This document shows positions 1-64,000 of a DNA stretch of 64,000 bases, piece by piece. This DNA comes from Desulforamulus hydrothermalis Lam5 = DSM 18033 (GTDB taxonomy: Bacteria; Bacillota; Desulfotomaculia; Desulfotomaculales; Desulfotomaculaceae). The notes below the pieces were generated by a model. It did not search any database, was not told the DNA's origin, and saw only the letters and a program-made list of their open reading frames with translations. The stretch's first letter is position 1, and each line of letters starts with the position of its first letter. The stretch spans positions 1-64,000 of the forward strand of contig NZ_CAOS01000009.1 of the NCBI RefSeq assembly GCF_000315365.1, read 5' to 3'. Made by a program: the position numbers and the translations under genes.

Positions 1-14
1 ACGATCTATAAGTT

Positions 15-620
15 ATGAAAGTTTCTACACGACAGATTCAAAAAATAAATACTCGTAAAAAAATCATTGAAACTGCTTACATAGTTTTCTCAGAAAAAGG
101 TTTTTCTGTTCCGTCAAGCATTATCGCAAAAGAGGCAGGGGTCTCACACGGTTCAATATTTGCCCATTTTCCAACAATGAATGATCTACTAATTAGTTTG
201 CTGTCAGACTTTGGAGATAAAATGGGTGCAAGCCTGCATGTACTTGCAAAAAAATGTGACAGTGTAGAGAATCTATTAAAAGAACATTTGAAGGTCTTGA
301 AAGAATACGAAACAATTTATTCCAGATTAATTTCAGAAAAAAACAGATTACCTAATGAAGCAAAAAACACTTTTGCAATTATTCAATCTACTGTAGCCTT
401 TCATTTCAGCAGTGTCATTGAACGCGAGATAGAAAAAGGAATGGTTAAAAAGCTCCCTGTACATATGCTGTTTAATATATGGCTAGGACTGGTTCACTAT
501 TATCTACTGAACAAAGATTTTTTCTCAGATTCTAATGAGTCAGTTATTAAAAGGTACGGTTCGGAATTACTATCTACATATTTAAATTTAATTAAAAACG
601 AAAGGAAGGTATATGAATGA
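15..620 (+). CDS. TetR/AcrR-family transcriptional regulator
   Basis: A 201-residue protein with the size and order of TetR-family repressors. A helix-turn-helix lies at about residues 20-58 (IIAKEAGVSHGSIFAHFP) and is followed by an all-helical ligand-binding half without a recognisable subfamily signature. It is the first gene of an apparent operon: its stop overlaps the start of the zinc-ribbon gene by 4 bases, and the TfoX-C gene follows closely. It probably autoregulates this set, but no operator can be checked because the promoter lies before the window. The inducer is unknown. Base composition is AT-rich compared with genes after 11 kb. Confidence 0.85.
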   Translation: MKVSTRQIQKINTRKKIIETAYIVFSEKGFSVPSSIIAKEAGVSHGSIFAHFPTMNDLLISLLSDFGDKMGASLHVLAKKCDSVENLLKEHLKVLKEYETIYSRLISEKNRLPNEAKNTFAIIQSTVAFHFSSVIEREIEKGMVKKLPVHMLFNIWLGLVHYYLLNKDFFSDSNESVIKRYGSELLSTYLNLIKNERKVYE

Positions 621-862
621 AAACATGTATTGCTTGTGGCATGCCTATGGAGGACATTTCGGACTTCGCGGCAAACGATCCGAGTAAGGATTATTGTGTA
701 CACTGTTCGCGTCCCGACGGAGAAATGCAGTCTTTTGAAGAAAAGGAAGAGAACCTAACAAAATTTATCGTAAGGACACAGGGATTCGATGAAAGCGTTG
801 CCCGAAAAATTGCTGAAGACATGATGCGCAAATTGCCGGCATGGAAAAAATATTTTGATTAA
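617..862 (+). CDS. Small zinc-ribbon protein
   Basis: An 81-residue protein with two CxxC knuckles at residues 4-7 (CIAC) and 27-30 (CVHC), the pattern of the putative zinc-ribbon family often annotated beside AraC/TetR regulators. The C-terminal half is helical and charged. The ATG overlaps the end of the TetR gene (ATGA junction), so translation is coupled and co-expression is very likely. The family is seen to bind metal by pattern only. A role in stress or redox signalling with the regulator is inference. Confidence 0.7.
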   Translation: MKTCIACGMPMEDISDFAANDPSKDYCVHCSRPDGEMQSFEEKEENLTKFIVRTQGFDESVARKIAEDMMRKLPAWKKYFD

Positions 863-876
863 AAGAAGGGTTGTGT

Positions 877-1128
877 ATGGGAGAATTAACTAAACTACCT
901 AATGTAGGTAAAGTTTTGGAGAAAAATCTTAATGAAATCGGGATTTTTACTGAAGAGCAACTAAGAGAAATGGGCAGCAAGGAAGCATTTTTACGCATAA
1001 GAATGATCGATCCTGGTGCTTGTCTGCATATGCTTTACGGCCTGCAGGGAGCAATAGACGGTATTAAAGACAGTTTATTGCCGGAAAGCACAAAGCGTGA
1101 ATTAAAGGAATTTTATAAAAACTTATGA
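877..1128 (+). CDS. TfoX C-terminal-domain protein
   Basis: An 83-residue protein matching the stand-alone TfoX/Sxy C-terminal domain, a helix-hairpin-helix-like fold (LTKLPNVGKVLEKNLNEIGI, then a Gly-Ala-Leu-rich helix). The full-length Gammaproteobacterial TfoX is a competence regulator, but the isolated domain in Firmicutes has no settled role. I prefer the ATG at 877 over the in-frame TTG at 871 because AGAAGGG ends six bases before 877. It is third in the TetR operon. Its stop codon overlaps the ribosome site of a fourth gene that has been lost. Confidence 0.75.
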   Translation: MGELTKLPNVGKVLEKNLNEIGIFTEEQLREMGSKEAFLRIRMIDPGACLHMLYGLQGAIDGIKDSLLPESTKRELKEFYKNL

Positions 1129-1147
1129 GGAGGAACAAAAATGCAAG
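1127..1147 (+). promoter_or_regulatory. Orphan ribosome site and start codon of a lost gene
   Basis: GAGGAGG at 1127-1133 lies seven bases before an ATG at 1141, an excellent start context. The frame closes after 11 codons because an IS3-type end begins at 1148. What remains is the start of a fourth operon gene removed by the insertion. No continuation of the gene was recognised beyond the element, so its identity is unknown. Confidence 0.6.
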
Positions 1148-1242
1148 TGGCCCGTACCCCTTTTGATGGACATTAGAAACACAAGTATAATAGAAGTTGA
1201 AAGGGGTCATAAAAGACAAAGCAATATAGTTCAGAATTCAAA

Positions 1243-1500
1243 ATGGAAGCCATTAAACGGGTAGAATCCTCTGAAGGTTCCATAGCCTCGGTTGCAAAAG
1301 AATTAGGTGTAAACACTAACACGCTGCATGGTTGGTTAAAAAAATTTCGTGAGAAGCCTAACGTTCCCTTCCCAGGTAGCGGGAAATTAAGTCCAGATGA
1401 CGAGTTAATTAAAAAGCTTGAGCGCCAGATTCGGGATCTCCGGGAGGAAAATGAAATCTTAAAAAAGGCGGCAGCTTACTTCGCGAAGAACCTGAAGTAA
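1243..1500 (+). pseudogene. IS3-family transposase OrfA (start lost)
   Basis: This encodes the helix-turn-helix subunit of an IS3-type transposase: SVAKELGVNTNTLHGWLKKF followed by a leucine-zipper-like tail (ELIKKLERQIRDLREENEIL). The frame continues upstream to 1213 with family-like residues (KTKQYSSEFK) but meets a TAA where the usual start Met should be, so the true start appears mutated. The ATG at 1243 is an internal methionine. The orfA/orfB frameshift arrangement typical of IS3 cannot be tested because orfB is damaged. Confidence 0.7.
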
Positions 1501-1535
1501 AGAGGTTTGAATTCATCAGAGCTAACCGCTGTAAA

Positions 1536-1984
1536 TTGAAGCTGTGCGAAATGCTTGGTGTTTCACGAAGTGGTTATTATGCATGGGAGAATCGCCCGAA
1601 AAGTACAAGAGACACAGAAAATGAAGTGCTCAAGGAAGAAATAAAGTCTATACATAAGACAAAGCAAACTTATGGTTCTCGTAAAATTACCAAGGAACTC
1701 CGACGTAAAGGTAAATTAGTTAATCATAAGCGTGTAGAGCGACTTATGAAACAGGAGGCTTGAGATCAAAGGTAGCTAAAAAATATAAGGCAACAACAAA
1801 TTCAAACCATCACCTGCCAGTGGCGGAGAACATTTTAAACCGTCAATTTTTAGCAGAAAAACCCAATATGAAAATGGTCAGCGACATAACCTATCTATGG
1901 ATAGAAGAAGGCTGGCTTTATATAGCTGGGGTGATGGATTTATGTGGTCAAAAAATAAGGAATATTACTCTGCAGCGATGGTAG
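1536..1984 (+). pseudogene. IS3-family transposase OrfB, truncated and frameshifted
   Basis: The first part (to about 1762) has the HTH_21 region YGSRKITKELRRKGKLVNHK. A TGA follows KQEA, and the family pattern resumes in another frame from 1760 with PNMKMVSDITYLWIEEGWLY, which contains the first catalytic Asp. The sequence then departs from the family after CGQKI, so the rest of the rve/DDE domain is absent. A frameshift near 1760 and a 3' deletion explain this. No active protein can be made. Confidence 0.75.
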
Positions 1985-2123
1985 CTTAAGGCATCAGAAT
2001 TAATGAATACTTGTCATCGGACACTTCACAAAGATTATAAACAGGCGGTTTCCAGAGGAAGGGGGGAAAATTACCACTATCCACAACAGGTAACCGCCGC
2101 CTGCGGTCGGAGCGAAGCGAAGA

Positions 2124-2227
2124 TTCTTGACTTCATGTGCTAGACTGAATAGACCCGACCGAGGTAACCATATTTTGGCGTATATCCGTCGGTCGGGTAA
2201 TTTTAAATTAGCACATGGAGTCAAGAA
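2124..2227. repeat. Two-tier imperfect palindrome in IS debris
   Basis: Outer arms of 19 bases (2124-2142 and 2209-2227) match at 18 of 19 positions when one is reversed, the exception being a G-T pair. An inner pair of 10 bases (ACCCGACCGA at 2153-2162 and its complement at 2189-2198) is perfect. The two stems are separated by a symmetric 10/10 bulge, giving a hairpin with a 26-base loop. It could be a small non-autonomous repeat or part of another decayed element. No transposase frame spans it. Confidence 0.6.
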
Positions 2228-2360
2228 CGGTGGCCAGGTTACTACCAGAATATCTTGACAGGCTAACGAAATATTAAGCAATTCTATGAAACAGGAAGCA
2301 ATACTTGTGTTTTATGTGTCTATTTAACGGGGGACGCCGCAAGGCCTTTTAGTTTAAATA

Positions 2361-2385
2361 TCACAAAAACGTGTTATTTTTGTGA
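2361..2385. promoter_or_regulatory. Inverted repeat upstream of the His-rich gene
   Basis: TCACAAAAA (2361-2369) and TTTTTGTGA (2377-2385) form a perfect 9-base inverted repeat around a 7-base centre, about 130 bases before the His-rich gene. The arms point outward compared with a CRP/FNR box, so I do not assign it to that family. It could be an operator for an unknown regulator. Confidence 0.35.
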
Positions 2386-2515
2386 CAGTCTTGTAAAAAT
2401 TGTTCGGTATTATTACACAGAAGAACATTTTATATTTCTGGAATGAATGTCCAGGTACCGTAAAAAACATTTTTTGGTGAACAAAAAGAAAATGGATTTA
2501 AAAGGGTGAAAAGAT

Positions 2516-2992
2516 ATGAGGTCAAAATGGTTTGGTATATTCGGAATTATTCTAGCCTTAATACTTATGGCAGGTCCCTTAACAAGTGGTGCCTTGGCAG
2601 CAGGGGAACATGAGGATCCCCATAGAGGCCATGATATGAATACCATGAGCGAACCTAGTCAAACAAATGAACATGATATGAATAATATGGAGAACATGAC
2701 CCATGATAGTTCGGCAAGTGGGCACGAAGGAAATACAGGAGGTGACCATGGCTCTCAAGACGGAAGTCATGAATCTATTGGGAGCAGCCATGACTCTCGT
2801 GGAAGTGTTCACGATGCAAGTGAAAGTAGCCACGACTCAGGTGACAGCGGTGGACATAATTCCGGTAGCGGAGGTCACGGGAGGGCACCTCAAGATCCCG
2901 ACACTCCTCCTAACTGGCCAGTAATTTATGGTTTTGGTGCCTTTAACTTATTGGTGATACTTGCTGCTGCTTTACTGAAAACAAAGGCTTAA
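2516..2992 (+). CDS. Secreted or membrane-anchored His/Ser/Asp-rich protein
   Basis: The 158 residues comprise an N-terminal signal peptide (about 1-29, ending ALAAGE), a low-complexity middle (about 30-130) full of His, Asp, Ser and Met in SHDS / GGHD / HDMN units, and a C-terminal hydrophobic helix (PVIYGFGAFNLLVILAAALL). The middle part looks like an extracytoplasmic metal buffer; Cu, Ni or Zn are possible from the His-Met content. The polyferredoxin gene begins a few bases downstream, so the two are likely one transcript. No family name is recognised and function is inferred only from composition. Confidence 0.65.
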   Translation: MRSKWFGIFGIILALILMAGPLTSGALAAGEHEDPHRGHDMNTMSEPSQTNEHDMNNMENMTHDSSASGHEGNTGGDHGSQDGSHESIGSSHDSRGSVHDASESSHDSGDSGGHNSGSGGHGRAPQDPDTPPNWPVIYGFGAFNLLVILAAALLKTKA

Positions 2993-2997
2993 ATGGG

Positions 2998-4344
2998 GTG
3001 AACTGGTTGAGTCAACAAAAAGGTAGTCAATTACTTAAAAATATATTGAAAAGCAAGTGGTATCCCGGAATTTTTCAATGGCCTACTTTGATTGTGTTTG
3101 CTGTTATCATGCATGAGTTATTAGTCGGCATTCCTGTAGCACACGATAACTTTGGTACTGCCATGACCTGGGTTTTGTGGTGGCCTATTATTCCGCTGAT
3201 TTTCCTATTGGTCGGTCGTTTCTGGTGCGCGATCTGTCCCTTTGCCACCGTAAGTGATTTGGTACAGAAGTTTGTTGGTAATAAGCGGCCGGTGCCCAAG
3301 TTTTTAAAAAAGTATGGTATCTGGATTATTGATGCATTGTTTATCCTCATTACATGGGCAGATCATATTTGGGGTATTGTAGAATCCCCCCGGGGTTCCG
3401 GTGTGCTGCTCCTTATGCTTACTACCGGTGTTATAGTGGCTGGAGCATTCTTTGAAAGAAGAACCTGGTGCCGTTACCTATGTTTCATCGGAGGGCTGGC
3501 AGGCAACTATTCCCGTGCCGGTGCTTTAGAACTGCGGGGAACACCAGAAATCTGCGCCAAGTGTAACGTATCAGCCTGCTACAAAGGCACTGAAAAAGCT
3601 CCCGGCTGTCCTATGTTTGAATTTCCCAAAACTATGGACAACAGTGCGCGCTGCAACTTCTGTGGTGATTGTGTAAAAAACTGTCCCAATGATTCCATCA
3701 CCGTTTCTGCAAGAATTCCTACTAAAGAACTGTGGTTTATCCGTAAACCCAAGTTGGAGGAATCTTTCCTGGCCATTGTTATCATGGGTATTGTTTTCGT
3801 TCAGAACATAACCATGCTGGAAGTATGGACTGATATTCAACAGTGGATTGGTAGCGTGTTAAGCACCAATAATACAGACATAATTTTCACCGTTGCCTTT
3901 ATTATTGCAATGGCTATCCCGGCACTTACTCTATACCTAACTAGTTGGCTTGCATCCCTAAAGAACTCTGATAATGCCTTAATGAATTTTACTAAATTTG
4001 GTTATGCGTTGATTCCACTGGATTTTGCCGGTCATATGGCTCATAACTTGTTCCACCTGTTGGCAGAAGGAAAGTCTCTATTATTCACAGGTTTGGCGCT
4101 GTTCGGTATCAAAAATGAAGGAGCATCTGCCGCCCTGGTGGGTATGGAAACAATTGTATTCCTGCAGTATTTATTACTGGCGTTGGGTACATTTGCCTCC
4201 ATCTATGCGGCTTACCGTATTGCCAAGTCGAACTACAAAGGGCAAGAAGTTATAGGTACTGTGATTCCTTATACAATCCTTACCTTGGCCCTTGTAGCCT
4301 TCAACGTTTACCTGTTCCTATTACCGATGGCTCATAGAATGTAA
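2998..4344 (+). CDS. NapH/NosR-like membrane polyferredoxin
   Basis: A 448-residue integral membrane protein with two 4Fe-4S motifs between transmembrane segments: Cys186, 189, 194, 204 and Cys219, 222, 225, 229. Two further membrane-proximal cysteine pairs (FWCAICP near 77-80 and WCRYLC near 158-162) are hallmarks of the NapH/NosR/CcoG-like family. These proteins pass electrons from the quinone pool or cytoplasm across the membrane. The partner is unknown, but the His-rich gene just upstream points to metal or copper redox chemistry. Start is GTG 2998 or, with better ribosome-site spacing from GGGGTG, TTG 3007. Confidence 0.75.
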   Translation: MNWLSQQKGSQLLKNILKSKWYPGIFQWPTLIVFAVIMHELLVGIPVAHDNFGTAMTWVLWWPIIPLIFLLVGRFWCAICPFATVSDLVQKFVGNKRPVPKFLKKYGIWIIDALFILITWADHIWGIVESPRGSGVLLLMLTTGVIVAGAFFERRTWCRYLCFIGGLAGNYSRAGALELRGTPEICAKCNVSACYKGTEKAPGCPMFEFPKTMDNSARCNFCGDCVKNCPNDSITVSARIPTKELWFIRKPKLEESFLAIVIMGIVFVQNITMLEVWTDIQQWIGSVLSTNNTDIIFTVAFIIAMAIPALTLYLTSWLASLKNSDNALMNFTKFGYALIPLDFAGHMAHNLFHLLAEGKSLLFTGLALFGIKNEGASAALVGMETIVFLQYLLLALGTFASIYAAYRIAKSNYKGQEVIGTVIPYTILTLALVAFNVYLFLLPMAHRM

Positions 4345-4351
4345 ACTCAAA

Positions 4352-4384
4352 GACAGGTTACCCACCAGGGTAGCCTGTTTTTAA
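4352..4384 (+). terminator. Rho-independent terminator after the polyferredoxin gene
   Basis: An 11-base stem (ACAGGTTACCC with GGGTAGCCTGT, one G-U pair) closed by a 4-base loop is followed by TTTTT. The ISL3-family element begins immediately after its T-tract. Confidence 0.8.
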
Positions 4385-4388
4385 TATA

Positions 4389-5728
4389 GGCTCTATGTCA
4401 AATGTTGGGGTGACAGGTGTCTACGGATACCTGTCGCCATATTTTTATGTCCAAAATTAAGCGCAGCAGTGAAGAATACGTGAGCGGAATCTATTAAAAT
4501 TTCTAAAACCAAAAGCATTACGCTTGATGACTTTAATTTTGTTGTTGTAGCCTTCAATACACCCATTTGAGTAAGGGACATCAAATGAATTTAGAATTTC
4601 AGTTTTCCAGTTTACGATTGTATTAGCCAGGTAGTAAAATTCTTTGATTTTATGTTGTTTAACGAGATTTAGCCACCGGTTAAGTTTTGATTCTGCTTCA
4701 ACAGAGGAACTTGCCTTTACAAAATCCATGAACTGTTCTTTCAAAAGATAAGAAACTCTAAGTTCATCATTAAAACGAAGGATGTTGGCCAATTTGATTT
4801 TAGAATCATCGCTTAACTTATCGGGTCTTGAGAGAAGGAGTCTACGGCTGAATTTTAAAAATCGGCGTTTTTCATAAGGTAAAGACTGCTGAACACGTTT
4901 TCTGACCTTATCAATAGCCCAAATGCAGTTTCTGACGTAGTGAAAGCGATCAATAACAATCGTAGCGTTAGGAAAAACCAGTTCGGCAGCCCGCTTATAA
5001 GGGCCCCACATATCAATAACAACATACTTAACCTTATCGAGATTATTAAACTTTTTAAAGTAGCTAACCAGATAATCCTGGGTACGGCTTTCAAGGATGT
5101 CAAGGACTTTGGAACTAATGGGATCAGCCAGAATGCAATGGTATTTACCTTTGTCAGTAGTGCCTTTAAACTCATCAATAGAGAGGACAGTAGGCAATTC
5201 CTTAAGGCTATAGGATAGGTAATCAAAGATTCTAGTGATAGTACATGGAGAGAGAGAAAAATCATCAGCGACAGAGCACATACTGGAGTTTGAGCGGAGC
5301 CTATCCACAACGGCCATAATCAGTCGTTTAGTCATTCTTTGATATTTACCGATAAAGTCAACTTGTTCGTAAAACTTCTTGTTACATTTACGGCAGTTAT
5401 ATCGTCGCTTGCGATATATTAAGTAAAGGGGTTTATTTAGCCAGGGAATATCCTTAATCTTTTGAGTTCGGTAGTCATGGATAGATTTAGTTAATGTCCC
5501 ACAAGCAGGGCACTTATGGGGTCTAACGGGCATTGATAGAGAGATTTCAGAGTGGCTGTCAAAATGCTCAACATTGCTAATAATAACATCTTTCAAATTA
5601 ATAAAATTTCTGATAGACTGAAATTGCATTTGGAAGAATACCTCCTCTTTGAGGGTTTGGTTTGGCGACTAAGGTATTCGACCAAATGCTTTTCTTTTTC
5701 CTGTCACCCCAACATTTATTTTAGAGCC
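4389..5728 (-). mobile_element. Complete ISL3-family insertion sequence
   Basis: This is a 1340-base element with imperfect terminal inverted repeats at 4389-4417 and 5700-5728 (GGCTCTA...AATGTTGGGGTGACAGG at both ends). It is flanked on each side by the same 8 bases, TTAATATA (4381-4388 and 5729-5736), the duplication length expected of ISL3. Its single gene is intact. Together these show a recent, probably still active insertion directly behind a terminator. Confidence 0.93.
4457..5629 (-). CDS. ISL3-family transposase
   Basis: A 390-residue transposase. It begins with a zinc finger (Cys40, Cys43, Cys79, Cys82: CPACG and CRKC) typical of ISL3, followed by a helix-turn-helix (about 110-140). 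The DDE catalytic core starts at LSIDEFKGTTDKGKYHCIL and continues through VVIDMWGPYKRAA and IVIDRFHYVRN; the final acidic residue is expected near GCIEGYNNKIKVIKR. Length and domain order match full-length family members. A GAGGAGGT ribosome site precedes the ATG at 5629. No lesion is visible. Confidence 0.92.
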   Translation of the reverse strand: MQFQSIRNFINLKDVIISNVEHFDSHSEISLSMPVRPHKCPACGTLTKSIHDYRTQKIKDIPWLNKPLYLIYRKRRYNCRKCNKKFYEQVDFIGKYQRMTKRLIMAVVDRLRSNSSMCSVADDFSLSPCTITRIFDYLSYSLKELPTVLSIDEFKGTTDKGKYHCILADPISSKVLDILESRTQDYLVSYFKKFNNLDKVKYVVIDMWGPYKRAAELVFPNATIVIDRFHYVRNCIWAIDKVRKRVQQSLPYEKRRFLKFSRRLLLSRPDKLSDDSKIKLANILRFNDELRVSYLLKEQFMDFVKASSSVEAESKLNRWLNLVKQHKIKEFYYLANTIVNWKTEILNSFDVPYSNGCIEGYNNKIKVIKRNAFGFRNFNRFRSRILHCCA

Positions 5729-5862
5729 TTAATATAAAACAAAAATTACTATATATATAATACACCCGTCCCGACAAGCAATGGACAAGATTAAATAGAA
5801 ATATTATTGTAATGGGGGAAAATATATAGTTAAACCAGTGATATCAGGTCGACAGCAATATT

Positions 5863-6543
5863 TTATTCCTGATGTTTTTTTCGAAGCCTGTTCAACTCTA
5901 TTTTTACACCAAAGTATAATAACACGGCAACCAGAATGCTAATGCCCAGGTTAAGATAATTTTTGCTCAGCGTTACCAGGTTATAGCTAAAGGCTGTTTC
6001 CAGTATCAAGGCAGGCAGCTTTCCTGCGGTGGTAGCTATTATAAAATTTGCAAATGAAACGGTAGTTATTGCTCCGAACAGGTTGATAAGGCCCGAAGGA
6101 ATAAAGGGTGCCATGCGTAAAACAGTAAGGAAATAAACTTGCTTAGTTCCAGGTAAAGAACTTACCGTTTTAGATAGTTTCCACTGATCGGTGGAAAGTT
6201 TGGCAACGGATTTAGCACCCCACCTGTATAAAAGGAAGGAAATGGCCGCTCCGACAACTTCCCCGGCCCAGGATATCAGGAACCCACCATACAGGCCGAA
6301 AACCAACATATTTGCTCCGGTTAAAAAGACCGAGGGAATGACCCCTGCCAAGCTGATAGCCACGTTTATGACTATGCTGATCAGAATGGCGGTGGCACCG
6401 GCATCTTGGATAATTTGGGCCGCGGTTTGTACATCACCGGAACCGGCAGCCTTGATAATGTTTATTAAATCTTGCCGCCAGAGACCGGTGGCTATGGCAG
6501 TAAGGGCAATAAAAGAAATAGCTGGTAATAGATATTTCTTCAA
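5863..6543 (-). CDS. TVP38/TMEM64 (VTT-domain) membrane protein
   Basis: A 226-residue protein with about five to six hydrophobic segments and the VTT/SNARE-assoc domain: the re-entrant motif near GANMLVFGLYGGFLISWAGE and RMAPFIPSGLINLFGA match the family. DedA/TVP38 proteins act in lipid scrambling or undecaprenyl-lipid handling, but the substrate of this subgroup is not fixed. The gene stands alone between the ISL3 element and the iron operon leader, oriented opposite to both neighbours on its right. The N-terminus MKKYLLPAISF is a normal signal-anchor start. Confidence 0.8.
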   Translation of the reverse strand: MKKYLLPAISFIALTAIATGLWRQDLINIIKAAGSGDVQTAAQIIQDAGATAILISIVINVAISLAGVIPSVFLTGANMLVFGLYGGFLISWAGEVVGAAISFLLYRWGAKSVAKLSTDQWKLSKTVSSLPGTKQVYFLTVLRMAPFIPSGLINLFGAITTVSFANFIIATTAGKLPALILETAFSYNLVTLSKNYLNLGISILVAVLLYFGVKIELNRLRKKHQE

Positions 6544-6849
6544 AAACCAATCTCCTTTACATTTTAAACATTAGCCTTGAACAGCAGGCTTACTAATGAT
6601 TGCGATTATTCCACTTATCTTTATGTACGATAGCTGCCGGCACAGAATCCCAAATACCGGTAGAAGCTAACCTATTGCTAAAACATTATTGCCGTTGGTA
6701 GAACCCGTTGTTTTGCTTGATTACCGCCGGTGTCTTGTAACTGAGTGAAATAGCCCGGGGAACTTTGTCCAGGTTGTCTATCAGCATAATAAAGGCTACC
6801 TTGGCAGCGGTCAAGAGTACCTACACAGATAATAGTTTTTCTTTCTTAG
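6544..6849. other. Gene-free stretch with no clear function
   Basis: No frame of useful length is present. On the minus strand, 6686-6828 reads as a 44-codon stop-to-stop frame with protein-like composition, perhaps the debris of an old gene, but it matches nothing I know. The stretch separates divergent transcription units. Confidence 0.4.
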
Positions 6850-6907
6850 TTGACAAATTTAGTAGGAATTCATATACTTAAATAAGTGATATTGAAAATC
6901 AATATCA
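6850..6907 (+). promoter_or_regulatory. Sigma-A promoter with a Fur-like palindrome at the start site
   Basis: TTGACA (6850-6855) and TATACT (6873-6878) are 17 bases apart. Directly downstream, 6887-6907 is a perfect 9-3-9 palindrome, TGATATTGA-AAA-TCAATATCA, covering the expected first transcribed bases. This resembles, without being identical to, the Fur consensus (GATAATGATAATCATTATC), and it precedes an Fe(III) importer. Iron-dependent repression is a reasonable inference. Confidence 0.75.
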
Positions 6908-6937
6908 ATAAAATCCGCTGAGGGGTGGTAACTAAAA

Positions 6938-7144
6938 ATTAACATTAATGTAAAGTTAAATAATCCAGTTGCTTTAGCGGCGGCAAATTACCGCGACTTA
7001 TTATTGAAACGGGTCCCAAACATATTGGCAAAAAATGAAACAGAAAAAAAGAAAACCTCACGATACAATTTGGAAGGACTGTCGGCCAACAGAATCCAAG
7101 CAAAAAATATCGGAGGTAATCTGAGTGAATTGTACCCAAAATAA
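6938..7144 (+). CDS. Possible leader ORF with a non-standard start
   Basis: An open frame of 68 codons lies in the iron-operon leader and contains protein-like sequence (PVALAAANYRDLLLKRVPNI ... LEGLSANRIQAKNIGGNL). It has no ATG, GTG or TTG in a sensible place. The best candidate is ATT at 6938, 12 bases after AGGGG. It may be a real small gene with a rare start, or the remnant of a longer one. I do not recognise it. Confidence 0.3.
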   Translation: MNINVKLNNPVALAAANYRDLLLKRVPNILAKNETEKKKTSRYNLEGLSANRIQAKNIGGNLSELYPK

Positions 7145-7245
7145 GAAATTAAATCAAGTATGGGAAAGGTTTGGAAATTTTGACCTGTCAGCAGCATGAT
7201 GGTTTTGCTGTCTTGAGAATAATGGGTTACCATCGCCATGTATAA

Positions 7246-7288
7246 GCAAAAAGCCTTTTTCTATTTTAATCCATGCTTGGCTTTTTTG
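7246..7288 (+). terminator. Terminator-like hairpin in the iron-operon leader
   Basis: CAAAAAGCC (7247-7255) pairs with GGCTTTTTTG (7279-7288) around a 23-base loop, ending in a T-run. It lies between the Fur-like promoter and the first transporter gene, so it would attenuate the transcript unless bypassed. The stem is AT-rich and the loop is large, so its strength is uncertain. Confidence 0.5.
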
Positions 7289-7359
7289 AAAAGTAAGCAA
7301 TTTTATAAGAGAGAAAAAGTAAATTAATGAAAACTTAAGGTTATAAAGAGGTGTAAAAC

Positions 7360-8427
7360 ATGAAGAACATTAAAGTAACAATAGGCTTTTTACTTATTTT
7401 TGCAATGCTTGCTCTTTCCGGTTGTTCAACCTCAAAGGACAGCACAGCAAGCAATCAAGTTAACAGCAAGGACAGCGGAGTAATAAATCTCTACACCGAC
7501 AGACACTATGACACTGATCAGGAGTTATTTGATTTATTTGCCAAGGAGACCGGGATTAAAGTAAATGTAGTTAAAGCAGAATCCGATGAATTAATAGAGA
7601 GACTGGCCAGGGAAGATAAGGATACCAAAGCAGATTTATTGATAACTGCTGATGCCGGAAGATTGTACCGGGCAAAAGAGAAAGGACTATTACAACCCGC
7701 ATCAAGTGAAACTCTCTTTAAAAATATTCCGGAAAACTTAAGAGATAAGGATAACGAATGGTTTGGCTTAACTGTTAGAGCCAGGGTTATCGTTTACTCC
7801 AAAGACAGGGTAAACACCTCCCAATTATCTACATATGAAGATTTAACAGATCCTAAATGGAAAGGCAAAATATTGGTAAGGTCATCTAATAATATTTACA
7901 ACCAATCTCTACTGGCCTCCTTTATTGCTCTTAACGGCGAGGATAAAGCAAAAGAGTGGGCGAAAGGTTTAGTAGCGAATATGGCCAGAGAGCCAAAGGG
8001 TAATGACAGAGACCAGGCTAAAGCAATCGTCGCAGGGGAAGGCGATATTGCCATCATGAATACCTACTATATTGGAAAGATGCTTAAATCCTCCGATCCG
8101 GAAGAAGTAAAAGTGGCAGAAAAGGTTGGAGTTTTCTTCCCTAACCAAGATACTTCAGGTACTCACATCAATGTTAGCGGGGTAGGGTTAGTAAAATACG
8201 CTAAAAACAAAGAAAATGCCATTAAGCTAATGGAATTTTTATCCGGTGAAAAGGCACAAAAACAGTTTGCTGAAGCCAATTTTGAATACCCAGTCAATCC
8301 TAATGTGGAACCTTCTGAGCTATTAAAATCTTGGGGAGATTTTAAATCACAAAACATAAATCTCACTTTGTTAGGTGAATACAATCAAAAAGCAGTCAAA
8401 ATCTTTAACGAAGTTGGTTGGAAATAA
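7360..8427 (+). CDS. Fe(III) ABC transporter substrate-binding lipoprotein
   Basis: A 355-residue extracytoplasmic binding protein of the FbpA/FutA group. Residues 1-22 are a lipoprotein signal with lipobox ALSGC. The mature protein opens with INLYTDRHYDTDQELF, the FutA-type start, and has the Tyr pair NTYYIG used to ligand Fe(III) in this family. It delivers iron to the permease encoded next. The start is supported by GAGGTG. It is the first transporter gene of a three-gene operon behind a Fur-like operator and a possible attenuator. Confidence 0.88.
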   Translation: MKNIKVTIGFLLIFAMLALSGCSTSKDSTASNQVNSKDSGVINLYTDRHYDTDQELFDLFAKETGIKVNVVKAESDELIERLAREDKDTKADLLITADAGRLYRAKEKGLLQPASSETLFKNIPENLRDKDNEWFGLTVRARVIVYSKDRVNTSQLSTYEDLTDPKWKGKILVRSSNNIYNQSLLASFIALNGEDKAKEWAKGLVANMAREPKGNDRDQAKAIVAGEGDIAIMNTYYIGKMLKSSDPEEVKVAEKVGVFFPNQDTSGTHINVSGVGLVKYAKNKENAIKLMEFLSGEKAQKQFAEANFEYPVNPNVEPSELLKSWGDFKSQNINLTLLGEYNQKAVKIFNEVGWK

Positions 8428-8430
8428 AGT

Positions 8431-8452
8431 AGCAGCCCTGCAAAGGGCTGCT
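8431..8452 (+). terminator. Intercistronic hairpin
   Basis: AGCAGCCCT and AGGGCTGCT form a perfect 9-base stem with a 4-base loop just after the binding-protein gene. There is no strong T-run. Such hairpins usually stabilise the upstream mRNA or partly terminate, so that the binding protein is made in excess over the permease. Confidence 0.6.
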
Positions 8453-8478
8453 AACCATTTAAAGGAAGTGTTTGAAAG

Positions 8479-10122
8479 TTGAGGATTTTAAATAAGATAA
8501 AACCCCATTTGGATATTTGGTCAGTACTGAGTTTTTTGTTCATAGCATTGATTGTAATTCCTGGTTTCCATATATTTATTAACTTATTTTTACCGGCTAA
8601 TGAGAATTGGCAACATATAAAAGATTACTTATTGAAAGATTATATTTTAAATTCTTTGAAGCTAGTGCTATTTACAAGTATTTTTACTGTTTTAATAGGT
8701 ACAAGTTTATCTTGTTTAATTAGTGTATATTCTTTTCCTTTAAGAGATTTTTTTAAGTGGGCATTTGTTTTGCCATTAGCAATACCTCCCAATATAGCGG
8801 CATACACATATAGTGGTTTGATAAGTTATACAGGCATTGTCCAAGTATCTTTAAGAAATTATTTTAATATTCAAGCTAATCCAAAATACTTTGACATTAT
8901 GAATATAGAAGGGGCTACTTTTATATTTACCTTATTTCTATTTCCCTACGTATATACCATCACTAGATCTTTCTTAGAAAAACAATCGGCTTCACTCATT
9001 GAATCTGCTAGGTTGTTGGGCAGAAAACCAATTGAGATTTTCTTTACAGTGATATTGCCCTGTTTAAGGGGGGCAATTATTGGTTCGGTAAGTTTAGTCG
9101 TATTAGAAGTATTAAATGATTTTGGGGTTGTGCAGTATTTTGGTATTCAGACCTTTAGTACAGCAATATTTAAGACCTGGTTTGCTATGGGTGATGTAAA
9201 TTCTGCAATAAAACTATCTTCCTCCCTAATGTTCATTGTTCTTACCATATTAATTCTTGAAAGAGTTTTAAGGGGAAGGAAAAAATATAGTTATACCAGT
9301 GCCAAAGTCAGACCTATTTCCCCGCAACCACTCACTGGAATAAACAAAATACTTGCCTTTGGTTACTGCATGTTAATTTTTTCTTTTAGTTTTTTGATTC
9401 CTACTTTGCAACTATTATACTGGTCTTTTCTTACCTATAAGAGTACTTTAAATAACTCCTTTTGGCTTCTAATAATTAACTCATTAACTGTTGCCTTAAT
9501 TACTACCCTATCGGTGGTCATTATATCTGTAATAATTGCAAATTATTGCAGAATTAACGATCATGTTTTATCTAAAATATATGCAAAAATTACCGTGGTT
9601 GGCTATTCTGTTCCAGGCGCGGTTATTGCAATAGGAATTTTAGCCTGGTTTATATTTTTAGATAATCAGCTATATGGCATATATAAAATGGTTAATTCAA
9701 ATTCTGCAAAATTAGTTCTCAGTACAAGTATCCTTATGCTTATCTTTTCATATGTTGTAAGATTTTTAGCAATGGGTTTTAACTCTATTCAATCTGGTTT
9801 TGAAAAGATTGGAAATAAGTTTTTTGAAGCTTCTAGAACATTAGGGGTAAATAAAACTGAAACATTTTTTAGAGTAGACCTACCTATGATTAAGCCTGCC
9901 GTTTTAACCAGTTGTGTTTTAGTCTTTGTTGAGGTTATTAAGGAATTACCTTTAACCTTACTTTTAAGACCTTTTAACTTTGACACCCTGACGACAAAAG
10001 TTTTTCAATATGCTAGTGATGAGATGATTCAAGAAGCAGCTATTCCTTCTATGATAATAATTGTAATAAGTCTTATTTCTATATATTTTATAAATGGCGT
10101 TGAAAGTAAGGAGGATAACTAA
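8479..10122 (+). CDS. Fe(III) ABC transporter permease (fused double domain)
   Basis: A 547-residue membrane protein made of two ThiP/FbpB-type permease halves, about six transmembrane helices each. Each half carries its EAA loop, which docks the ATPase: ESARLLGRKPIEIFFTVILP near 175 and EASRTLGVNKTETFFRVDLP near 455. It starts at TTG with AGGAAG about ten bases upstream and ends one base before the ATG of the ATPase gene, so the two are translationally coupled. The neighbouring FutA-like lipoprotein sets iron as the likely substrate. Confidence 0.85.
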   Translation: MRILNKIKPHLDIWSVLSFLFIALIVIPGFHIFINLFLPANENWQHIKDYLLKDYILNSLKLVLFTSIFTVLIGTSLSCLISVYSFPLRDFFKWAFVLPLAIPPNIAAYTYSGLISYTGIVQVSLRNYFNIQANPKYFDIMNIEGATFIFTLFLFPYVYTITRSFLEKQSASLIESARLLGRKPIEIFFTVILPCLRGAIIGSVSLVVLEVLNDFGVVQYFGIQTFSTAIFKTWFAMGDVNSAIKLSSSLMFIVLTILILERVLRGRKKYSYTSAKVRPISPQPLTGINKILAFGYCMLIFSFSFLIPTLQLLYWSFLTYKSTLNNSFWLLIINSLTVALITTLSVVIISVIIANYCRINDHVLSKIYAKITVVGYSVPGAVIAIGILAWFIFLDNQLYGIYKMVNSNSAKLVLSTSILMLIFSYVVRFLAMGFNSIQSGFEKIGNKFFEASRTLGVNKTETFFRVDLPMIKPAVLTSCVLVFVEVIKELPLTLLLRPFNFDTLTTKVFQYASDEMIQEAAIPSMIIIVISLISIYFINGVESKEDN

Positions 10123-10806
10123 ATGTATGTAGAGATTAGGGACCTGATTTTTAAATATAAAAATTCTCAGCTGTCAACCATTAATAAGGTAAATCTGAGC
10201 ATTTCCAGAGGTGAAATTATTGCTATTTTAGGTCAAAGCGGCAGTGGTAAAAGCACAATCCTTAGATTACTTGCCGGTCTCGAAAAACCTTGCAGTGGTA
10301 CCATAGTAATTGATAATAAGGTTATGTTTGATAATAATACCTACGTTAATCCAGAAAATCGTGGCGTAGGTATGGTGTTCCAAGATTATGCCCTATTCCC
10401 TCACATGACTGTGGAAAAAAACATTATCTATGGTTTGGCAAAGCTTGACAGGAAAGAACGGACTAAACGCTTGAAAGAAGTTTTAACACTGGTAAATCTT
10501 GAAGAATTTAGAGACCGTTATCCTTATGAATTAAGCGGTGGTCAACAACAAAGGGTTGCACTGGCCAGGGCCCTGGCACCTAAGCCGGCGGTCTTGCTAT
10601 TAGATGAACCGTTCAGCAATTTAGACGCAGATTTAAGATGCAAAATTCGAGATGAATTAAAGAGAATAATTAAAGATGTAGGTATTACCTCAATTTTTGT
10701 AACACATGACCAAGAGGATGCAATATCTTTAGCCGACAGGGTGGTTTATTTACATAAGGGGACGGTGCTTAAAGTGAAAACAAAAGAAGAATACGGTACC
10801 GGATAA
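10123..10806 (+). CDS. Fe(III) ABC transporter ATP-binding protein (short form)
   Basis: A 227-residue ATPase with Walker A GQSGSGKS (about 38-45), Q-loop VFQDYALFP, signature LSGGQQQR, Walker B VLLLDEPFSNLD and H-loop VTHD. FbpC-type subunits are usually around 340-350 residues with a C-terminal TOBE/regulatory domain. This one ends right after the nucleotide-binding domain, so it lacks that domain. GGAGG overlaps the end of the permease gene. It powers the importer encoded by the two genes upstream. Confidence 0.88.
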   Translation: MYVEIRDLIFKYKNSQLSTINKVNLSISRGEIIAILGQSGSGKSTILRLLAGLEKPCSGTIVIDNKVMFDNNTYVNPENRGVGMVFQDYALFPHMTVEKNIIYGLAKLDRKERTKRLKEVLTLVNLEEFRDRYPYELSGGQQQRVALARALAPKPAVLLLDEPFSNLDADLRCKIRDELKRIIKDVGITSIFVTHDQEDAISLADRVVYLHKGTVLKVKTKEEYGTG

Positions 10807-11136
10807 AAATTTAACAGGAATCAAAAATTTCTAATAATTAGACTGGCGGTGATTTGCTTATAAGATTCTTCCTTAGTGTAAAACGTGCATTCCTGTTAAT
10901 GAAAAGCAGCGGCTTTGAGGGGAGAATTTTTTGACAAAATCCAACAGCAAAAGACGTCATCTCAGGCCAACGGCCTTAGTAAAAAAGACCCGGTAACTGC
11001 TAGACCGGGTTTTAAATTTTCTGGCTTATTAAATAACTCTGTTTCTGAAAATGCAAAAAATTTTTACCAACGGCGAAATGTTTTGTAGACAATATTCGTC
11101 TTACATTTAAGTGTTTTTATAATGGAGGGTCGTGCA
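10807..11136. other. Intergenic stretch after the iron operon
   Basis: No gene is seen. It contains an inverted repeat with a long loop (TTAACAGGAAT near 10812 and its complement near 10892), a short AGGCC-AAC-GGCCT hairpin near 10960, and the terminator at 10981-11020. The base composition changes here from AT-rich to about balanced. Confidence 0.5.
10981..11020 (+). terminator. Terminator after the iron operon
   Basis: ACCCGGT (10988-10994) and ACCGGGT (11004-11010) pair around a 9-base loop, with A6 before and TTTT after. It could work in both directions. Confidence 0.75.
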
Positions 11137-12264
11137 TTGGAGATACAACGGGTCGAAGAAGCGGGCAGGTTTGTCAAATTGAAGCACATAAAAGGTTGGC
11201 CCCGCCGGGTGAAAATTACGCTGGGCCTTGGTTTGCTGCTGGTGATGGCCTCCGTGCTGATGACGTTCAACCGTACAAACGGCGGTCTTGTGGTGCAAAC
11301 GGCAAAGGCGGAAAAAAGGTTTATTGAACAGAGCGTTATGTCCAGCGGCCGGTTAGAGGCGGCAGAAAAACAAGAGTTTTTCACCCCGGTGGACAGTACG
11401 TTAATGGAATTATCCGTTAAAGTAGGAGACAGGGTCAGCCAGGGGCAGGTGTTGGGACGCCTGGATACCCAAGAACTGGGGCGGCTTTACCAGCAGGCGG
11501 TAGCCAGGTTGGCGGGTTTGGAGGCAAATTTGGTCAGGGCAAGAGCCACCAATGATCAATTGAATTTCAATGCTGCCGATGCGGCCTACCAAAAGGCTAA
11601 AAACAAACTGGACCGCATTTCTCTTTTATACAGTGCCGGGGCTGTAACCATAGAAGAATTGGAACAAGCCAAAGCAGATTTGGCGCAGGCCGAGGTGGCT
11701 GGCCGGGAGGCCCTGGTCAAACTGCAGCAAGGCGCCGCAGCTAAAGAGGCGGCTGCCTTAAAAGCCCAGGTGGATTTAGCGGTGCAAGAAGTTAACCAGG
11801 CCAAAGAACGGCTGGAACTGGCCACCTTTGTGGCTAACCATGACGGGGTGGTACTGTTTGTGGGAGCGGAAAAAGGAAACCGGGTGCTGGAAGGTACCCG
11901 CCTGCTGGTGGTGGGTAACGACAGGAAACTCGAGGTAACCGCCGGCATTAACGAAATTGACGCCGGCAATTTGCAAGTGGGACAACCGGTAAAAATTACT
12001 TGTGCATCCCTCCCGGAAAGAGAATTTGCCGGGGAGGTCAGCCGGGTGGCCGCTGTGGCTGTTTCTGAAAACAATAACAATAGCAACGTTATCAGTGTAC
12101 CTGTAACCATTCAATTGAAGGGAGATATCAGCGGGTTAAAACCCGGATATACAGTGGAAGTAAACATTATTACCATGGCCAAGAAAAAATGTTTGACAGT
12201 GCCCTTTGAAGCCCTGGTGACCAAGAACGGGGAAAAGTATGTGTCACCGCCGGGATATAATTGA
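11137..12264 (+). pseudogene. macA: MacA-type efflux adaptor, 5' part (split by IS21)
   Basis: This is a membrane-fusion protein: an N-terminal anchor (residues about 25-45), a biotinyl-lipoyl half (VDSTLMELSVKVGDRVSQGQ), a long coiled coil (about 125-230), the second lipoyl half (NHDGVVLFVGAEKGNRV) and a beta barrel. The reading frame is native to 12241, where an IS21 element enters; the last codons come from the element. The remainder resumes at 14413. The TTG at 11137 is favoured as start because GGAGGG ends six bases before it; ATG 11122 has no ribosome site. The product lacks its C-terminal part and is probably inactive. Confidence 0.85.
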
Positions 12265-12353
12265 CCCAGGTTCGCCGGAAAGAAAATGACCCACCCTTAG
12301 CGAATATATCCCCTTCGTAATTAACGGCCAAGTTAATCTTCGGAGGGAGACAC

Positions 12354-13577
12354 ATGCTAAGGAGTGGGATAGTGATATCGTTACATACCATGAGGGCAGA
12401 AGGCAAGAGTATTCGTGAAATTGCCCGTCTAACGGGGCATTCTCGAAATACAGTTCGCCGATATCTCCGGGGTGAATTCTCCCCCGAAAAGGGAACCCGT
12501 AAATCTCGTGGTTCCAAGCTTGATCCGTATAAACCGTTCCTGCAGGAACGTCTTCAAGAAGGTATCTATAACTGCGAGGTTTTATTCGATCTTCTACGAG
12601 AAAAGGGGTATACCGGGGGACGTACCATCTTGAAAGACTATGTGAAGGACTTCCGTCCTCCCAAACAAGTTCCCGCTGTTCTTCGTTACGAGACGAAACC
12701 TGGTGAATATGCACAGGTCGACTGGGGACTGTGTGATTACGTAGATTTGGACGGTACAGTCCGAAAAGTGCCGGTATTTGTCATGGTATTGGGGTACTCT
12801 CGTTCCACCTATATAGAGTTCACTAAGCGTTGTGACATTCACAGCTTTCTTCGTTGCTTGATTCATGCTTTTGAATATTTTGGGGGCATCCCAAAGGTAA
12901 TGCTGACCGACCAGATGAAAACCGTCGTACTGGGCATGGGAGATGATCGAAAACCTCGCTGGCATCCGCTTTTTGCCGACTTTGCTGCAGCGATTGGGCT
13001 TGTTCCAAAAGTATGCAAAGTTCGACGCCCCGAAACAAAGGGAAAAGTGGAACGAGGCGTTCAATACGTAAAAAACAACTTTCTTCCTGGCAAACGCTTC
13101 GTTGATTTACAGGATCTCAATCAACAAGCCCTACACTGGTGCGAGCGGATTAACCGCCGTATTCATGGAACAACCGGCGAACGTCCCATCGACCGACTCC
13201 GTGAGGAAAATCTGTCGCCTATCCCTTCAGCTGAACGATGGGAAAAATACTTGCATGAACCAAGACAGGTCAGCCGAGACGGATTTGTTAGCTACGATGG
13301 TGTACGATATGGGGTTCCATGGAGGTACAGTGGACGTGAGGGTACCGTGCGAGAAGTGAATGGGTGGGTGGAAATCTGGGCCGACGGCACATGTATTGCT
13401 CGACACCAAAAGGTCTATCGATCCCGTGCAACTGTTTTTTGTGAAAACCAGTATGCAGGTCTTACGACTGCTCAAGGATATGCCTATCCACGTCCGCAAG
13501 CCCGACAGATTTCATCGCAGCAAGTGGAAGTGCGTTCGCTGGATGTCTATGAGCAGCTGACGGGGGTGGGAGCATGA
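12354..13577 (+). CDS. istA: IS21-family transposase IstA
   Basis: A 407-residue transposase with an N-terminal helix-turn-helix (SIREIARLTGHSRNTVRRYL, about 20-40) and an rve/DDE core beginning at GEYAQVDWGLCDYV, with the second Asp in KVMLTDQMKTVV and the Glu near RPETKGKVERGVQYVK. A C-terminal beta-barrel region follows. A GGAGGGAG ribosome site precedes the ATG. Its stop overlaps the istB start by 4 bases (ATGA), the usual coupling. The gene appears intact. Confidence 0.93.
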   Translation: MLRSGIVISLHTMRAEGKSIREIARLTGHSRNTVRRYLRGEFSPEKGTRKSRGSKLDPYKPFLQERLQEGIYNCEVLFDLLREKGYTGGRTILKDYVKDFRPPKQVPAVLRYETKPGEYAQVDWGLCDYVDLDGTVRKVPVFVMVLGYSRSTYIEFTKRCDIHSFLRCLIHAFEYFGGIPKVMLTDQMKTVVLGMGDDRKPRWHPLFADFAAAIGLVPKVCKVRRPETKGKVERGVQYVKNNFLPGKRFVDLQDLNQQALHWCERINRRIHGTTGERPIDRLREENLSPIPSAERWEKYLHEPRQVSRDGFVSYDGVRYGVPWRYSGREGTVREVNGWVEIWADGTCIARHQKVYRSRATVFCENQYAGLTTAQGYAYPRPQARQISSQQVEVRSLDVYEQLTGVGA

Positions 13578-14341
13578 TTGAACTGGAACAAGCACGGCTA
13601 CGTCTCGAGGAACTTGGGCTTCAGCAAGCGGCTCTACTCTTGGATGCCCATTTGGAAGCGGCAAGTCATGGACAGCCCACCTATCTGTCCTTTCTCAACA
13701 TGCTTCTAGATGCAGAGATAGCGGAACGTCAAAAACGGAATATGGAGGTACGCACCAAACTCGCACACTTGCCTTACCGAAAAACGCTGGAGGAGTTCGA
13801 TTTTGCTTTCCAACCCAGCATTGACGAACGGTTGATTCGAGAGCTGGCCACGATGACTTTTGTAACCCGACACGAGAATGTCTTGTTCTTAGGGCCTCCC
13901 GGAGTAGGAAAAAGTCATCTGGCGGTGGCGTTGGCTGTAGAAGCCATCTCGCAAGGGATATCCGTTTACTTTGTCAGTCTCTCGCAACTCATCGAAGATC
14001 TGCGAAAAGCTTACACGGAAAACAGGCTGGATAAACGCCTACGCATCTATATTCGACCAAAGCTCCTGATTATTGACGAAATTGGTTACTTACCGTTTGA
14101 CAGTTTGGCAGCTAACCTCTTTTTCCAGGTAGTAAGTGCAAGATACGAGAGAGGGAGTATTCTGTTGACCAGCAACAAGAGTTTCGGTGAATGGGGGGAA
14201 CTGATGGGCGATCCGATACTTGCTACGGCTATCCTGGATCGGCTCTTACACCATTCCCACATCGTCAATATTAGGGGGAATAGTTACCGACTTCGTGAGA
14301 AGATGAGGACTGGAGCCTACGGCTCCCCCTCTACCACCTAA
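13574..14341 (+). CDS. istB: IS21-family helper ATPase IstB
   Basis: A 255-residue AAA+ protein of the DnaC/IstB group: Walker A GPPGVGKSHLAVAL (about 109-116), Walker B LLIIDEIGYLPF, sensor 1 region SILLTSNKSF, and the C-terminal HSHIVNIRGNSYRLRE typical of IstB. It selects the target and activates IstA. The start overlaps the istA stop. Length and motifs indicate a functional protein. Confidence 0.93.
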   Translation: MIELEQARLRLEELGLQQAALLLDAHLEAASHGQPTYLSFLNMLLDAEIAERQKRNMEVRTKLAHLPYRKTLEEFDFAFQPSIDERLIRELATMTFVTRHENVLFLGPPGVGKSHLAVALAVEAISQGISVYFVSLSQLIEDLRKAYTENRLDKRLRIYIRPKLLIIDEIGYLPFDSLAANLFFQVVSARYERGSILLTSNKSFGEWGELMGDPILATAILDRLLHHSHIVNIRGNSYRLREKMRTGAYGSPSTT

Positions 14342-14412
14342 CCAACAAAAAATCGCCGGGTGGGTCAATTCTAAACCGGCGATGGTGGGTCAAAATAAAG
14401 TCGGCGTTGACA

Positions 14413-14599
14413 GTATGTTTATGTGGTGGAAAAAGGTGTTGCCAAGCAGCGGCAAATCAAGACTGTAAAAGGCAATGAATTATACGACGTGGTATTAGCC
14501 GGACTGCAAGAGGGAGAGGAAATTGTTTTAAATCCGCCCGGCACGTTGCGGGACGGTCAAAAAGTTGCCGCAGGTGAGAAACATGATCAAGGTAAGTAA
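14413..14599 (+). pseudogene. macA: MacA-type efflux adaptor, 3' part
   Basis: The MacA frame resumes after the IS21 element with YVYVVEKGVAKQRQIKTV ... AGLQEGEEIVLNPPGTLRDG, the family's C-terminal membrane-proximal domain. With one GTATG copy removed, the codons join exactly to those ending at 12241. The stop at 14599 overlaps the start of the ABC ATPase gene, as in intact macA-macB operons. There is no start codon of its own, so this part is not expected to be translated as a useful product. Confidence 0.85.
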
Positions 14600-15290
14600 T
14601 TTAACAAAGATTTATCATACGGGTACGGTGGCGGTGCAAGCCTTAAAAGGCATAACCGTGTCTGTGCAAAAAGGTGAATTTGTGGCGGTGATGGGTCCGT
14701 CGGGGTCCGGCAAGTCAACTTTTATGAACCTGCTGGGTTTACTGGATACCGCCACCGAAGGGACTTACATCTTAGAGGGGAAAGAAGTGTCAGCCCTGAA
14801 TAAAAACCAACTGGCCGTGCTTCGCAATCAAAAATTAGGTTTTGTTTTCCAGGCATTTAATTTAATCCCCGGTCTTACGGCCTTAAAAAATGTCGAATTG
14901 CCCATGCTTTATGCAGGCATTAAGCCAAAGGAGCGCACCCGGCGGGCCCTTCTTGCTTTGCAAAGGGTGGGTCTGGGAGATCGGGTGCATCACCGGCCGC
15001 ATGAACTTTCCGGAGGTCAAAATCAAAGGGTAGCCATTGCCCGGGCCCTGGTTAATAAACCGGCTGTCATTATGGCGGACGAACCAACCGGCGCCCTGGA
15101 CACCCAAACCGGGGAAGAAATTATGGCCATCTTCCAGCAATTGCACCGGGAGGGTGCAACCATTGTACTGGTTACCCATGAGCCGGATATCGCCCGGTAC
15201 GCCGAAAGAATATTGCGATTTAAAGATGGGCGCCTAATAAGCGACGAATTGGTGGAAAATCGTATTGTTTCCTCTGAAAAAACGAGGTGA
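14583..15290 (+). CDS. MacB-type ABC exporter ATPase
   Basis: A 235-residue ATPase of the LolD/MacB group: Walker A GPSGSGKS, signature LSGGQNQR, Walker B VIMADEPTGALD (the ADEPTG form is typical of this group) and H-loop LVTHE. ATG 14583 is chosen because AGGTGAG precedes it. It overlaps the macA 3' end by 17 bases, so translation was probably coupled to macA, and the IS21 insertion may reduce its expression. With the permease encoded next it would drive a MacAB-type pump. Confidence 0.88.
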   Translation: MIKVSNLTKIYHTGTVAVQALKGITVSVQKGEFVAVMGPSGSGKSTFMNLLGLLDTATEGTYILEGKEVSALNKNQLAVLRNQKLGFVFQAFNLIPGLTALKNVELPMLYAGIKPKERTRRALLALQRVGLGDRVHHRPHELSGGQNQRVAIARALVNKPAVIMADEPTGALDTQTGEEIMAIFQQLHREGATIVLVTHEPDIARYAERILRFKDGRLISDELVENRIVSSEKTR

Positions 15291-15294
15291 GCTT

Positions 15295-16482
15295 GTGAAT
15301 CTGAAAGAGTTTATTCTGCTGGCTCTGGAGGGAATTCGCCATAATAAATTAAGGTCTTGCTTAACCACCCTGGGCATTGTCGTGGGGATTGCCGCTGTTA
15401 TTCTGGTTATTGCCATCGGAGAGGCGGGCAAAACCATAATTATAAAAGAAATGGAGAGTTTCGGCACCAATCTCTTTCAAGTATATTCTAACTATAAAGA
15501 AGGCGAGTATACCAAACCCGGTGACTATACAAAGACGGATATTGCCGTGATTAAAAAATTAGTGCCGGAGGTTAAATACCTGACCCCGATGAAATACAAC
15601 AGCGGTCTGATCAGAAGCGATACCGGCAAAAAAAACACCCAAATTATCGGTACCGGCTCGGATTATCAGCATATCCGCAAGGTGCAAATATTACAGGGCA
15701 GGTTTTTCAGTGAGGAGGATGAGGCGGCAGGCAGGCGGGTAGTAGTTTTGGATGAACTGCTGGCCGATGAACTCTTTGGTTCCCAAAACCCGGTCGGACA
15801 GCGGGTGTTGGTGCAGGGAAAACCTGCCGTAGTGATCGGTATCATTAAGAAAACCGAGTCGGCCTTACCCGGTTTAAGCCCGGATAATTATGCCTATGTT
15901 CCCATCTCCTTTATGGAGGGCAGTTCCCAGTGGCAGTATATTAATTTTCTGTTTGGCAGTGCCGTTGCCAAGGAACAGGTTTATCAGGCCATGGACCGGA
16001 CTAAAACAATTCTGGAACGGCGGCATAACGCTCCGGGACATTATGCGGTCTACAGTATGGAACAGGAGATGCAAACCGTAAATAGGGTAACCACCATTAT
16101 TGGTCTGGTGATCAGCTGCATAGCCGGCATCTCCCTTTTGGTTGGCGGCATTGGGGTAATGAATATTATGCTGGTATCGGTTACCGAGCGCACCAGGGAA
16201 ATTGGTATTCGTATGGCCCTGGGGGCCGGCCGGAAAGACATTCTGCTGCAGTTTTTAATTGAAGCGGTTGTATTATGTTCGGTGGGCGGACTGTTTGGCA
16301 TTGCCGTCGGCTGCGGCGGGGCTGCTGTCATTTCCTTTTTTCTCAAACTGCCGCCCCTGGTTTCATGGTGGGTGGTTCTGCCGGCTTTCCTGTTTTCTGC
16401 GGTAATTGGCATATTTTTCGGTCTTTATCCGGCCAACAAAGCATCTCAATTAGACCCAATCACGGCCTTGCGCAGAGAATAA
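15295..16482 (+). CDS. MacB-type ABC exporter permease (FtsX-like)
   Basis: A 395-residue permease with an N-terminal transmembrane helix (ILVIAIGE region), a large MacB periplasmic-type core (about 60-270) and three C-terminal helices with the FtsX motif TREIGIRMALGAGRKDILLQF. GTG 15295 is preferred because GAGGTGA ends four bases before it. Unlike Gram-negative MacB, ATPase and permease are separate genes, the common Firmicute arrangement. It follows its ATPase by four bases. The gene is intact although its adaptor partner is disrupted. Confidence 0.88.
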   Translation: MNLKEFILLALEGIRHNKLRSCLTTLGIVVGIAAVILVIAIGEAGKTIIIKEMESFGTNLFQVYSNYKEGEYTKPGDYTKTDIAVIKKLVPEVKYLTPMKYNSGLIRSDTGKKNTQIIGTGSDYQHIRKVQILQGRFFSEEDEAAGRRVVVLDELLADELFGSQNPVGQRVLVQGKPAVVIGIIKKTESALPGLSPDNYAYVPISFMEGSSQWQYINFLFGSAVAKEQVYQAMDRTKTILERRHNAPGHYAVYSMEQEMQTVNRVTTIIGLVISCIAGISLLVGGIGVMNIMLVSVTERTREIGIRMALGAGRKDILLQFLIEAVVLCSVGGLFGIAVGCGGAAVISFFLKLPPLVSWWVVLPAFLFSAVIGIFFGLYPANKASQLDPITALRRE

Positions 16483-16560
16483 TACATCCTGTCACTGTTT
16501 TAATCACGGCATTTAAACTATAATATTGGGTATATAAAATGCTGCAGAGGTGTTTGGACA

Positions 16561-18711
16561 GTGGATGATGGAAGGTTATCCTGCCGGCAAGAGCATCCTT
16601 TTTTGGCATGGGTAAAAAAAGAAACCGGCATTAGTTTAAACAGTAGTCAACAGCAGGCGGTGCTGCACAAAGACGGGCCGCTGCTCCTGTTAGCAACACC
16701 CGGGGCGGGTAAAACCACTGTCTTAAATTTACGCATTGCTTACCTGTTATTAGAGCATCAAGCGGATCCCCGGCAAATACTGGCCCTTACCTTTAGCCGG
16801 GCAGCCGCCAGGGATATGGAAGCCAGGTTTCTAAACCTGTTTGGCCGGTGGATCAGGCAGCCGATCCGATTTTCTACCATACACAGTTTTGCTTATCAGG
16901 TGGTGGCAAATTATTTCAGGCGCCGGCAACGGCCCTTTAAGGTTATTGAAAATGAAACGGGATTCAACAGTAAAAGCGCCGTATTAAAAAGCATCTGCCA
17001 GAGGTTTTATGCCGCTGTGGTGAGCGAAGAAAAGCTGGAGGAGTTGGCCAATGCCATCGGCTATGTAAAAAATGCCATGCTTCCCCTGGCAGACATAGAT
17101 AAGCTGGATTTTAAAATAAATCATTTGAAAGAAATATATCTTGCTTATGAACAGTACAAGAAAACCAGTAATGCCCCAACTGTCCTGCTGGATTTTGATG
17201 ACATGCTCACGCTGGCCCACGATATTTTAGAAAAAGAAACGGGTCTGTTGGCTTTTTACCAAAATCAATACCGTTACATCATGACAGACGAGAGTCAGGA
17301 CACATCTCTGATACAACATAAAATTATTGAGAAAATAGCCAGGCCCCATGACAATTTATTTATGGTGGGGGATGAAGACCAGGCCATCTACGGCTTCCGC
17401 GGGGCAGCGCCCCGGTATCTGCTGGAGTTTAAGCAAACCTATCCCGGGGCTAAAGTTATAGCCATGACAGAGAATTTCCGGTCGTCTCAGGAAATAGTCA
17501 ACTTAACCAACCGGTTCATTAAAGCCAATCAAAAGCGCTATGCCAAAGAAATGTTTACCCGCAACGCCGGCCACAAACCGGTGCACGTGTGCAAGTTTAA
17601 ACATGAAGGTGAGCAGTGGGAATATCTTGTCCGGCAACTGTCCGGCGCCGGCGATCTATCGCAGAAGGCAATTATTTACCGTAACAATGCTTCGGCCATC
17701 GGTCTGATTAATAAACTGGAACAGCGGGGTATTCCTTTTTACCTCAGGGATTTTAAAAACCGCTTTTTTAACCACTGGGTGGTAGAGGACGTGCTGAATT
17801 TTCTGCGCTTTTCTTATAATGACAAAAGCACCGCTGTCCTGGAGAGGATTCACACCAAACTGAATCCCTTCATTTCTAAGGATGACCTGACTTTTTTAAA
17901 AGGGTTGGGTGAAACGGGTATCTGCTTAACCGTTCTGGCCGAGCGTTATGCCGGTGACAGTAAAAAAGCCCGGGGATTTTTAAAGCTGCAAAAGTATTTT
18001 AACCAGTTAAACAAGCTGTCTCCCCAGTGGGCTATCCGGTTTATCAGGCAAGAAATGAAGTATGAGGAAAGTGCCGAAAGGATCTGCAATAATTTAGGCT
18101 ATTCTTTCGATAATGTGAAAAGCATCCTGGCTAACCTGGAACATATTGCCGGCGGCTTGCCGGGCCACCAGGAATTTGCCGGTCGCTTGAAGGAGCTGGA
18201 AAAAATTATGGCGGAGGCCCAAAATAATCGGGGCCGTAATGCCGTCACACTGACCACGATGCATTCTGCTAAAGGGTTGGAGTTTCAGCGGGTATACCTG
18301 ATTGATTTGGTGGAAGGGGTAATCCCCGGGGCGGAAAGTATTAAAAAGGGCAACCAGGACAGCCTGGAAGAAGAAAGAAGATTATTTTATGTAGGCATGA
18401 CCAGGGCCGCCCGGGAGTTGTTTTTGTTAACCGTAGAAAATTATCAGCAGGAGCAGGTGCAGGAATCGCGCTTTGTTAAGGAAGTCAGGCAAATCCTGCA
18501 GCCGGCGGATAGAGCAGCGGCAACCCAAGCACAACCGGTGTCAAAACCACCGGCGGCCGGGATGTTTGTTGACCACAAAAAATTTGGCGTAGGCAAGGTT
18601 CTTTCGGTTAACATGGGTAAGGATACCCTGCGGGTTGGTTTTGAAAACGGGCAGGTTAAAGATTTACTGTACAGCGTTTGTGTTGAGAATAATTTAATCC
18701 GCATTTTATAA
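16561..18711 (+). CDS. UvrD/Rep-like ATP-dependent DNA helicase
   Basis: A 716-residue superfamily 1A 3'-5' helicase. Visible motifs are: Q-motif SSQQQAVLH, motif I ATPGAGKTT (45-53), Ia LALTFSRAAARDM, II TDESQD (242-247; Ser replaces Ala of the usual DEAQD/DEYQD), III GDEDQAIYGFRGA, IV region TENFRSSQEIV, V TMHSAKGLEFQRVY and VI EERRLFYVGMTRA. The C-terminus DHKKFGVGKVLSVNMG is the Tudor-like tail of PcrA/UvrD. It acts in repair or replication restart. The GTG start has AGAGGTG eight bases upstream. It stands alone between the exporter and a terminator-associated repeat. Confidence 0.88.
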   Translation: MDDGRLSCRQEHPFLAWVKKETGISLNSSQQQAVLHKDGPLLLLATPGAGKTTVLNLRIAYLLLEHQADPRQILALTFSRAAARDMEARFLNLFGRWIRQPIRFSTIHSFAYQVVANYFRRRQRPFKVIENETGFNSKSAVLKSICQRFYAAVVSEEKLEELANAIGYVKNAMLPLADIDKLDFKINHLKEIYLAYEQYKKTSNAPTVLLDFDDMLTLAHDILEKETGLLAFYQNQYRYIMTDESQDTSLIQHKIIEKIARPHDNLFMVGDEDQAIYGFRGAAPRYLLEFKQTYPGAKVIAMTENFRSSQEIVNLTNRFIKANQKRYAKEMFTRNAGHKPVHVCKFKHEGEQWEYLVRQLSGAGDLSQKAIIYRNNASAIGLINKLEQRGIPFYLRDFKNRFFNHWVVEDVLNFLRFSYNDKSTAVLERIHTKLNPFISKDDLTFLKGLGETGICLTVLAERYAGDSKKARGFLKLQKYFNQLNKLSPQWAIRFIRQEMKYEESAERICNNLGYSFDNVKSILANLEHIAGGLPGHQEFAGRLKELEKIMAEAQNNRGRNAVTLTTMHSAKGLEFQRVYLIDLVEGVIPGAESIKKGNQDSLEEERRLFYVGMTRAARELFLLTVENYQQEQVQESRFVKEVRQILQPADRAAATQAQPVSKPPAAGMFVDHKKFGVGKVLSVNMGKDTLRVGFENGQVKDLLYSVCVENNLIRIL

Positions 18712-18733
18712 CCTCTTATGGGTTAACGGGAAA

Positions 18734-19048
18734 GGGGCAGCGTATTTTTCCGCTGCCCCAGCGTGTCGACAAAGGTTATCGGTGGTTTATGATCCCCTTT
18801 GGCTCCGGTCTACGCACCGACAGCACTATGATTCGCTACGGCGGCCATTGGGGTCGCCTCAAACGGGCCCTCCTGGCCCGGTTCGGCTGGCGCCCACGTC
18901 CTGTGGGCGCCACCCCAATGGCCCCTTCGCTCATCAAGTGCTGTGACCGGTGCTTCGACAAGTCGCCGGCAGGGGATCAGCAAACCACCTTGACATTGTT
19001 TTGCAGCCTTTGTCTACAGTCTGGGGCAGTGTATTTTTCCGCTGCCCC
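18734..19048. repeat. Foldback repeat, copy A, flanked by duplicated terminator hairpin
   Basis: The core (18760-19022, 263 bases) is an imperfect palindrome. Its ends are inverted repeats (CAGCGTGTCGACAAAGG at the left, CAGACTGTAGACAAAGG reversed at the right). Inside these, GGTGGTTTATGATCCCC pairs with GGGGATCAGCAAACCACC, and GGCCATTGGGGT pairs with its exact complement around GC-rich inner hairpins. On both sides lies the same 26-base hairpin, GGGGCAGCG-tatttttc-CGCTGCCCC (18734-18759 and 19023-19048, one difference). Only the right copy keeps a T-tract. It sits between two convergent genes. Two further full copies are at 46922-47229 and 58588-58905. Confidence 0.9.
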
Positions 19049-19099
19049 TTTCTAATGTCCCAGGTCGGGATTAAGGCTCGCTAGTGCGGCGGCTTACCC

Positions 19100-19732
19100 T
19101 TAGCGGATAAAATTCATAAATGTTTTAGCCTCTCTTTCCGGAGGTTTGATGGTTTGCTTGCCGCCTTCAATTACTTTTAAAAGCCACGCCATATTTCTAC
19201 CAAGCACCCGCATGATTTGTACACCTTCTTCATCCTGCACTGCTTCGCCGGGTTTGGTGCCATGAATGACATTCCAATAATTTGAAGTGGGCAGGAACAT
19301 TTCGGAATAATGAAGATAATTATTTAGCTGGTCAAAGGTAGGCAGCCCGCCGGAACGTCTTACGGCAACCACCGCTGCACCGACTTTGTGCCGTAGCAGG
19401 CCGTTGTTAACGCTGGCAACATAAAAAGCCCTGTCCAAAAATGCTTTCATGGTGCCGGCAATGGCGGAATAGTGAACAGGTGACCCCAAAATTATACCGT
19501 CCGCTTCTTTCATTTTTTGAATCCATTCATTAACCTCATCAGCAATAATACATTTTTCATCTTTGTTTTTTACGCATTGACCACATGCAGTACAACCTTT
19601 AATGGTTTTGTTGCCCACCTGAATAATTTCCGTTTGGATGCCTTCTTTTTCCAGCTCATCTGCTACCAGCTTAATGGCATGATAAGTGTTTCCGTTTTTA
19701 TGCGGGCTGCCGTTAAAAGCTACAACTTTCAT
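19100..19732 (-). CDS. Iron-sulfur flavoprotein / NADPH-dependent FMN reductase-like
   Basis: A 210-residue flavodoxin-fold protein. The FMN phosphate loop is GSPHKNGNTYHAI (9-21). A compact Cys cluster, GCTACGQCVKNKDEKC, matches the 4Fe-4S motif of the archaeal/clostridial Isf family. LGSPVHYSAIAGTMKAFLDR is the conserved flavin-site segment. These proteins move electrons between ferredoxin and acceptors such as O2 or H2O2. TAAGGAGG precedes the ATG. It converges on the uvrD gene across the repeat element, and its downstream terminator is the duplicated hairpin there. Confidence 0.85.
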   Translation of the reverse strand: MKVVAFNGSPHKNGNTYHAIKLVADELEKEGIQTEIIQVGNKTIKGCTACGQCVKNKDEKCIIADEVNEWIQKMKEADGIILGSPVHYSAIAGTMKAFLDRAFYVASVNNGLLRHKVGAAVVAVRRSGGLPTFDQLNNYLHYSEMFLPTSNYWNVIHGTKPGEAVQDEEGVQIMRVLGRNMAWLLKVIEGGKQTIKPPEREAKTFMNFIR

Positions 19733-19877
19733 AATGTATGCCTCCTTAAATAAAAAATTATTGTTATTGTTTAGATGAAAGTATAGTTAATTATCCGAAC
19801 AGTGGCAAGTATGCACTTTAAGGTAAGTCAACTTACCCGCGCTGCACGCTGCCGGTTTTTTTAAGGCATCGCCCGGT

Positions 19878-19943
19878 TAAGCAAACATTAAGGGGGCTTT
19901 AAGGCGATCCTCAGGCAGCATTCAGGCTATTTTCAACTTAATG
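19878..19943 (+). promoter_or_regulatory. Array of six 11-bp direct repeats (response-regulator site)
   Basis: At exactly 11-base steps the sequence reads TAAGC (19878), TAAGG (19889), TAAGG (19900), TCAGG (19911), TCAGG (19922), TCAAC (19933). The last unit ends just before a TATGAT -10-like box at 19948. Direct repeats at one helical turn are the binding mode of OmpR/PhoB-type regulators, and such a regulator is encoded at 21914. It precedes the small secreted protein gene. Confidence 0.75.
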
Positions 19944-19994
19944 GCCTATGATAATGACAGATGCAAAATCAATAACCAAGGAGAGGTGTTAAGT

Positions 19995-20525
19995 ATGTTC
20001 AAATTAGGGAAAAAGATTACCGGTCTTGCGGTGGGAGGCATGCTTTTAGCCGGCGCGGTTACCGGCGTGGCCTTTGCCGACTCCAACGCCAAAACGACAC
20101 CGGAGCAGTCCAGGGAACAGTTTTATCAGGAGTTTATTGCTGATTTTGCGCAAAACCTGGGGGTGAGTGAGGATAAGGTGACAGCCGCCCTGGAAGCTAC
20201 AAAAAAGCAGATGATTCAAGAAGCCGTGCAGCAGGGCAAAATAACTCAGGAGCAGGCCAATGTGATGCTGTCGCAAAAGGGTTTCGGGTTTGGCTTTCAT
20301 TTTGGCGGTCCCCGGCATGACAAGGGAGATTTAACACAAAACGATAACTTCCTTAAAGATGCCGCCGGTGTGCTTGGCATTACGGCTGACCAATTAAAGT
20401 CAGAACTGCAGGCGGGCAAAAAGCTGCAGCAAATTATCACTGACCACGGCCTGACCATGGAGCAGTTTCGTCAAAAAATGCCTAAACCCCAACGGCCGCC
20501 TGTGAATAACGAAAATGCTGAATAA
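19995..20525 (+). CDS. Small secreted protein with two LGV/LGI repeats
   Basis: A 176-residue protein beginning with a clear signal peptide (about 1-27, GGMLLAGAVTGVAFA). The mature part holds two related helical units, NLGVSEDKVTAALEATKKQM and VLGITADQLKSELQAGKKLQ, separated by a Gly/His/Phe stretch (GFGFGFHFGG), with a Pro-rich tail. Similar secreted proteins of unknown role occur next to two-component systems in Clostridia. ATG 19995 is supported by AAGGAGAGG. The 11-bp repeat array upstream suggests control by the regulator encoded downstream. Confidence 0.65.
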   Translation: MFKLGKKITGLAVGGMLLAGAVTGVAFADSNAKTTPEQSREQFYQEFIADFAQNLGVSEDKVTAALEATKKQMIQEAVQQGKITQEQANVMLSQKGFGFGFHFGGPRHDKGDLTQNDNFLKDAAGVLGITADQLKSELQAGKKLQQIITDHGLTMEQFRQKMPKPQRPPVNNENAE

Positions 20526-20616
20526 AAGTTGGGGCAGGATTTAGCAATATCAGTCGAAATAACGGGAAGGAAAGTTGGCAGGATAGATTCCCCCTTATGA
20601 TATAATTAAATAAAAA

Positions 20617-20697
20617 GTGAATGGCGATGGAGTTCGCCTAACGCTGTTCAAGCTGATGACTCCTACCCCTTGTGCGAACCGGGGTAGGAGTTTTAAT
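20617..20697 (+). ncRNA. Fluoride riboswitch (crcB motif) with terminator
   Basis: The conserved crcB-motif order is present: GGCGATGGAGTTCGCC (20623-20638), TAACGCT-loop-AGCTGATGA, then ACTCCTACC. GGAGT in the first stem-loop can form the pseudoknot with ACTCC. The 3' part is shared with a terminator, ACTCCTACCCC ... GGGGTAGGAGT followed by TTTTAATTT (to 20697), so fluoride binding should block termination as in other members. TATAAT at 20601 is a likely -10. The gene directly downstream is a cyclopropane fatty acid synthase, not a fluoride exporter. Confidence 0.92.
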
Positions 20698-20719
20698 TTA
20701 GGCAAAGGGGGTATCAACA

Positions 20720-21898
20720 ATGACCAAAGAAAGGATGAAGGGCCTGTTTGAGCGGTTTAAAGGAGGGAATTTTACCGTTACCTTCTGGGACGGGGAGACG
20801 TGCCGGTATGGCCAGGGTCCCCCGGTTGTCAGCTTCATCTTTCATAAACCCCTCGACACAACATTTAACTTGGATAAACCTCTGCTGTCCCTGGGGGAAG
20901 CCTATATGGACGGGTATTGGGACTTTACGGGGGAATTCACCGAGATAATCCGCATCATCGAGGAAAATAAAGAATTACTCAAACCGGCGGGCCTGACGGG
21001 AAAAATTACCGGATTTATCCAGTCGGTCACCGCTAAGCGGCAACAAAAGCAAAATATTGAACACCATTATGATCTGGGAAATGATTTTTTCAGTCTCTGG
21101 CTGGATGAAACATTAAGTTATTCTTGTGCTTATTTTAAAAATCCTGATGATACCCTGTACCAGGCACAAATTAATAAAATTGACCACACCCTGAAAAAAC
21201 TTCAACTGAAACCCGGCGAACGGCTGCTGGATATAGGTTGCGGTTGGGGCTGGCTGGTCATCCGGGCGGCGCAACAGTATGGAGTGCGGGCCCTGGGCAT
21301 TACACTAAGTGACCAGCAGTATGCGGCAGCCGGCCGGCGGGTGAAGGAACTGGGCTTGGCCGGCCAGGTAGAAATTAGGCTGGCCAGTTACCAGGATCTT
21401 TCCGAACAAGAGCAGCAATTTGATAAAATTGTCAGCGTGGGCATGTTTGAACATGTGGGCAGGGATAACCTGCCCAGGTATATGGAACAAGTAAACAAAC
21501 TGCTGGTGCCGGGCGGCTTATCCCTCTTGCACACTATTACCGGCATGACCGAAGAGCCGGTTAATGATTGGATGGAAAAATATATTTTCCCCGGCGGCTA
21601 TATACCTTCGCTGCGGGAGATTATCTGGCTGTTGCCTTTATACCGGTTTCACCTGCTGCATGCTGAAAGCTTACGCTTGCATTATGCCAAAACCCTTGAT
21701 CACTGGTATAATAATTTCAGCCGTTGCGTTGCTAAGGTGCGGGAGAAGTTTGATGAACGGTTTGTTCGCATGTGGAGCCTGTATTTAAGGGGGTGTGCCG
21801 CCTCTTTCAGGGTTTCCGGGTTGGATATTTACCAGCTGCTGTTCAGCAAGGGGTTAAATAACAACCTGCCCATGGATTATGGTTTTATTTATGCATAA
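20720..21898 (+). CDS. cfa: Cyclopropane-fatty-acyl-phospholipid synthase
   Basis: A 392-residue SAM-dependent methyltransferase that adds a methylene bridge to unsaturated acyl chains of membrane phospholipids. Seen: N-terminal lipid-binding part (SLGEAYMDGYWDFTG), QNIEHHYDLGNDFFSLWLDE (substrate and bicarbonate-site region), SAM motif I LLDIGCGWGWL and the VGMFEHVG segment. Length fits the bacterial Cfa family. It lies directly behind a fluoride riboswitch and 15 bases before a response regulator gene, so the three-gene unit cfa-regulator-kinase is probably induced by fluoride. An AGGGGG ribosome site precedes the ATG. Confidence 0.9.
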   Translation: MTKERMKGLFERFKGGNFTVTFWDGETCRYGQGPPVVSFIFHKPLDTTFNLDKPLLSLGEAYMDGYWDFTGEFTEIIRIIEENKELLKPAGLTGKITGFIQSVTAKRQQKQNIEHHYDLGNDFFSLWLDETLSYSCAYFKNPDDTLYQAQINKIDHTLKKLQLKPGERLLDIGCGWGWLVIRAAQQYGVRALGITLSDQQYAAAGRRVKELGLAGQVEIRLASYQDLSEQEQQFDKIVSVGMFEHVGRDNLPRYMEQVNKLLVPGGLSLLHTITGMTEEPVNDWMEKYIFPGGYIPSLREIIWLLPLYRFHLLHAESLRLHYAKTLDHWYNNFSRCVAKVREKFDERFVRMWSLYLRGCAASFRVSGLDIYQLLFSKGLNNNLPMDYGFIYA

Positions 21899-21913
21899 GG
21901 TGGTAGGTGGATT

Positions 21914-22597
21914 ATGCAACAATTAAAGGGCATCAAAATATTAATAGTGGACGATGAACCCAACATACTGCACTTTTTAGAACTGGGCCTGCAGAATGAA
22001 GGTTTTGCCGTACAAACAGCCCAGGACGGCATGACTGCCATTACGTTGATGCAGCAGTTTCAGCCCCAGGTGGTTATTTTGGATGTGATGATGCCCGGCA
22101 TGGATGGCTTTGAGGTGTGCCGCATGATTAAAAAAATGGACAATGTGGCGGTCATTATGCTAACCGCCCGGGATGAAGTGGATGATCGGGTGAAGGGCCT
22201 TAATCTCGGGGCGGACGATTACATGGTTAAACCCTTTAGTTTTAAGGAACTGCTGGCCAGAATTCACGCCCGGATTCGCAACCAGTTTCCCCATTTATTT
22301 GGCGAAGTGGTTATCGGGCCCTTTCATATTGACGACCGCCGTAAAGAAATCAGGTATGAGAACCGGGTTTTGGAATTGTCCCCCACAGAATATGAGCTGC
22401 TTAAATTTTTAGTCCTTAATCATGGCCTGGTATTAAGCAAAACCACTATCCTGGATAAAGTATGGGGATACGATTTTGCAGGTGAAGAAAATATTGTTGA
22501 AGTGTATATCAGATCTTTACGGGATAAATTACACGACAAAGACCACCGGTTAATCAGAACGCTGCGGGGGTCAGGCTACCGGGTTGATTTACCATGA
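21914..22597 (+). CDS. OmpR/PhoB-family response regulator
   Basis: The 227 residues are a receiver domain (acidic pair DDE near 14-16, phospho-acceptor Asp in VVILDVMMPGMDG, Thr/Lys switch LTARDE and MVKPF) and a C-terminal winged helix (about 130-225, with LSPTEYELLKFL and VEVYIRSLRDKL). It is co-transcribed with cfa and overlaps the kinase gene by 4 bases. The arrays of 11-bp repeats at 19878 and 24181, one on each side of the operon, are the expected spacing for a DNA-binding domain of this class. Confidence 0.92.
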   Translation: MQQLKGIKILIVDDEPNILHFLELGLQNEGFAVQTAQDGMTAITLMQQFQPQVVILDVMMPGMDGFEVCRMIKKMDNVAVIMLTARDEVDDRVKGLNLGADDYMVKPFSFKELLARIHARIRNQFPHLFGEVVIGPFHIDDRRKEIRYENRVLELSPTEYELLKFLVLNHGLVLSKTTILDKVWGYDFAGEENIVEVYIRSLRDKLHDKDHRLIRTLRGSGYRVDLP

Positions 22598-24114
22598 AGC
22601 AGAAATTAAAAGCAGCGTTCAACGCAGCCTTTACCCCTGATTCCCTGCGTTCGCAGCTGTTGCTGCGGTCGTTGTTAATCCTGGCCGGTTTGCTTGTGCT
22701 GATCGGGCTGCTGCAGTATCTTTTTATGAAGGAAGTAATTTACCGCAACAAAGCTGTCAGCCTGCAGAGCCAGATCATGTCAATTCCTCGCTTCCTTTGG
22801 GAACATCCCGCCGGCAGCCTGAATGATGAGGCCGGGCGGCCGCAGCGTTTCTTTATTCCCGAAGCGTCGCTGGCCTTTATTGATACCGGAGGCAACTATG
22901 TGATTTTATCGCACGGGCGAGGCCGGCCGCCGCAAGTTGATATTCAGGAATACATGGCTGTTTTAAAAAACAAATCCCTGCCTGACCTGATAACCGGCGT
23001 CGAGGGAGCAGCCAAGGACAGAACAGAACGGCGGGAATTGGTGAATAAAAAACCGGAGCCGTACTATAAAATAGTTAGCTCAGGCGGTGCCGAACAACTG
23101 GTGGTATGGCAGCCGGTGTTTGATCACGGGCAGCTTCTGGGTGTTGTCCAGGCAAGCACTTTAACCGGCCCCCTGAAAGAGCTGCTTATCCGCCAGTTAT
23201 TCACCTTTTTATTCCTTTCCATGCTTGCCCTGCTGGTAGGTTTGCTAAGTTTTTCGCCAATAATTAAAAAAACGCTGGTTCCCTTATTTAATATGGTGGA
23301 TATTGCCGAACAAATTGATGCAGGCAACCTGACCAAGCGTTTTCCCAAACAGCAGGGGCAACTGGAGATTGACCGTTTGGCGGAATCTTTTAACGGTATG
23401 CTGGAACGGTTGGAGGCTTCCTTTGCGGCAGAACGGCAGACCAAGGAACAAATGCGGCGTTTTATAGCAGATGCCTCCCACGAACTGCGTACCCCGTTAA
23501 CCTCTATTCACGGTTTTTTAGAAGTGCTGCTGCGCGGCGCAGCCAATCAGCCGGAGCAACTGCACAGGGCGTTAAAAAGCATGTACGGCGAATCGGAACG
23601 CCTCAATAAACTGGTGCAGGATTTGCTGCTGCTGGCCAAACTGGATCGTACACCCCGGCTGGAACTTGCCGATGGTTTGCTGGATGAGGTAATCCGGGAA
23701 ATGGAACCGCAGCTGCGTTTGCTGGCCGGCAGCCGCCGGCTGGACCTGCAGGTTGCGCCGGATGTCAAGTGCCGGTTTAATGCGGATAAAATCAAACAAG
23801 TTATTTTGAACCTGTTTCATAATGCAGTGCAGCACACCGACCCGGAAAAAGGCCGGATAGTATTATCATTAGCCAAGCAGGCTGACGGTGTGCTGTTAAC
23901 TGTACAGGATAACGGGCCGGGCATTAGCGACCGCCACCTGTCCCGCATTTTTGACCGTTTTTACCGTATTGATACCTCCCGCACCCGCAGGTATGGGGGG
24001 GCCGGGCTGGGCTTATCCATTACCAAATCAATTGTCGAAGCTCATGGAGGAACCATTGGCGTTACCAGCCAGGAGGGGGCCGGCTGTACATTTCATGTCC
24101 GGCTGCCGGCCTAA
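22594..24114 (+). CDS. Sensor histidine kinase with HAMP domain
   Basis: A 506-residue membrane kinase with transmembrane helix 1 (about 24-46), an extracytoplasmic sensor (about 47-195), helix 2 (LFTFLFLSMLALLVGLL), HAMP (about 225-280), a HisKA box DASHELRTPLTSIHGF, and an HATPase with N-box FHNAVQH, G1 DNGPGIS and G2 GAGLGLSI. It pairs with the regulator encoded immediately upstream (ATGA overlap). The ligand is unknown. Its operon leader carries a fluoride riboswitch, which points to envelope or fluoride stress as a theme. Confidence 0.92.
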   Translation: MKQKLKAAFNAAFTPDSLRSQLLLRSLLILAGLLVLIGLLQYLFMKEVIYRNKAVSLQSQIMSIPRFLWEHPAGSLNDEAGRPQRFFIPEASLAFIDTGGNYVILSHGRGRPPQVDIQEYMAVLKNKSLPDLITGVEGAAKDRTERRELVNKKPEPYYKIVSSGGAEQLVVWQPVFDHGQLLGVVQASTLTGPLKELLIRQLFTFLFLSMLALLVGLLSFSPIIKKTLVPLFNMVDIAEQIDAGNLTKRFPKQQGQLEIDRLAESFNGMLERLEASFAAERQTKEQMRRFIADASHELRTPLTSIHGFLEVLLRGAANQPEQLHRALKSMYGESERLNKLVQDLLLLAKLDRTPRLELADGLLDEVIREMEPQLRLLAGSRRLDLQVAPDVKCRFNADKIKQVILNLFHNAVQHTDPEKGRIVLSLAKQADGVLLTVQDNGPGISDRHLSRIFDRFYRIDTSRTRRYGGAGLGLSITKSIVEAHGGTIGVTSQEGAGCTFHVRLPA

Positions 24115-24133
24115 CTGATTATATATGACTGAA

Positions 24134-24173
24134 AACGGCATTGGCGCACAGGTTGCTGTGTGCCAGTGCCGTT
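24134..24173 (+). terminator. Long hairpin after the kinase gene
   Basis: AACGGCATTGGCGCACAG pairs with CTGTGTGCCAGTGCCGTT (nearly perfect 18-base stem, 4-base loop). No T-run follows, so it may be a weak or protein-assisted terminator. Confidence 0.5.
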
Positions 24174-24180
24174 GCGCTTA

Positions 24181-24257
24181 TAAAGCATCTTTCAGCATAT
24201 CTTCAGCCAATACTCAAGAAATGTTCAGTTACCTTTAAGGAACGATTCAGCCGGCAA
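24181..24257 (+). promoter_or_regulatory. Array of seven 11-bp direct repeats (response-regulator site)
   Basis: Units start at exactly 11-base intervals: TAAAG (24181), TCAGC (24192), TCAGC (24203), TCAAG (24214), TCAGT (24225), TAAGG (24236), TCAGC (24247). A CATGAT -10-like box follows at 24264, giving the same geometry as the array at 19878. It precedes the PepSY/lipoprotein/MacB export cluster. The adjacent OmpR-type regulator is the natural candidate to bind it. Confidence 0.8.
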
Positions 24258-24302
24258 AGTTACCATGATAAGTAAAAGTTAATATGTAGGAGGCACCCAA
24301 AA

Positions 24303-24704
24303 ATGAGATTTTACCGTCAATTGCGTCAAGTGCACTTGTGGATTGGTTTGTTAACCTCAGTTTTAATCTTAATTGAAGCGGTGACGGGGCTTTTAATGGC
24401 GGAACCTTGGCTAATGGGCGTCAGCAAACCTTCCAAGCAAATCAGTGAAGCTGCCGGCCATCTGGCCGGGAACCCCGGGATGGGACGAATGGGAGGTGAA
24501 TTTAAAGGAGGACATGACATAACGCCTGGCGGCTCCGGTAACAGTATCATGCACTTTGTCAGAAACCTGCATGCCGGTCGGATAGGCAACACCGACATAT
24601 CGCTGCTGCTTGACCTGGTCGCCATTGGCTTGATTATCCTTACCATGACAGGCATTATTCTTTCGGTCAGGGCCTTAAAATTGCAGAGTACAGCAAGAAA
24701 ATAA
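24303..24704 (+). CDS. PepSY-associated membrane protein
   Basis: A 133-residue protein with an N-terminal helix (HLWIGLLTSVLILIEAVTGLL) and a C-terminal helix (SLLLDLVAIGLIILTMTGIIL) matching the PepSY-associated TM family, with a Gly/Met-rich extracytoplasmic loop and the conserved NLHAGRIG stretch between them. Larger relatives act as membrane ferric or flavin reductase subunits; this short form has no known activity. A GTAGGAGG ribosome site precedes the ATG. It is first in the export cluster controlled by the 11-bp repeat array. Confidence 0.7.
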   Translation: MRFYRQLRQVHLWIGLLTSVLILIEAVTGLLMAEPWLMGVSKPSKQISEAAGHLAGNPGMGRMGGEFKGGHDITPGGSGNSIMHFVRNLHAGRIGNTDISLLLDLVAIGLIILTMTGIILSVRALKLQSTARK

Positions 24705-24739
24705 AAAATTATATATGGTACCGGCGAGGTGAGTGAATA

Positions 24740-25273
24740 ATGTATAAACATTTGAAACTGGTTTGGTTGCTGATATTTATTTCAGTTGTTGCTGTTGGCT
24801 GCACAAACATAAAAGAAAATGCCGCCGTTGAGGAAGTTAAGAACGAAGCAATAACCATCCCGACCGAAAGGCCGTCGGTCATCGGTAAAGTTAAAGAGGT
24901 TGTGGGCAATGAAGTAACCCTGTACGTGGCCCAGGCACCCCAAAATGAAGCAGCGCCAACTGCCAACCAGGCTGATCAGGAAAGAAAACCAAGCCCCCAG
25001 CAGGGGCCTGAGCTAAAATTCAGCTCAGAAACCAAAACCTTTCTGCTGCCGGTGGGAGTGCCCGTTGTAACCATGCAGGGGGGTACTGCCAAGCAAGTTG
25101 AGCTGAGCAAAATTACCAAGGATGCCGTATTGCGCATCTGGCAAAAAGATGACACCATTACATTTGTTCAAATGGTTAATGGCAACCGAGCCAGGAGCAA
25201 TGAACAGAACCAACCAAACAACAGAAGAACGGGCGACGGACCACCGGCCGGCGGCCCGCCGCCAGGCATGTAG
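24740..25273 (+). CDS. Lipoprotein of unknown function
   Basis: A 177-residue protein with a lipoprotein signal (VVAVGC lipobox, Cys21), one predicted beta-rich domain (about 45-150, beginning RPSVIGKVKEVVGNEVTLYV), and a low-complexity tail ending PPAGGPPPGM. The middle looks like an OB/beta-sandwich fold, but I cannot name the family. It sits between the PepSY protein and a MacB-type ATPase and may be an extracytoplasmic part of that exporter. Confidence 0.65.
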   Translation: MYKHLKLVWLLIFISVVAVGCTNIKENAAVEEVKNEAITIPTERPSVIGKVKEVVGNEVTLYVAQAPQNEAAPTANQADQERKPSPQQGPELKFSSETKTFLLPVGVPVVTMQGGTAKQVELSKITKDAVLRIWQKDDTITFVQMVNGNRARSNEQNQPNNRRTGDGPPAGGPPPGM

Positions 25274-25281
25274 CGGGTGGT

Positions 25282-25968
25282 ATGATGCTTAACGAAAACT
25301 GCGTAATAGATGCCAGGCAACTGGTAAAGATTTACCGCAATGGTGCTGAACAGCTTAAAGTGCTTGATAATGTAAGTATTAAAGTTAACAAAGGTGATTT
25401 TATAGCCATCCTTGGCCCTTCCGGCTCAGGCAAATCCACTTTAATGAACATACTGGGTTGTTTGGATACACCTACTGCCGGGCAGTATTACCTGGACGGT
25501 GTAGATGTTCTTAAAGCGTCCGACAATGAACTGGCTGACATGCGCAACCAGAAAATCGGTTTTATCTTTCAAAAGTTTAATTTATTGCCCCGCTTAACCG
25601 CTGAACAAAATGTGATGCTGCCGTTGCTTTACCGGGGCATGGCAGAGGAGGCTGCCCGGCAGCTGGCCAGGGAAAAGTTGACAATTTTAGGGTTAGGAGA
25701 TCGGCTGCAGCACCGCCCCAATGAACTCTCCGGCGGGCAGCAGCAAAGGGTGGCCATTGCCCGGGCGATTGTCGGCAGCCCGCAATTATTGCTGGCAGAT
25801 GAACCCACCGGCAACCTGGACAGCAAATCAAGCGGTGATGCGATGGAGATTTTTAAAGAACTAAACCGCCGGGGCAATACCATTGTCATTATTACCCACG
25901 ATATTGAAGTGGCTGAACAGGTTAAAAAAATAGTATATCTGCGGGATGGGAAAATCTATGAAAATTAA
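25282..25968 (+). CDS. MacB-type ABC exporter ATPase
   Basis: A 228-residue ATPase: Walker A GPSGSGKS, signature LSGGQQQR, Walker B LLLADEPTGNLD, H-loop IITHD. The LADEPTG form places it in the LolD/MacB subgroup, the same as the ATPase at 14583, from which it clearly differs in sequence. The start is ATG 25282 or 25285, and the ribosome site is weak. It overlaps the following MacA gene by 11 bases if that gene starts at 25958. Its partners (adaptor and permease) are both frameshifted in this sequence. Confidence 0.88.
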   Translation: MMLNENCVIDARQLVKIYRNGAEQLKVLDNVSIKVNKGDFIAILGPSGSGKSTLMNILGCLDTPTAGQYYLDGVDVLKASDNELADMRNQKIGFIFQKFNLLPRLTAEQNVMLPLLYRGMAEEAARQLAREKLTILGLGDRLQHRPNELSGGQQQRVAIARAIVGSPQLLLADEPTGNLDSKSSGDAMEIFKELNRRGNTIVIITHDIEVAEQVKKIVYLRDGKIYEN

Positions 25969-27168
25969 AGCTGCGCAAAACCTGGGCTTACATATGTTAA
26001 CCCGGTTAAAAACGCCCAAGGGCGGGTTGCTTGTTTTATTCCTCTTGGTGGTATTATCCGGTATAGTTTTCCGGTTCTATCAACAGAGGGACGCCAAAAC
26101 GGAAATTACTTACCAGCGAGCCAGGGTACAAAGAGATGATATTGTGGTGGGCTTTGACTCGGATGGCTCCGTTGACTTTTCTAAAGTTACCTTAAGATTT
26201 GATGTTAAGGGTACCATTGCTGAAGTTTTGGTATCGGAAGGAGATGCCGTGAAAAAAGGCCAGGTTATTGCCAGGCTGGATGACCGGGATTATCAAGACC
26301 AGTACGGCTGGCTCTGGCCAAACTGCAAGAGGCTGCAGAAAATGATTTTACCAGTCTGTTGGACAGCGAATTGAAAATTAAAAATGCAGCAGCCGAACTA
26401 AGCAAACTGCAAGACGAATATAAAGAAATGACAGCAATCCCTGATGCTTACTCAGCCAATGAGCTGAAGTTAAAGGAAAAAGAACTGGCCAATAAAGAAA
26501 CAGAGTATCAAAATCTGCTTAAGAAATACGAATTACAAAAGGCCCGGGGAGTAAACCAAAACCAGCTGGAAGTTAAAATGGCCAAAGAAAACCTGGAGGA
26601 TACCATTTTATACGCACCGGTTGACGGGGTGGTGTTAAACCTGGCCAAAAAGGCCGGGGAAAGCCTGACCGACGAGGATGACTTTGCCACCATCCATGAA
26701 AATAAGGTAATTAAGGCCGTCACCAAAGTCATTGAATATGATATTGGGCAAATAAAAGTTGGACAAAAGGTATATGTAAGTGTCGAGGCGCTGCCGGATA
26801 AAAAATTTACCGGTCAGGTGACGAAAATTAATGCCTTGCCTGAACAAGATTCCAGCGGTCTGGTTAATTATTCAGTGGAGGTTACGATTAAAGACCCTGA
26901 CGCTGAGTTAAAGGATGGCATGACTTGTACGGTAACCTTTGTGCAAAAAGAAGTTAAGAACTGCTTAATTGTACCTTATAAAGCTGTACGCATGGTAAAT
27001 GGCCAACAAGTTGTTACGGTGCTTGATGAAAGAGGACAGAGCAGCGAAAGGCCGATTAAAACCGGGTTTACCGACGGTAGCAGCGTTGAGGTGGTGTCGG
27101 GGCTGCAGGTGAATGAAACTGTCATATTCCCTGACACAGTTGCAGCTAAGAAAGCTGCAACCCAATAG
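25958..27168 (+). pseudogene. MacA-type efflux adaptor with a one-base frameshift
   Basis: The N-terminal part (anchor helix VLFLLVVLSGIVFRF, first lipoyl half VKGTIAEVLVSEGDAVKKGQ) runs in one frame to about 26303. There, DQY-G-W-L departs from the family, and the coiled coil, second lipoyl half (LYAPVDGVVLNLAKKAGESL) and barrel continue in another frame to 27168. Adding one base within TACGG near 26304 would restore a single frame. Either the gene is recently broken or the base was lost in sequencing. The in-frame ATG at 25946 is an alternative start. Confidence 0.8.
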
Positions 27169-27181
27169 GGCGGGTGATATT

Positions 27182-28370
27182 TTGCAGCTGAAACAACTTC
27201 TGAAATTAATCTTTATTAACATCAGCCAGAACAAAATGCGCACCTTTTTAACCACCCTGGGAGTGATTGTGGGTACGGCCACCATCTTCCTGGTGGTGGC
27301 CATTGGGAAAGGGCGGGGAAGCCCAGGTAAGAGAACAATACGCCAAATTAAATGTAGGCACCATTATTGTTATGCCGGCTTCCCGGGGTAGAGTGGCAGA
27401 CCCGCTGACCAAAAAAGATGCTCAATTGTTCATGGAAAGTGAACATATTGCCCGGGCTTTTCCTGTTTTGCGCGGCAGCGGCAGCATTAAGTATGATAAT
27501 TATTCCACCAACGGCAGTTACCTGGCTATCCAACCGGACTTCCAGGCCAGCAACAACCTGACGGTTGAGCAGGGCAGGGCCCTGGCGGAAGAAGATGAAA
27601 ACAAAAGAAATAAGTGTGCCGTTGTGGGTGCCGAGCTGGCCAATACCCTGACAGACGGCAACCCGGCTGCCATCGTGGGCCAAAGCATCAGTATTAACAA
27701 CAGGAAATTTGAAGTGGTCGGTATTTACCGGCGGGTAGGCGATGCCAATACGGGCATGAGTTATGATGACGCTGTATTTGTACCCTATTCAGCAGGGGAA
27801 AGATTTTTATTAGGTGCCAGGGCTAACCCCACGATAAACGTACAGGCCACCGGCATAGAAACGGTTCAGTCAGCCATTGAAGATATAACTGCCATCCTAA
27901 ACGAAACCCACCGGGCCGGCGGGGCGGATCAATTCCGCATTTTGGATGCCGGCAGCAGACTGGCCGCGGCGCAGGAATCGGCTAAATCCATGTCCATGCT
28001 GTTATTGGCAGTGGCAGCGGTGGTTTTGGTAGTAAGTGGTATCGGTATAATGAATGTTATGTTTGTTACGGTAAAGGAAAGAACCAGGGAAATTGGCACA
28101 CTAAAGGCCATCGGGGCCAAGCGGCGGGAGATATTACACCAGTTTTTGATCGAGGCTGTCATGATCAGTCTGGTTGGTGGTGTTATTGGCGTGATAGCGG
28201 GCTTTCTGGCCCTGCCGATACTGGCCTATTGCCAGTTGCCGGCCCTCCCGTCACCGGGCGGCGTGTTGTTAGGGTTAGCATTCTCTGTCATCACCGGCGT
28301 ATTTTTTGGTTTTTATCCAGCCTGGCAGGCTGCTGAGTTAAGCCCTCTGGAAGCCTTAAGGTACGAATAA
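27182..28370 (+). pseudogene. MacB-type exporter permease with a one-base frameshift
   Basis: The protein begins at TTG 27182 (LQLKQLLKLIFINISQNKMR, first helix TFLTTLGVIVGTATIFLVVA). It shifts frame near 27312 in a G-rich run (AAAGGGCGGGG), after which EAQVREQYAKLNVGTIIV continues in the next frame to the end, with the FtsX-type helices and TREIGTLKAIGAKRREILHQ. Removing one G restores a full permease of about 395 residues. As with the adaptor just upstream, this is a fresh lesion or a base-calling error. The gene is in operon with the TolC-like gene. Confidence 0.8.
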
Positions 28371-28381
28371 AGGAGAAGCCT

Positions 28382-29584
28382 ATGCAAAAAACATTAATCA
28401 TCTTACTGAGTCTTTTGTTTGTGCTGCAGGGGCTGCCCGCCTCTGCGGCAACAGACGCCGGCAGCACACCAACTGTGCTTACCCTGGAACAGGCCCGGGC
28501 GCTGGCGCTGGCAAACAGCCGGGAGCTGCAAAAGTACGAAACTGCCGCAGACAGGGCCAAATACCAGAAGCAGCAGACTGCGGACCAAACAGATGATGCC
28601 TATGACAGGTATAACAGTTTATCTAATCAGTACAGTTCTTTAAGTGAGCAGTATGATCAGTTGCTGGCTGACGGTGATACGGCAGGAGCAGCCGCCATAA
28701 AAGCCAAGTTGGAACAAATTGAGGAAGCCATGGAAACACAGTATGATAAAATAGCTGCTGCCTCGGGTGATGAAGAAGACGCCGCCGATAATTACGAGGA
28801 TGCTATGCAAGAGGCAGCTAAGTACAGGAAGAAGCTGGCTTATTTGGTGGAAGAGCTTTATACAACCATCCTGAGCCAGGAAGCTGCCCTGGCAGCGTTG
28901 GAAAAAGAGTGTTATCTTAAGCAACAGCTGCTGATGCAGGCAAGGCAAAAACTGGTTTTAGGCAGCAGCACACAGCTGGCGGCAGATCAAGCAGCGGCTG
29001 AGCTTATTGATTTGCAAAAAAGCATCAGTGAGCAAGCCGGTCAAATTAAAATTAATAAAGGCATGTTGAACGATATGATAGGAAGAAATTTCAGCGATGA
29101 GTTAACCTTAACCCCCTTTGAGGTGCCGGGAACCTTCGAACTGCCGGCAGAAGACATGTTATTGTCGGATGCCGCCCAATCCTATGATCGCCTCTGGCAG
29201 TTGGCCAGAGATATTAACAACCTTGAGGACGATTTAGATGAAGCAGAGGATTATTACCGGTCTCTGTTGTTAAGGCAGGACATTAAAACCAAAGAACTGG
29301 AACTGGCAGATGCCAAGGTTAATCTTGCAAAAACAGTTAACTCACTACTGGCGCAAATGCAAGCCAGGCAGCAGGCCTATCAACTGGCTGTTGCCAACTT
29401 TGTTACGGCCCAAAATACCTACCGGTGGGATCAAAAGAAATATGAGTTAGGTCAAATTTCCAAGATGACCTTGCAGGCCAGCGAGTTAAACTTCCTTAAA
29501 ACAAAAAATAAAAAAGAAGCTGCCGGTTATGACCTTTACTTAGCCCGGCGTTCCTTAGAGCTGGCCCAAGCCGGCGTGTTGTAA
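28382..29584 (+). CDS. TolC-like outer-membrane-efflux-family protein
   Basis: A 400-residue secreted protein: signal peptide (about 1-23, LQGLPASAA), then the OEP/TolC start LTLEQARALALANSRELQKY, long heptad-like helices (about 60-150), a second repeat (about 200-395) with YRWDQKKYELGQISKMTLQA and a C-terminal helix LARRSLELAQAGVL. TolC proteins normally form outer-membrane ducts. In a monoderm cell the role must differ, or the cell envelope is unusual. The gene ends the MacAB-like cluster, 11 bases after the permease. Confidence 0.75.
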   Translation: MQKTLIILLSLLFVLQGLPASAATDAGSTPTVLTLEQARALALANSRELQKYETAADRAKYQKQQTADQTDDAYDRYNSLSNQYSSLSEQYDQLLADGDTAGAAAIKAKLEQIEEAMETQYDKIAAASGDEEDAADNYEDAMQEAAKYRKKLAYLVEELYTTILSQEAALAALEKECYLKQQLLMQARQKLVLGSSTQLAADQAAAELIDLQKSISEQAGQIKINKGMLNDMIGRNFSDELTLTPFEVPGTFELPAEDMLLSDAAQSYDRLWQLARDINNLEDDLDEAEDYYRSLLLRQDIKTKELELADAKVNLAKTVNSLLAQMQARQQAYQLAVANFVTAQNTYRWDQKKYELGQISKMTLQASELNFLKTKNKKEAAGYDLYLARRSLELAQAGVL

Positions 29585-29700
29585 AAGCGGTTGCCCTGCA
29601 GCTGGCTGCCGGGTGCTTTACCGGCGCCAAACAGCGCAGCGAAAAGCACATGATATGTGGAACAGTTGGTCTGCCTGCCGGCTTTTCAGTTTGTTTGCTT

Positions 29701-29731
29701 TCCGTATCCTGCTAAGGATACGGAATTTTTG
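29701..29731 (+). terminator. Terminator after the TolC-like gene
   Basis: TCCGTATCC and GGATACGGA form a 9-10 base stem with a short loop, followed by ATTTTTG. The preceding 110 bases contain no gene. Confidence 0.85.
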
Positions 29732-29749
29732 TATGAGAAATATAAGGCC

Positions 29750-29778
29750 TTGACATATTTTTTTAATCTCCATATGAT
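29750..29778 (+). promoter_or_regulatory. Sigma-A promoter of the TSUP gene
   Basis: TTGACA (29750-29755) and TATGAT (29773-29778) are separated by 17 bases, an almost ideal promoter, 75 bases before the TSUP start. Confidence 0.75.
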
Positions 29779-29853
29779 TGACTTGAGTTATCAGAACGGT
29801 CTTTTTTAATAACCATAATACCAGTCAACTGGTTAAATTTTAGGAGGGATCCT

Positions 29854-30825
29854 ATGCATTTTCCTGTTTCCGGTGTGGATGTATTACCCTTTATTCCGCC
29901 GCTGGTGGCATTTTTAGTTTCTTCACTGACGGCTTCGGCAGGAGTTTCCGGCGCCTTCCTCCTGCTGCCCTTCCAGGTCAGTGTGCTGCATTTTACCAGT
30001 CCGGCGGTCAGTCCCACCAACCTGATTTACAACATCGTGGCCATTCCCGGCGGACTTTACCGCTATATTAAAGAGGGGCGCATGGCCTGGCCCCTAACCT
30101 GGGCAGTGGTTATCGGCACATTGCCGGGGGTTTTTGTGGGTGCCTGGATTCGTATTCTGTACTTGCCCAACCCCAGTGCTTTTAAATTTTTTGTGGGCCT
30201 GGTATTGCTATATCTTGGTTACCGCCTGCTGTCAGAAGTGATGGGTTGGAACAAGAAAGTGCAGGAACAAAATCGCGTGATGCAAAAGAAGTTTGCGGAA
30301 CAAGTGGCAAAGCTTAAAGAGCAAAACGCCAGCCGTATGGCAGCCGGGCTGCCGGCCGAAGCGGTGGTAAAAACCAAGTCAATATCCTGGAAAAAGATAG
30401 AATACGAGTTTTGGGGTGAAACCTATTCCTTCAGTGTTATCGGTATTTTAATGCTTTCCCTGGTGGTGGGGTTAATTGGCGGTATTTACGGCATTGGCGG
30501 CGGGGCCATTATTGCTCCGTTTTGTGTGGCTGTGCTGGGCCTGCCTGTTTATACGGTAGCCGGTGCTGCGCTGGCAGGTACTTTTATCACTTCAATTGCC
30601 GGGGTTATTTACTATCATATCTTGGCTGCCACTAACGTAGCAGCCGGTGCTGCGGTGGCGCCGGACTGGCTGCTGGGTTCCCTGTTTGGCGTCGGCGGCC
30701 TGGTGGGAACATATGTGGGGGCCCGCATTCAAAAGTATTTGCCGGATAAAATTATTAAGACGATACTCACCTTCCTGGTTCTTTTCCTGGCCTTTAATTA
30801 TATCGGGCAGTTCTTTTTCAAGTAA
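29854..30825 (+). CDS. TSUP (TauE/SafE) family anion exporter
   Basis: A 323-residue membrane protein of the sulfite exporter TauE/SafE family: about eight helices, with the two TSUP motifs SPAVSPTNLIYN in the first half and GGIYGIGGGAIIAPF in the second, separated by a charged cytoplasmic loop (about 128-175). Substrates in the family are sulfite, sulfonates or related sulfur anions. An AGGAGGG ribosome site is present. A small CxxC thioredoxin follows on the same strand, which fits sulfur or arsenic chemistry; the exact substrate is not visible. Confidence 0.85.
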   Translation: MHFPVSGVDVLPFIPPLVAFLVSSLTASAGVSGAFLLLPFQVSVLHFTSPAVSPTNLIYNIVAIPGGLYRYIKEGRMAWPLTWAVVIGTLPGVFVGAWIRILYLPNPSAFKFFVGLVLLYLGYRLLSEVMGWNKKVQEQNRVMQKKFAEQVAKLKEQNASRMAAGLPAEAVVKTKSISWKKIEYEFWGETYSFSVIGILMLSLVVGLIGGIYGIGGGAIIAPFCVAVLGLPVYTVAGAALAGTFITSIAGVIYYHILAATNVAAGAAVAPDWLLGSLFGVGGLVGTYVGARIQKYLPDKIIKTILTFLVLFLAFNYIGQFFFK

Positions 30826-30846
30826 ACATGATATTGTAAAAAACCA

Positions 30847-30884
30847 GGTGGTTTTGTTTTCCCGGTCAAACGGGATCAAAACCA
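30847..30884 (+). repeat. Intergenic hairpin between TSUP and thioredoxin genes
   Basis: GTGGTTTTG (30847-30855) and CAAAACCAC (30876-30884) pair perfectly, with an inner CCCG/CGGG stem. Its arms resemble the second-tier arms of the foldback repeat (GGTGGTTT...AAAACCACC), so it may be a reduced derivative. It ends 12 bases before the thioredoxin ribosome site. Confidence 0.5.
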
Positions 30885-30904
30885 CGCCAAAGGAGGCAAA
30901 AGCG

Positions 30905-31147
30905 ATGGAAATTAAGGTATTGGGTACCGGATGTCAGAAATGCAAGGAATTAGATAAAATGGTGCGGGAAGCACTGGCAGAGATGAATGTAGCTGCCAAT
31001 GTTGAAAAGGTGGAGGACATCGGGCAAATAGTACAGTATGGCGTTATGCTGACACCCGGCCTGGTTATCAACGGCAAGGTTAAAATATCAGGCCGCCTGC
31101 CCAATAAAGCGGATATTAAAAAGATGATTGAAGAAGAAAATAAGTAA
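30905..31147 (+). CDS. Small thioredoxin-like redox-active disulfide protein
   Basis: An 80-residue thioredoxin-fold protein with active site GTGCQKCKEL (Cys10, Cys13) and the cis-Pro loop MLTPGLVINGKV. It belongs to the short 'redox-active disulfide protein 2' group often found beside permeases or ArsR regulators. AAAGGAGG precedes the ATG at 30905. It is co-transcribed with the TSUP exporter, and an ArsR-type regulator lies 280 bases on, so thiol-dependent handling of a sulfur or metalloid species is plausible. Confidence 0.82.
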   Translation: MEIKVLGTGCQKCKELDKMVREALAEMNVAANVEKVEDIGQIVQYGVMLTPGLVINGKVKISGRLPNKADIKKMIEEENK

Positions 31148-31155
31148 CACTCTGC

Positions 31156-31182
31156 AGTCACTTCTTGCAAGTGACTTTTTTT
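31156..31182 (+). terminator. Terminator after the thioredoxin gene
   Basis: AGTCACTT and AAGTGACT pair perfectly around CTTGC and run into TTTTTTT. Confidence 0.88.
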
Positions 31183-31428
31183 ATGTTTTTTGAAAGGTAT
31201 CTTATACATTTGCAGTTATTTCCCGCTGGAACGAATTAAAAGAATTCTCACTCGCTTTAGCGGTGTTACAGGCAACAATGTGCTTTCCTGAAAGGTACGG
31301 TGACACCTTTTTGCGCGGCCAGACCATGGCCAATCCTATGGGATATCTCTGCCGGCGGCTGCTGCTCTCTGGTGTTGCCCAAACTAATGATATATAATAA
31401 TATTAGAAAACAAAAGGGCGGTGAAGAC

Positions 31429-31749
31429 ATGCAGGAAAAAATTGCTCAACTAAAAGCCGATTTATTTAAAGCCCTTTCCCATCCTACCCGCATCCGTATT
31501 TTAGATTTGCTGAGTGACGGGGAGCACTGTGTGTGTGATATTTTTGAGCAGCTTAATGTGGAACAGGCCAACACCTCGCAGCACCTGTCAGTCATGAAAA
31601 AACAAGGGATTCTCCAAAGCAGGAAGGAAGGGCTGCGGGTTATCTACAGCATCAAACACCCGGAAATTATTGAATTAATTAAATTGGCCAATCAAATTTT
31701 AAAAAAGCAGGCCAGCGAGGTAATCAGCACCTTTGACGTCAACCCATAA
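31429..31749 (+). CDS. ArsR/SmtB-family metal-responsive repressor
   Basis: A 106-residue winged-helix repressor. FKALSHPTRIRILDLLSDGEHCVCDIF contains the vicinal CVC pair in helix alpha-3, the As(III)/Cd-sensing site of ArsR-type proteins (compare ELCVCDL). The recognition helix is near ANTSQHLSVMKKQGIL. ATG 31429 is chosen because it has GGGCGGTG upstream and matches family length; the open frame extends further but without a ribosome site. It may control itself, the TSUP-thioredoxin pair upstream or the RND pump downstream. Confidence 0.85.
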   Translation: MQEKIAQLKADLFKALSHPTRIRILDLLSDGEHCVCDIFEQLNVEQANTSQHLSVMKKQGILQSRKEGLRVIYSIKHPEIIELIKLANQILKKQASEVISTFDVNP

Positions 31750-31784
31750 ACAACTTGCCATCCATAGCTTCCAAGATTCTGTTT

Positions 31785-31811
31785 ACCCCCAAAGAGGGGT
31801 TTTTTATTTTT
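31785..31811 (+). terminator. Short terminator after the ArsR gene
   Basis: ACCCCC pairs with GGGGT around AAAGA and is followed by TTTTTTATTTTTT. The stem is short but the T-run is long. Confidence 0.65.
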
Positions 31812-31959
31812 TCACAATTTTACATAATTTTTCTAAACCATCAATTTATTCTTTATTTTAAAATTAAGATTGAGGTGTTCAGGCTTTTTAAGCGAGCCCA
31901 AAGGGCACACCCCCGCGGACTTTGCGAGGTTTCATTATAGTATAAGGAGAGGCTTACCC

Positions 31960-33102
31960 ATGAAAAAAAAGCTTGTTTTACTGATCACATGGCTGGTTAT
32001 TTTGTCCCTGGCTTTTGGTTGCTCTAAAAAAAGCCCGGCTCCGGAGCAAGCTCCGGGGGCCAAGAGCAAGCGGGGGGCCGCTGCAGTTAAAACGGTGAGA
32101 GTGACAGAAGGGCAAATTAATGAAAAGATGACCCTGTCCGGTACGCTGGAAGCCCTAAACTCGGCGGATGTGGTGGCTAAAACCGCCGGCAAAGTTGCTG
32201 CTTTGTATGTTGATGTGGGCAGTACAGTTTCGGCCGGTCAAACCTTGCTGACTCTGGAAGCGGAAGACCTTAGAGCGGCTGTGCAGGCTGCCGAGGCCAA
32301 CCTGGCAACCGCCCAGGTTAACTATGATTTAAGTTTAAGCAAATACCGGCGAGGCCAGGAACTGGTTAAATCCGCAGCTGTTTCTCAATGGGATTTTGAG
32401 GAAAATTATGAAGGAGCTTACAGAAAAGCAGCCGCAGCCCTTAAGTCTGCCCAGGCTGCGCTGGCCCAGAGTCAGGCTCGCTATCACGAAACCGTCTTAA
32501 AATCCCCAATCAATGGTGTTGTGACGGCCAGAAACATAAATGTAGGGGAACTGGCAGGATCGTCCGGACCTCTTTTTTCCATCAGCAACCTGGACAAAGT
32601 GGTGGTATTGGTTAATGTTAATGAGCAGCAGGTTAATAAGTTTGTGGCCGGGCAGCAGGTCACTGTAAGAGTCAGCGCAGCGACACAAAATTCTTTAACA
32701 GGGACAGTGACTAACATTGCCATGGCGGCAGACCCTAAACTTAAGGCTTACCCGGTTAAAATTGAGCTGGCTAACAAGGATCGTCAGCTGAAGCCGGGCA
32801 TGTTTGCGGAAGTTATCTGGGAAAAAGCAACCGCCAAAACCCTGTTGGTGCCCCGGCAGGCGGTTGTAACCCGGGATGGCGTTACCAGAGTCTTTGTCCT
32901 TGAGCAGGGAGTGGTTAAAGAAAGACAAGTGCATACAGGGCCGGCTGACAGCCAAAACGTGGCTGTCCTGTCAGGCCTGCGGCCGGGGGAACAAGTTATT
33001 GTGGATAATTTGGACAACCTGCAGGATGGCCTGAAGTTGAGTCCCCAGACAAACCAGGGAGGCAGCGAGAAGAAACCCGGCGGCAAAGGGGAGGAACGAT
33101 AA
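31960..33102 (+). CDS. RND efflux adaptor (HlyD/AcrA-type lipoprotein)
   Basis: A 380-residue membrane-fusion protein: lipoprotein signal with LAFGC (Cys21), lipoyl halves (VVAKTAGKVAALYVDVGSTV and KSPINGVVTARNINVGELAG), a hairpin between them (about 100-165), beta barrel and C-terminal domain (LLVPRQAVVTRDGVTRVFVL). ATAAGGAGAGG precedes the ATG at 31960. It ends exactly where the RND transporter gene begins, so the two form one unit. It would hold the pump in contact with an outer component; a TolC-like gene lies 3 kb upstream. Confidence 0.88.
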   Translation: MKKKLVLLITWLVILSLAFGCSKKSPAPEQAPGAKSKRGAAAVKTVRVTEGQINEKMTLSGTLEALNSADVVAKTAGKVAALYVDVGSTVSAGQTLLTLEAEDLRAAVQAAEANLATAQVNYDLSLSKYRRGQELVKSAAVSQWDFEENYEGAYRKAAAALKSAQAALAQSQARYHETVLKSPINGVVTARNINVGELAGSSGPLFSISNLDKVVVLVNVNEQQVNKFVAGQQVTVRVSAATQNSLTGTVTNIAMAADPKLKAYPVKIELANKDRQLKPGMFAEVIWEKATAKTLLVPRQAVVTRDGVTRVFVLEQGVVKERQVHTGPADSQNVAVLSGLRPGEQVIVDNLDNLQDGLKLSPQTNQGGSEKKPGGKGEER

Positions 33103-36100
33103 ATGCACATAACAGAACTGTCTGTTAAACGGCCCAAGATGATGACTATGGTTATCCTGGTCTTTGTTATACTGGGCCTGTATACTTATCGCCAGATTGG
33201 TGTGGAATTGTATCCCGCCGTTAATACCCCTTTTGTTTCGATTTCTGTTTCCTACCCGGGGGCAGGGGCGGAAGAAATTGAAACCCAGATTGTAAAGCCG
33301 ATAGAGGATGCCGTTTCCTCCCTGAGCCGGCTGAAAACTGTTACCTCAACGGCCTCGGCGGGTTCCGCCAATATTAACCTGGAATTTGCCTTATCAGCCG
33401 ATGCTGACCAAGCGGCCATTGATGTGCAGAAGAAGATGGATGCACTGCGGCGGCGCTTGCCGGACGGCGCCGATGACCCGGTTGTCATCAAGCGGGACAT
33501 TAATGCGGCACCGGTCATGCTATTGGCTTTAAGCGGCGACAGTGGCAGAACAGAGCTTTACGACCTGGCCAATGATGTAATCAAAGAACGCTTGCAGAGG
33601 CTTGCCGGGGTGTCGGAAGTTGCTGTATTTGGCGGTTTGCGGCGGGAGATTAGGATAGAAGTTGATAAAAATAAGCTAACCGGTTATGGCTTATCCATTA
33701 ACCAGATAGTCAACCGCTTAAAGGCGGAAAATATTAATGACCCCAGCGGGCGCCTGGATCGGCCGGAAGCTGAGTACAATGTGCGGGTGCTGGGAGAATT
33801 CCGCAGCGTACAGGAGATAGAAGAAATAGCCATACCCACGGCAAGCGGCTATGCCGTTCCCCTCAAGGCGGTTGCCACTGTCACAGACGGTTATCAAGAG
33901 GTGCGGGTGCACAGCAGGGTTAACGGTCAAAATGCAATTGGTATCCAAATTTACAAGCAGAGTGATGCCAGCATGGTGGCAGTGGGTCAAGCTGTTAAGC
34001 AAGAGCTGGCAGCTCTGCAAACTCAATTGCCCCCTGGTACGAGTTTGAAAATTTCCCGGGATAACTCTGACTTTGTGCAAAGATCAGTTAACGGTACCCG
34101 CAGCAATATTATTGAGGGTATTATTACCACCGGCTTGGTTTTATTTTTGTTTCTTAGACAATGGCGGGCCTCTTTGATTGTCCTGCTGGCCATCCCCACT
34201 TCTTTAATGGCTACAGTGATGATGATGTATTTCTGCGGTTTTACCTTTAATATGATGTCTTTGATGGGATTGGCGCTGTGCATCGGTATTCTGGTGGATG
34301 ATTCCATCGTTATTTTGGAAAATATCCACCGCCACCTGCACATGGGTAAAACACCCTGGCAGGCGGCCATCGAGGGCCGGCGGGAAATTGGCATGGCAGC
34401 TATTGCCATTACCTTATCTGACGTGGTGGTATTTGCTCCCCTGGCCTTTATGAATGGCATGATTGGGCAGTTTTTTCGGCAGTTTGGCTTAACCATTGTG
34501 TTTGCTACTTTATTTTCGCTGTTTGTTTCCTTTACCCTCACTCCTATGCTGGCTTCCCGCCTGTATAAAGAAGGGGATACGGCAGAGTCCGCCCGGCCGA
34601 CCAGGAAATCCTTATTTGATATATTGTGGCAGCACACTGTTCCCCTGGGGCAGCAGATTAAAAGCAAATACACGAATATGCTGCTCTGGTCCTTGAGCAA
34701 CAGAAAAAAGGTACTGGTGCTGTCGGCTCTGGCTTTTTTCCTGAGCTTGTCCCTGATTCCGCTCAAATTGATAGGCACAGAGTTTATGCCCCGCACCGAC
34801 GAAGGAGGGCTGACGGTATCCCTGGAAATGCCTGTGGGTACCCCGCTGGAAAAAACCAATGAGGTTTTGCGGCGCTTAGAACATTACATCGGCCAAATAC
34901 CGGATGTGCAATATTATAATACTATGGCTGGCAGCGGCGGCAGGGGCGGGGCCGGCGGGGCCAACACCGGACGGATAGAGGTGCAATTGCGGCCCAAACA
35001 GCAGCGCCAAAAATCCGCTGCCCAGATTGCGGAGGAAATTCGCAAACAAGGGATGGCCGTTAAAGATGCCAAAGTTTTCGTGGCCGAATCTGACTCCCGG
35101 GGCGGCGGTGGCGGTTCTGCTGTCCGTATATTGGTTGCCGGCCATGATCCGGAGCAAATCAATCTGTTAGCCGACCAGGTTAAAGAAAAAGTAGCCAAAG
35201 TTCAAGGAGTTACAGATGCCAGAACTGACTGGAGTTTAGGTCAGCCGGAAATTCAAATAAAAGTGGATCACAACCGGGCAGCCCATTATGGCTTGTCAGT
35301 ACAGGAGGTGGCCGGCACGGCCCGGACTGCTGTCAACGGCCAGAACGCAGGTGTATTGCGGGACGGTGAGCAGGAAGTGAACATTACCGTAAAAATGGCA
35401 AACGCCCAGTTGCAGGATATCGAAAGTCTGCAAAACCTGTTGATTAACAGCAACGGTATACCGGTGGCACTGGGCCAGGTGGCAAACCTGGAGTACGGCA
35501 GCGGACCCAAAAGTATCCGGCGGGAGGACAAACAACGGGTAATTACCGTATCGGCCGGCATTAAGGAGCGACCTTTGGGGGATGTAATGGCTGATATCAG
35601 AAAAGAGCTGGCCGGGATACAGTTGCCCGCCGGCTGCTCAATCAAATTCAGCGGCCAGGATCAGAGCATGCGGGAAAGCTTTTCCGAATTGATATCTGCG
35701 TTAATTCTTTCGGTTGTTCTGGTGTATATGGTATTAGTCATGTTATATGAGTCTTTCAGTACTCCCCTCATCAGGATGCTTTCCCTGCCGCTGGGCATTG
35801 TGGGAGCTTTAACGGCATTGGCCCTGACGAAAAATAACATTAACATATTTACTCTAATTGGCATTATTATGCTGGACGGTTTAGTAGCCAAAAACGGTAC
35901 TCTGCTGATTGACTATACTCATACACTGCTGGAGCGGGGCAGAACCCTAAAAGATGCACTGACAGAAGCGGCGGTTACCAGGTTAAAGCCTATCTTAATG
36001 ACAACTGTTACCATGGTGGCCGGTATGCTGCCCACAGCCCTGTCTATTACAGAAGGTGCGGAAAACCGCAGCGGTATGGCCTGGGTTTTGATCGGCGGTT

Positions 36101-36234
36101 TACTCACCTCAACTGTTTTTACCTTGTTTGTTATTCCGGTAGTATATACCATTTTTGATGATTACAAGACAAAGTGGCGCCACAGGAGATTTTCTTCTCA
36201 GGTTAGCCAGCCGGCACCCGAGATAACCGCATAA
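33103..36234 (+). CDS. RND-family multidrug/metal efflux transporter (AcrB/HAE-like)
   Basis: A 1043-residue proton-driven pump with the HAE-RND layout: helix 1 (MMTMVILVFVILGLYTY), two large loop domains (about 30-330 and 550-860) and two groups of transmembrane helices. Helix 4 carries the proton relay pair ILVDDS (Asp-Asp), as in AcrB. LQRLAGVSEVAVFGG is in the porter domain, and a Gly-rich insertion (GGRGGAGGANTG, about 610-620) occurs in the second loop. The stop of the adaptor gene directly abuts this ATG. The substrate is not predictable. Confidence 0.92.
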   Translation: MHITELSVKRPKMMTMVILVFVILGLYTYRQIGVELYPAVNTPFVSISVSYPGAGAEEIETQIVKPIEDAVSSLSRLKTVTSTASAGSANINLEFALSADADQAAIDVQKKMDALRRRLPDGADDPVVIKRDINAAPVMLLALSGDSGRTELYDLANDVIKERLQRLAGVSEVAVFGGLRREIRIEVDKNKLTGYGLSINQIVNRLKAENINDPSGRLDRPEAEYNVRVLGEFRSVQEIEEIAIPTASGYAVPLKAVATVTDGYQEVRVHSRVNGQNAIGIQIYKQSDASMVAVGQAVKQELAALQTQLPPGTSLKISRDNSDFVQRSVNGTRSNIIEGIITTGLVLFLFLRQWRASLIVLLAIPTSLMATVMMMYFCGFTFNMMSLMGLALCIGILVDDSIVILENIHRHLHMGKTPWQAAIEGRREIGMAAIAITLSDVVVFAPLAFMNGMIGQFFRQFGLTIVFATLFSLFVSFTLTPMLASRLYKEGDTAESARPTRKSLFDILWQHTVPLGQQIKSKYTNMLLWSLSNRKKVLVLSALAFFLSLSLIPLKLIGTEFMPRTDEGGLTVSLEMPVGTPLEKTNEVLRRLEHYIGQIPDVQYYNTMAGSGGRGGAGGANTGRIEVQLRPKQQRQKSAAQIAEEIRKQGMAVKDAKVFVAESDSRGGGGGSAVRILVAGHDPEQINLLADQVKEKVAKVQGVTDARTDWSLGQPEIQIKVDHNRAAHYGLSVQEVAGTARTAVNGQNAGVLRDGEQEVNITVKMANAQLQDIESLQNLLINSNGIPVALGQVANLEYGSGPKSIRREDKQRVITVSAGIKERPLGDVMADIRKELAGIQLPAGCSIKFSGQDQSMRESFSELISALILSVVLVYMVLVMLYESFSTPLIRMLSLPLGIVGALTALALTKNNINIFTLIGIIMLDGLVAKNGTLLIDYTHTLLERGRTLKDALTEAAVTRLKPILMTTVTMVAGMLPTALSITEGAENRSGMAWVLIGGLLTSTVFTLFVIPVVYTIFDDYKTKWRHRRFSSQVSQPAPEITA

Positions 36235-36239
36235 AAACC

Positions 36240-36283
36240 AAAGGCCTGCTGCCCGTGGAGTATTACGGCGGCAGGCCTTTTTA
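36240..36283. terminator. Bidirectional terminator between RND and kinase genes
   Basis: AAAGGCCTGCTGCC pairs with GGCGGCAGGCCTTT and has A/T runs on both sides. It serves the convergent RND operon and two-component operon. Confidence 0.88.
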
Positions 36284-36308
36284 CTGACTGCTAAAAATGT
36301 AATTAATA

Positions 36309-37628
36309 TTATCGCTTCGAGGTGGGGAACCGCAGGATGGAAACAACTCCGTCGGCTTGATTGCCGATGCTGAATTGACCTTGATAAAGTTTAACAATGC
36401 GCTGTACTATGGCCAGGCCCAGGCCGAATTTACCGTTATGCCCCTTTTGAAAAGGTTGTTGGATTAACTCGAGCAGATGAGGTTCAATATGAGGTCCGTC
36501 ATTCCATATGGTACAGGCAATAGTTTTGTCGGCACGGTCGCCGGTCAGTTTTACCACAACTTGCGATACGGCATAGCGCAGGTGATTGTCCAGCAGATTT
36601 TCAAGCATTACCCGCAGGGTGTCCGGGTCGCCCGCCAGGGCGGTCGGCTGCAACTCCAGCTGCCAGTTTATTTCCGGACGTTGTGGCATCAAGCGCCGGG
36701 CAACACCGGCAGCCAGTTCGTTTAACCACACCTGCTGTTCTTTCGGGTTTCTGGCAGCCAGATAATCCAGCCGGGTCAAGTACAGCAATTGTTTGACCAG
36801 CTTTTCCAGCCGTTCGCTTTCTTCTTTAATAACCTGCATACTGCCGGCCCAATCACCTTTGGGAAATACCCCGTCCTGCATGGCCTGGACATAACTGCGG
36901 ATAACCATAACGGGTGTTTTTAGCTCATGGGAAATATTTTGCAGCATGGATTGCTGGGCTTCATCCTGTTGTACCAGCTGCTGCCGCATGCTTTCGATGG
37001 AAGCGGCCAGTTTGCCGATCTCATCGCCCTGCTGAACCACCAGGGGTTCATGCCAGTTGCGGTTGGCAATGCGCTTAACATGCTGCTGCATTTGTACCAG
37101 GGGGCGGGTTAAGTAGCGTACCAGTACGAGAGAAGCAAACCAACTGATCATTAAGGCAATAAAGGTATAGGGCAATATATTAAAGAAAAAAGCCTTCATA
37201 AAGCGGTCTTCTTCCGATTTTCGTAAAAATGCCACCTGATAAAGAGGGTGGCCGTAAGCCATGTCCTTGCGAATAACGTAACGAACAGGCAGGTCGGTGT
37301 TCCGGCTCTCATACACTTGCCTGGCTGCCGGTTGGCATGTGGCATTTTCCTGTATTTCCTGCCACAGGGCCGGCGGCAATGCTTGCGGGAGACCGGCCGG
37401 GAGGGTGGAGCCGTCAGCCAGGATGATGAAGCTGCGAATGTTTAATTCCGGCGGCTTCAATGGCCCGCGTGGCAGTTCCTGGGGCGGTGGACCGTGCGGG
37501 TCCATCAGGGTGGCTGTGAAGAAATTATGTAAGAAGATTGGCATCCACAGAAATACCACCACATACAATAAAAGACTGACCAGGGACATGGCAAGCCAAA
37601 TTTTAACGGTAAGTGATATGTTTTTCAT
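36309..37628 (-). CDS. Sensor histidine kinase
   Basis: The 439 residues are: helix 1 (VKIWLAMSLVSLLLYVVVFLW), an extracytoplasmic sensor with a Pro-rich start (about 40-145), helix 2 (FNILPYTFIALMISWFASLV), HAMP (about 165-220), HisKA QNISHELKTPVMVIRSYV, and an HATPase with N-box LENLLDNHLRYA and G2 GKFGLGLAI. The G1 box is DGPHIEP, which departs from the usual DxGxG. It overlaps its regulator gene by 4 bases. It lies convergent to the RND pump, which it may control. Confidence 0.9.
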   Translation of the reverse strand: MKNISLTVKIWLAMSLVSLLLYVVVFLWMPIFLHNFFTATLMDPHGPPPQELPRGPLKPPELNIRSFIILADGSTLPAGLPQALPPALWQEIQENATCQPAARQVYESRNTDLPVRYVIRKDMAYGHPLYQVAFLRKSEEDRFMKAFFFNILPYTFIALMISWFASLVLVRYLTRPLVQMQQHVKRIANRNWHEPLVVQQGDEIGKLAASIESMRQQLVQQDEAQQSMLQNISHELKTPVMVIRSYVQAMQDGVFPKGDWAGSMQVIKEESERLEKLVKQLLYLTRLDYLAARNPKEQQVWLNELAAGVARRLMPQRPEINWQLELQPTALAGDPDTLRVMLENLLDNHLRYAVSQVVVKLTGDRADKTIACTIWNDGPHIEPHLLELIQQPFQKGHNGKFGLGLAIVQRIVKLYQGQFSIGNQADGVVSILRFPTSKR

Positions 37629-38293
37629 GGCATAATCATCCTGTAACCAAAGCCATAAATGGTCTCAATGCGCAGTTCAGGTGCTTTTTTTCTTAACCGG
37701 CGCACCAGATCATCAACCGAGCGGTCAGTGCCTACATAATCTTTGCCCCATACCTGGCGGATAATTTGTTCCCTGGATAAAGCCTGTCCCTGGTATTTGG
37801 CAAATAATAAGGCCAGGTCATATTCCTTAGCGGTCAGGTTAATAATTTCTTGCCCTTTACGCAGTTCGCGTTTAGCTTCATCCAAAATGTACGGATCCAG
37901 ATAAACCAGTAATTGTTTATTTTTGGCCTGGGGGTAAATTCGTTCCAATATTCGCTGCACACGAATAACCAGTTCCCGGGGCAAAAAAGGTTTTGCCAGA
38001 TAATCTTCACTGCCCATTTCCAAACCCATGATGCGGTCAATGTGGGCATCCCGGGCCGAAATAAAAATGACAGGGGTGTCAGGAGCTGCTTCTTTTATGC
38101 GGCGCAACAGCTGATAACCGTCCATATCCGGCAGCATAATATCCAGAATCCACAAATGAGGTTTAAGGCTCATTGCTTCCAGGGCAGGCAGGCCGGCGGT
38201 GAAACTACGAATGTCCCAGCCTTCCTTGGCCAGGTAAGAAGTTAAAATTTGATTAAGATTTTCCTCATCCTCTACCAAAAAAATACGGTACAT
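37625..38293 (-). CDS. OmpR-family response regulator
   Basis: The 222 residues are a receiver (VEDEENL, phospho-Asp in LWILDIMLPDMDGYQ, VIFISARD, LAKPFLPREL) and a winged-helix output (ITLTAKEYDLALLFAKYQG, recognition region TDRSVDDLVRRLRKK). It is first gene of the operon with the kinase. Upstream on the minus strand is TATAAT-like sequence near 38325. Direct 11-bp repeats like those at 19878 and 24181 were not seen near its own promoter. Confidence 0.92.
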   Translation of the reverse strand: MYRIFLVEDEENLNQILTSYLAKEGWDIRSFTAGLPALEAMSLKPHLWILDIMLPDMDGYQLLRRIKEAAPDTPVIFISARDAHIDRIMGLEMGSEDYLAKPFLPRELVIRVQRILERIYPQAKNKQLLVYLDPYILDEAKRELRKGQEIINLTAKEYDLALLFAKYQGQALSREQIIRQVWGKDYVGTDRSVDDLVRRLRKKAPELRIETIYGFGYRMIMP

Positions 38294-38352
38294 GTTGTCA
38301 GCCCTCTCAATTTATTCTGACTTAATTATAACAAAAAAATTGTTGACAAAAT

Positions 38353-38390
38353 AAGTCTGACCGGACTCATGGCTGAGTCCGGTCAGACTT
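38353..38390 (-). terminator. Perfect 16-base-stem terminator
   Basis: AAGTCTGACCGGACTC and GAGTCCGGTCAGACTT pair perfectly around ATGGCT. On the minus strand it is followed by ATTTTG. It ends the ferredoxin gene transcript and insulates the two-component promoter. Confidence 0.8.
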
Positions 38391-38458
38391 AACAAAGTTT
38401 GCGGGTTGGCTGAAAGCACCGGTAACAGCGCCTAATGTCACACCCGCATTTATTCAGT

Positions 38459-39160
38459 TTATTTTACCTGTCCATCAACAGTTATTACCACTTCCCGGAC
38501 CGGGATGTCCTTTCCGGACAACTGCAGGGCTTGTTTTAAGATACCGGTCAGGCCGCCGCAGCAGGGTACTTCCATGCGGGCCACCACAATGGTTTTGATC
38601 TCATGCAGCGAGAAAATCCGGGCTAATTTTTCCACATAGCCCTGGGTATTATCCAACTTGGGGCAAGCAATGGCTAAAGTACGGTTTTTTAGTAATTTTT
38701 CCTGAAAATCACCGTAGGCTGCCATAACACAATCGGCACAGAGCAGCAAGTTGGCGTTTTGGAAGTAAGGGGCAGCCGGGTTCAGCAAATGCAACTGAAT
38801 GGGCCATTGACGCAGCCGAGAAGGCTGGCTGTCCCGGGCAGCCGGTTCTTCTGCTGCCGTATGGTTGATGACCCTGGCCTGAGCCGAGGGGCAACCGCAA
38901 GTGTGGCCGGTGGAGGCAGCGGCAGCTTTTAGTTTAATGTTGGAGCGGGCAGGATTAAAAGCAGCGGCTTCCTTTTCCACCAGCCGGATGGCATCTACCG
39001 GGCACTGGGGCAGGCACATGCCCAAACCGTCACAATAGTCTTCAGAGACCAGGGTGGCTTTGCCGTCAATTACTTGGATGGCCCCCTGCATGCAGGCATT
39101 GGCACAAAGGCCGCAGCCAATACATTTGTCTTGATCTATTTGAATTATTTTGCGCTTCAT
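38459..39160 (-). CDS. Two-cluster ferredoxin fused to a CCG-like domain
   Basis: A 233-residue protein. The N-terminus has a 4Fe-4S motif, CIGCGLCANAC (15-25), and a second, shorter set CDGLGMCLPQCPVDAI. The C-terminal half has CADCVMAAYGDF, LAIACPKLD and VEVPCCGG-like MEVPCCGGLTG, typical of clostridial '4Fe-4S-binding' iron-sulfur proteins with extra cysteines. It is an electron carrier of unknown partner, alone in its transcript. A linker of Ala/Pro/Ser separates the halves. Confidence 0.8.
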   Translation of the reverse strand: MKRKIIQIDQDKCIGCGLCANACMQGAIQVIDGKATLVSEDYCDGLGMCLPQCPVDAIRLVEKEAAAFNPARSNIKLKAAAASTGHTCGCPSAQARVINHTAAEEPAARDSQPSRLRQWPIQLHLLNPAAPYFQNANLLLCADCVMAAYGDFQEKLLKNRTLAIACPKLDNTQGYVEKLARIFSLHEIKTIVVARMEVPCCGGLTGILKQALQLSGKDIPVREVVITVDGQVK

Positions 39161-39287
39161 GGTGTTACCTCCTTGTGTTGTATCAATAATTATTTTGATT
39201 AATTCGTATTATAAATAATAGTGGAAGAAAGGACTGTAACATATGTCACTCTGCTGCTGTGATTTTCCCCGGTTAGTCCAAAGAATC

Positions 39288-39322
39288 AGTCCGGCCTGCC
39301 ACATGTGCGGGCAGGCCGGACT
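39288..39322. terminator. Hairpin after the RarD gene
   Basis: AGTCCGGCCTGCC pairs with GGGCAGGCCGGACT (13 bases). There is no clear T-run on the minus strand, so termination strength is uncertain. Confidence 0.55.
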
Positions 39323-39330
39323 TGGTTGGA

Positions 39331-40278
39331 TTAAACCGTTCTTTTCCTGACAGTTCTTTTTGGCAGCAGGGTTTCCAGGCGAACCAGAGGGCCGGTTTTA
39401 GACAGAGAAAAAATCAGCAAAGCCGCCCAGATGAACGAGAAGGAAATCAGATGCACCCTGGTAAAGGATTCGTGATAAATCAACACACCCAGCAGCAGTG
39501 CGATGGTGGGGGCAAGATACTGCAAAAAGCCTAAAATACTTAAAGGTAAACGATTAGCGCCCTTGGCAAATAAAATTAACGGCAGGGCAGTAACAATACC
39601 GGCCCCGACCAAAAGAGCAGCCAACCCGGGCGAGCTAAACCGAAAGGAACCGGTACCGGTCAGATGCAAGTGAATTAGGTACAACAGAGTAAAGGGAGAG
39701 ATCAACATGGTTTCAACAGTAATGCCGGTAATGGCACCGACATTAATAACTTTTTTGATTAAACCGTAGAGGGCAAAACTTATTGCCAGCGTCAAAGCTA
39801 CCCAGGGAACGGCGCCAAAGTGAAAAGTCATGTTAAGCACGCCCAGCAGAGCCAAGAAAAAGGAAACAGTCTGCCAAAAAGATAACCTTTCCTTTAGTAC
39901 CAGAATACCCAGCAAAACACTTACCAAAGGGTTAATATAATAACCCAGGCTGGTTTCAATAATGCGGTCGCTGTTAACTGCCCAGATATAAATGAACCAG
40001 TTGACAGTAATTAGCAATGAAGCTGTGATGACCCCCAGGCATTTTTTGTGATTTTTTTTGATTTCCGCCAGTTCTTCTCTAAAGGCCCGCCATTTACTTC
40101 CAGCCAACAAAATAGCCAGCATGAAAATAAAAGACCAGACAATGCGGTGTGCCAGCACCTCGGAGGAGGGAACATGCTGCACCAGTTTCCAGTAAGCCGG
40201 CAGGATACCCCACAGCAGATAGGCTCCCAGAGCAAAGGCAATGCCTTGCCGGTTTTTGGCAGGTTGTATTTTCTTCAT
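39331..40278 (-). CDS. rarD: RarD-type EamA/DMT permease
   Basis: A 315-residue, ten-helix drug/metabolite transporter. It opens with QGIAFALGAYLLWGILPAYW and has NWFIYIWAVNSDRIIETSLGYYINPL, the characteristic RarD segment. AxxAPTIALLLGVLIYHE near the end also fits. The family is annotated as chloramphenicol-sensitive protein RarD, and the substrate is unknown. GAGGTAAAGG precedes the ATG. It is an isolated gene. Confidence 0.88.
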   Translation of the reverse strand: MKKIQPAKNRQGIAFALGAYLLWGILPAYWKLVQHVPSSEVLAHRIVWSFIFMLAILLAGSKWRAFREELAEIKKNHKKCLGVITASLLITVNWFIYIWAVNSDRIIETSLGYYINPLVSVLLGILVLKERLSFWQTVSFFLALLGVLNMTFHFGAVPWVALTLAISFALYGLIKKVINVGAITGITVETMLISPFTLLYLIHLHLTGTGSFRFSSPGLAALLVGAGIVTALPLILFAKGANRLPLSILGFLQYLAPTIALLLGVLIYHESFTRVHLISFSFIWAALLIFSLSKTGPLVRLETLLPKRTVRKRTV

Positions 40279-40489
40279 ATCCTTTACCTCATTATTTTGA
40301 AAGAATAAGCTTATTGTAGAAGTATTCTAAAGGAAAAGCAATAGGTGCTGCGGAATAAAAGACAATAATACAAGCTATTACCAGGCGGTTTAGCTAAAAT
40401 TTTGGCAAAATCAAAATATTTGCCATTGCAAAAATATGGGCTTTGGTTGATAATGTATCTGTTTGCAGAAATGGCAGGGGGTGCGATTT

Positions 40490-41923
40490 GTGAAACAATA
40501 TGATGTTATTGTGGTAGGCGCCGGGCCGGCAGGGATATTTACCTGTTACGAATTGGCAGTGAAAGCGCCTCACTTAAAAGTATTGCTGATAGAAAAAGGA
40601 AGGAATATTTACCAGCGACTTTGTCCTATTTTGCAAAAAGCCATTATTAAATGCCCGCCACCTACGCAAAAGAAGGAATACGCCGGTTGCTTGCCGGCTT
40701 GTTCCATTACCAACGGTTTTGGCGGTGCCGGGGCTTATTCGGACGGCAAGTTTAACATAACTACCGAATTTGGCGGATGGTTAACAGATTACCTGCCTCC
40801 TTCTGAGGTTCTGGAATTGATTAACTATGTTGATGCCATAAACATTAAGCATGGTGCTGTTTCGTCAGCCACCGATCCCTCAACGCCGGCAGTTAAAGAT
40901 ATAGAAAAACGTGGTCTGGGTGCAGGTCTTAAATTACTGCGGGCCAGGGTAAGGCATTTGGGAACTGAACAAAACTTAGAAATTCTTAAGAGTATTTACG
41001 AGTTCTTAAAAAACCGTGTCCACATGCTGTTTGAAACAGAGGTGGAAGACCTGCTTACCGACCCTGCTCAAGATAAACATATAATTAAAGGTGTGGTTAC
41101 TAAAGAAGGAGAAACCTATTTTGCCCGCAAAATTGTGGTGGTTCCCGGGCGGGACGGTTCCGAATGGCTTTCCGGAGTATTGAAAAAACACGGTTTAACA
41201 ATGGATTCTAACCAGGTTGATGTAGGGGTACGGGTGGAAACCCTTAATGCCGTTATGGAGGAGATTAACGAAAACCTGTATGAAGGAAAATTTATTTTCC
41301 GTACTTCGGTTGGCACTACAGTAAGAACTTTTTGCAGCAACCCTGCGGGGTATGTGGTAATTGAAAACCACAGCGGTGTTATGCTGGCTAACGGGCACGC
41401 CTACAAGGACAAAAACCTGGGCAGTAATAATACTAATTTTGCCCTGCTGGTTTCACATAAGTTTTCTTATCCGTTTAACAAGCCTATTGAGTATGCTAAA
41501 TCCATCTCCCGCCTGGCTAACGATTTATCCAACGGCAGCGTATTGGTGCAGCGGTACGGTGATCTGAAAAAAGGTTGCCGTTCAACCCACAAACGCATAC
41601 GGGTTGGTTTTGTGGAACCGACTCTTAAAGAGGCTGAGCCGGGGGACCTCAGTTTAGTGTTGCCTTACAATACCCTGAAAAGTATTATGGAGATGATTGA
41701 AGCCCTGGACAAGGTAACACCGGGTATTGCTTCAGAACACACCTTGCTTTACGGCGTTGAGGCTAAATTCTACTCAGCCCGTCCCAGGCTGACGGATAAA
41801 TTTGAAACCGAAATTGCCGGTTTGTACGCCGGCGGTGACGGGGCAGGCATTACCCGGGGACTGGCTCAGGCCGGTGCCTGTGGGGTGGCCATTGCCAGAG
41901 ATATTATTGAAAAAATAGGTTAA
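40490..41923 (+). CDS. FAD-dependent oxidoreductase (NAD(P)/FAD-dependent dehydrogenase)
   Basis: A 477-residue flavoprotein. The N-terminal dinucleotide fold is YDVIVVGAGPAGIFTCYELA (GxGxxG). CPPPTQKKEYAGCLPACSI is a Cys-rich insertion, and the C-terminal FAD contact is GLYAGGDGAGITRGLAQAGACG. This matches a family of conserved FAD-dependent 'uncharacterised' dehydrogenases of Firmicutes related to geranylgeranyl-reductase-like and HI0933-like proteins. GTG 40490 is chosen because AGGGGGTG precedes it; earlier in-frame starts lack a ribosome site. The terminator at 41970 follows. Confidence 0.78.
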   Translation: MKQYDVIVVGAGPAGIFTCYELAVKAPHLKVLLIEKGRNIYQRLCPILQKAIIKCPPPTQKKEYAGCLPACSITNGFGGAGAYSDGKFNITTEFGGWLTDYLPPSEVLELINYVDAINIKHGAVSSATDPSTPAVKDIEKRGLGAGLKLLRARVRHLGTEQNLEILKSIYEFLKNRVHMLFETEVEDLLTDPAQDKHIIKGVVTKEGETYFARKIVVVPGRDGSEWLSGVLKKHGLTMDSNQVDVGVRVETLNAVMEEINENLYEGKFIFRTSVGTTVRTFCSNPAGYVVIENHSGVMLANGHAYKDKNLGSNNTNFALLVSHKFSYPFNKPIEYAKSISRLANDLSNGSVLVQRYGDLKKGCRSTHKRIRVGFVEPTLKEAEPGDLSLVLPYNTLKSIMEMIEALDKVTPGIASEHTLLYGVEAKFYSARPRLTDKFETEIAGLYAGGDGAGITRGLAQAGACGVAIARDIIEKIG

Positions 41924-41969
41924 TTATTCAAACTGACGATAAAGGCTAAAAACAAGATCGAAAAACAGC

Positions 41970-42001
41970 AAGCCCGTACCTGAAAAGGTGCGGGCTTTTA
42001 G
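41970..42001. terminator. Terminator between oxidoreductase and uppP
   Basis: AAGCCCGTACC pairs with GGTGCGGGCTT around TGAAAA, followed by TTTTAG. It serves the convergent genes. Confidence 0.82.
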
Positions 42002-42059
42002 TTGGTGCGCCCGGCATGGGCGTTATCTATACGGGAGTTAATCGCTCCCTCCTACTCAA

Positions 42060-42845
42060 TTAAAATTTGCCCAGCAGCTGTGCCGTAAGAACGCCGATAC
42101 CTAAAAGCCAAACATAGATGGAAAATACTTTCAGAGAGCCGCGCTGGATAATGGCCAGCATCCATTTAACAGCTACATAACCGGCAAGGGCGGCTGCAAC
42201 GGTTCCCGCCAGCAGGGGGAGCAGGCCAATGGATTCGGCATGTCCGCCCACCAGCTTGACGCTTTGCAGTACCACTGCGCCCAGAATGGCCGGCAAAGAA
42301 AGCAGAAATGAAAAACGAGCGGCGGCTTGCTTATTAATACCTTGGAACAAGGCACCGGCAATTGTTAAGCCGGAGCGAGAAATGGCGGGTAAAATGGCTG
42401 CCCCTTGCAGGGTACCGACAATAAAGGCATCTTTAAAGGAAATCTCATCTATGCTTTTACTGCCTCTTTTCTTTATGTTATCAGCCGCCCAAAGAATCAA
42501 ACCGGTAGCTAAAAACTCCCATCCCACTGTAACACCGGTTTTGGAAATCTCTTCAAAAAAATCTTCAAAGGCCAGTCCAATAACGGCGGTAGGAATGGTT
42601 CCGACTATAATTAATAAACTAAGCCGGCTGAAGGGGCGTTTCAGCATATATACAATATCCTGCCAAAAAACTGCCACCACCGCCAGCAAAGTTCCCAGGT
42701 GGAGCATGGTATCCAGAAATAACCCGGCTTCTGATAAACCTAAAAGTTTTCTGCCCAACAATAAATGCCCGGTGCTGCTGATGGGCAAGAATTCAGTTAA
42801 CCCTTGGATAGTGCCAAGCACTAATGCTTTAAGAATATCTTCCAT
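42060..42845 (-). CDS. uppP: Undecaprenyl-diphosphatase
   Basis: A 261-residue BacA/UppP family enzyme that recycles undecaprenyl diphosphate to the monophosphate carrier for wall synthesis and gives bacitracin tolerance. Seen: LTEFLPISSTGHLLL (the (E/Q)xxxE region near 17-30), PAISRSGLTIAGALF (the PGxSRSxxT motif near 155) and about eight helices. The length is typical. GAGAGGTG precedes the ATG. It is a single gene. Confidence 0.93.
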   Translation of the reverse strand: MEDILKALVLGTIQGLTEFLPISSTGHLLLGRKLLGLSEAGLFLDTMLHLGTLLAVVAVFWQDIVYMLKRPFSRLSLLIIVGTIPTAVIGLAFEDFFEEISKTGVTVGWEFLATGLILWAADNIKKRGSKSIDEISFKDAFIVGTLQGAAILPAISRSGLTIAGALFQGINKQAAARFSFLLSLPAILGAVVLQSVKLVGGHAESIGLLPLLAGTVAAALAGYVAVKWMLAIIQRGSLKVFSIYVWLLGIGVLTAQLLGKF

Positions 42846-43029
42846 AATTCACCTCTCAAACAATAAATTGAAACAATATGTTTATTATAACAAAGATTTT
42901 ATCTGCAGGGGAGAAAAAGCAGCGCTTTTGCAACGGAAGAAAAGCGGGCACAAAGTTTGACTTACAATAGTTAATTAGAATTTGTGTCCTGCTTGGCAAA
43001 ACCAAGGTTGGCTGCAAATGACGGCGGTG

Positions 43030-43078
43030 GTTTATGATCCGCTGTCAAGGGGCACAAACCACCGCAAAGGTTGGTAAC
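43030..43078. repeat. Possible remnant of the foldback repeat
   Basis: GCGGTGGTTTATGATCC (43030-43046) matches the inner arm of the foldback repeat. About 20 bases further, AAACCACCGCAAAGGTTGG resembles the opposite arm. The two arms alone would fold into a hairpin. An internal deletion of a full copy would leave this. It lies between uppP and the ArsB/NhaD gene and may serve as its terminator. Confidence 0.4.
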
Positions 43079-43082
43079 AGCT

Positions 43083-44357
43083 CTAGTAAATAAACAGCAG
43101 CAGATAAACGGTAGCCATGATTATTGACAAAAGCATCAACGGAAAAGCAATTTTCATAAAAGATAAAAAACCCAGGTGATACCCTCTTTTTTCCACCATA
43201 CCGGCCACAATAACATTGGCGGCAGCTCCTACCAGAGAACCGTTGCCACCCAGGCAGGCCCCCAGGGCGAGGGACCACCAGAGAGGATTTAAGTCAGCAA
43301 TACCGCCCATTTGCCCCATCTGCAGCAATAAAGGAATCATGGTGGCCACAAAGGGTATATTGTCCACAAAGGTGGATGCCAGGGCAGACAGCCAGAGGAT
43401 TAACAACCCGGTGGTAACGATCTCCCCGCCGGTCAAATGCAAAGCACTTTCTGCCACCCAGTGAATAACCCCGTTTTCTTCCAGGGCGCCAACCAGCACA
43501 AACAAGCCTACAAAGAAAAAAATAGTGGGCCACTCTACGCTTTCCAGCACATGTTCCGGTTCTTCTCTGGTCATCAGCATTAACAGTACGGCGCCGCCCA
43601 GAGCAATGGTGGCAGTGGGCAGATGAATCAGGGCATGCAGTCCAAAACCTAAAATGGTAAGCCCCAATGCCCATAAGCACTTAGTTAACAGTTTTTTATC
43701 TTTAATTTGTTCTGCCGGGTTAAGTTGGGTTATTTTTTCCATCAGTTCATGGTCTGCTTGTAAATCTTTACGGTAAATGATTCGCAGTATGGCCACCGTG
43801 ACAATAAATACAACTACCGCTATGGGACCCAGGTTATAAATAAATTCCATAAAAGATATGCCGGCCGGGCCGCTAATCATAATATTAGGCGGATCACCAA
43901 TGAGGGTGGCGGTGCCGCCAATGTTGCAGGCCAGGATTTCCGTAATAATAAAAGGAATCGGGTTAATTTGCAGTTCTTTGCAAATAGAAAAGGTTACCGG
44001 TACCACCAGCAGGACAGCTGTCACATTGTCCAAAAAGGCTGAAGCTACAGCTGTAATGACGGACAAAAATATAAGAATGGTCATCGGGTCGCCTTTCGCT
44101 TTGATGGCCGACTTAAGGGCCAGGTATTCAAAGACACCGGTGCGGCGGGTGATGCCGACAATAATCATCATACCCACCAGCAGGCCGATGGTGTTCCAAT
44201 CAATATATTCAACTGCTTTATCCTGGGTAACTAAGCCGGCAAACAAAACCACCACTGCTCCGGCCAGTGCTACCACTGTACGATTAATTTTTTCCGAAAC
44301 AATTAAGGCATAAGTAAGAATAAAGATAATGCTTGAAAGGATAAATTTATTGTCCAT
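43083..44357 (-). CDS. ArsB/NhaD-type membrane transporter
   Basis: A 424-residue ion transporter superfamily protein with about 11-12 helices. It shows VALAGAVVVLFAGLVTQDKAV, VASAFLDNVTAVLLVVPVTF, CNIGGTATLIGDPPNIMI (the GDPxN motif) and ALGACLGGNGSLVGAAANVI in the second half. The family covers arsenite, Na+/H+ and dicarboxylate carriers, and I cannot choose between them. ATG 44357 is taken because GAGGT lies five bases before it. TerC ends 46 bases upstream, so both are likely read from the manganese-riboswitch promoter. Confidence 0.82.
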   Translation of the reverse strand: MDNKFILSSIIFILTYALIVSEKINRTVVALAGAVVVLFAGLVTQDKAVEYIDWNTIGLLVGMMIIVGITRRTGVFEYLALKSAIKAKGDPMTILIFLSVITAVASAFLDNVTAVLLVVPVTFSICKELQINPIPFIITEILACNIGGTATLIGDPPNIMISGPAGISFMEFIYNLGPIAVVVFIVTVAILRIIYRKDLQADHELMEKITQLNPAEQIKDKKLLTKCLWALGLTILGFGLHALIHLPTATIALGGAVLLMLMTREEPEHVLESVEWPTIFFFVGLFVLVGALEENGVIHWVAESALHLTGGEIVTTGLLILWLSALASTFVDNIPFVATMIPLLLQMGQMGGIADLNPLWWSLALGACLGGNGSLVGAAANVIVAGMVEKRGYHLGFLSFMKIAFPLMLLSIIMATVYLLLFIY

Positions 44358-44402
44358 TATGACCTCATTGAATAGCACTTATTGGATAATTTACCATAGT
44401 AA

Positions 44403-45083
44403 TTAGGATTGCCGGCATGATAAGTTTTTCTGTTTCTTAGCTTTTCCTGCCAGCAAAACACCGCCTACAATAACCGTTATTAAGACATACTTGAGCAAGG
44501 GATAAGCGGCGAAAAAGACTTTCAAAAAAGGTTCGTCAATAATCATTTTGGCAGCGGTCAGAGCAATAACGCCGGAGCCGATATAAATGATAAAAGGGAA
44601 ACGTTCCATCCATTTAATAATAAAAGTACTGCCCCAAACCATAATAGGCACACTGATGAGCAAGCCAAGGACGACCAGTAAGAAACTGCCGTGGGCTGAA
44701 CCCGCCACCGCCAGCACGTTATCCAATCCCATCACGGCATCTGCAATAATTATGGTGCGAATGGCGGCCCAGCGATTGTCATGTGCTTTCATATGCTCGT
44801 GGTTTTTTTCTTCAATTAAGAGTTTATAAGCTATCCAAATAAGCAGGATGCCGCCGACCAGCAACAGACCGGGGATTTTCAACAGCCATACCACTGCCAG
44901 GGTAGCCACTGCACGCACCACCACAGCCCCCACGGTTCCCCAAACAATAACTTGTTTTTGGTGCTCGGCAGGTAAATTCCTGGCGGCCAGGCCGATTACA
45001 ATGGCATTGTCGCCGGCTAATACTAAATCAATAATAATGATGGCCAGCAGAGCAGAAAAAAATTCTACTGAAAACACTTCCAT
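44403..45083 (-). CDS. TerC-family membrane protein, probable Mn(II) exporter
   Basis: A 226-residue TerC protein with seven helices and two acidic metal-site motifs, LVLAGDNAIVIGLAA (residues about 20-34) and DAVMGLDNVLAVAG (about 115-128). TerC proteins YceF/YkoY (MeeF/MeeY) export manganese in Bacillus and are controlled by the same riboswitch class found here at 45196-45290. A GAAGGAGG ribosome site precedes the ATG. It is first gene of the riboswitch transcript, with the ArsB/NhaD-type gene following. Confidence 0.88.
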   Translation of the reverse strand: MEVFSVEFFSALLAIIIIDLVLAGDNAIVIGLAARNLPAEHQKQVIVWGTVGAVVVRAVATLAVVWLLKIPGLLLVGGILLIWIAYKLLIEEKNHEHMKAHDNRWAAIRTIIIADAVMGLDNVLAVAGSAHGSFLLVVLGLLISVPIMVWGSTFIIKWMERFPFIIYIGSGVIALTAAKMIIDEPFLKVFFAAYPLLKYVLITVIVGGVLLAGKAKKQKNLSCRQS

Positions 45084-45120
45084 AAACGTATTCCTCCTTC
45101 TTGTATAAAACTATTGTTTC

Positions 45121-45290
45121 CTAAAAAAAGAGCAGCAACCTGTACCATTTGCTGGTAAAGGTTGCTTGTGCAATAAAAAAGACCTTTACCAGCAGGGTAA
45201 AGGTCTTGCTAACAACTTAAGCGTTGCCAACAAAGCCGGAGCCGGAGCCCGTCATGACGACTTTGTTGTAAAAGCTACTCCCCTTTAAAA
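45121..45290 (-). ncRNA. yybP-ykoY manganese riboswitch with two terminators
   Basis: On the minus strand the leader starts AAAGGGGAGTAGC (45286-45274). It continues with the conserved GTCGTCATGAC, GGCTCCGG and GGCAACGC elements and ends AGCAAGACCTTT (about 45196), the yybP-ykoY aptamer. The last part also forms a terminator (GACCTTTACC/GGTAAAGGTC, 45181-45205, then T6). A second hairpin with its own T7 (45135-45165 and 45121-45134) lies between it and the TerC gene. Mn(II) should allow read-through. Confidence 0.93.
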
Positions 45291-45379
45291 AGAAAATATT
45301 GTTACCTTAATAATAATCTTGTATATGCTTCCTGTCAATGTTTACTTGTACATTTTTATCCCTGGCAAGTTTAATGGTG

Positions 45380-46189
45380 CTATTTTTTGCTCTGACGAAG
45401 AAAGGGTTGCAAAGCCCCGTCCTCATTAAACAATTTTTTATAGGAAAGCCCCACCAGAATTAAACAACCGATAGCGACAGCGGCGGTAATCATCAACATA
45501 ACAACTATTTGGTAACGCACAGCCTCATTAGGGTCAGCGCCGCCCAGAATCTGTCCGGTCATCATGCCGGGCAAACTTACCAGGCCCACCACCATTAAAG
45601 AATTAATGGTAGGTGTCATACCTGCCCGCAGTGCCTCCCGCACGCTGCTGCGCGCAGCCTCCCAGGGGGTAGCCCCAAAGGTTAACATAGCTTCAATTTC
45701 AGCTGAGCGGGATCTGGCTTCGGCGTATAGACGATCCAGGGAGAGAGCAATGCCGTTCATAGAATTGCCAAGAATCATACCGAAAATGGGAATAACAATT
45801 TTGGCTGAGTACCAGGGGTCCGGGGCAATAATCAAAACTGTAACCAGGGTGCCAACCAGGTAAGTGCTGGCTAAAAGAGATATAAAAGCCAGCAGTGAGG
45901 GATAATGGGGCACGTTGGGGGTTCTTTTAACTGCTGTTCTGGAAGCAACATAACACATCAGGGTGATAATAACAATAATAAGCCCTAAATTATTGACTTT
46001 AAAAATATACGTCAGGGCATAGCCCACCAGGGTAAGCTGCACAAAGGTACGAACGGTTCCCCAAAGCAAAGATTTAAGCAGCCCCAGCTTTAAAAGAGCG
46101 GAAATTAACCCGGTAATCAGCACCAGCAGCACTGAAAAGGCCAGCTGCAGGTTGGAAATGGGTATGGCGGTGCTTTCCAACTTAGACAT
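45380..46189 (-). CDS. FetB-type ABC exporter permease (UPF0014)
   Basis: A 269-residue membrane protein of the YbbM/FetB family: LVGYALTYIFKVNNLG, the long ALSLDRLYAEARSRSAEIEAML segment with GATPWEAARSSVREALRAGM, and GLVSLPGMMTGQILGGADP are characteristic. FetAB in E. coli exports iron. The chosen Met at 46189 lies directly after AAGGAG, too close for good initiation; TTG 46180 has better spacing. It overlaps the end of the ATPase gene. It is the last gene of the pair. Confidence 0.85.
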   Translation of the reverse strand: MSKLESTAIPISNLQLAFSVLLVLITGLISALLKLGLLKSLLWGTVRTFVQLTLVGYALTYIFKVNNLGLIIVIITLMCYVASRTAVKRTPNVPHYPSLLAFISLLASTYLVGTLVTVLIIAPDPWYSAKIVIPIFGMILGNSMNGIALSLDRLYAEARSRSAEIEAMLTFGATPWEAARSSVREALRAGMTPTINSLMVVGLVSLPGMMTGQILGGADPNEAVRYQIVVMLMITAAVAIGCLILVGLSYKKLFNEDGALQPFLRQSKK

Positions 46190-46193
46190 CTCC

Positions 46194-46832
46194 TTAGGCG
46201 GGCGAAATATCGATAAAGGATACATTTGGCAAAATATGATAATCATTAATGTGCGATACCAGCAGGACGGCCCGGTTTGGTTCTCTGAGCCAGCGGGACA
46301 AGAGTTTGTAAAAAGCACTTCTGGCCGCTTCGTCCAGAGCGGCCGTTGGTTCATCCAATAATAAAACCCGGGGCTCGATCAGAAGGGACCGGATAAAAGC
46401 TACCCGGGCAGCTTCGCCGCCGGAAAGTGTTTGGGCATCCTGCAGCCATAGCTTTTCATCCAGCAACAGTTCCTGCATCAGAGCTTTTGCCCGGTCGGGG
46501 TCAAATTTATGCTTGCTGCCCAGGTTTGTGGTAAAGGGCTTTGCCAGGTTATCGGCCACGCTGCCGTCAAACAGGGCCGGCTGTTGGGCCAGGTAGTGGA
46601 CCTTGATCCGCCAGACGGGGGGCGGTATGTGGTGCCAACTCTGTCCGAGTAAAAATGCCTCACCGTGGCAGGGCTGCAGTTTTGCCAAGGCCCTCAGCAA
46701 AGTTGATTTGCCGGCACCGGAAGCTCCCCGCACCACCAGAACATTGCCGGCGGCTAATGAACCGGTAAGGTTAATTTGGCGGGCCGGGTTGCCGCCAAGG
46801 GTATAGTTGATGTTTTGAAAGTTAAACAACAT
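46194..46832 (-). CDS. FetA-type ABC exporter ATPase
   Basis: A 212-residue ATPase with Walker A GASGAGKS, Q-loop LAQQPALF, signature LSGGEAARVAF, Walker B VLLLDEPTAALD and H-loop LVSHI. The neighbouring FetB-like permease makes this the FetA (YbbL) partner of an iron or metal exporter. The start ATG at 46832 follows a weak ribosome site (GAGGAAG). The gene lies 90 bases beyond copy B of the foldback repeat and is read in the same direction as the gene before it. Confidence 0.85.
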   Translation of the reverse strand: MLFNFQNINYTLGGNPARQINLTGSLAAGNVLVVRGASGAGKSTLLRALAKLQPCHGEAFLLGQSWHHIPPPVWRIKVHYLAQQPALFDGSVADNLAKPFTTNLGSKHKFDPDRAKALMQELLLDEKLWLQDAQTLSGGEAARVAFIRSLLIEPRVLLLDEPTAALDEAARSAFYKLLSRWLREPNRAVLLVSHINDYHILPNVSFIDISPA

Positions 46833-46921
46833 GTATCTTCCTCACAACCTTCGACATCAGCCAATACGTTGATGCTTTTAATTATAAATCCACCTTAAAT
46901 CTCAGAGCAAGCAATAAAATA

Positions 46922-47229
46922 GCCGTTGTTTTTAGCAACGGCCAGACTGTAGACAAAGTCTGCAAAACAATGTCAAGGTGGTTTTATGATCCCCTGTCGG
47001 CGACTTGTCGAAGCACCGGTCACAGCACTTGATGAGCGAAAGGAGCCATTGGGGGGGCGCCCACAGGATGTGGGCGCCAGCCGAACCGGGCCAGGATGGC
47101 CCGTTTGAGGCGACCCCAAGGGCGACTGTAGCGAATCATAGTGCTGTCGGTGCGTAGACCGGAGCCAAAGGGGATCATAAACCACCGATAATGTTTGTCA
47201 ACACCCTGGCCGTTACTTTTAGCAACGGC
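46922..47229. repeat. Foldback repeat, copy B, flanked by duplicated terminator hairpin
   Basis: The core (46943-47208, 266 bases) lies opposite to copy A and is nearly the same in sequence; ends are CAGACTGTAGACAAAG and, reversed, CAGGGTGTTGACAAA. It is flanked on both sides by a 21-base hairpin, GCCGTTG-tttttag-CAACGGC (46922-46942) and the same with two changes (47209-47229). This hairpin is unrelated to those of copies A and C. It follows the CmpB-like gene, where a terminator would be expected, and reading on the minus strand only the far copy runs into a T-rich stretch. Confidence 0.9.
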
Positions 47230-47232
47230 ATT

Positions 47233-47646
47233 TTACTGTAACGCAACCTTATGCACCAGAAAATCATGCAGCCGTTCAAATAAAAAGCCCACTATAAACC
47301 ACAGCGGCGCCATGTCCAGCCGGATCAGCCCCGCTATTTGCCAGGGGGACTGCCCGGTATAGTCCCAGGGAATTTTACCGGTAATGGTTTTGATGACAAA
47401 CCCGCTGCCAGCCTCAATTAACCAAATGGCAGCAACCCAGATACAACCCCGCAGCCACCAGGGAAGCGAACGGATATTGTGATGCAACGGTTCAAGAAGT
47501 ACCGCCAGGCCGTAAATAGGGAACATCCAGAGATAAGTAGTGGATGTCAAACGCCAATCCCCGGCCAGTGCAGACAAAAAGCCTGTCCATAATACCTCCA
47601 TAGACCATCCCAGCATGCCGTAAATAAGAAATCGCTTCATAATCAT
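47233..47646 (-). CDS. CmpB-like four-helix membrane protein
   Basis: A 137-residue membrane protein with about four helices (MLGWSMEVLWTGF, MFPIYGLAVLLEPL, WWLRGCIWVAAIWLIEAGSG, LDMAPLWFIVGFLFERLHDF). It fits the 'putative ABC-transporter type IV' (CmpB) family. ATG 47646 or 47640 is chosen by family start (MKRFLIYGMLGW); no ribosome site is seen. An upstream extension to 47727 would run into the Fur promoter of the divergent operon. Its terminator is the hairpin now duplicated around copy B. Confidence 0.65.
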   Translation of the reverse strand: MIMKRFLIYGMLGWSMEVLWTGFLSALAGDWRLTSTTYLWMFPIYGLAVLLEPLHHNIRSLPWWLRGCIWVAAIWLIEAGSGFVIKTITGKIPWDYTGQSPWQIAGLIRLDMAPLWFIVGFLFERLHDFLVHKVALQ

Positions 47647-47720
47647 ACTGTTATTATTTGCGTTGACTGCCGGAATATGCCGGAGTGGCGCCAGGTAAAT
47701 TACGGGTGTATAACCAGGGG

Positions 47721-47765
47721 TTGACAAAAAGGCAAACCTTGTTTATGATAATGATAATCATTATC
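47721..47765 (+). promoter_or_regulatory. Promoter with a perfect Fur box
   Basis: TTGACA (47721-47726) and TATGAT (47744-47749) are 17 bases apart. GATAATGATAATCATTATC, the exact 19-base Fur consensus, occupies 47747-47765 and overlaps the -10. Iron-bound Fur should repress the HD-GYP/GGDEF operon. The divergent membrane protein gene may share it. Confidence 0.9.
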
Positions 47766-47793
47766 ATAATGACATGAGGTGAGCGTTATTTCA

Positions 47794-49011
47794 ATGTTAA
47801 AGCTGAAAAAAAAACGGCAGCCAAAGCGCTCGGAACTTCTCTGGCGCATGCAGCAGTTGGAACGGCAAAATCAAGAGCTGCTTCAGACAAATCAGCTGCT
47901 GCGCAGCAAAGTTAGGGAAATCAGTTTTCTGCACGGCATTTTGACGGATTTAATTAAGACCTGTGATTTTGAAGGTACGGTAGAAGCTATTCTGGATATG
48001 GCCATGAAAATAACCGGTAGCGAAGCAGGCTTAATCTTGCAGGCGCACCGCACTTCTGACCGTTTACAGGTGATTGCTGCCAGAGGAGAGTTTGCGGATG
48101 CGGTGACAGCTTATTTACAAAGACATGCTCATCTGGTACAGCCCTGTTTTGTTTCACAGGTGGTGAAGCTAAACTGTCGGCATCCAGCTTTCAGCCCCTT
48201 GCAGCAAAGGGATGTTGCCTTACGTTCCTTAATGGCAGTGCCGCTGCAAGTAGACCAAGCGGTAATCGGTGTGCTTATTTTAATGCACCGGCACCAGGGA
48301 CAAGACGATCATTGCATAGAATATACAGACCATGACCGTAAAACGGTGTTGGCTTTTGCCGGCCAGGCAGCATTTATTTTAGACAATACCCGGATGAAAA
48401 TTGAGTATGGCAGGCAAGACGTTTATTTAAAGAGCATTTCTGCCTTAAGCTCGGCCATAGATGCCAAGGATGCCTATACACGCAACCATTCTCGAAATGT
48501 GGCCAGGTATGCAGTGGCGCTGGGTGAGGGGCTGGGGCTGTCCGGTGAGGAATTAACCCATATTCACTTTGGTGCTATTTTGCATGATATTGGTAAGATC
48601 GGCGTACCCGAATACATTCTGAACAAGCCGGGACGTCTGTCGCAGGAGGAATTTCAAGCCATTAAGGAACACCCTGCCACCGGTGCCCGCATCCTGGCCC
48701 CCATAGATTTTCTCAAAGAGTCCCTGAATGTGGTGCTTTACCATCACGAACGTTATGACGGCAGCGGGTATCCCGAAGGACTAAAGGGAGAGTCCATACC
48801 CTATACGGCACGCTTGGTCAGTATTGCAGACGCTTGGGATGCTATGACCTCGCAGCGGTCTTACCGGGCCGCCTTGCCTGTGGCGGCCGCCGTCCGGGAA
48901 CTGCAGCAGGCAGCGGGCACCCAATTTGATCCTGTAATGGTAAAAGTTTTTACCGATCTGGTCAAACATAATCCGGCCATGATGTGTGCCGGGGACGTCA
49001 ACCCTGGGTAG
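47794..49011 (+). CDS. GAF/HD-GYP c-di-GMP phosphodiesterase
   Basis: A 405-residue protein: coiled coil (about 5-55), GAF sensor (about 65-200) and HD-GYP (about 210-390). Seen: NHSRNVARYAVALGEGLGLS, ILHDIGKIGVPEYIL, HHERYDGSGYPEGLKGESIP and IADAWDAMTSQRSYR, all key HD-GYP signatures with HD and GYP residues intact. It should break down cyclic di-GMP. I chose ATG 47794 because GAGGTGA precedes it by 11 bases; GTG 47779 has no ribosome site. It is directly under the Fur promoter and next to a GGDEF gene. Confidence 0.88.
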   Translation: MLKLKKKRQPKRSELLWRMQQLERQNQELLQTNQLLRSKVREISFLHGILTDLIKTCDFEGTVEAILDMAMKITGSEAGLILQAHRTSDRLQVIAARGEFADAVTAYLQRHAHLVQPCFVSQVVKLNCRHPAFSPLQQRDVALRSLMAVPLQVDQAVIGVLILMHRHQGQDDHCIEYTDHDRKTVLAFAGQAAFILDNTRMKIEYGRQDVYLKSISALSSAIDAKDAYTRNHSRNVARYAVALGEGLGLSGEELTHIHFGAILHDIGKIGVPEYILNKPGRLSQEEFQAIKEHPATGARILAPIDFLKESLNVVLYHHERYDGSGYPEGLKGESIPYTARLVSIADAWDAMTSQRSYRAALPVAAAVRELQQAAGTQFDPVMVKVFTDLVKHNPAMMCAGDVNPG

Positions 49012-49047
49012 ACGGTTCAAACACTTGCAACCTAAAAGGAGTTTGCT

Positions 49048-50568
49048 ATGTTATCCCGTCATAATTTTAACCTGCAGGACATTAATCAACTGGAAGTGGA
49101 GCTTTTTATCGGCAGGCTGCGCAAGGTGTTGGTGGGCAGCGGCCTGTTGATATGGACGTTGCTGGTGCAATTTAATGCAATCAGCCCTGGACAGGGAACA
49201 GCGGTTGCACTGGCGGTCATATATTGTTTCTGGATAGAAAAATATTACCGCAACTATGGGGTAAAAGGATGGCAATATTTGTCCAGCAGCCTGGATTTTG
49301 TTTTAATCTGGGGCATACTTTCTTTAATGGTGAATTTCCAACCTCATTTTCTGGGATTGTTTTTGGTTAATGCTGTCTTACTGGCTATGCGGTTTGGCTT
49401 AGCAGGCTGGCCCTGGCTGGTTGCTAACGGGCTATTATTCAGTGGTGCCGTGTATTTTGGCGGTCATTGGGACAGTTACAGTTGGCAGATCATCTGGCTG
49501 CTGCTGGTATCTGTGCTAAGCACCCGGCTTGCCCAGCAGCACCGGCAGATGGACAGGCGCCTGCTGGCTCTCCACCGTTTGAGCCACCACTTTAATGCTG
49601 CCCTGCGGGTAAGTGAAGTGATACAAAAGGCTTTGCAAGAGCTAAAATCCATTTGGCCCAACAACCATATCAGTATTGCAGAGTTAAATTGTCAGGGAGA
49701 TTTTATCATTTTGGGCTCAACCAGGAATGAATTGCCGGGGAAACTGGAATTAGGAACGGCTGTCACAACTCAATTAGTACAGCAGCAGGAAATGGCAGTA
49801 ATTAAAAATACTCTGCTGGACAAACGTTTAGCCAATGATTTTTTGAAAAAATTTTATCTGCGCTCTGTCCTGCTGGTGCCGGTGGTTGTCCAGGGGGAAA
49901 CGACCGGTCTGGTTATTCTGGAAGCGCCCGCTTTGCAGGATTTTAACCATGATGAAATGGCAATTATCATGCTGGCAGCTACGCAAATCGGTATCAGTTT
50001 AAAGAATGCCGGGTTATACGAACGAATGGAAAATTTGGCCCGGCTGGATGAATTAACAAAGGTTTATAACCGGCGTGCCTTGTACGATGTGGCGAGTCAA
50101 GAATTTATCCTGGCCCATTATAAAAACAGCCGGCTGGCGCTGGTTATGCTCGACCTTGATCATTTTAAAAAAATTAATGATGAGTTTGGGCACCCGGCCG
50201 GCGATCAAGTACTGGTTCGGGTGGCCAGTGTCATGAAAGCGCATTTGCGCCAAGGTGACAGTGTTGCCAGGTACGGCGGGGAAGAATTTGTGCTTGTTTT
50301 ACCGGGGGCAAGCCGTCAAGTAGCCCTTGAAGTGGCGGAACGAATAAGGGCAGCGGTAGCAAACCTGAATTGGCAGGACGGCTGGCAAGTGACCGTTAGT
50401 GCCGGGGTAGCCGCTTACCCGGAGGACGGGCGGGACCTGCCAGAGTTGCTTAAAAAAGCCGACCTGGCACTTTACCGGGCCAAAGCCCGGGGCAGAAACC
50501 GGGTTCAAGCCTACGGTGGCAACGAGAATATTATTAACCTGGATACTTCCAAAACTTCTGCCGGTTGA
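49048..50568 (+). CDS. Membrane GAF/GGDEF diguanylate cyclase
   Basis: A 506-residue protein: about six N-terminal helices (about 25-165, a MASE-like block), GAF (about 185-325), and GGDEF (about 335-495). The catalytic motif is intact as GGEEF (410-414). RQGD at 401-404, five residues before it, is the RxxD inhibition site for product feedback. It should make c-di-GMP. It is 36 bases after the HD-GYP gene, so both enzymes of opposite sign share one Fur-controlled transcript. The stop overlaps the -35 of the next promoter. Confidence 0.9.
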   Translation: MLSRHNFNLQDINQLEVELFIGRLRKVLVGSGLLIWTLLVQFNAISPGQGTAVALAVIYCFWIEKYYRNYGVKGWQYLSSSLDFVLIWGILSLMVNFQPHFLGLFLVNAVLLAMRFGLAGWPWLVANGLLFSGAVYFGGHWDSYSWQIIWLLLVSVLSTRLAQQHRQMDRRLLALHRLSHHFNAALRVSEVIQKALQELKSIWPNNHISIAELNCQGDFIILGSTRNELPGKLELGTAVTTQLVQQQEMAVIKNTLLDKRLANDFLKKFYLRSVLLVPVVVQGETTGLVILEAPALQDFNHDEMAIIMLAATQIGISLKNAGLYERMENLARLDELTKVYNRRALYDVASQEFILAHYKNSRLALVMLDLDHFKKINDEFGHPAGDQVLVRVASVMKAHLRQGDSVARYGGEEFVLVLPGASRQVALEVAERIRAAVANLNWQDGWQVTVSAGVAAYPEDGRDLPELLKKADLALYRAKARGRNRVQAYGGNENIINLDTSKTSAG

Positions 50569-50624
50569 CAGATAATGCGGCCGGCTTGTATAATAACCAA
50601 TAAATGATAAAGATTATCATTATC
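50565..50624 (+). promoter_or_regulatory. Promoter with a near-consensus Fur box
   Basis: TTGACA (50565-50570) and TATAAT (50589-50594) are 18 bases apart. GATAAAGATTATCATTATC (50606-50624) matches the Fur consensus at 17 of 19 positions just downstream of the start site. It drives the DUF2325 gene. Confidence 0.85.
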
Positions 50625-50641
50625 AATAAGGAGGAGCGGCC

Positions 50642-51022
50642 ATGTCTTCAATAGAAAAAAAGGGTAATCAAAATGCAGGGTTAATGGGGCCAACGCCTTG
50701 CTCCCGTCACTGCAGCGAATGTTGTTGTTTTAAACGCATATTAATGGTGGGCGGCATAACCAAATTTAAAGCCCACTATAAACAGATTGTAGAACAGCAT
50801 GGCTGTCGGTTTGAATATCTGGACGGCTACATGAAAGGCGGGGAAAGGGCTTTAATTAACAAAATTAAACGATGCGATGTAGTGTTTTGTCCCATTGACT
50901 GCAATAGCCATAATGCTTGCCTTAGTGTCAAAAAACTCTGCAAAAAGGAAGGCAAGCCTTATAAAATATTGTCCAGTTCCAGCATTTCGGGCATAATCCA
51001 GGCAGTTAACCAACTGGGTTAA
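50642..51022 (+). CDS. DUF2325 protein, Fur-controlled
   Basis: A 126-residue protein. The N-terminus has a Cys cluster (CSRHCSECCCF, residues about 20-30), then the DUF2325 domain: ILMVGGITKFKAHYKQIVEQ, a Rossmann-like start, and DVVFCPIDCNSHNACLSVKKLC. The Cys content suggests metal or disulfide chemistry, but the family has no proven role. The strong AAGGAGGAG ribosome site and the near-perfect Fur box point to induction under iron limitation. Confidence 0.78.
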   Translation: MSSIEKKGNQNAGLMGPTPCSRHCSECCCFKRILMVGGITKFKAHYKQIVEQHGCRFEYLDGYMKGGERALINKIKRCDVVFCPIDCNSHNACLSVKKLCKKEGKPYKILSSSSISGIIQAVNQLG

Positions 51023-51091
51023 CAACCGGCGGGCTGTTAGGCTGACAAAGCCGTGAACAAGAAGTTTACAACCGCTTTTTTCAACTAGGCG

Positions 51092-51811
51092 TTATTTGTG
51101 GAAAAAAACATTATGGTTGGGAAAAAGGAGCAATAACAGAGTTAAAATAACAGGCTGGTGAACAAGATAGATGAACAGGGAATGGCGTCCCCAGGTATTT
51201 ATTATGTTATGCTGTAGTGGAGCAGCGGGAAAAAGGCTTGCTTTTTTTTTATATAAGGTTTTTCCTGCTGCCATCCCGTATAGAAACACGCCCAACCATG
51301 GTATGAGCGGGTAGTAATCAACCGAAGTAAAGTCCGGCCCCGGTAAACCCAGGGGAATTAAAAATTTATTGCCGGTTATGCCGGTATGCTGTAAGTAAAA
51401 GCCTGTGCCAATGGTGGCCGTACCCAAGACCGACAACAGGCCGGGGTGCGCTTTCTGTATAATATTATAAAGCAGCACGGCACTGCCCAAAAAGTGAAGA
51501 ATACCATAAACAATATAAGCGCCAGGTATGATCAGGGAGGTTACCAAAGTAATGCCTAAGCCCCCACCCAGCAGTTTAAGCCCGCGCTTGGTGTTGTTTT
51601 GGCTCAGGGTACAACTGATCCCTGCCACGCCAATAAATAATACTGCGGCAGCTTTACCAATGTAGTAGACAGGTCCTGCTGCATAAGAAACAGGGAACTG
51701 AAAAAATTCATGCAAGTCATATATAATATGAAAAAAAACCATTAGCATAACAGCTATGCCTCTTAGCATATCCAATTCCCATATCCTTGCACGGTACGAC
51801 CGGCTTTTCAA
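51092..51811 (-). CDS. DUF1624/heparan-alpha-glucosaminide N-acetyltransferase-like membrane protein
   Basis: A 239-residue multi-helix protein with WELDMLRGIAVMLMVFFHII at its start, AVLFIGVAGISCTLS, LHFLGSAVLLYNII and WGRHSLFIYLVHQPVILTLL at its end, all typical of the DUF1624/acyltransferase-3-like family. It probably transfers acyl groups to an envelope sugar; the substrate is unknown. TTG 51811 (or 51814) is favoured because GAGGTG precedes it. It is a single gene, convergent with the DUF2325 gene. Confidence 0.72.
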   Translation of the reverse strand: MKSRSYRARIWELDMLRGIAVMLMVFFHIIYDLHEFFQFPVSYAAGPVYYIGKAAAVLFIGVAGISCTLSQNNTKRGLKLLGGGLGITLVTSLIIPGAYIVYGILHFLGSAVLLYNIIQKAHPGLLSVLGTATIGTGFYLQHTGITGNKFLIPLGLPGPDFTSVDYYPLIPWLGVFLYGMAAGKTLYKKKASLFPAAPLQHNIINTWGRHSLFIYLVHQPVILTLLLLLFPNHNVFFHK

Positions 51812-51972
51812 CAAACAACACCTCGGATAGCAACTAATCTTTACCCACACAAATCTTTTCCAATTTTAATGTTAATATGCTTTTGTATTGTCTAATTAAA
51901 GGATACAATATCAGTTAAAGAAAAAACATTGTAAAATTTCATGCCAATGGCCTGTACAGAAAGGAGGAAGTC

Positions 51973-52713
51973 ATGGTAAACCCGATTATTGAAGCAACCC
52001 TGAGGGATTTGGAGGAATTGCCGGGTCTCGTAAAATTTAAGCATGCTGTTGAGGAAATAGGCAGCATGGCCTTGGCAGGAGAACTTGCCGGACAACCGGT
52101 CAATTTTGTATTTATTGGCAGCCCCGGTACCGGTAAGGTTGCGCTGGCACGTTTGCTGGGGGAAATGTTATACCGGCTGCAAATACTGCGCAAAGACCAG
52201 CTTTTTGGGGTGCACAAATCTGACTTGCGAGGCCGGTCCTGGCAGGAAGTCTTGCAAAGGGTGAAAGGTTTGGTAGAAAAAGCTCAGGGTGGTATTATTT
52301 ATGTTGACCAGGTGACCGAAATAGCTAACCTGGGGAAGGAAGTTTTACAAGTAATGTTAGACGCCCGTGAAACCATGATTGTCCTGTCCGGCACGCAAGA
52401 GGAGTTGTCGGCCCTGTTAGGTGATGCTGATATATCCGCTAAAATCAGTTACCGGCTGGAGTTTCCTGATTATACGCCGGAAGAATTGCTGGATGTGGCG
52501 CTGCGATTCGCTGAGGATTACCAACTTACCTTAACGCCGGAGGCGGCAACCAAGCTATACAACATTTTTATTTCCCGGCAGCCTGAGCTGGCCCAACTGG
52601 GTAATACCCGGTATGCCAAAGATATTATTGATAAAGCGTACCGCCGGGCAGCTTCCCGTATTATGACCGGCGGTGTAACAGACAAGCTGTTTCCGGAAGA
52701 TATCGAGGGTTAG
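51973..52713 (+). CDS. CbxX/SpoVK-like AAA+ protein with altered active site
   Basis: A 246-residue protein resembling the AAA+ module of SpoVK/CbxX: VNFVFIGSPGTGKVALARLL and LEFPDYTPEELLDVALRFAE match. Two key residues differ. In Walker A (GSPGTGKV, 49-56) the Thr/Ser after Lys is Val56. In Walker B (IIYVDQ, 108-113) the catalytic Glu is Gln113. Binding and hydrolysis of ATP are therefore doubtful. AAAGGAGG precedes the ATG. It has no operon partner. Confidence 0.75.
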   Translation: MVNPIIEATLRDLEELPGLVKFKHAVEEIGSMALAGELAGQPVNFVFIGSPGTGKVALARLLGEMLYRLQILRKDQLFGVHKSDLRGRSWQEVLQRVKGLVEKAQGGIIYVDQVTEIANLGKEVLQVMLDARETMIVLSGTQEELSALLGDADISAKISYRLEFPDYTPEELLDVALRFAEDYQLTLTPEAATKLYNIFISRQPELAQLGNTRYAKDIIDKAYRRAASRIMTGGVTDKLFPEDIEG

Positions 52714-52742
52714 CCAAAAGAGCGAGAGTTCGCCCTTTTTTG
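52714..52742 (+). terminator. Terminator after the AAA+ gene
   Basis: AAAAGAGCGA pairs with TCGCCCTTTTTT around GAGT (one mismatch) and includes a T6 run. Confidence 0.7.
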
Positions 52743-52808
52743 GTACCCGGCACGAAAGTATTCAAGCAATCAGAGGACAATATTTCTGCATCAGAAAAGG
52801 GGCATGCT

Positions 52809-53858
52809 ATGCGCTGGTGGTTTTACTTAATACTTACCCTTTACACTTTTTTCAACTGGCTGATCGGCCAACAGTTATATCATCTTTTAAAAGTTGACAA
52901 AACAGCCGGGTGGCTTAAAGCCTCATATTGGGCAGTGTTTCTTTTTTTAGCCTGTTCACCGCTGCTGAGCAGATGGCTGTACAAAGGCTGGGAACAAATA
53001 GGCAATTACTGGCTGGTGTTTTTTTATTATGCCACCTTGGTTGCTGTACTGGGGTTGCTGATTAAAAGCAAACCCTTGATAACTGCTTGTTACCTGCTTA
53101 TTTTGACAGCAATTTTATATGGTTCCGCCGGCGCCCAAAAGATTAACTTGCAGCGGTATGATATTAACATACCTAAAGCGGCCGGTCAGCTGCGCATAGT
53201 CATGCTGTCGGATATTCATATCGACAGTGCTAAACCTCGGGATTATGTAGAAACAATGGTGCGCCGCATTAACCTCTTAAACCCAGATCTGGTGGTGCTG
53301 ACCGGAGATATTTTTGATGATAAAGACATTAGCGTGCTGACAAAAGAAAAAGAAATTCTGCGGCATATTAAAGCTAAATATGGTGTGTTCGGCGTACTGG
53401 GCAACCACGAATATTATACCGGCAACTTAAGTGAAATCATCAAAACCCTTAAAGAAGCCAATATTGTTATTTTAAGAGACGAAGCGGTAGAAATTGCCGG
53501 TGTTTGTCTGGTGGGCAGAGATGATGTGTCGCAAAAACGCAAGCCCTTGGCAAGTTTGCTGGCTGGCGCAGCTAAAGATAAACCGATAATTTTATTGGAC
53601 CACCAACCTGTTAATCTGGAGGAAGCAAGGCTGGCCGGGGTTGACCTGCAGTTATCGGGTCATACCCATCGGGGACAATTTTTTCCCAATCAGCTTATTA
53701 CCAGGCGGATCTATGAGGTGGATTACGGTTACCTGGCCAAGGAAAACCTGCAGGTTATTGTTTCCTCGGGCTACGGTACATGGGGCCCGCCGGTGCGCTT
53801 GGGGACCCGATCAGAAATAGTGGAGATTATCATTACATTTACCGGCACGAAAAATTAA
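52809..53858 (+). CDS. Membrane-anchored metallophosphoesterase
   Basis: A 349-residue protein with about four N-terminal helices (to about residue 110), then a calcineurin-like phosphoesterase domain. The metal motifs are present: LSDIHID (DxH), TGDIFDD (GDxxD), GNHEYY (GNHE), LDHQP and SGHTHRGQ (GHxH). It belongs to the YkuE/YaeI class acting on lipid or nucleotide phosphoesters. ATG 52809 begins MRWWFYLILTLYTF; the open frame from 52740 lacks a ribosome site. Confidence 0.85.
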   Translation: MRWWFYLILTLYTFFNWLIGQQLYHLLKVDKTAGWLKASYWAVFLFLACSPLLSRWLYKGWEQIGNYWLVFFYYATLVAVLGLLIKSKPLITACYLLILTAILYGSAGAQKINLQRYDINIPKAAGQLRIVMLSDIHIDSAKPRDYVETMVRRINLLNPDLVVLTGDIFDDKDISVLTKEKEILRHIKAKYGVFGVLGNHEYYTGNLSEIIKTLKEANIVILRDEAVEIAGVCLVGRDDVSQKRKPLASLLAGAAKDKPIILLDHQPVNLEEARLAGVDLQLSGHTHRGQFFPNQLITRRIYEVDYGYLAKENLQVIVSSGYGTWGPPVRLGTRSEIVEIIITFTGTKN

Positions 53859-53957
53859 CGAATAAATTATATTAATAATTATTTATTTGTGTTAAAATGC
53901 CTGGCAAATTCATAGTTATAAAGCATGTTTTAATCATGCGGGTAAAGGAGGAGGAAT

Positions 53958-56501
53958 ATGTATTCCTTTCGCACTGTATCGGTGATTCCGGATTTGCCGG
54001 AGCAAATTTGCAGGTTAAAGGAACTGGCCCGCAATCTCTGGTTTAGCTGGCACCCGCAGGCCGAGCTGTTGTTCAGCTCGCTGGATGCCCGTTTGTGGGA
54101 GGAAGTCAATCATAACCCTGTTAAATTTTTACTTTATGCAGATACGGAAAAATTACAAAAAGCTGCTGCCAATCCGGCCTATTTGGCAATTTACAGCAGT
54201 GTTTTGGCCGATTTTGATAAGTATATGCAGGGTGAAACCTGGTACCAAAAAACCTACCCGGAACAAACCAGTCAACTGGTTGCTTATTTTTCAGCTGAGT
54301 TTGGTGTCCACGAGTCCAACCCGGTATACAGCGGCGGCCTGGGACTGCTGGCAGGAGATCACTGCAAATCGGCCAGCGACTTGGGGTTACCCTTTGTAGG
54401 GGTAGGTATACTTTATAAACAAGGTTATTTTTGTCAGCGCATTAACCGGGAAGGAAGGCAGGAAGCCCATTATTGCTTTATGGATTTTAATGAGATGACG
54501 GTTACCCCCGCTGCTCTTCCTGAGGGCGGTGAGGTTATCATTTCAGTGCGTTTGCCCGGGCGGGATGTCTATATTAAAGTATGGCAGCTGCAGGTAGGCA
54601 GGACTGTTATTTATTTTCTGGATTCAGATTTAGCCCAAAACAGCCGGGAAGACCGGTTGTTGACAGCTAAACTTTACGGCGGTAACCAGGATACCCGCAT
54701 CTGCCAGGAAATTATACTAGGCATCGGTGGGGTAAAGGCGCTCCGCCGGTTGGGTATTTACCCGACGGCCTGGCACATGAATGAAGGGCATGCTGCCTTA
54801 ACCGTGCTGGAACGTTTGCGGGAATATGTCCAGCGCGGGTTGTCCCTGGCCGCTGCCCGGGAGGTAGTCCGCTCCAATACCGTATTTACCACGCATACTC
54901 CGGTACCGGCGGGCCATGATGTTTTCAGTGCAGATATGGTGGAACGCTATCTGGGCGAATTTTACGGTGATTTAAAAACCGATCGGGACGGCTTGCTGGC
55001 TCTGGGATGGGATGAAGGACGCCAGGGGTTTAACATGACCAAATTGGCCCTTAACCATGCGGCATATACCAACGGGGTCAGCAAATTGCACGGAGTTGTC
55101 ACGAAAAAAATGTTTTCGCATTTATATCCCGGCATTCCATTGGAAGAAATGCCTATTCATGCAATTACCAACGGGGTTCACACAGAAACCTGGGTAGCAC
55201 CGGAAATAAGGAAATTATTTGAAAAATATATAGGGCCGGAGTGGGCCGGCAATATATCCGACCCGCACCGGTGGCAAAATGTGTACAGTATACCTGATCA
55301 AGAGTTGTGGGAAACCCACCAGGTTTTAAAAGGCCGCATGATTAAATTTGTGCAAAATAATATTTACCGTCGCATGGACAGGAATTTCCAACCCTTGGAA
55401 CTTATTCGTGAGTGCGCCGGTTATTTGAGCAAAGATGTTTTAACCATCGGTTTTGCCAGGCGTTTTGCCACATATAAACGTGCTTACTTGTTATTTACCG
55501 ACAAAGAACGGCTGGCCCGGTTAGTAAATAACCCGGAGCGGCCGGTGCAGATCATTTTTGCCGGTAAGGCTCACCCGGCTGACCAGCCCGGGCAGGAGCT
55601 TATTAAAATGATCAATGAGGTTTCTGCCGAGGAACCCTTTAAAGGCAAAATTGTTTTTGTAGAGGACTATGATATCAATGTTTCCCGCCATTTGCTGCAG
55701 GGGGTGGATGTATGGTTAAATACACCCCGCCGCCCGCTGGAAGCCAGCGGTACCAGCGGCATGAAAGCAGCGGTAAACGGTGTTATTAATTGCAGCATAC
55801 TGGATGGCTGGTGGCCGGAAGCATACAACGGGGAGAACGGTTTTGCCGTCGGTACGGCTAGGGACTATGAAAATGAAGAAGTGCAGGACAGGGAAGATGC
55901 CAGATCGCTGTTTGACCTGTTGGAGCAGGTTATTGTTCCTTATTATTACAGGCGGGTGGAGGGAGTTCCCAGGGAATGGGTGCGGCGCATGAAGGATTGT
56001 TTAGCCACTATACCCTGGCAATTTAGCACCGAGCGCATGGTTAAGGAGTATACCCAGCGCTTTTACCTGCCGGCAGCCGGCCGGGGGGAAGCCTTCAGTG
56101 CAGACAGCTACCGGTTAGCGGTGCGGGTGCAGGAGATGAAAAAGTTTTTAACAGAAAACTGGCACCAAATATCATTCCGTGCTGTCCGTGTTGAGCAGCC
56201 GCCGCTTTTAAAAGAAAACGCTGAAATATTGATACTGGCGGAAGTTTTCTTGGGTCCGATACGACCGGGAGACATCGTGGTGGAAGTAGTTTATGGAAAA
56301 GTCAGTGACCACGGGCTGGCTCAAGTAACCTTGATGCCTTTAATATTCAAGCGTCAAGTGGCTGAAAGCGTTTATGAATACGAAACCAATATTGTGCTTA
56401 TTCGTGGCACTTCCGGGTATACCTTGCGTATTAGACCGAAGGACGACTGTTTTGCCCATCCCTTTGAATTACCGCTGGTGAAATGGGCCGACAATTTTTA
56501 A
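53958..56501 (+). CDS. glgP: Alpha-glucan phosphorylase
   Basis: An 847-residue enzyme of the shorter 'alpha-glucan family phosphorylase' branch that releases glucose-1-phosphate from glycogen or maltodextrin. It shows the family opening NLWFSWHPQAELLFSSLD, AYFSAEFGVHES, GGLGLLAGDHCKSASDLGLP, THTPVPAGHDVF and the PLP-binding region EASGTSGMKAAVNGVIN, with Lys603 as the cofactor lysine. GGAGGAGG precedes the ATG. No other glycogen genes are next to it. A strong terminator follows. Confidence 0.92.
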   Translation: MYSFRTVSVIPDLPEQICRLKELARNLWFSWHPQAELLFSSLDARLWEEVNHNPVKFLLYADTEKLQKAAANPAYLAIYSSVLADFDKYMQGETWYQKTYPEQTSQLVAYFSAEFGVHESNPVYSGGLGLLAGDHCKSASDLGLPFVGVGILYKQGYFCQRINREGRQEAHYCFMDFNEMTVTPAALPEGGEVIISVRLPGRDVYIKVWQLQVGRTVIYFLDSDLAQNSREDRLLTAKLYGGNQDTRICQEIILGIGGVKALRRLGIYPTAWHMNEGHAALTVLERLREYVQRGLSLAAAREVVRSNTVFTTHTPVPAGHDVFSADMVERYLGEFYGDLKTDRDGLLALGWDEGRQGFNMTKLALNHAAYTNGVSKLHGVVTKKMFSHLYPGIPLEEMPIHAITNGVHTETWVAPEIRKLFEKYIGPEWAGNISDPHRWQNVYSIPDQELWETHQVLKGRMIKFVQNNIYRRMDRNFQPLELIRECAGYLSKDVLTIGFARRFATYKRAYLLFTDKERLARLVNNPERPVQIIFAGKAHPADQPGQELIKMINEVSAEEPFKGKIVFVEDYDINVSRHLLQGVDVWLNTPRRPLEASGTSGMKAAVNGVINCSILDGWWPEAYNGENGFAVGTARDYENEEVQDREDARSLFDLLEQVIVPYYYRRVEGVPREWVRRMKDCLATIPWQFSTERMVKEYTQRFYLPAAGRGEAFSADSYRLAVRVQEMKKFLTENWHQISFRAVRVEQPPLLKENAEILILAEVFLGPIRPGDIVVEVVYGKVSDHGLAQVTLMPLIFKRQVAESVYEYETNIVLIRGTSGYTLRIRPKDDCFAHPFELPLVKWADNF

Positions 56502-56545
56502 AGCCCGGGGTCTTGCAACAGCAGGACCCGGGCTTAAATTTTTTA
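56501..56545 (+). terminator. Terminator after glucan phosphorylase
   Basis: AAGCCCGGG and CCCGGGCTT form a perfect 9-base GC-rich stem with a secondary GTC/GAC stem inside, followed by AAATTTTTT. Confidence 0.9.
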
Positions 56546-56685
56546 ACCCGGCTGCCTGCGGAGGGTCACCGCCGATTGTCTAATATTTGCCGCCTATACT
56601 GTGCAATTTATTAATAATTATTTTGACATGCTATGGCGAAAAATATAAAATTAAGTCGATATATTTGACGGTGTAGGAGGAAAAT

Positions 56686-58083
56686 ATGGATATTTTTCGC
56701 AAAAAATCATTAGAGGAGCTGCTGTTAACGTCCCAAAAACAACAACTGAAAAAGGTCCTGGGTCCCTTGGATTTAACCCTGTTGGGTATTGGAGCTATTA
56801 TCGGGACAGGCATTTTTGTGCTGACCGGTGTCGCGGCGGCGGAACACGCAGGGCCGGCGCTGGTGTTATCCTTTATTGTGGCCGGTTTGGCCTGTGTTTT
56901 TGCGGCATTGTGCTATGCCGAGTTTGCTTCCACCGTGCCCATTGCGGGCAGTGTATACTCCTACAGCTATTTTACCCTGGGTGAAGGGGTTGCCTGGCTG
57001 ATCGGTTGGGATTTAATTTTAGAATACGGTTTGGCGGTTTCGGCAGTTGGTGTTGGTTGGTCCGGGTACTTCCAGAACCTGATGGCCGGCTTTGGGTTTA
57101 AACTGCCGGTGGCTTTAAGCGGGTCTCCCGGCAGTGCGCCGGGTGCCGTATTCAACTTGCCGGCCTTTGTAATCATTTTATTAATCACCTGGCTGCTGTC
57201 CCAAGGGATTCGGGAAAGCGCCCGGGTAAATAACATTATGGTTTTTATAAAAATATCTGTTATTTTAGTATTTATTGCCGTAGGCGTGTGGTATGTTAAA
57301 CCGGCCAACTGGACACCCTTTATGCCTTTCGGTTTTGGCGGCGTGATGACCGGAGCGGCCACCATTTTCTTTGCTTATCTGGGGTTTGACGCTGTTTCGA
57401 CGGCGGCTGAAGAAGTTAAAAATCCTAAACGTGATTTACCCATCGGTATTATCAGTTCCCTGGCGGTTTGCACTCTCTTATACATTGTGGTATCTGCCGT
57501 TTTAACCGGCATGGTTCCCTACCACCGGTTAAACGTAGCAGCTCCGGTGGCTTTTGCCATGAGTACCATTGGTCAGGATTGGTTTGCCGGGTTGATCTCT
57601 CTGGGTGCAATTACCGGTATGACAACCGTTTTGCTGGTGATGCTGTACGGGCAGGTTCGTTTATTTTTTGCCATGAGCCGGGACGGCCTGATGCCCACCT
57701 TTTTTGCCAAAGTACACCCGATCCACCAAACCCCGTACACCAGCACCTGGGTAACCGGTTTGGCCTGTGCTGCCATTGCAGCCCTGGTTCCCCTGGGTAC
57801 GTTGGCCCACCTGGTGAACATAGGTACTCTGACCGCTTTTGTTTTGGTGGCGGTTGCTGTGTTAATTTTGCGTAAAACTCACCCCAATGTTCCCAGAGCC
57901 TTTACCTGTCCGGCGGTTCCCCTGGTGCCGTTGTTGGCTGTTTTCTTCTGCGGCTACCTGATGCTCAGCCTGCCGGCGGCAACTTGGAAAATGTTTGCCC
58001 TTTGGCTGTCTGTCGGAGTGGTTGTTTACCTTTTGTATGGCCGCAGCCACAGCCTGCTGGCCAAGGGAACACAACAGGACTAA
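56686..58083 (+). CDS. APC-family amino acid permease
   Basis: A 465-residue, twelve-helix permease of the cationic amino acid transporter (YfnA-like) group: LTLLGIGAIIGTGIFVLTGV (the first-helix substrate motif), AGLACVFAALCYAEFASTVP, FAYLGFDAVSTAAEEVKNPK and RLFFAMSRDGLMP. TAGGAGG precedes the ATG. It stands alone. The substrate (basic or branched amino acids, or others) is not clear from sequence. Confidence 0.9.
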   Translation: MDIFRKKSLEELLLTSQKQQLKKVLGPLDLTLLGIGAIIGTGIFVLTGVAAAEHAGPALVLSFIVAGLACVFAALCYAEFASTVPIAGSVYSYSYFTLGEGVAWLIGWDLILEYGLAVSAVGVGWSGYFQNLMAGFGFKLPVALSGSPGSAPGAVFNLPAFVIILLITWLLSQGIRESARVNNIMVFIKISVILVFIAVGVWYVKPANWTPFMPFGFGGVMTGAATIFFAYLGFDAVSTAAEEVKNPKRDLPIGIISSLAVCTLLYIVVSAVLTGMVPYHRLNVAAPVAFAMSTIGQDWFAGLISLGAITGMTTVLLVMLYGQVRLFFAMSRDGLMPTFFAKVHPIHQTPYTSTWVTGLACAAIAALVPLGTLAHLVNIGTLTAFVLVAVAVLILRKTHPNVPRAFTCPAVPLVPLLAVFFCGYLMLSLPAATWKMFALWLSVGVVVYLLYGRSHSLLAKGTQQD

Positions 58084-58238
58084 GTTAGTTACTCTGTAAA
58101 GGCATGGTTTTTTTGACTGACAAGCATCTTAGATTTTTTTTCCCGGGCTAAAATGCAGTGGTCAGAAGGCAAACAATCGTTTAAAATAGAAAAGGTGTAG
58201 CGTGGAACTACAGATTGTTCAAGAAGGGGAAGAGGAGT

Positions 58239-58580
58239 ATGGAAAAGTATTTTGAGCAAATGAAGGAATATTTAAACATGGACACCGAAATACCCTATGA
58301 GGAATTCGAAGCCTATTACCAGGATGTGGTGGCGTTCTTAAACAGTGATTATCTCTCGCTTAACCGGGAGGATGCCGTCAAGGGACGTTTTATTATGAGC
58401 ATACTAATGTCCAACAGCCAGGATCGGGCTAAGAGATACAAAAATTTAGCAAAAAAATACAAAAAAATATATGATAAATGTCAATTATGGGCCGAAGCAC
58501 TTACAATAAGGCTGTTGAAAATGGGCATGACCAAAAACCAAATTATTCAGGCAGAGCAAGCGCTGCATGATGCCATATAA
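58239..58580 (+). CDS. Small helical protein of unknown function
   Basis: A 113-residue acidic-then-basic helical protein (MEKYFEQMKEYLNMDTEIPY ... RAKRYKNLAKKYKKIYDKCQ). No signal peptide, membrane helix or metal motif is visible. I do not recognise the family. ATG 58239 is chosen because AGGGG/AGAGGAG lies in front. Its terminator hairpin (58588-58610) is the one duplicated around copy C of the foldback repeat. Confidence 0.6.
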   Translation: MEKYFEQMKEYLNMDTEIPYEEFEAYYQDVVAFLNSDYLSLNREDAVKGRFIMSILMSNSQDRAKRYKNLAKKYKKIYDKCQLWAEALTIRLLKMGMTKNQIIQAEQALHDAI

Positions 58581-58587
58581 ATAACAG

Positions 58588-58905
58588 GACGGGGTGTTGT
58601 TTACCCTGTCTCAGACTGTAGACAAAGGTTGTAAAACAAAGCGAGGAGGTTTTATGATCTCCTGCCGGCGACTTGTCGAAGCGCCGGTAACAGCACTTGA
58701 TGAGCGAAAGGAGCCATTGGGGGGCGCCCACAGGATGTGGGCGCCAGCCGAACCGGGCCAGGAGGGGCCGTTTGAGGCGACCCCAAGGGCGACTGTAGCG
58801 AATCATAGTGCTGTCGGTGCGTAGACCGGAGCCAAAGGGGATCATAAACCACCGATACCGATAATGTTTGTCTACACTCTGGGACGGGGTGTTGTTTACC
58901 CCGTC
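58588..58905. repeat. Foldback repeat, copy C, flanked by duplicated terminator hairpin
   Basis: The core (58611-58882, 272 bases) has the same orientation as copy B and starts CAGACTGTAGACAAAGG. Near its other end it has a six-base local duplication (ACCGATACCGATAATG). The flanks are a 23-base hairpin GACGGGGT-gttgttt-ACCCTGTC (58588-58610) and the same with one change (58883-58905). It separates two convergent genes. Confidence 0.9.
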
Positions 58906-58915
58906 TTGTTTTGCC

Positions 58916-59692
58916 TTAAATAATGATGCCGATTTTTTGCCCCATTTTCACTTCTAAGCCAGGGGCTAATTGTTTATCCGGCAGAAAGCAGTTTTTTTCA
59001 AATAATAAAATAACCGTAGAGCCAAATTCAAATCTGCCGATTTCGTCCCCTTTATTAATTGCCTGGCCCACTTGAAAATTAGATACAATCTTGCCGACAC
59101 CCAAGGCCCCCACTTTAATCAAGGCAAATTTGCGACCGGTGGCAGTCTGAAAAACGGTACAGGTTCGCCTGTTTTTGGCAAACAAATCTTTAATGGTGGA
59201 AACGCCCAGGTTATTAACCGGGAATACCTTACCGGGAACATAGCGGTGCTTAACAACTTTAGCCCCAAAGGGCATGTGAATGCGGTGATAATTTTTCGGG
59301 CTTAAATAAATATTTAAATAGTAACCGTCTTGAAAAGCTTCTACATCTTGAAAAGACAACAGTTCAGGAATAGAGTAGGTATTGTTTTTAGCCAAAACAA
59401 TTTTATTTTGACTGGCAACCCCCAGATCAACAATTTTTCCGTCCACCGGGCTGACAACCACGTCAGCGCCGGCTGCTATAGGGCGCAGGGAAGGGCAGAT
59501 ATCTCTGACAAAAAAATCTGTCAGGCTTTTATACTGGCTGGGATGCCGGATTTCTTCCCGGTTCACTTTATATAAGCGAATGTAAGGTTTAATTAAAAGC
59601 CTGCTTAACCGGCTGCCGCAGGCAAGATCAAAAGCCTTGCCGAAAGTCTTGCGGGAGATGGAATGAACAACAACTTTCTTTAATAACTTCAC
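58916..59692 (-). CDS. psd: Phosphatidylserine decarboxylase-like proenzyme
   Basis: A 258-residue PSD-family protein. It contains DFFVRDICPSLRPIAAG, VVSPVDGKIVDLG, the YHRIHMPFGAKV site (His of the catalytic triad) and FEFGSTVILLFEKN near 220-235, where chain cleavage between Gly and Ser yields the pyruvoyl group. It makes phosphatidylethanolamine from phosphatidylserine. GTG at 59692 follows AGAAAGGG. No pssA gene is adjacent. It converges on the helical protein gene across copy C. Confidence 0.88.
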   Translation of the reverse strand: MKLLKKVVVHSISRKTFGKAFDLACGSRLSRLLIKPYIRLYKVNREEIRHPSQYKSLTDFFVRDICPSLRPIAAGADVVVSPVDGKIVDLGVASQNKIVLAKNNTYSIPELLSFQDVEAFQDGYYLNIYLSPKNYHRIHMPFGAKVVKHRYVPGKVFPVNNLGVSTIKDLFAKNRRTCTVFQTATGRKFALIKVGALGVGKIVSNFQVGQAINKGDEIGRFEFGSTVILLFEKNCFLPDKQLAPGLEVKMGQKIGIII

Positions 59693-59987
59693 TTTACTGT
59701 CCCTTTCTCCGTTATTATGCTTGCATTTTAATGACTATACCTTTTAATTATAACATTTTTTATGAGGATTGCAGCCTTTTGCAGGATGGCCATAAATAAA
59801 ATTATTATAAAAATAACTTTTTGGGTTTTACATTTTATCTAATTCAAGGTAAAATAATATAAGCTCGAGGTTCAAAGGTTAAGTTCATTTATCCTTCTCA
59901 ATTGCTCTGTCGGTAAGGGGAGGTTACGATAAGTGAATTCCCCAAGACCGTACAGGGCGTATTTAATTATTGAGGAGGCATAATACC
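59693..59987. other. Leader and promoter region of the zinc-ribbon gene
   Basis: No gene is seen. TTCATTTATC near 59884 and GATAAGTGAA near 59928 can pair to form a long hairpin in the leader, 50 bases before the ribosome site. This might be a structured 5' region, but nothing matches a known riboswitch. Confidence 0.4.
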
Positions 59988-60290
59988 ATGCAAGACAAAA
60001 TTCTCACCTGCCGTGATTGCGGCAACGACTTTACTTTTTCAGTTTCTGAACAGGAGTTCTATGCTGAGAAAGGGTTTACCAACGATCCCGGGCGCTGCCC
60101 CCAGTGCAGGGCGGCACGTAAGCAAAGAAACAACGGCCAGGGCGGCTTTGCCCGGAACAGCCGGCCCCAACGCGAAATGTTTGCAGCCACCTGCGCGGCT
60201 TGCGGGATAGAAACTGAAGTACCTTTCCGACCCAGCGGCGACCGTCCGGTTTATTGTCGTGATTGCTTCAGCAGAACCGGCCGCTACTAG
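59988..60290 (+). CDS. Small two-zinc-ribbon protein
   Basis: A 100-residue protein with two zinc-binding units: CRDCGNDFTFSVSEQEFY...CPQC (probable zinc-ribbon of the 'CxxCxxCC' or zf-type group) and CAACGIETEVPF...CRDC. The middle is Gly/Arg/Asn-rich, suggesting nucleic acid contact. Similar small proteins are abundant in Clostridia and environmental bacteria without known function. ATG 59988 follows TGAGGAGG. An open frame from 59970 has no ribosome site. Confidence 0.78.
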   Translation: MQDKILTCRDCGNDFTFSVSEQEFYAEKGFTNDPGRCPQCRAARKQRNNGQGGFARNSRPQREMFAATCAACGIETEVPFRPSGDRPVYCRDCFSRTGRY

Positions 60291-60330
60291 TCTTTAGGCA
60301 TTTGGCAAAATAATAATCATGCATAAAGTA

Positions 60331-60368
60331 ACCCGTATCACCGGAAAAGGTGGTACGGGTTTGTTTTT
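60331..60368. terminator. Terminator between zinc-ribbon and CBS genes
   Basis: ACCCGTATCACC and GGTGGTACGGGT form a 12-base stem (one G-T pair) around GGAAAA, followed by TTGTTTTTT. It serves the zinc-ribbon gene. Confidence 0.85.
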
Positions 60369-60375
60369 TAAACTT

Positions 60376-60810
60376 TTACATTGTCGGGGCAGCCGGTTCG
60401 GAAATACTGGATAAAGCCTGGCCGGCTTCATTTTGGTAAATGTTTTGAGTAGCCAGGTCGCCCAGCGACACAATGCCGGCCAACCGGCCGTTTTCTACCA
60501 CCGGCAAACGGCGAATTTGTCGCTGGGCCATTAAGTTGGCAGCTTCATGAACATCCATCTGGGGGGTGCCGGTTACCACCCCGGCAGTCATAACGGTTTG
60601 AACTTTGGTGGTGGACGGATTATGTCCTTGCGATACCGCCCGCAGGGCAATATCCCGGTCTGTCACAATACCGACACACCTGCCGTTATCCACTACCGGG
60701 ACTGATCCCACGTTGTATTGACTCATAAGCTGGGCTGCTTCTTGAACGGTTTGTTGCGGGCTTACAGTAGCCACCTGCGGGGTCATGATTTCCTTTAGCT
60801 GTTGTTTCAT
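60376..60810 (-). CDS. Two-CBS-domain protein
   Basis: A 144-residue protein of two tandem CBS domains: TVQEAAQLMSQYNVGSVPVV, GIVTDRDIALRAV, DVHEAANLMAQRQIRRLPVV and GIVSLGDLATQN. The motifs for adenine-nucleotide binding in the cleft are present. It is a likely energy or nucleotide sensor without its own effector domain. GGGAGGTATG precedes the ATG. It is a single gene. Confidence 0.9.
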   Translation of the reverse strand: MKQQLKEIMTPQVATVSPQQTVQEAAQLMSQYNVGSVPVVDNGRCVGIVTDRDIALRAVSQGHNPSTTKVQTVMTAGVVTGTPQMDVHEAANLMAQRQIRRLPVVENGRLAGIVSLGDLATQNIYQNEAGQALSSISEPAAPTM

Positions 60811-60908
60811 TTGGCATACCTCCCGAATTTTAGTCTGGTTTAGTTCTTTATATAGAGTTTGCTTGTTTGGCTTACTTCATTCTGCCAAAAGTTTTTTAAA
60901 TAAAAAAA

Positions 60909-60968
60909 GACAGGGTTTTTTAACCCCGTCCCGTGTCGACAAACATTACCGATGGTTGATGACCCCTT
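60909..60968. repeat. End remnant of the foldback repeat behind a terminator hairpin
   Basis: GACAGGGTT-tttt-AACCCCGTC (60909-60930) is a terminator-like hairpin. Directly after it, GTGTCGACAAACATTACCGA (from 60933) and TGGTTGATGACCCC match the left end of the foldback repeat (GTGTCGACAAAGGTTATCGG then TGGTTTATGATCCCC in copy A). The rest of the repeat and a second hairpin copy are missing. Confidence 0.75.
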
Positions 60969-61028
60969 GCAGTTTTTATAACTTTAGACTATGAAACAGG
61001 ATCTGCAACCCCGGCTGTACGCACTGTA

Positions 61029-61589
61029 TTATCTTTCGCCGGTTTCTTCTTTTAATAGGTACAGGCGATTATCTTCTAACCGATACATCATGGGAGCCAC
61101 CAATACCCTGGGGTATCGCTGGCGCAATCTTTTGGCTTCGGCCAAAACAAAATCCAACTCGTTGCCAATTTCAAACATAGGAGCAAAATGATTAAAATGG
61201 TCCTGGGCAGCCTGTCTGTCCCAACCAACTTCAACTAACCCGTCAATAAATTTCTGTTCTTTGGCCTTTAAATTGGCCATGCCACAATTGTTATGACCGA
61301 TTAAAGCGATAGCTCTTACACCGCCTACAGCCACAGCATAGGAAACTTTAAATTCCGAGGTGCGTAAATTCCCTGCCCCGGTTCTGATTACATAGGCAAA
61401 CTTTTCGGGAATATTAAGGCGCTTGCGGTTATCCATGCACATACCAATTAAAATTTCTGCATGTTCGTATTTTTTGTCAGACTCAAAGTGCTTGTTAAAA
61501 TTGTGATACTCAATCAGGTTGCCGATAGGTGTGTCCAAGTATTGAGGAAAAATATCCTGCCTTGTGTTAACAGGAACAATCTGGGCCAT
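61029..61589 (-). CDS. Beta-class carbonic anhydrase-like protein
   Basis: A 186-residue protein. The metal ligand set of beta carbonic anhydrases is present: Cys51, Asp53, Arg55 (GMCMDNR) and His99, Cys102 (GHNNCGM). The protein is shorter than classical members and resembles the 'carbonic anhydrase' annotated in Desulfotomaculum-type genomes. It would interconvert CO2 and bicarbonate. AAAGGAGGGG precedes the ATG. It is a single gene. Confidence 0.85.
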   Translation of the reverse strand: MAQIVPVNTRQDIFPQYLDTPIGNLIEYHNFNKHFESDKKYEHAEILIGMCMDNRKRLNIPEKFAYVIRTGAGNLRTSEFKVSYAVAVGGVRAIALIGHNNCGMANLKAKEQKFIDGLVEVGWDRQAAQDHFNHFAPMFEIGNELDFVLAEAKRLRQRYPRVLVAPMMYRLEDNRLYLLKEETGER

Positions 61590-61813
61590 TTGTCACCCCT
61601 CCTTTGATTAGACTTAATAAAAATTTATCAGAAAAAACTAATATTGTCCAACATTTTTGTCATTACTTGCCTGGGTTTAACTTCAAAAATATTTATTAAA
61701 TTTAACAAAATTAAATTAATTTGTTAAAAGAACCAGTGAAACGGTATATCTAAAGGAATTTGGACGGTTGTGGCGAATTACATGCTTGGTAGCCCGTAAG
61801 GTGGTGAGGCAAT

Positions 61814-62254
61814 GTGAAAATTACTACAATCTTAGGCCATAAACAAAATCCAAATAAACAAAAGTTTTCTGCCGCTGCCGCAGGGGCCAGAACCGGCCAA
61901 TCCTTTGCCGCCACACTGGAAAATCAAACCAGGGAGCAGGCCCAACAACACTTGTGGGAGATGGCGGAAAAAATCAGGGCAGCCGGCAATAAGCTGAAAT
62001 CGGCGGCCACGGAAGAAAACATCATACAATATAAAAAGTGTATAAAAGATTATCTGACCTTTGTGTTAAAAAACTATCATAAACTTCGACATGACCGCAG
62101 TGTTAATTACAGTACGGTATACACCCGGGTAGAGATAATAAATAAAGAGGTTGATGAGTTAACCAGGCGGCTGTTAAGTGAGGAGAAAACCAACATAGAT
62201 ATTGTGGCTGAGGTTGACAGAATTGCCGGCCTGATTATTGATGTGTTCAGTTAG
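61814..62254 (+). CDS. yaaR: YaaR-family (DUF327) protein
   Basis: A 146-residue protein of the YaaR family found in Bacilli and Clostridia. It shows AATLENQTREQAQQHLWEMA, IIQYKKCIKDYLTFVLKNYH and IINKEVDELTRRLLSEEKTN, all family-typical. No enzymatic motif is visible and the role is unknown. The GTG at 61814 has GGTGAGG in front. It precedes pabA, separated by a short terminator. Confidence 0.82.
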   Translation: MKITTILGHKQNPNKQKFSAAAAGARTGQSFAATLENQTREQAQQHLWEMAEKIRAAGNKLKSAATEENIIQYKKCIKDYLTFVLKNYHKLRHDRSVNYSTVYTRVEIINKEVDELTRRLLSEEKTNIDIVAEVDRIAGLIIDVFS

Positions 62255-62258
62255 GTGC

Positions 62259-62281
62259 TGCCCCCGGCGGGGGTATTTTTA
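62259..62281 (+). terminator. Terminator after yaaR
   Basis: CCCCC and GGGGG pair around GGC and run into TATTTTTATTTT. Confidence 0.75.
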
Positions 62282-62330
62282 TTTTGCTGCCGGTACAATG
62301 CTATAGAAAACATTTGCGGGCGGAGGGACC

Positions 62331-62915
62331 ATGGTAATTATCATCGATAACTATGATTCTTTTATTTATAACCTTTACCAGTATATAAAGGAACTGGGCC
62401 ATGATGTAACAGTATTTCGCAATGACAAAATTTCCTGTGCAGAGTTGGCGGCTTTGGCGCCCACTCACCTTGTCATATCACCCGGGCCCTGTTCGCCCAA
62501 GGAAGCGGGTATTTCAACAGAGGCAGTAAAATATTTTGCCGGCCGGATACCGGTGCTGGGTGTTTGTCTGGGGCATCAGTGCATCGGGGAGGCTTTTGGC
62601 GGCAGAGTAGTACGAGCACCGCAGGTAATGCACGGCCAGAGCTCGCCTGTTTGGCATGACGGCAAGACCATTTATGCAGGTATTAGCAGCCCTTTTGCGG
62701 CGGGCAGGTATCATTCGCTTGGTGTCGACAGGCAAAGCCTGCCGGATGATTTAGAAGTGTCGGCTTGGACCGGCAAAGGTGAAATTATGGGCTTGCGGCA
62801 TAAGTTTTATACTGTGGAAGGGGTACAATTTCACCCGGAATCCGTGCTAACGCCCCGGGGAAAAGTTTTACTGGCAAATTTTTTAAATATTAAGGGCGGT
62901 AAGTGGCATGATTAG
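62331..62915 (+). CDS. pabA: Aminodeoxychorismate/anthranilate synthase glutamine amidotransferase
   Basis: A 194-residue class I glutamine amidotransferase. It opens IIIDNYDSFIYNLYQYI, with catalytic Cys79 in LGVCLGHQCIGEAFGG and His-Glu of VQFHPESVLTPRG. It supplies ammonia to the PabB partner encoded next (its stop overlaps the next ATG by 8 bases). The same protein can serve folate (PabA) or tryptophan (TrpG) synthesis. The pabB type downstream favours folate. Confidence 0.92.
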   Translation: MVIIIDNYDSFIYNLYQYIKELGHDVTVFRNDKISCAELAALAPTHLVISPGPCSPKEAGISTEAVKYFAGRIPVLGVCLGHQCIGEAFGGRVVRAPQVMHGQSSPVWHDGKTIYAGISSPFAAGRYHSLGVDRQSLPDDLEVSAWTGKGEIMGLRHKFYTVEGVQFHPESVLTPRGKVLLANFLNIKGGKWHD

Positions 62916-64000
62916 AAAACCTTTACTGGTGGAATTTCACACAGATAAAACGGTTGACCAATTGTTTGCCAGCCTAAAAGAGTTGCCTTATAGTTTTCTG
63001 CTGGCTACCGGACAGCCCGCCGGAGAAGAACGGTTTTCTTTTTTGGGGGCTGACCCTTACGCTGTAATTGTTTCAAAAAACGGTTTAACTACTGTCCAGT
63101 GGCGGCATAAACCGGGGCAGACATCGGTAGCGGGCAACCCCCTGGATGTCATGAAAAACTGCTTGGCAAGGTTAGAGCCATTAGAGGTAATACCAGAAAT
63201 TCCATTCACCGGTGGGGCTGTGGGTTTTTTCAGTTACGACCTGGGGCGGCAATTAGAACAGGTGCCTGCTGCAGCGGCGGATGATCTGCAAACCCCGGAT
63301 CTTTGTTTTGGTTTATATGATGTGGTGCTGGTGGCGGATCACTTGACCGGGCAAAAAATTATCGTTTCTACCGGCCACCCGGCAGCAAGCGGAGCAAAGG
63401 CAGCAGTCCGGGCCAGGGCAAGGGCCGCTTGGCTGCGGGAGTTATTACAGTACAACAGCGGTGCGGCCGGCAAAGCAACCGGACAGCCGCCCGTCAACCT
63501 GCGGGCTAACTTTACCGGACAATCTTACCGGGAGCGGGTAAGGCAGGCTGTTGAACACATTTTAAACGGGGATATTTTTCAGGTCAATCTCTCCCAGCGT
63601 TTTGAGCTGCAATCAGCTATGGACAGCTGGCAATTATTTCAAGATCTTAAATCTATCAGTCCGGCTCCTCAGTCTGCCTACTTAAAGTTTCCGGCTATTG
63701 AAGTGGTATGTTCTTCACCGGAACGCTTTTTACAATTAAATCATCAGAGGCAGGTAATAACCTGTCCTATTAAAGGCACCCGGCCCCGGGGTGCCAATGA
63801 AGCAGAGGATTTGCAAAACTACCTGGCTCTTAAGCACAGTGACAAGGACCGGGCAGAGTTAACCATGATAGTGGATTTATCCCGAAGCGACCTGGGCAAA
63901 GTTTGCGAAATCGGATCGGTAGAGGCTGAAATGCCCTATCGAATAGAAACTTTTTCAACCGTCCACCATTTGGTTGCCGCTGTAAGGGGGCAGCTGCCCG
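62908..64000 (+). CDS. pabB: Aminodeoxychorismate synthase component I (partial, runs off the end)
   Basis: The 364 codons present reach the C-terminal chorismate-binding domain. PIKGTRPRGANEAEDL carries the Lys of PIKGT that marks aminodeoxychorismate synthase (anthranilate synthases have PIAGT), and DLSRSDLGKVCEIGSVE and FSTVHHLVAAVRGQL follow. It makes 4-amino-4-deoxychorismate for folate with the amidotransferase encoded upstream. ATG 62908 overlaps the pabA stop. The last part of the gene lies outside the window. Confidence 0.92.
   Translation, partial: MIRKPLLVEFHTDKTVDQLFASLKELPYSFLLATGQPAGEERFSFLGADPYAVIVSKNGLTTVQWRHKPGQTSVAGNPLDVMKNCLARLEPLEVIPEIPFTGGAVGFFSYDLGRQLEQVPAAAADDLQTPDLCFGLYDVVLVADHLTGQKIIVSTGHPAASGAKAAVRARARAAWLRELLQYNSGAAGKATGQPPVNLRANFTGQSYRERVRQAVEHILNGDIFQVNLSQRFELQSAMDSWQLFQDLKSISPAPQSAYLKFPAIEVVCSSPERFLQLNHQRQVITCPIKGTRPRGANEAEDLQNYLALKHSDKDRAELTMIVDLSRSDLGKVCEIGSVEAEMPYRIETFSTVHHLVAAVRGQLP

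Follow-up and report, generated by a model that had tools for sequence, protein, structure and literature searches.

A gene-less palindromic element of Desulforamulus hydrothermalis that duplicates target hairpins and is very probably mobilised by an IS1182-family transposase

The window analyzed here, the first 64,000 nucleotides of contig NZ_CAOS01000009.1, belongs to the draft genome of Desulforamulus hydrothermalis Lam5 = DSM 18033 (2.69 Mb, 16 contigs). Between two convergent ORFs, helicase-like and reductase-like, lies copy A of a MITE whose termini, CAGACTGTAGACAAAG and CAGCGTGTCGACAAAG, are imperfect inverted ends of 16 nt (Table 1). Its calculated folding energy is -145 to -151 kcal/mol (z ~ -10.5), and its sole ORF, of 88 aa, is a chance one; no transposase gene is present. 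A preliminary description had pictured a 263-base palindrome with 17-base terminal repeats, lying between copies of a 26-base hairpin that agree at 25 of 26 positions. The palindrome and the flanking duplication are indeed there, with the element measuring 265 nt, the terminal repeats 16 nt and the duplicated hairpin 24 nt, identical at 23 of 24 positions. Both further full copies claimed for the window, each between its own duplicated and different hairpin, were found, at 46943–47208 and 58612–58881.

Table 1. Features of the window that bear on the element and its insertion sites
Feature	Position	Strand	Details
UvrD-like helicase ORF	16561–18711	+	716 aa; named by eye from sequence; copy A lies in its terminator region
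Left target duplication of copy A	18735–18758		hairpin GGGCAGCGTATTTTTCCGCTGCCC; 24 nt
MITE copy A	18759–19023	-	265 nt; end CAGACTGTAGACAAAG at 19023, end CAGCGTGTCGACAAAG at 18759
MITE core matching Rfam RF01731 TwoAYGGAY	18807–18960	-	56.8 bits, gathering 43
Right target duplication of copy A	19024–19047		hairpin GGGCAGTGTATTTTTCCGCTGCCC; 24 nt; 23/24 identical to left hairpin
Flavodoxin/NAD(P)H reductase-like ORF	19100–19732	-	210 aa; named by eye from sequence
Left target duplication of copy B	46922–46942		hairpin GCCGTTGTTTTTAGCAACGGC
MITE copy B	46943–47208	+	266 nt
Right target duplication of copy B	47209–47229		hairpin GCCGTTACTTTTAGCAACGGC
Left target duplication of copy C	58587–58611		hairpin GGACGGGGTGTTGTTTACCCTGTCT
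MITE copy C	58612–58881	+	270 nt; orthologous D. putei site empty, single hairpin
Right target duplication of copy C	58882–58906		hairpin GGACGGGGTGTTGTTTACCCCGTCT
Hairpin	60909–60930		GACAGGGTTTTTTAACCCCGTC; adjoins MITE end fragment
Truncated MITE right end	60931–60969	-	CCGTGTCGACAAACATTACCGATGGTTGATGACCCCTTG

The element is dispersed throughout the genome, and nearly all of its insertions lie precisely at the base of a gene's terminator hairpin. A search of the genomic DNA returned at least 40 full-length copies with identities of at least 91% (the best 40 of 176 candidates), and the 16-nt end has 96 matches in the genome compared with none for the reversed control. Among the loci fetched, 70 copies have two recognisable ends, 56 of them long and 14 short, where the short form (111–116 nt) corresponds to the long form minus its core. 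Of these 70 copies, 58 are flanked by a duplication of 15 nt or more; it ranges from 17 to 29 nt and consists of a hairpin that differs from copy to copy, and only 0.3% of shuffled flank pairs are as similar as the flanks of the MITE copies. In the reconstructed element-free sites, the dyad of the hairpin falls within 1 nt of the centre of the duplication in 53 of the 58 cases, as anticipated if a hairpin is recognised and cut at its base. The remaining five also look symmetric by eye; the pairing rule used was a simple one and scored them wrongly. At least 80% symmetric pairs are present in 47 of the 50 duplications listed, compared with 2.6% of shuffles. Apart from a preference for A as the opening and T as the closing nucleotide of the duplication, the junctions have no sequence consensus, and the orientation of the element relative to the T-run is 17:18, from which it follows that the direction of transcription is irrelevant to insertion. 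Where the two hairpin copies have diverged, stems differ less than loops (3.5% and 8.0%, respectively), and equal-length pairs contain no two-sided, compensatory changes; the pair at L017 looks compensatory by eye but involves a length change, and was left out of the count.

Twelve of the 70 two-ended copies lack a clear 15-nt duplication, some having 7–8 nt or none and some being partial, and three of the twelve (L076, L082 and L110) resemble diverged hairpin duplicates when inspected by eye. Flanks without duplication had been named beforehand as an observation that would speak against target duplication; in view of the 58 copies with at least 15 nt and the few with 7–8 nt or none, hairpin duplication is the rule without being universal. 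Two copies, L060 (AACTTGTT) and L068 (AGTAAAT), are inserted in non-hairpin DNA with duplications of 7–8 nt, and these two cases may reflect the default stagger of the transposase on ordinary DNA. The copies are not all independent, since L071 (contig C3, 556k) and L082 (contig C11, 203k) have both flanks in common and represent a segmental duplication that carries the element. The ends of these two are closer to a second subfamily, CAGACTGTGGACAAAG.

To compare filled with element-free sites, the flanks of 14 MITE copies were joined with a single hairpin and aligned with the genome of Desulforamulus putei DSM 12395. Seven of the 14 (L044, L022, L025, L048, L051, L066 and window copy C) align across the junction in D. 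putei, where the element is absent and a single hairpin is present. A search of D. putei for the empty sites of copies A and B found none; for copy A, the alignment is confined to the helicase side. An equivalent comparison is provided by ISEfa7, an IS1182-family member on the Enterococcus faecium plasmid pELF_AA94, which has AAACGATGCCTATTTAGCATCGTTT on either side. The joined one-hairpin version of this site (475 nt) has matches in 28 plasmids that cover 80% or more of it, two of which are 100% identical to the whole of it. For E. casseliflavus, no element-free plasmid was found. Because a single hairpin is present at the element-free orthologues and in the near-identical plasmids, and two at the filled sites, we conclude that the complete hairpin is duplicated on insertion, as the preliminary description had proposed, with single-hairpin empty sites in relatives as the test. 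The seven empty D. putei sites, together with the 70 two-ended copies and the missing transposase gene, also uphold its view of a mobile, non-autonomous element.

The same terminal repeat bounds elements of 1604–1607 nt that encode a transposase, in D. putei and in a second genome of the genus, G008. The MITE ends (CAGACTGTAGACAAAG/CAGAGTGTCGACAAAC) and the ends of the autonomous IS (CAGACTGTCGACAAAG/CAGACTGTAGACAAAC) are common terminal repeats; the latter enclose a single ORF, and the length of the element falls within the ~1.5–1.8 kb of IS1182 members. The encoded transposases contain DUF772 and DDE_Tnp_1_6 domains, and score 456 and 389 bits against the IS1182 model NF033551 (cut-off 270). 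All five IS copies in G008 are flanked by perfect duplications of a whole hairpin, and the same holds for a related IS in genome G004 (three copies); target choice and whole-hairpin duplication are accordingly common to the MITE and the autonomous IS. A palindrome-preferring IS family had been put forward as a candidate source, to be sought by its terminal repeat, and the search has yielded just such an IS, which belongs to the IS1182 family and duplicates hairpins itself.

In the draft genome of D. hydrothermalis we found no autonomous IS that matches; two PF13751 proteins (L031 and L032) were considered there. Both were rejected as the source, with scores of 116–122 bits falling below the NF033551 cut-off of 270, and there are no matching ends around L031. 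The autonomous IS may have been lost, may be absent from the draft assembly, or may never have been resident. With no match in its own genome, the MITE would be moved in trans by an IS1182-family transposase. Overall, we consider it very probable that this MITE owes its mobility to a DDE transposase of the IS1182 family, of the type that sister Desulforamulus species retain.

We also analyzed IS1182 copies across Firmicutes, in a set of 80 relatives from a named-genome scan, to which the relatives described above and ten plasmid loci were added. Both ends and flanks were available for 78 loci, and 77 were usable after one N-masked locus had been left out. A duplication of 19–34 nt is present in 51 of the 77 copies; the 51 sequences are all distinct, and 50 are symmetric hairpins. 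The other 26 copies have no duplication, but a hairpin abuts both ends in 15 and one end in 10, compared with 11% of control positions. The 15 copies with a hairpin at each end usually have two different hairpins, and these mismatched pairs would be the product of recombination between IS copies or of intramolecular transposition. Copies with a different hairpin at each end include L164, L166, L181, L182, L184, L186 and L190, and further L198, L199, L202, L206, L212, L216 and L231.

In a typical DDE transposition, the duplication has a small and constant length that is set by the spacing of the two active sites. Here, both MITE and IS insert at hairpins with cuts that are symmetric about the dyad, and the length of the duplication (17–34 nt) follows the span of the hairpin. 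A duplication of such length that differs from site to site and consists of the target's own hairpin points to recognition of DNA structure. The shape of the DNA, rather than its sequence, appears to set both the place and the width of the cuts, since the full transposon in sister species and other bacteria also inserts at hairpins and duplicates them. With a DDE complex of fixed geometry, a long and variable stagger would require the fold of the target to bring the two points of cutting close to each other. We propose that: (i) the transposase would recognise an extruded cruciform; (ii) the four-way junction of the cruciform would hold the two 5' feet next to each other, irrespective of arm length; (iii) the 3' ends of the element would be joined to these feet; and (iv) repair of the single-stranded hairpins would leave one full hairpin on each side. 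Extended to a clade of IS1182 transposases across Firmicutes and the MITEs derived from it, this reading, in which the transposase assembles on the four-way junction, joins both 5' feet and leaves a duplication set by arm length and not by active-site spacing, is one that we moderately favor. As a complete hairpin remains on each side, insertion would be nearly neutral and the terminator is probably kept, which hints at how a mobile element that enters terminators can reach about 70 sites with little harm. The insertions also raise the possibility of hairpin extrusion in vivo at a frequency sufficient to provide targets.

A different and rather unlikely route would have the transposase act on a single-stranded hairpin, for example one exposed in the template of the lagging strand or in the wake of RNA polymerase, with repair leaving two hairpins. 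In a single strand, terminator hairpins form easily, and recognition of single-strand hairpins is known from IS200/IS605; however, DDE insertion with duplication requires that both strands are joined, and both the symmetry of the cuts about the dyad and the balanced orientation relative to the terminator (17:18) argue against this route. Far less probable is a stem-loop replacement of the IS1272 type, where the element replaces a hairpin and the flanking hairpins are older tandem terminators. Deletion of target hairpins does occur within the family, in IS1272 and TnSha1 (PMC5678879, PMC4923244), but at most sites studied here the flanking hairpins are copies of one another, and the element-free D. 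putei and Enterococcus plasmid sites have exactly one hairpin, which refutes replacement at the sites tested. That the hairpins belong to the element as long variable ends, which their precise junction with the ends might suggest, is scarcely credible given that the hairpin differs at every site (51 distinct sequences in the IS set), and is refuted by the presence of the same hairpin at element-free orthologous sites. Nor do we see a realistic case for a REP/RAYT or IS200/IS605-type (HUH) system moving the palindrome: HUH systems use hairpins and the element folds back on itself, but it has terminal inverted repeats and duplications of 17–29 nt, where HUH systems have neither long terminal inverted repeats nor target duplications, and its same-ended partner encodes a DDE transposase.

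The cruciform reading can be set against what is described for the IS1182 family. Direct repeats of 2–60 bp are given for the family in ISfinder (PMC7335449), a range that fits variable hairpin duplications, and palindrome targeting is stated for some members (cited in PMC5678879 and PMC4923244). The partner IS resembles IS1182 (ISfinder; NF033551; including ISEfa7) in its transposase, terminal repeats and DDE domain, whereas the window element itself encodes no transposase. The staphylococcal IS1182-family elements IS1272 and TnSha1 are like the MITE in targeting terminator hairpins by structure and not by sequence. TnSha1 targets hairpins with partial deletion (Furi et al. 2016; PMC4923244), and IS1272 performs stem-loop replacement, with hairpin duplication drawn only as a possible pathway b (Wan et al. 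2017; PMC5678879). IS1272 thus removes or replaces the hairpin without duplication, whereas the MITE duplicates it, as in pathway b. In the open-access literature we found no description, for IS1182, of complete-hairpin duplication symmetric about the dyad. Palindromic targets and variable duplications are already known for IS1182, and whole-hairpin duplication was earlier only hypothetical in that literature. Our data lend support, from natural insertions, to the duplication branch of the model proposed for IS1272, and make about 100 natural insertion sites, together with an identified sister-species transposase, available for testing it. If the shape reading is true, this would be a mode of target duplication without an experimental report for DDE transposases in the open-access literature, although subscription journals or ISfinder notes may hold one.

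Like other bacterial MITEs, the window element is short, gene-less and multicopy, with terminal inverted repeats and target duplications; it differs from them in having a target duplication of variable length, defined by structure. The SMR-A repeats of Haloquadratum are also short, have terminal repeats and are inserted in palindromes (PMC3119063), but are without target duplications and have no sequence relation to known transposons. Haloquadratum PATEs were ruled out as a match, having neither terminal inverted repeats nor duplications.

The Rfam family TwoAYGGAY is matched by the core of the long form: at five loci, copy A among them, the covariance model gives 52.8–61.5 bits, above the gathering score. 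The match was noted in the window (Table 1) and at L033–L036 and L039. A comparative screen gave rise to this family (PMC2864571), for which binding of CsrA has been suggested (PMC4333381). Rfam classes it as cis-regulatory; within the MITE, the core may be a passenger RNA or may serve transposition. In this genome, the motif forms the interior of a dispersed mobile element and is restricted to its long form, the 111–116-nt form being without it. Related cores in other Desulforamulus and in order-level relatives lie within other long palindromes, the outer stems of which are locus-specific.

Two further repeats were observed in the window. An ISL3-family insertion sequence with inverted ends of 42 nt occupies positions 4376–5741 and encodes its transposase on the minus strand (4457–5629; NF033550, 342 bits); an end of the same kind also lies beside L031. 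At 43002–43085, a short palindromic repeat contains the GGTGGTTTATGATC block of the MITE but has different ends, and possibly represents a different small repeat family.
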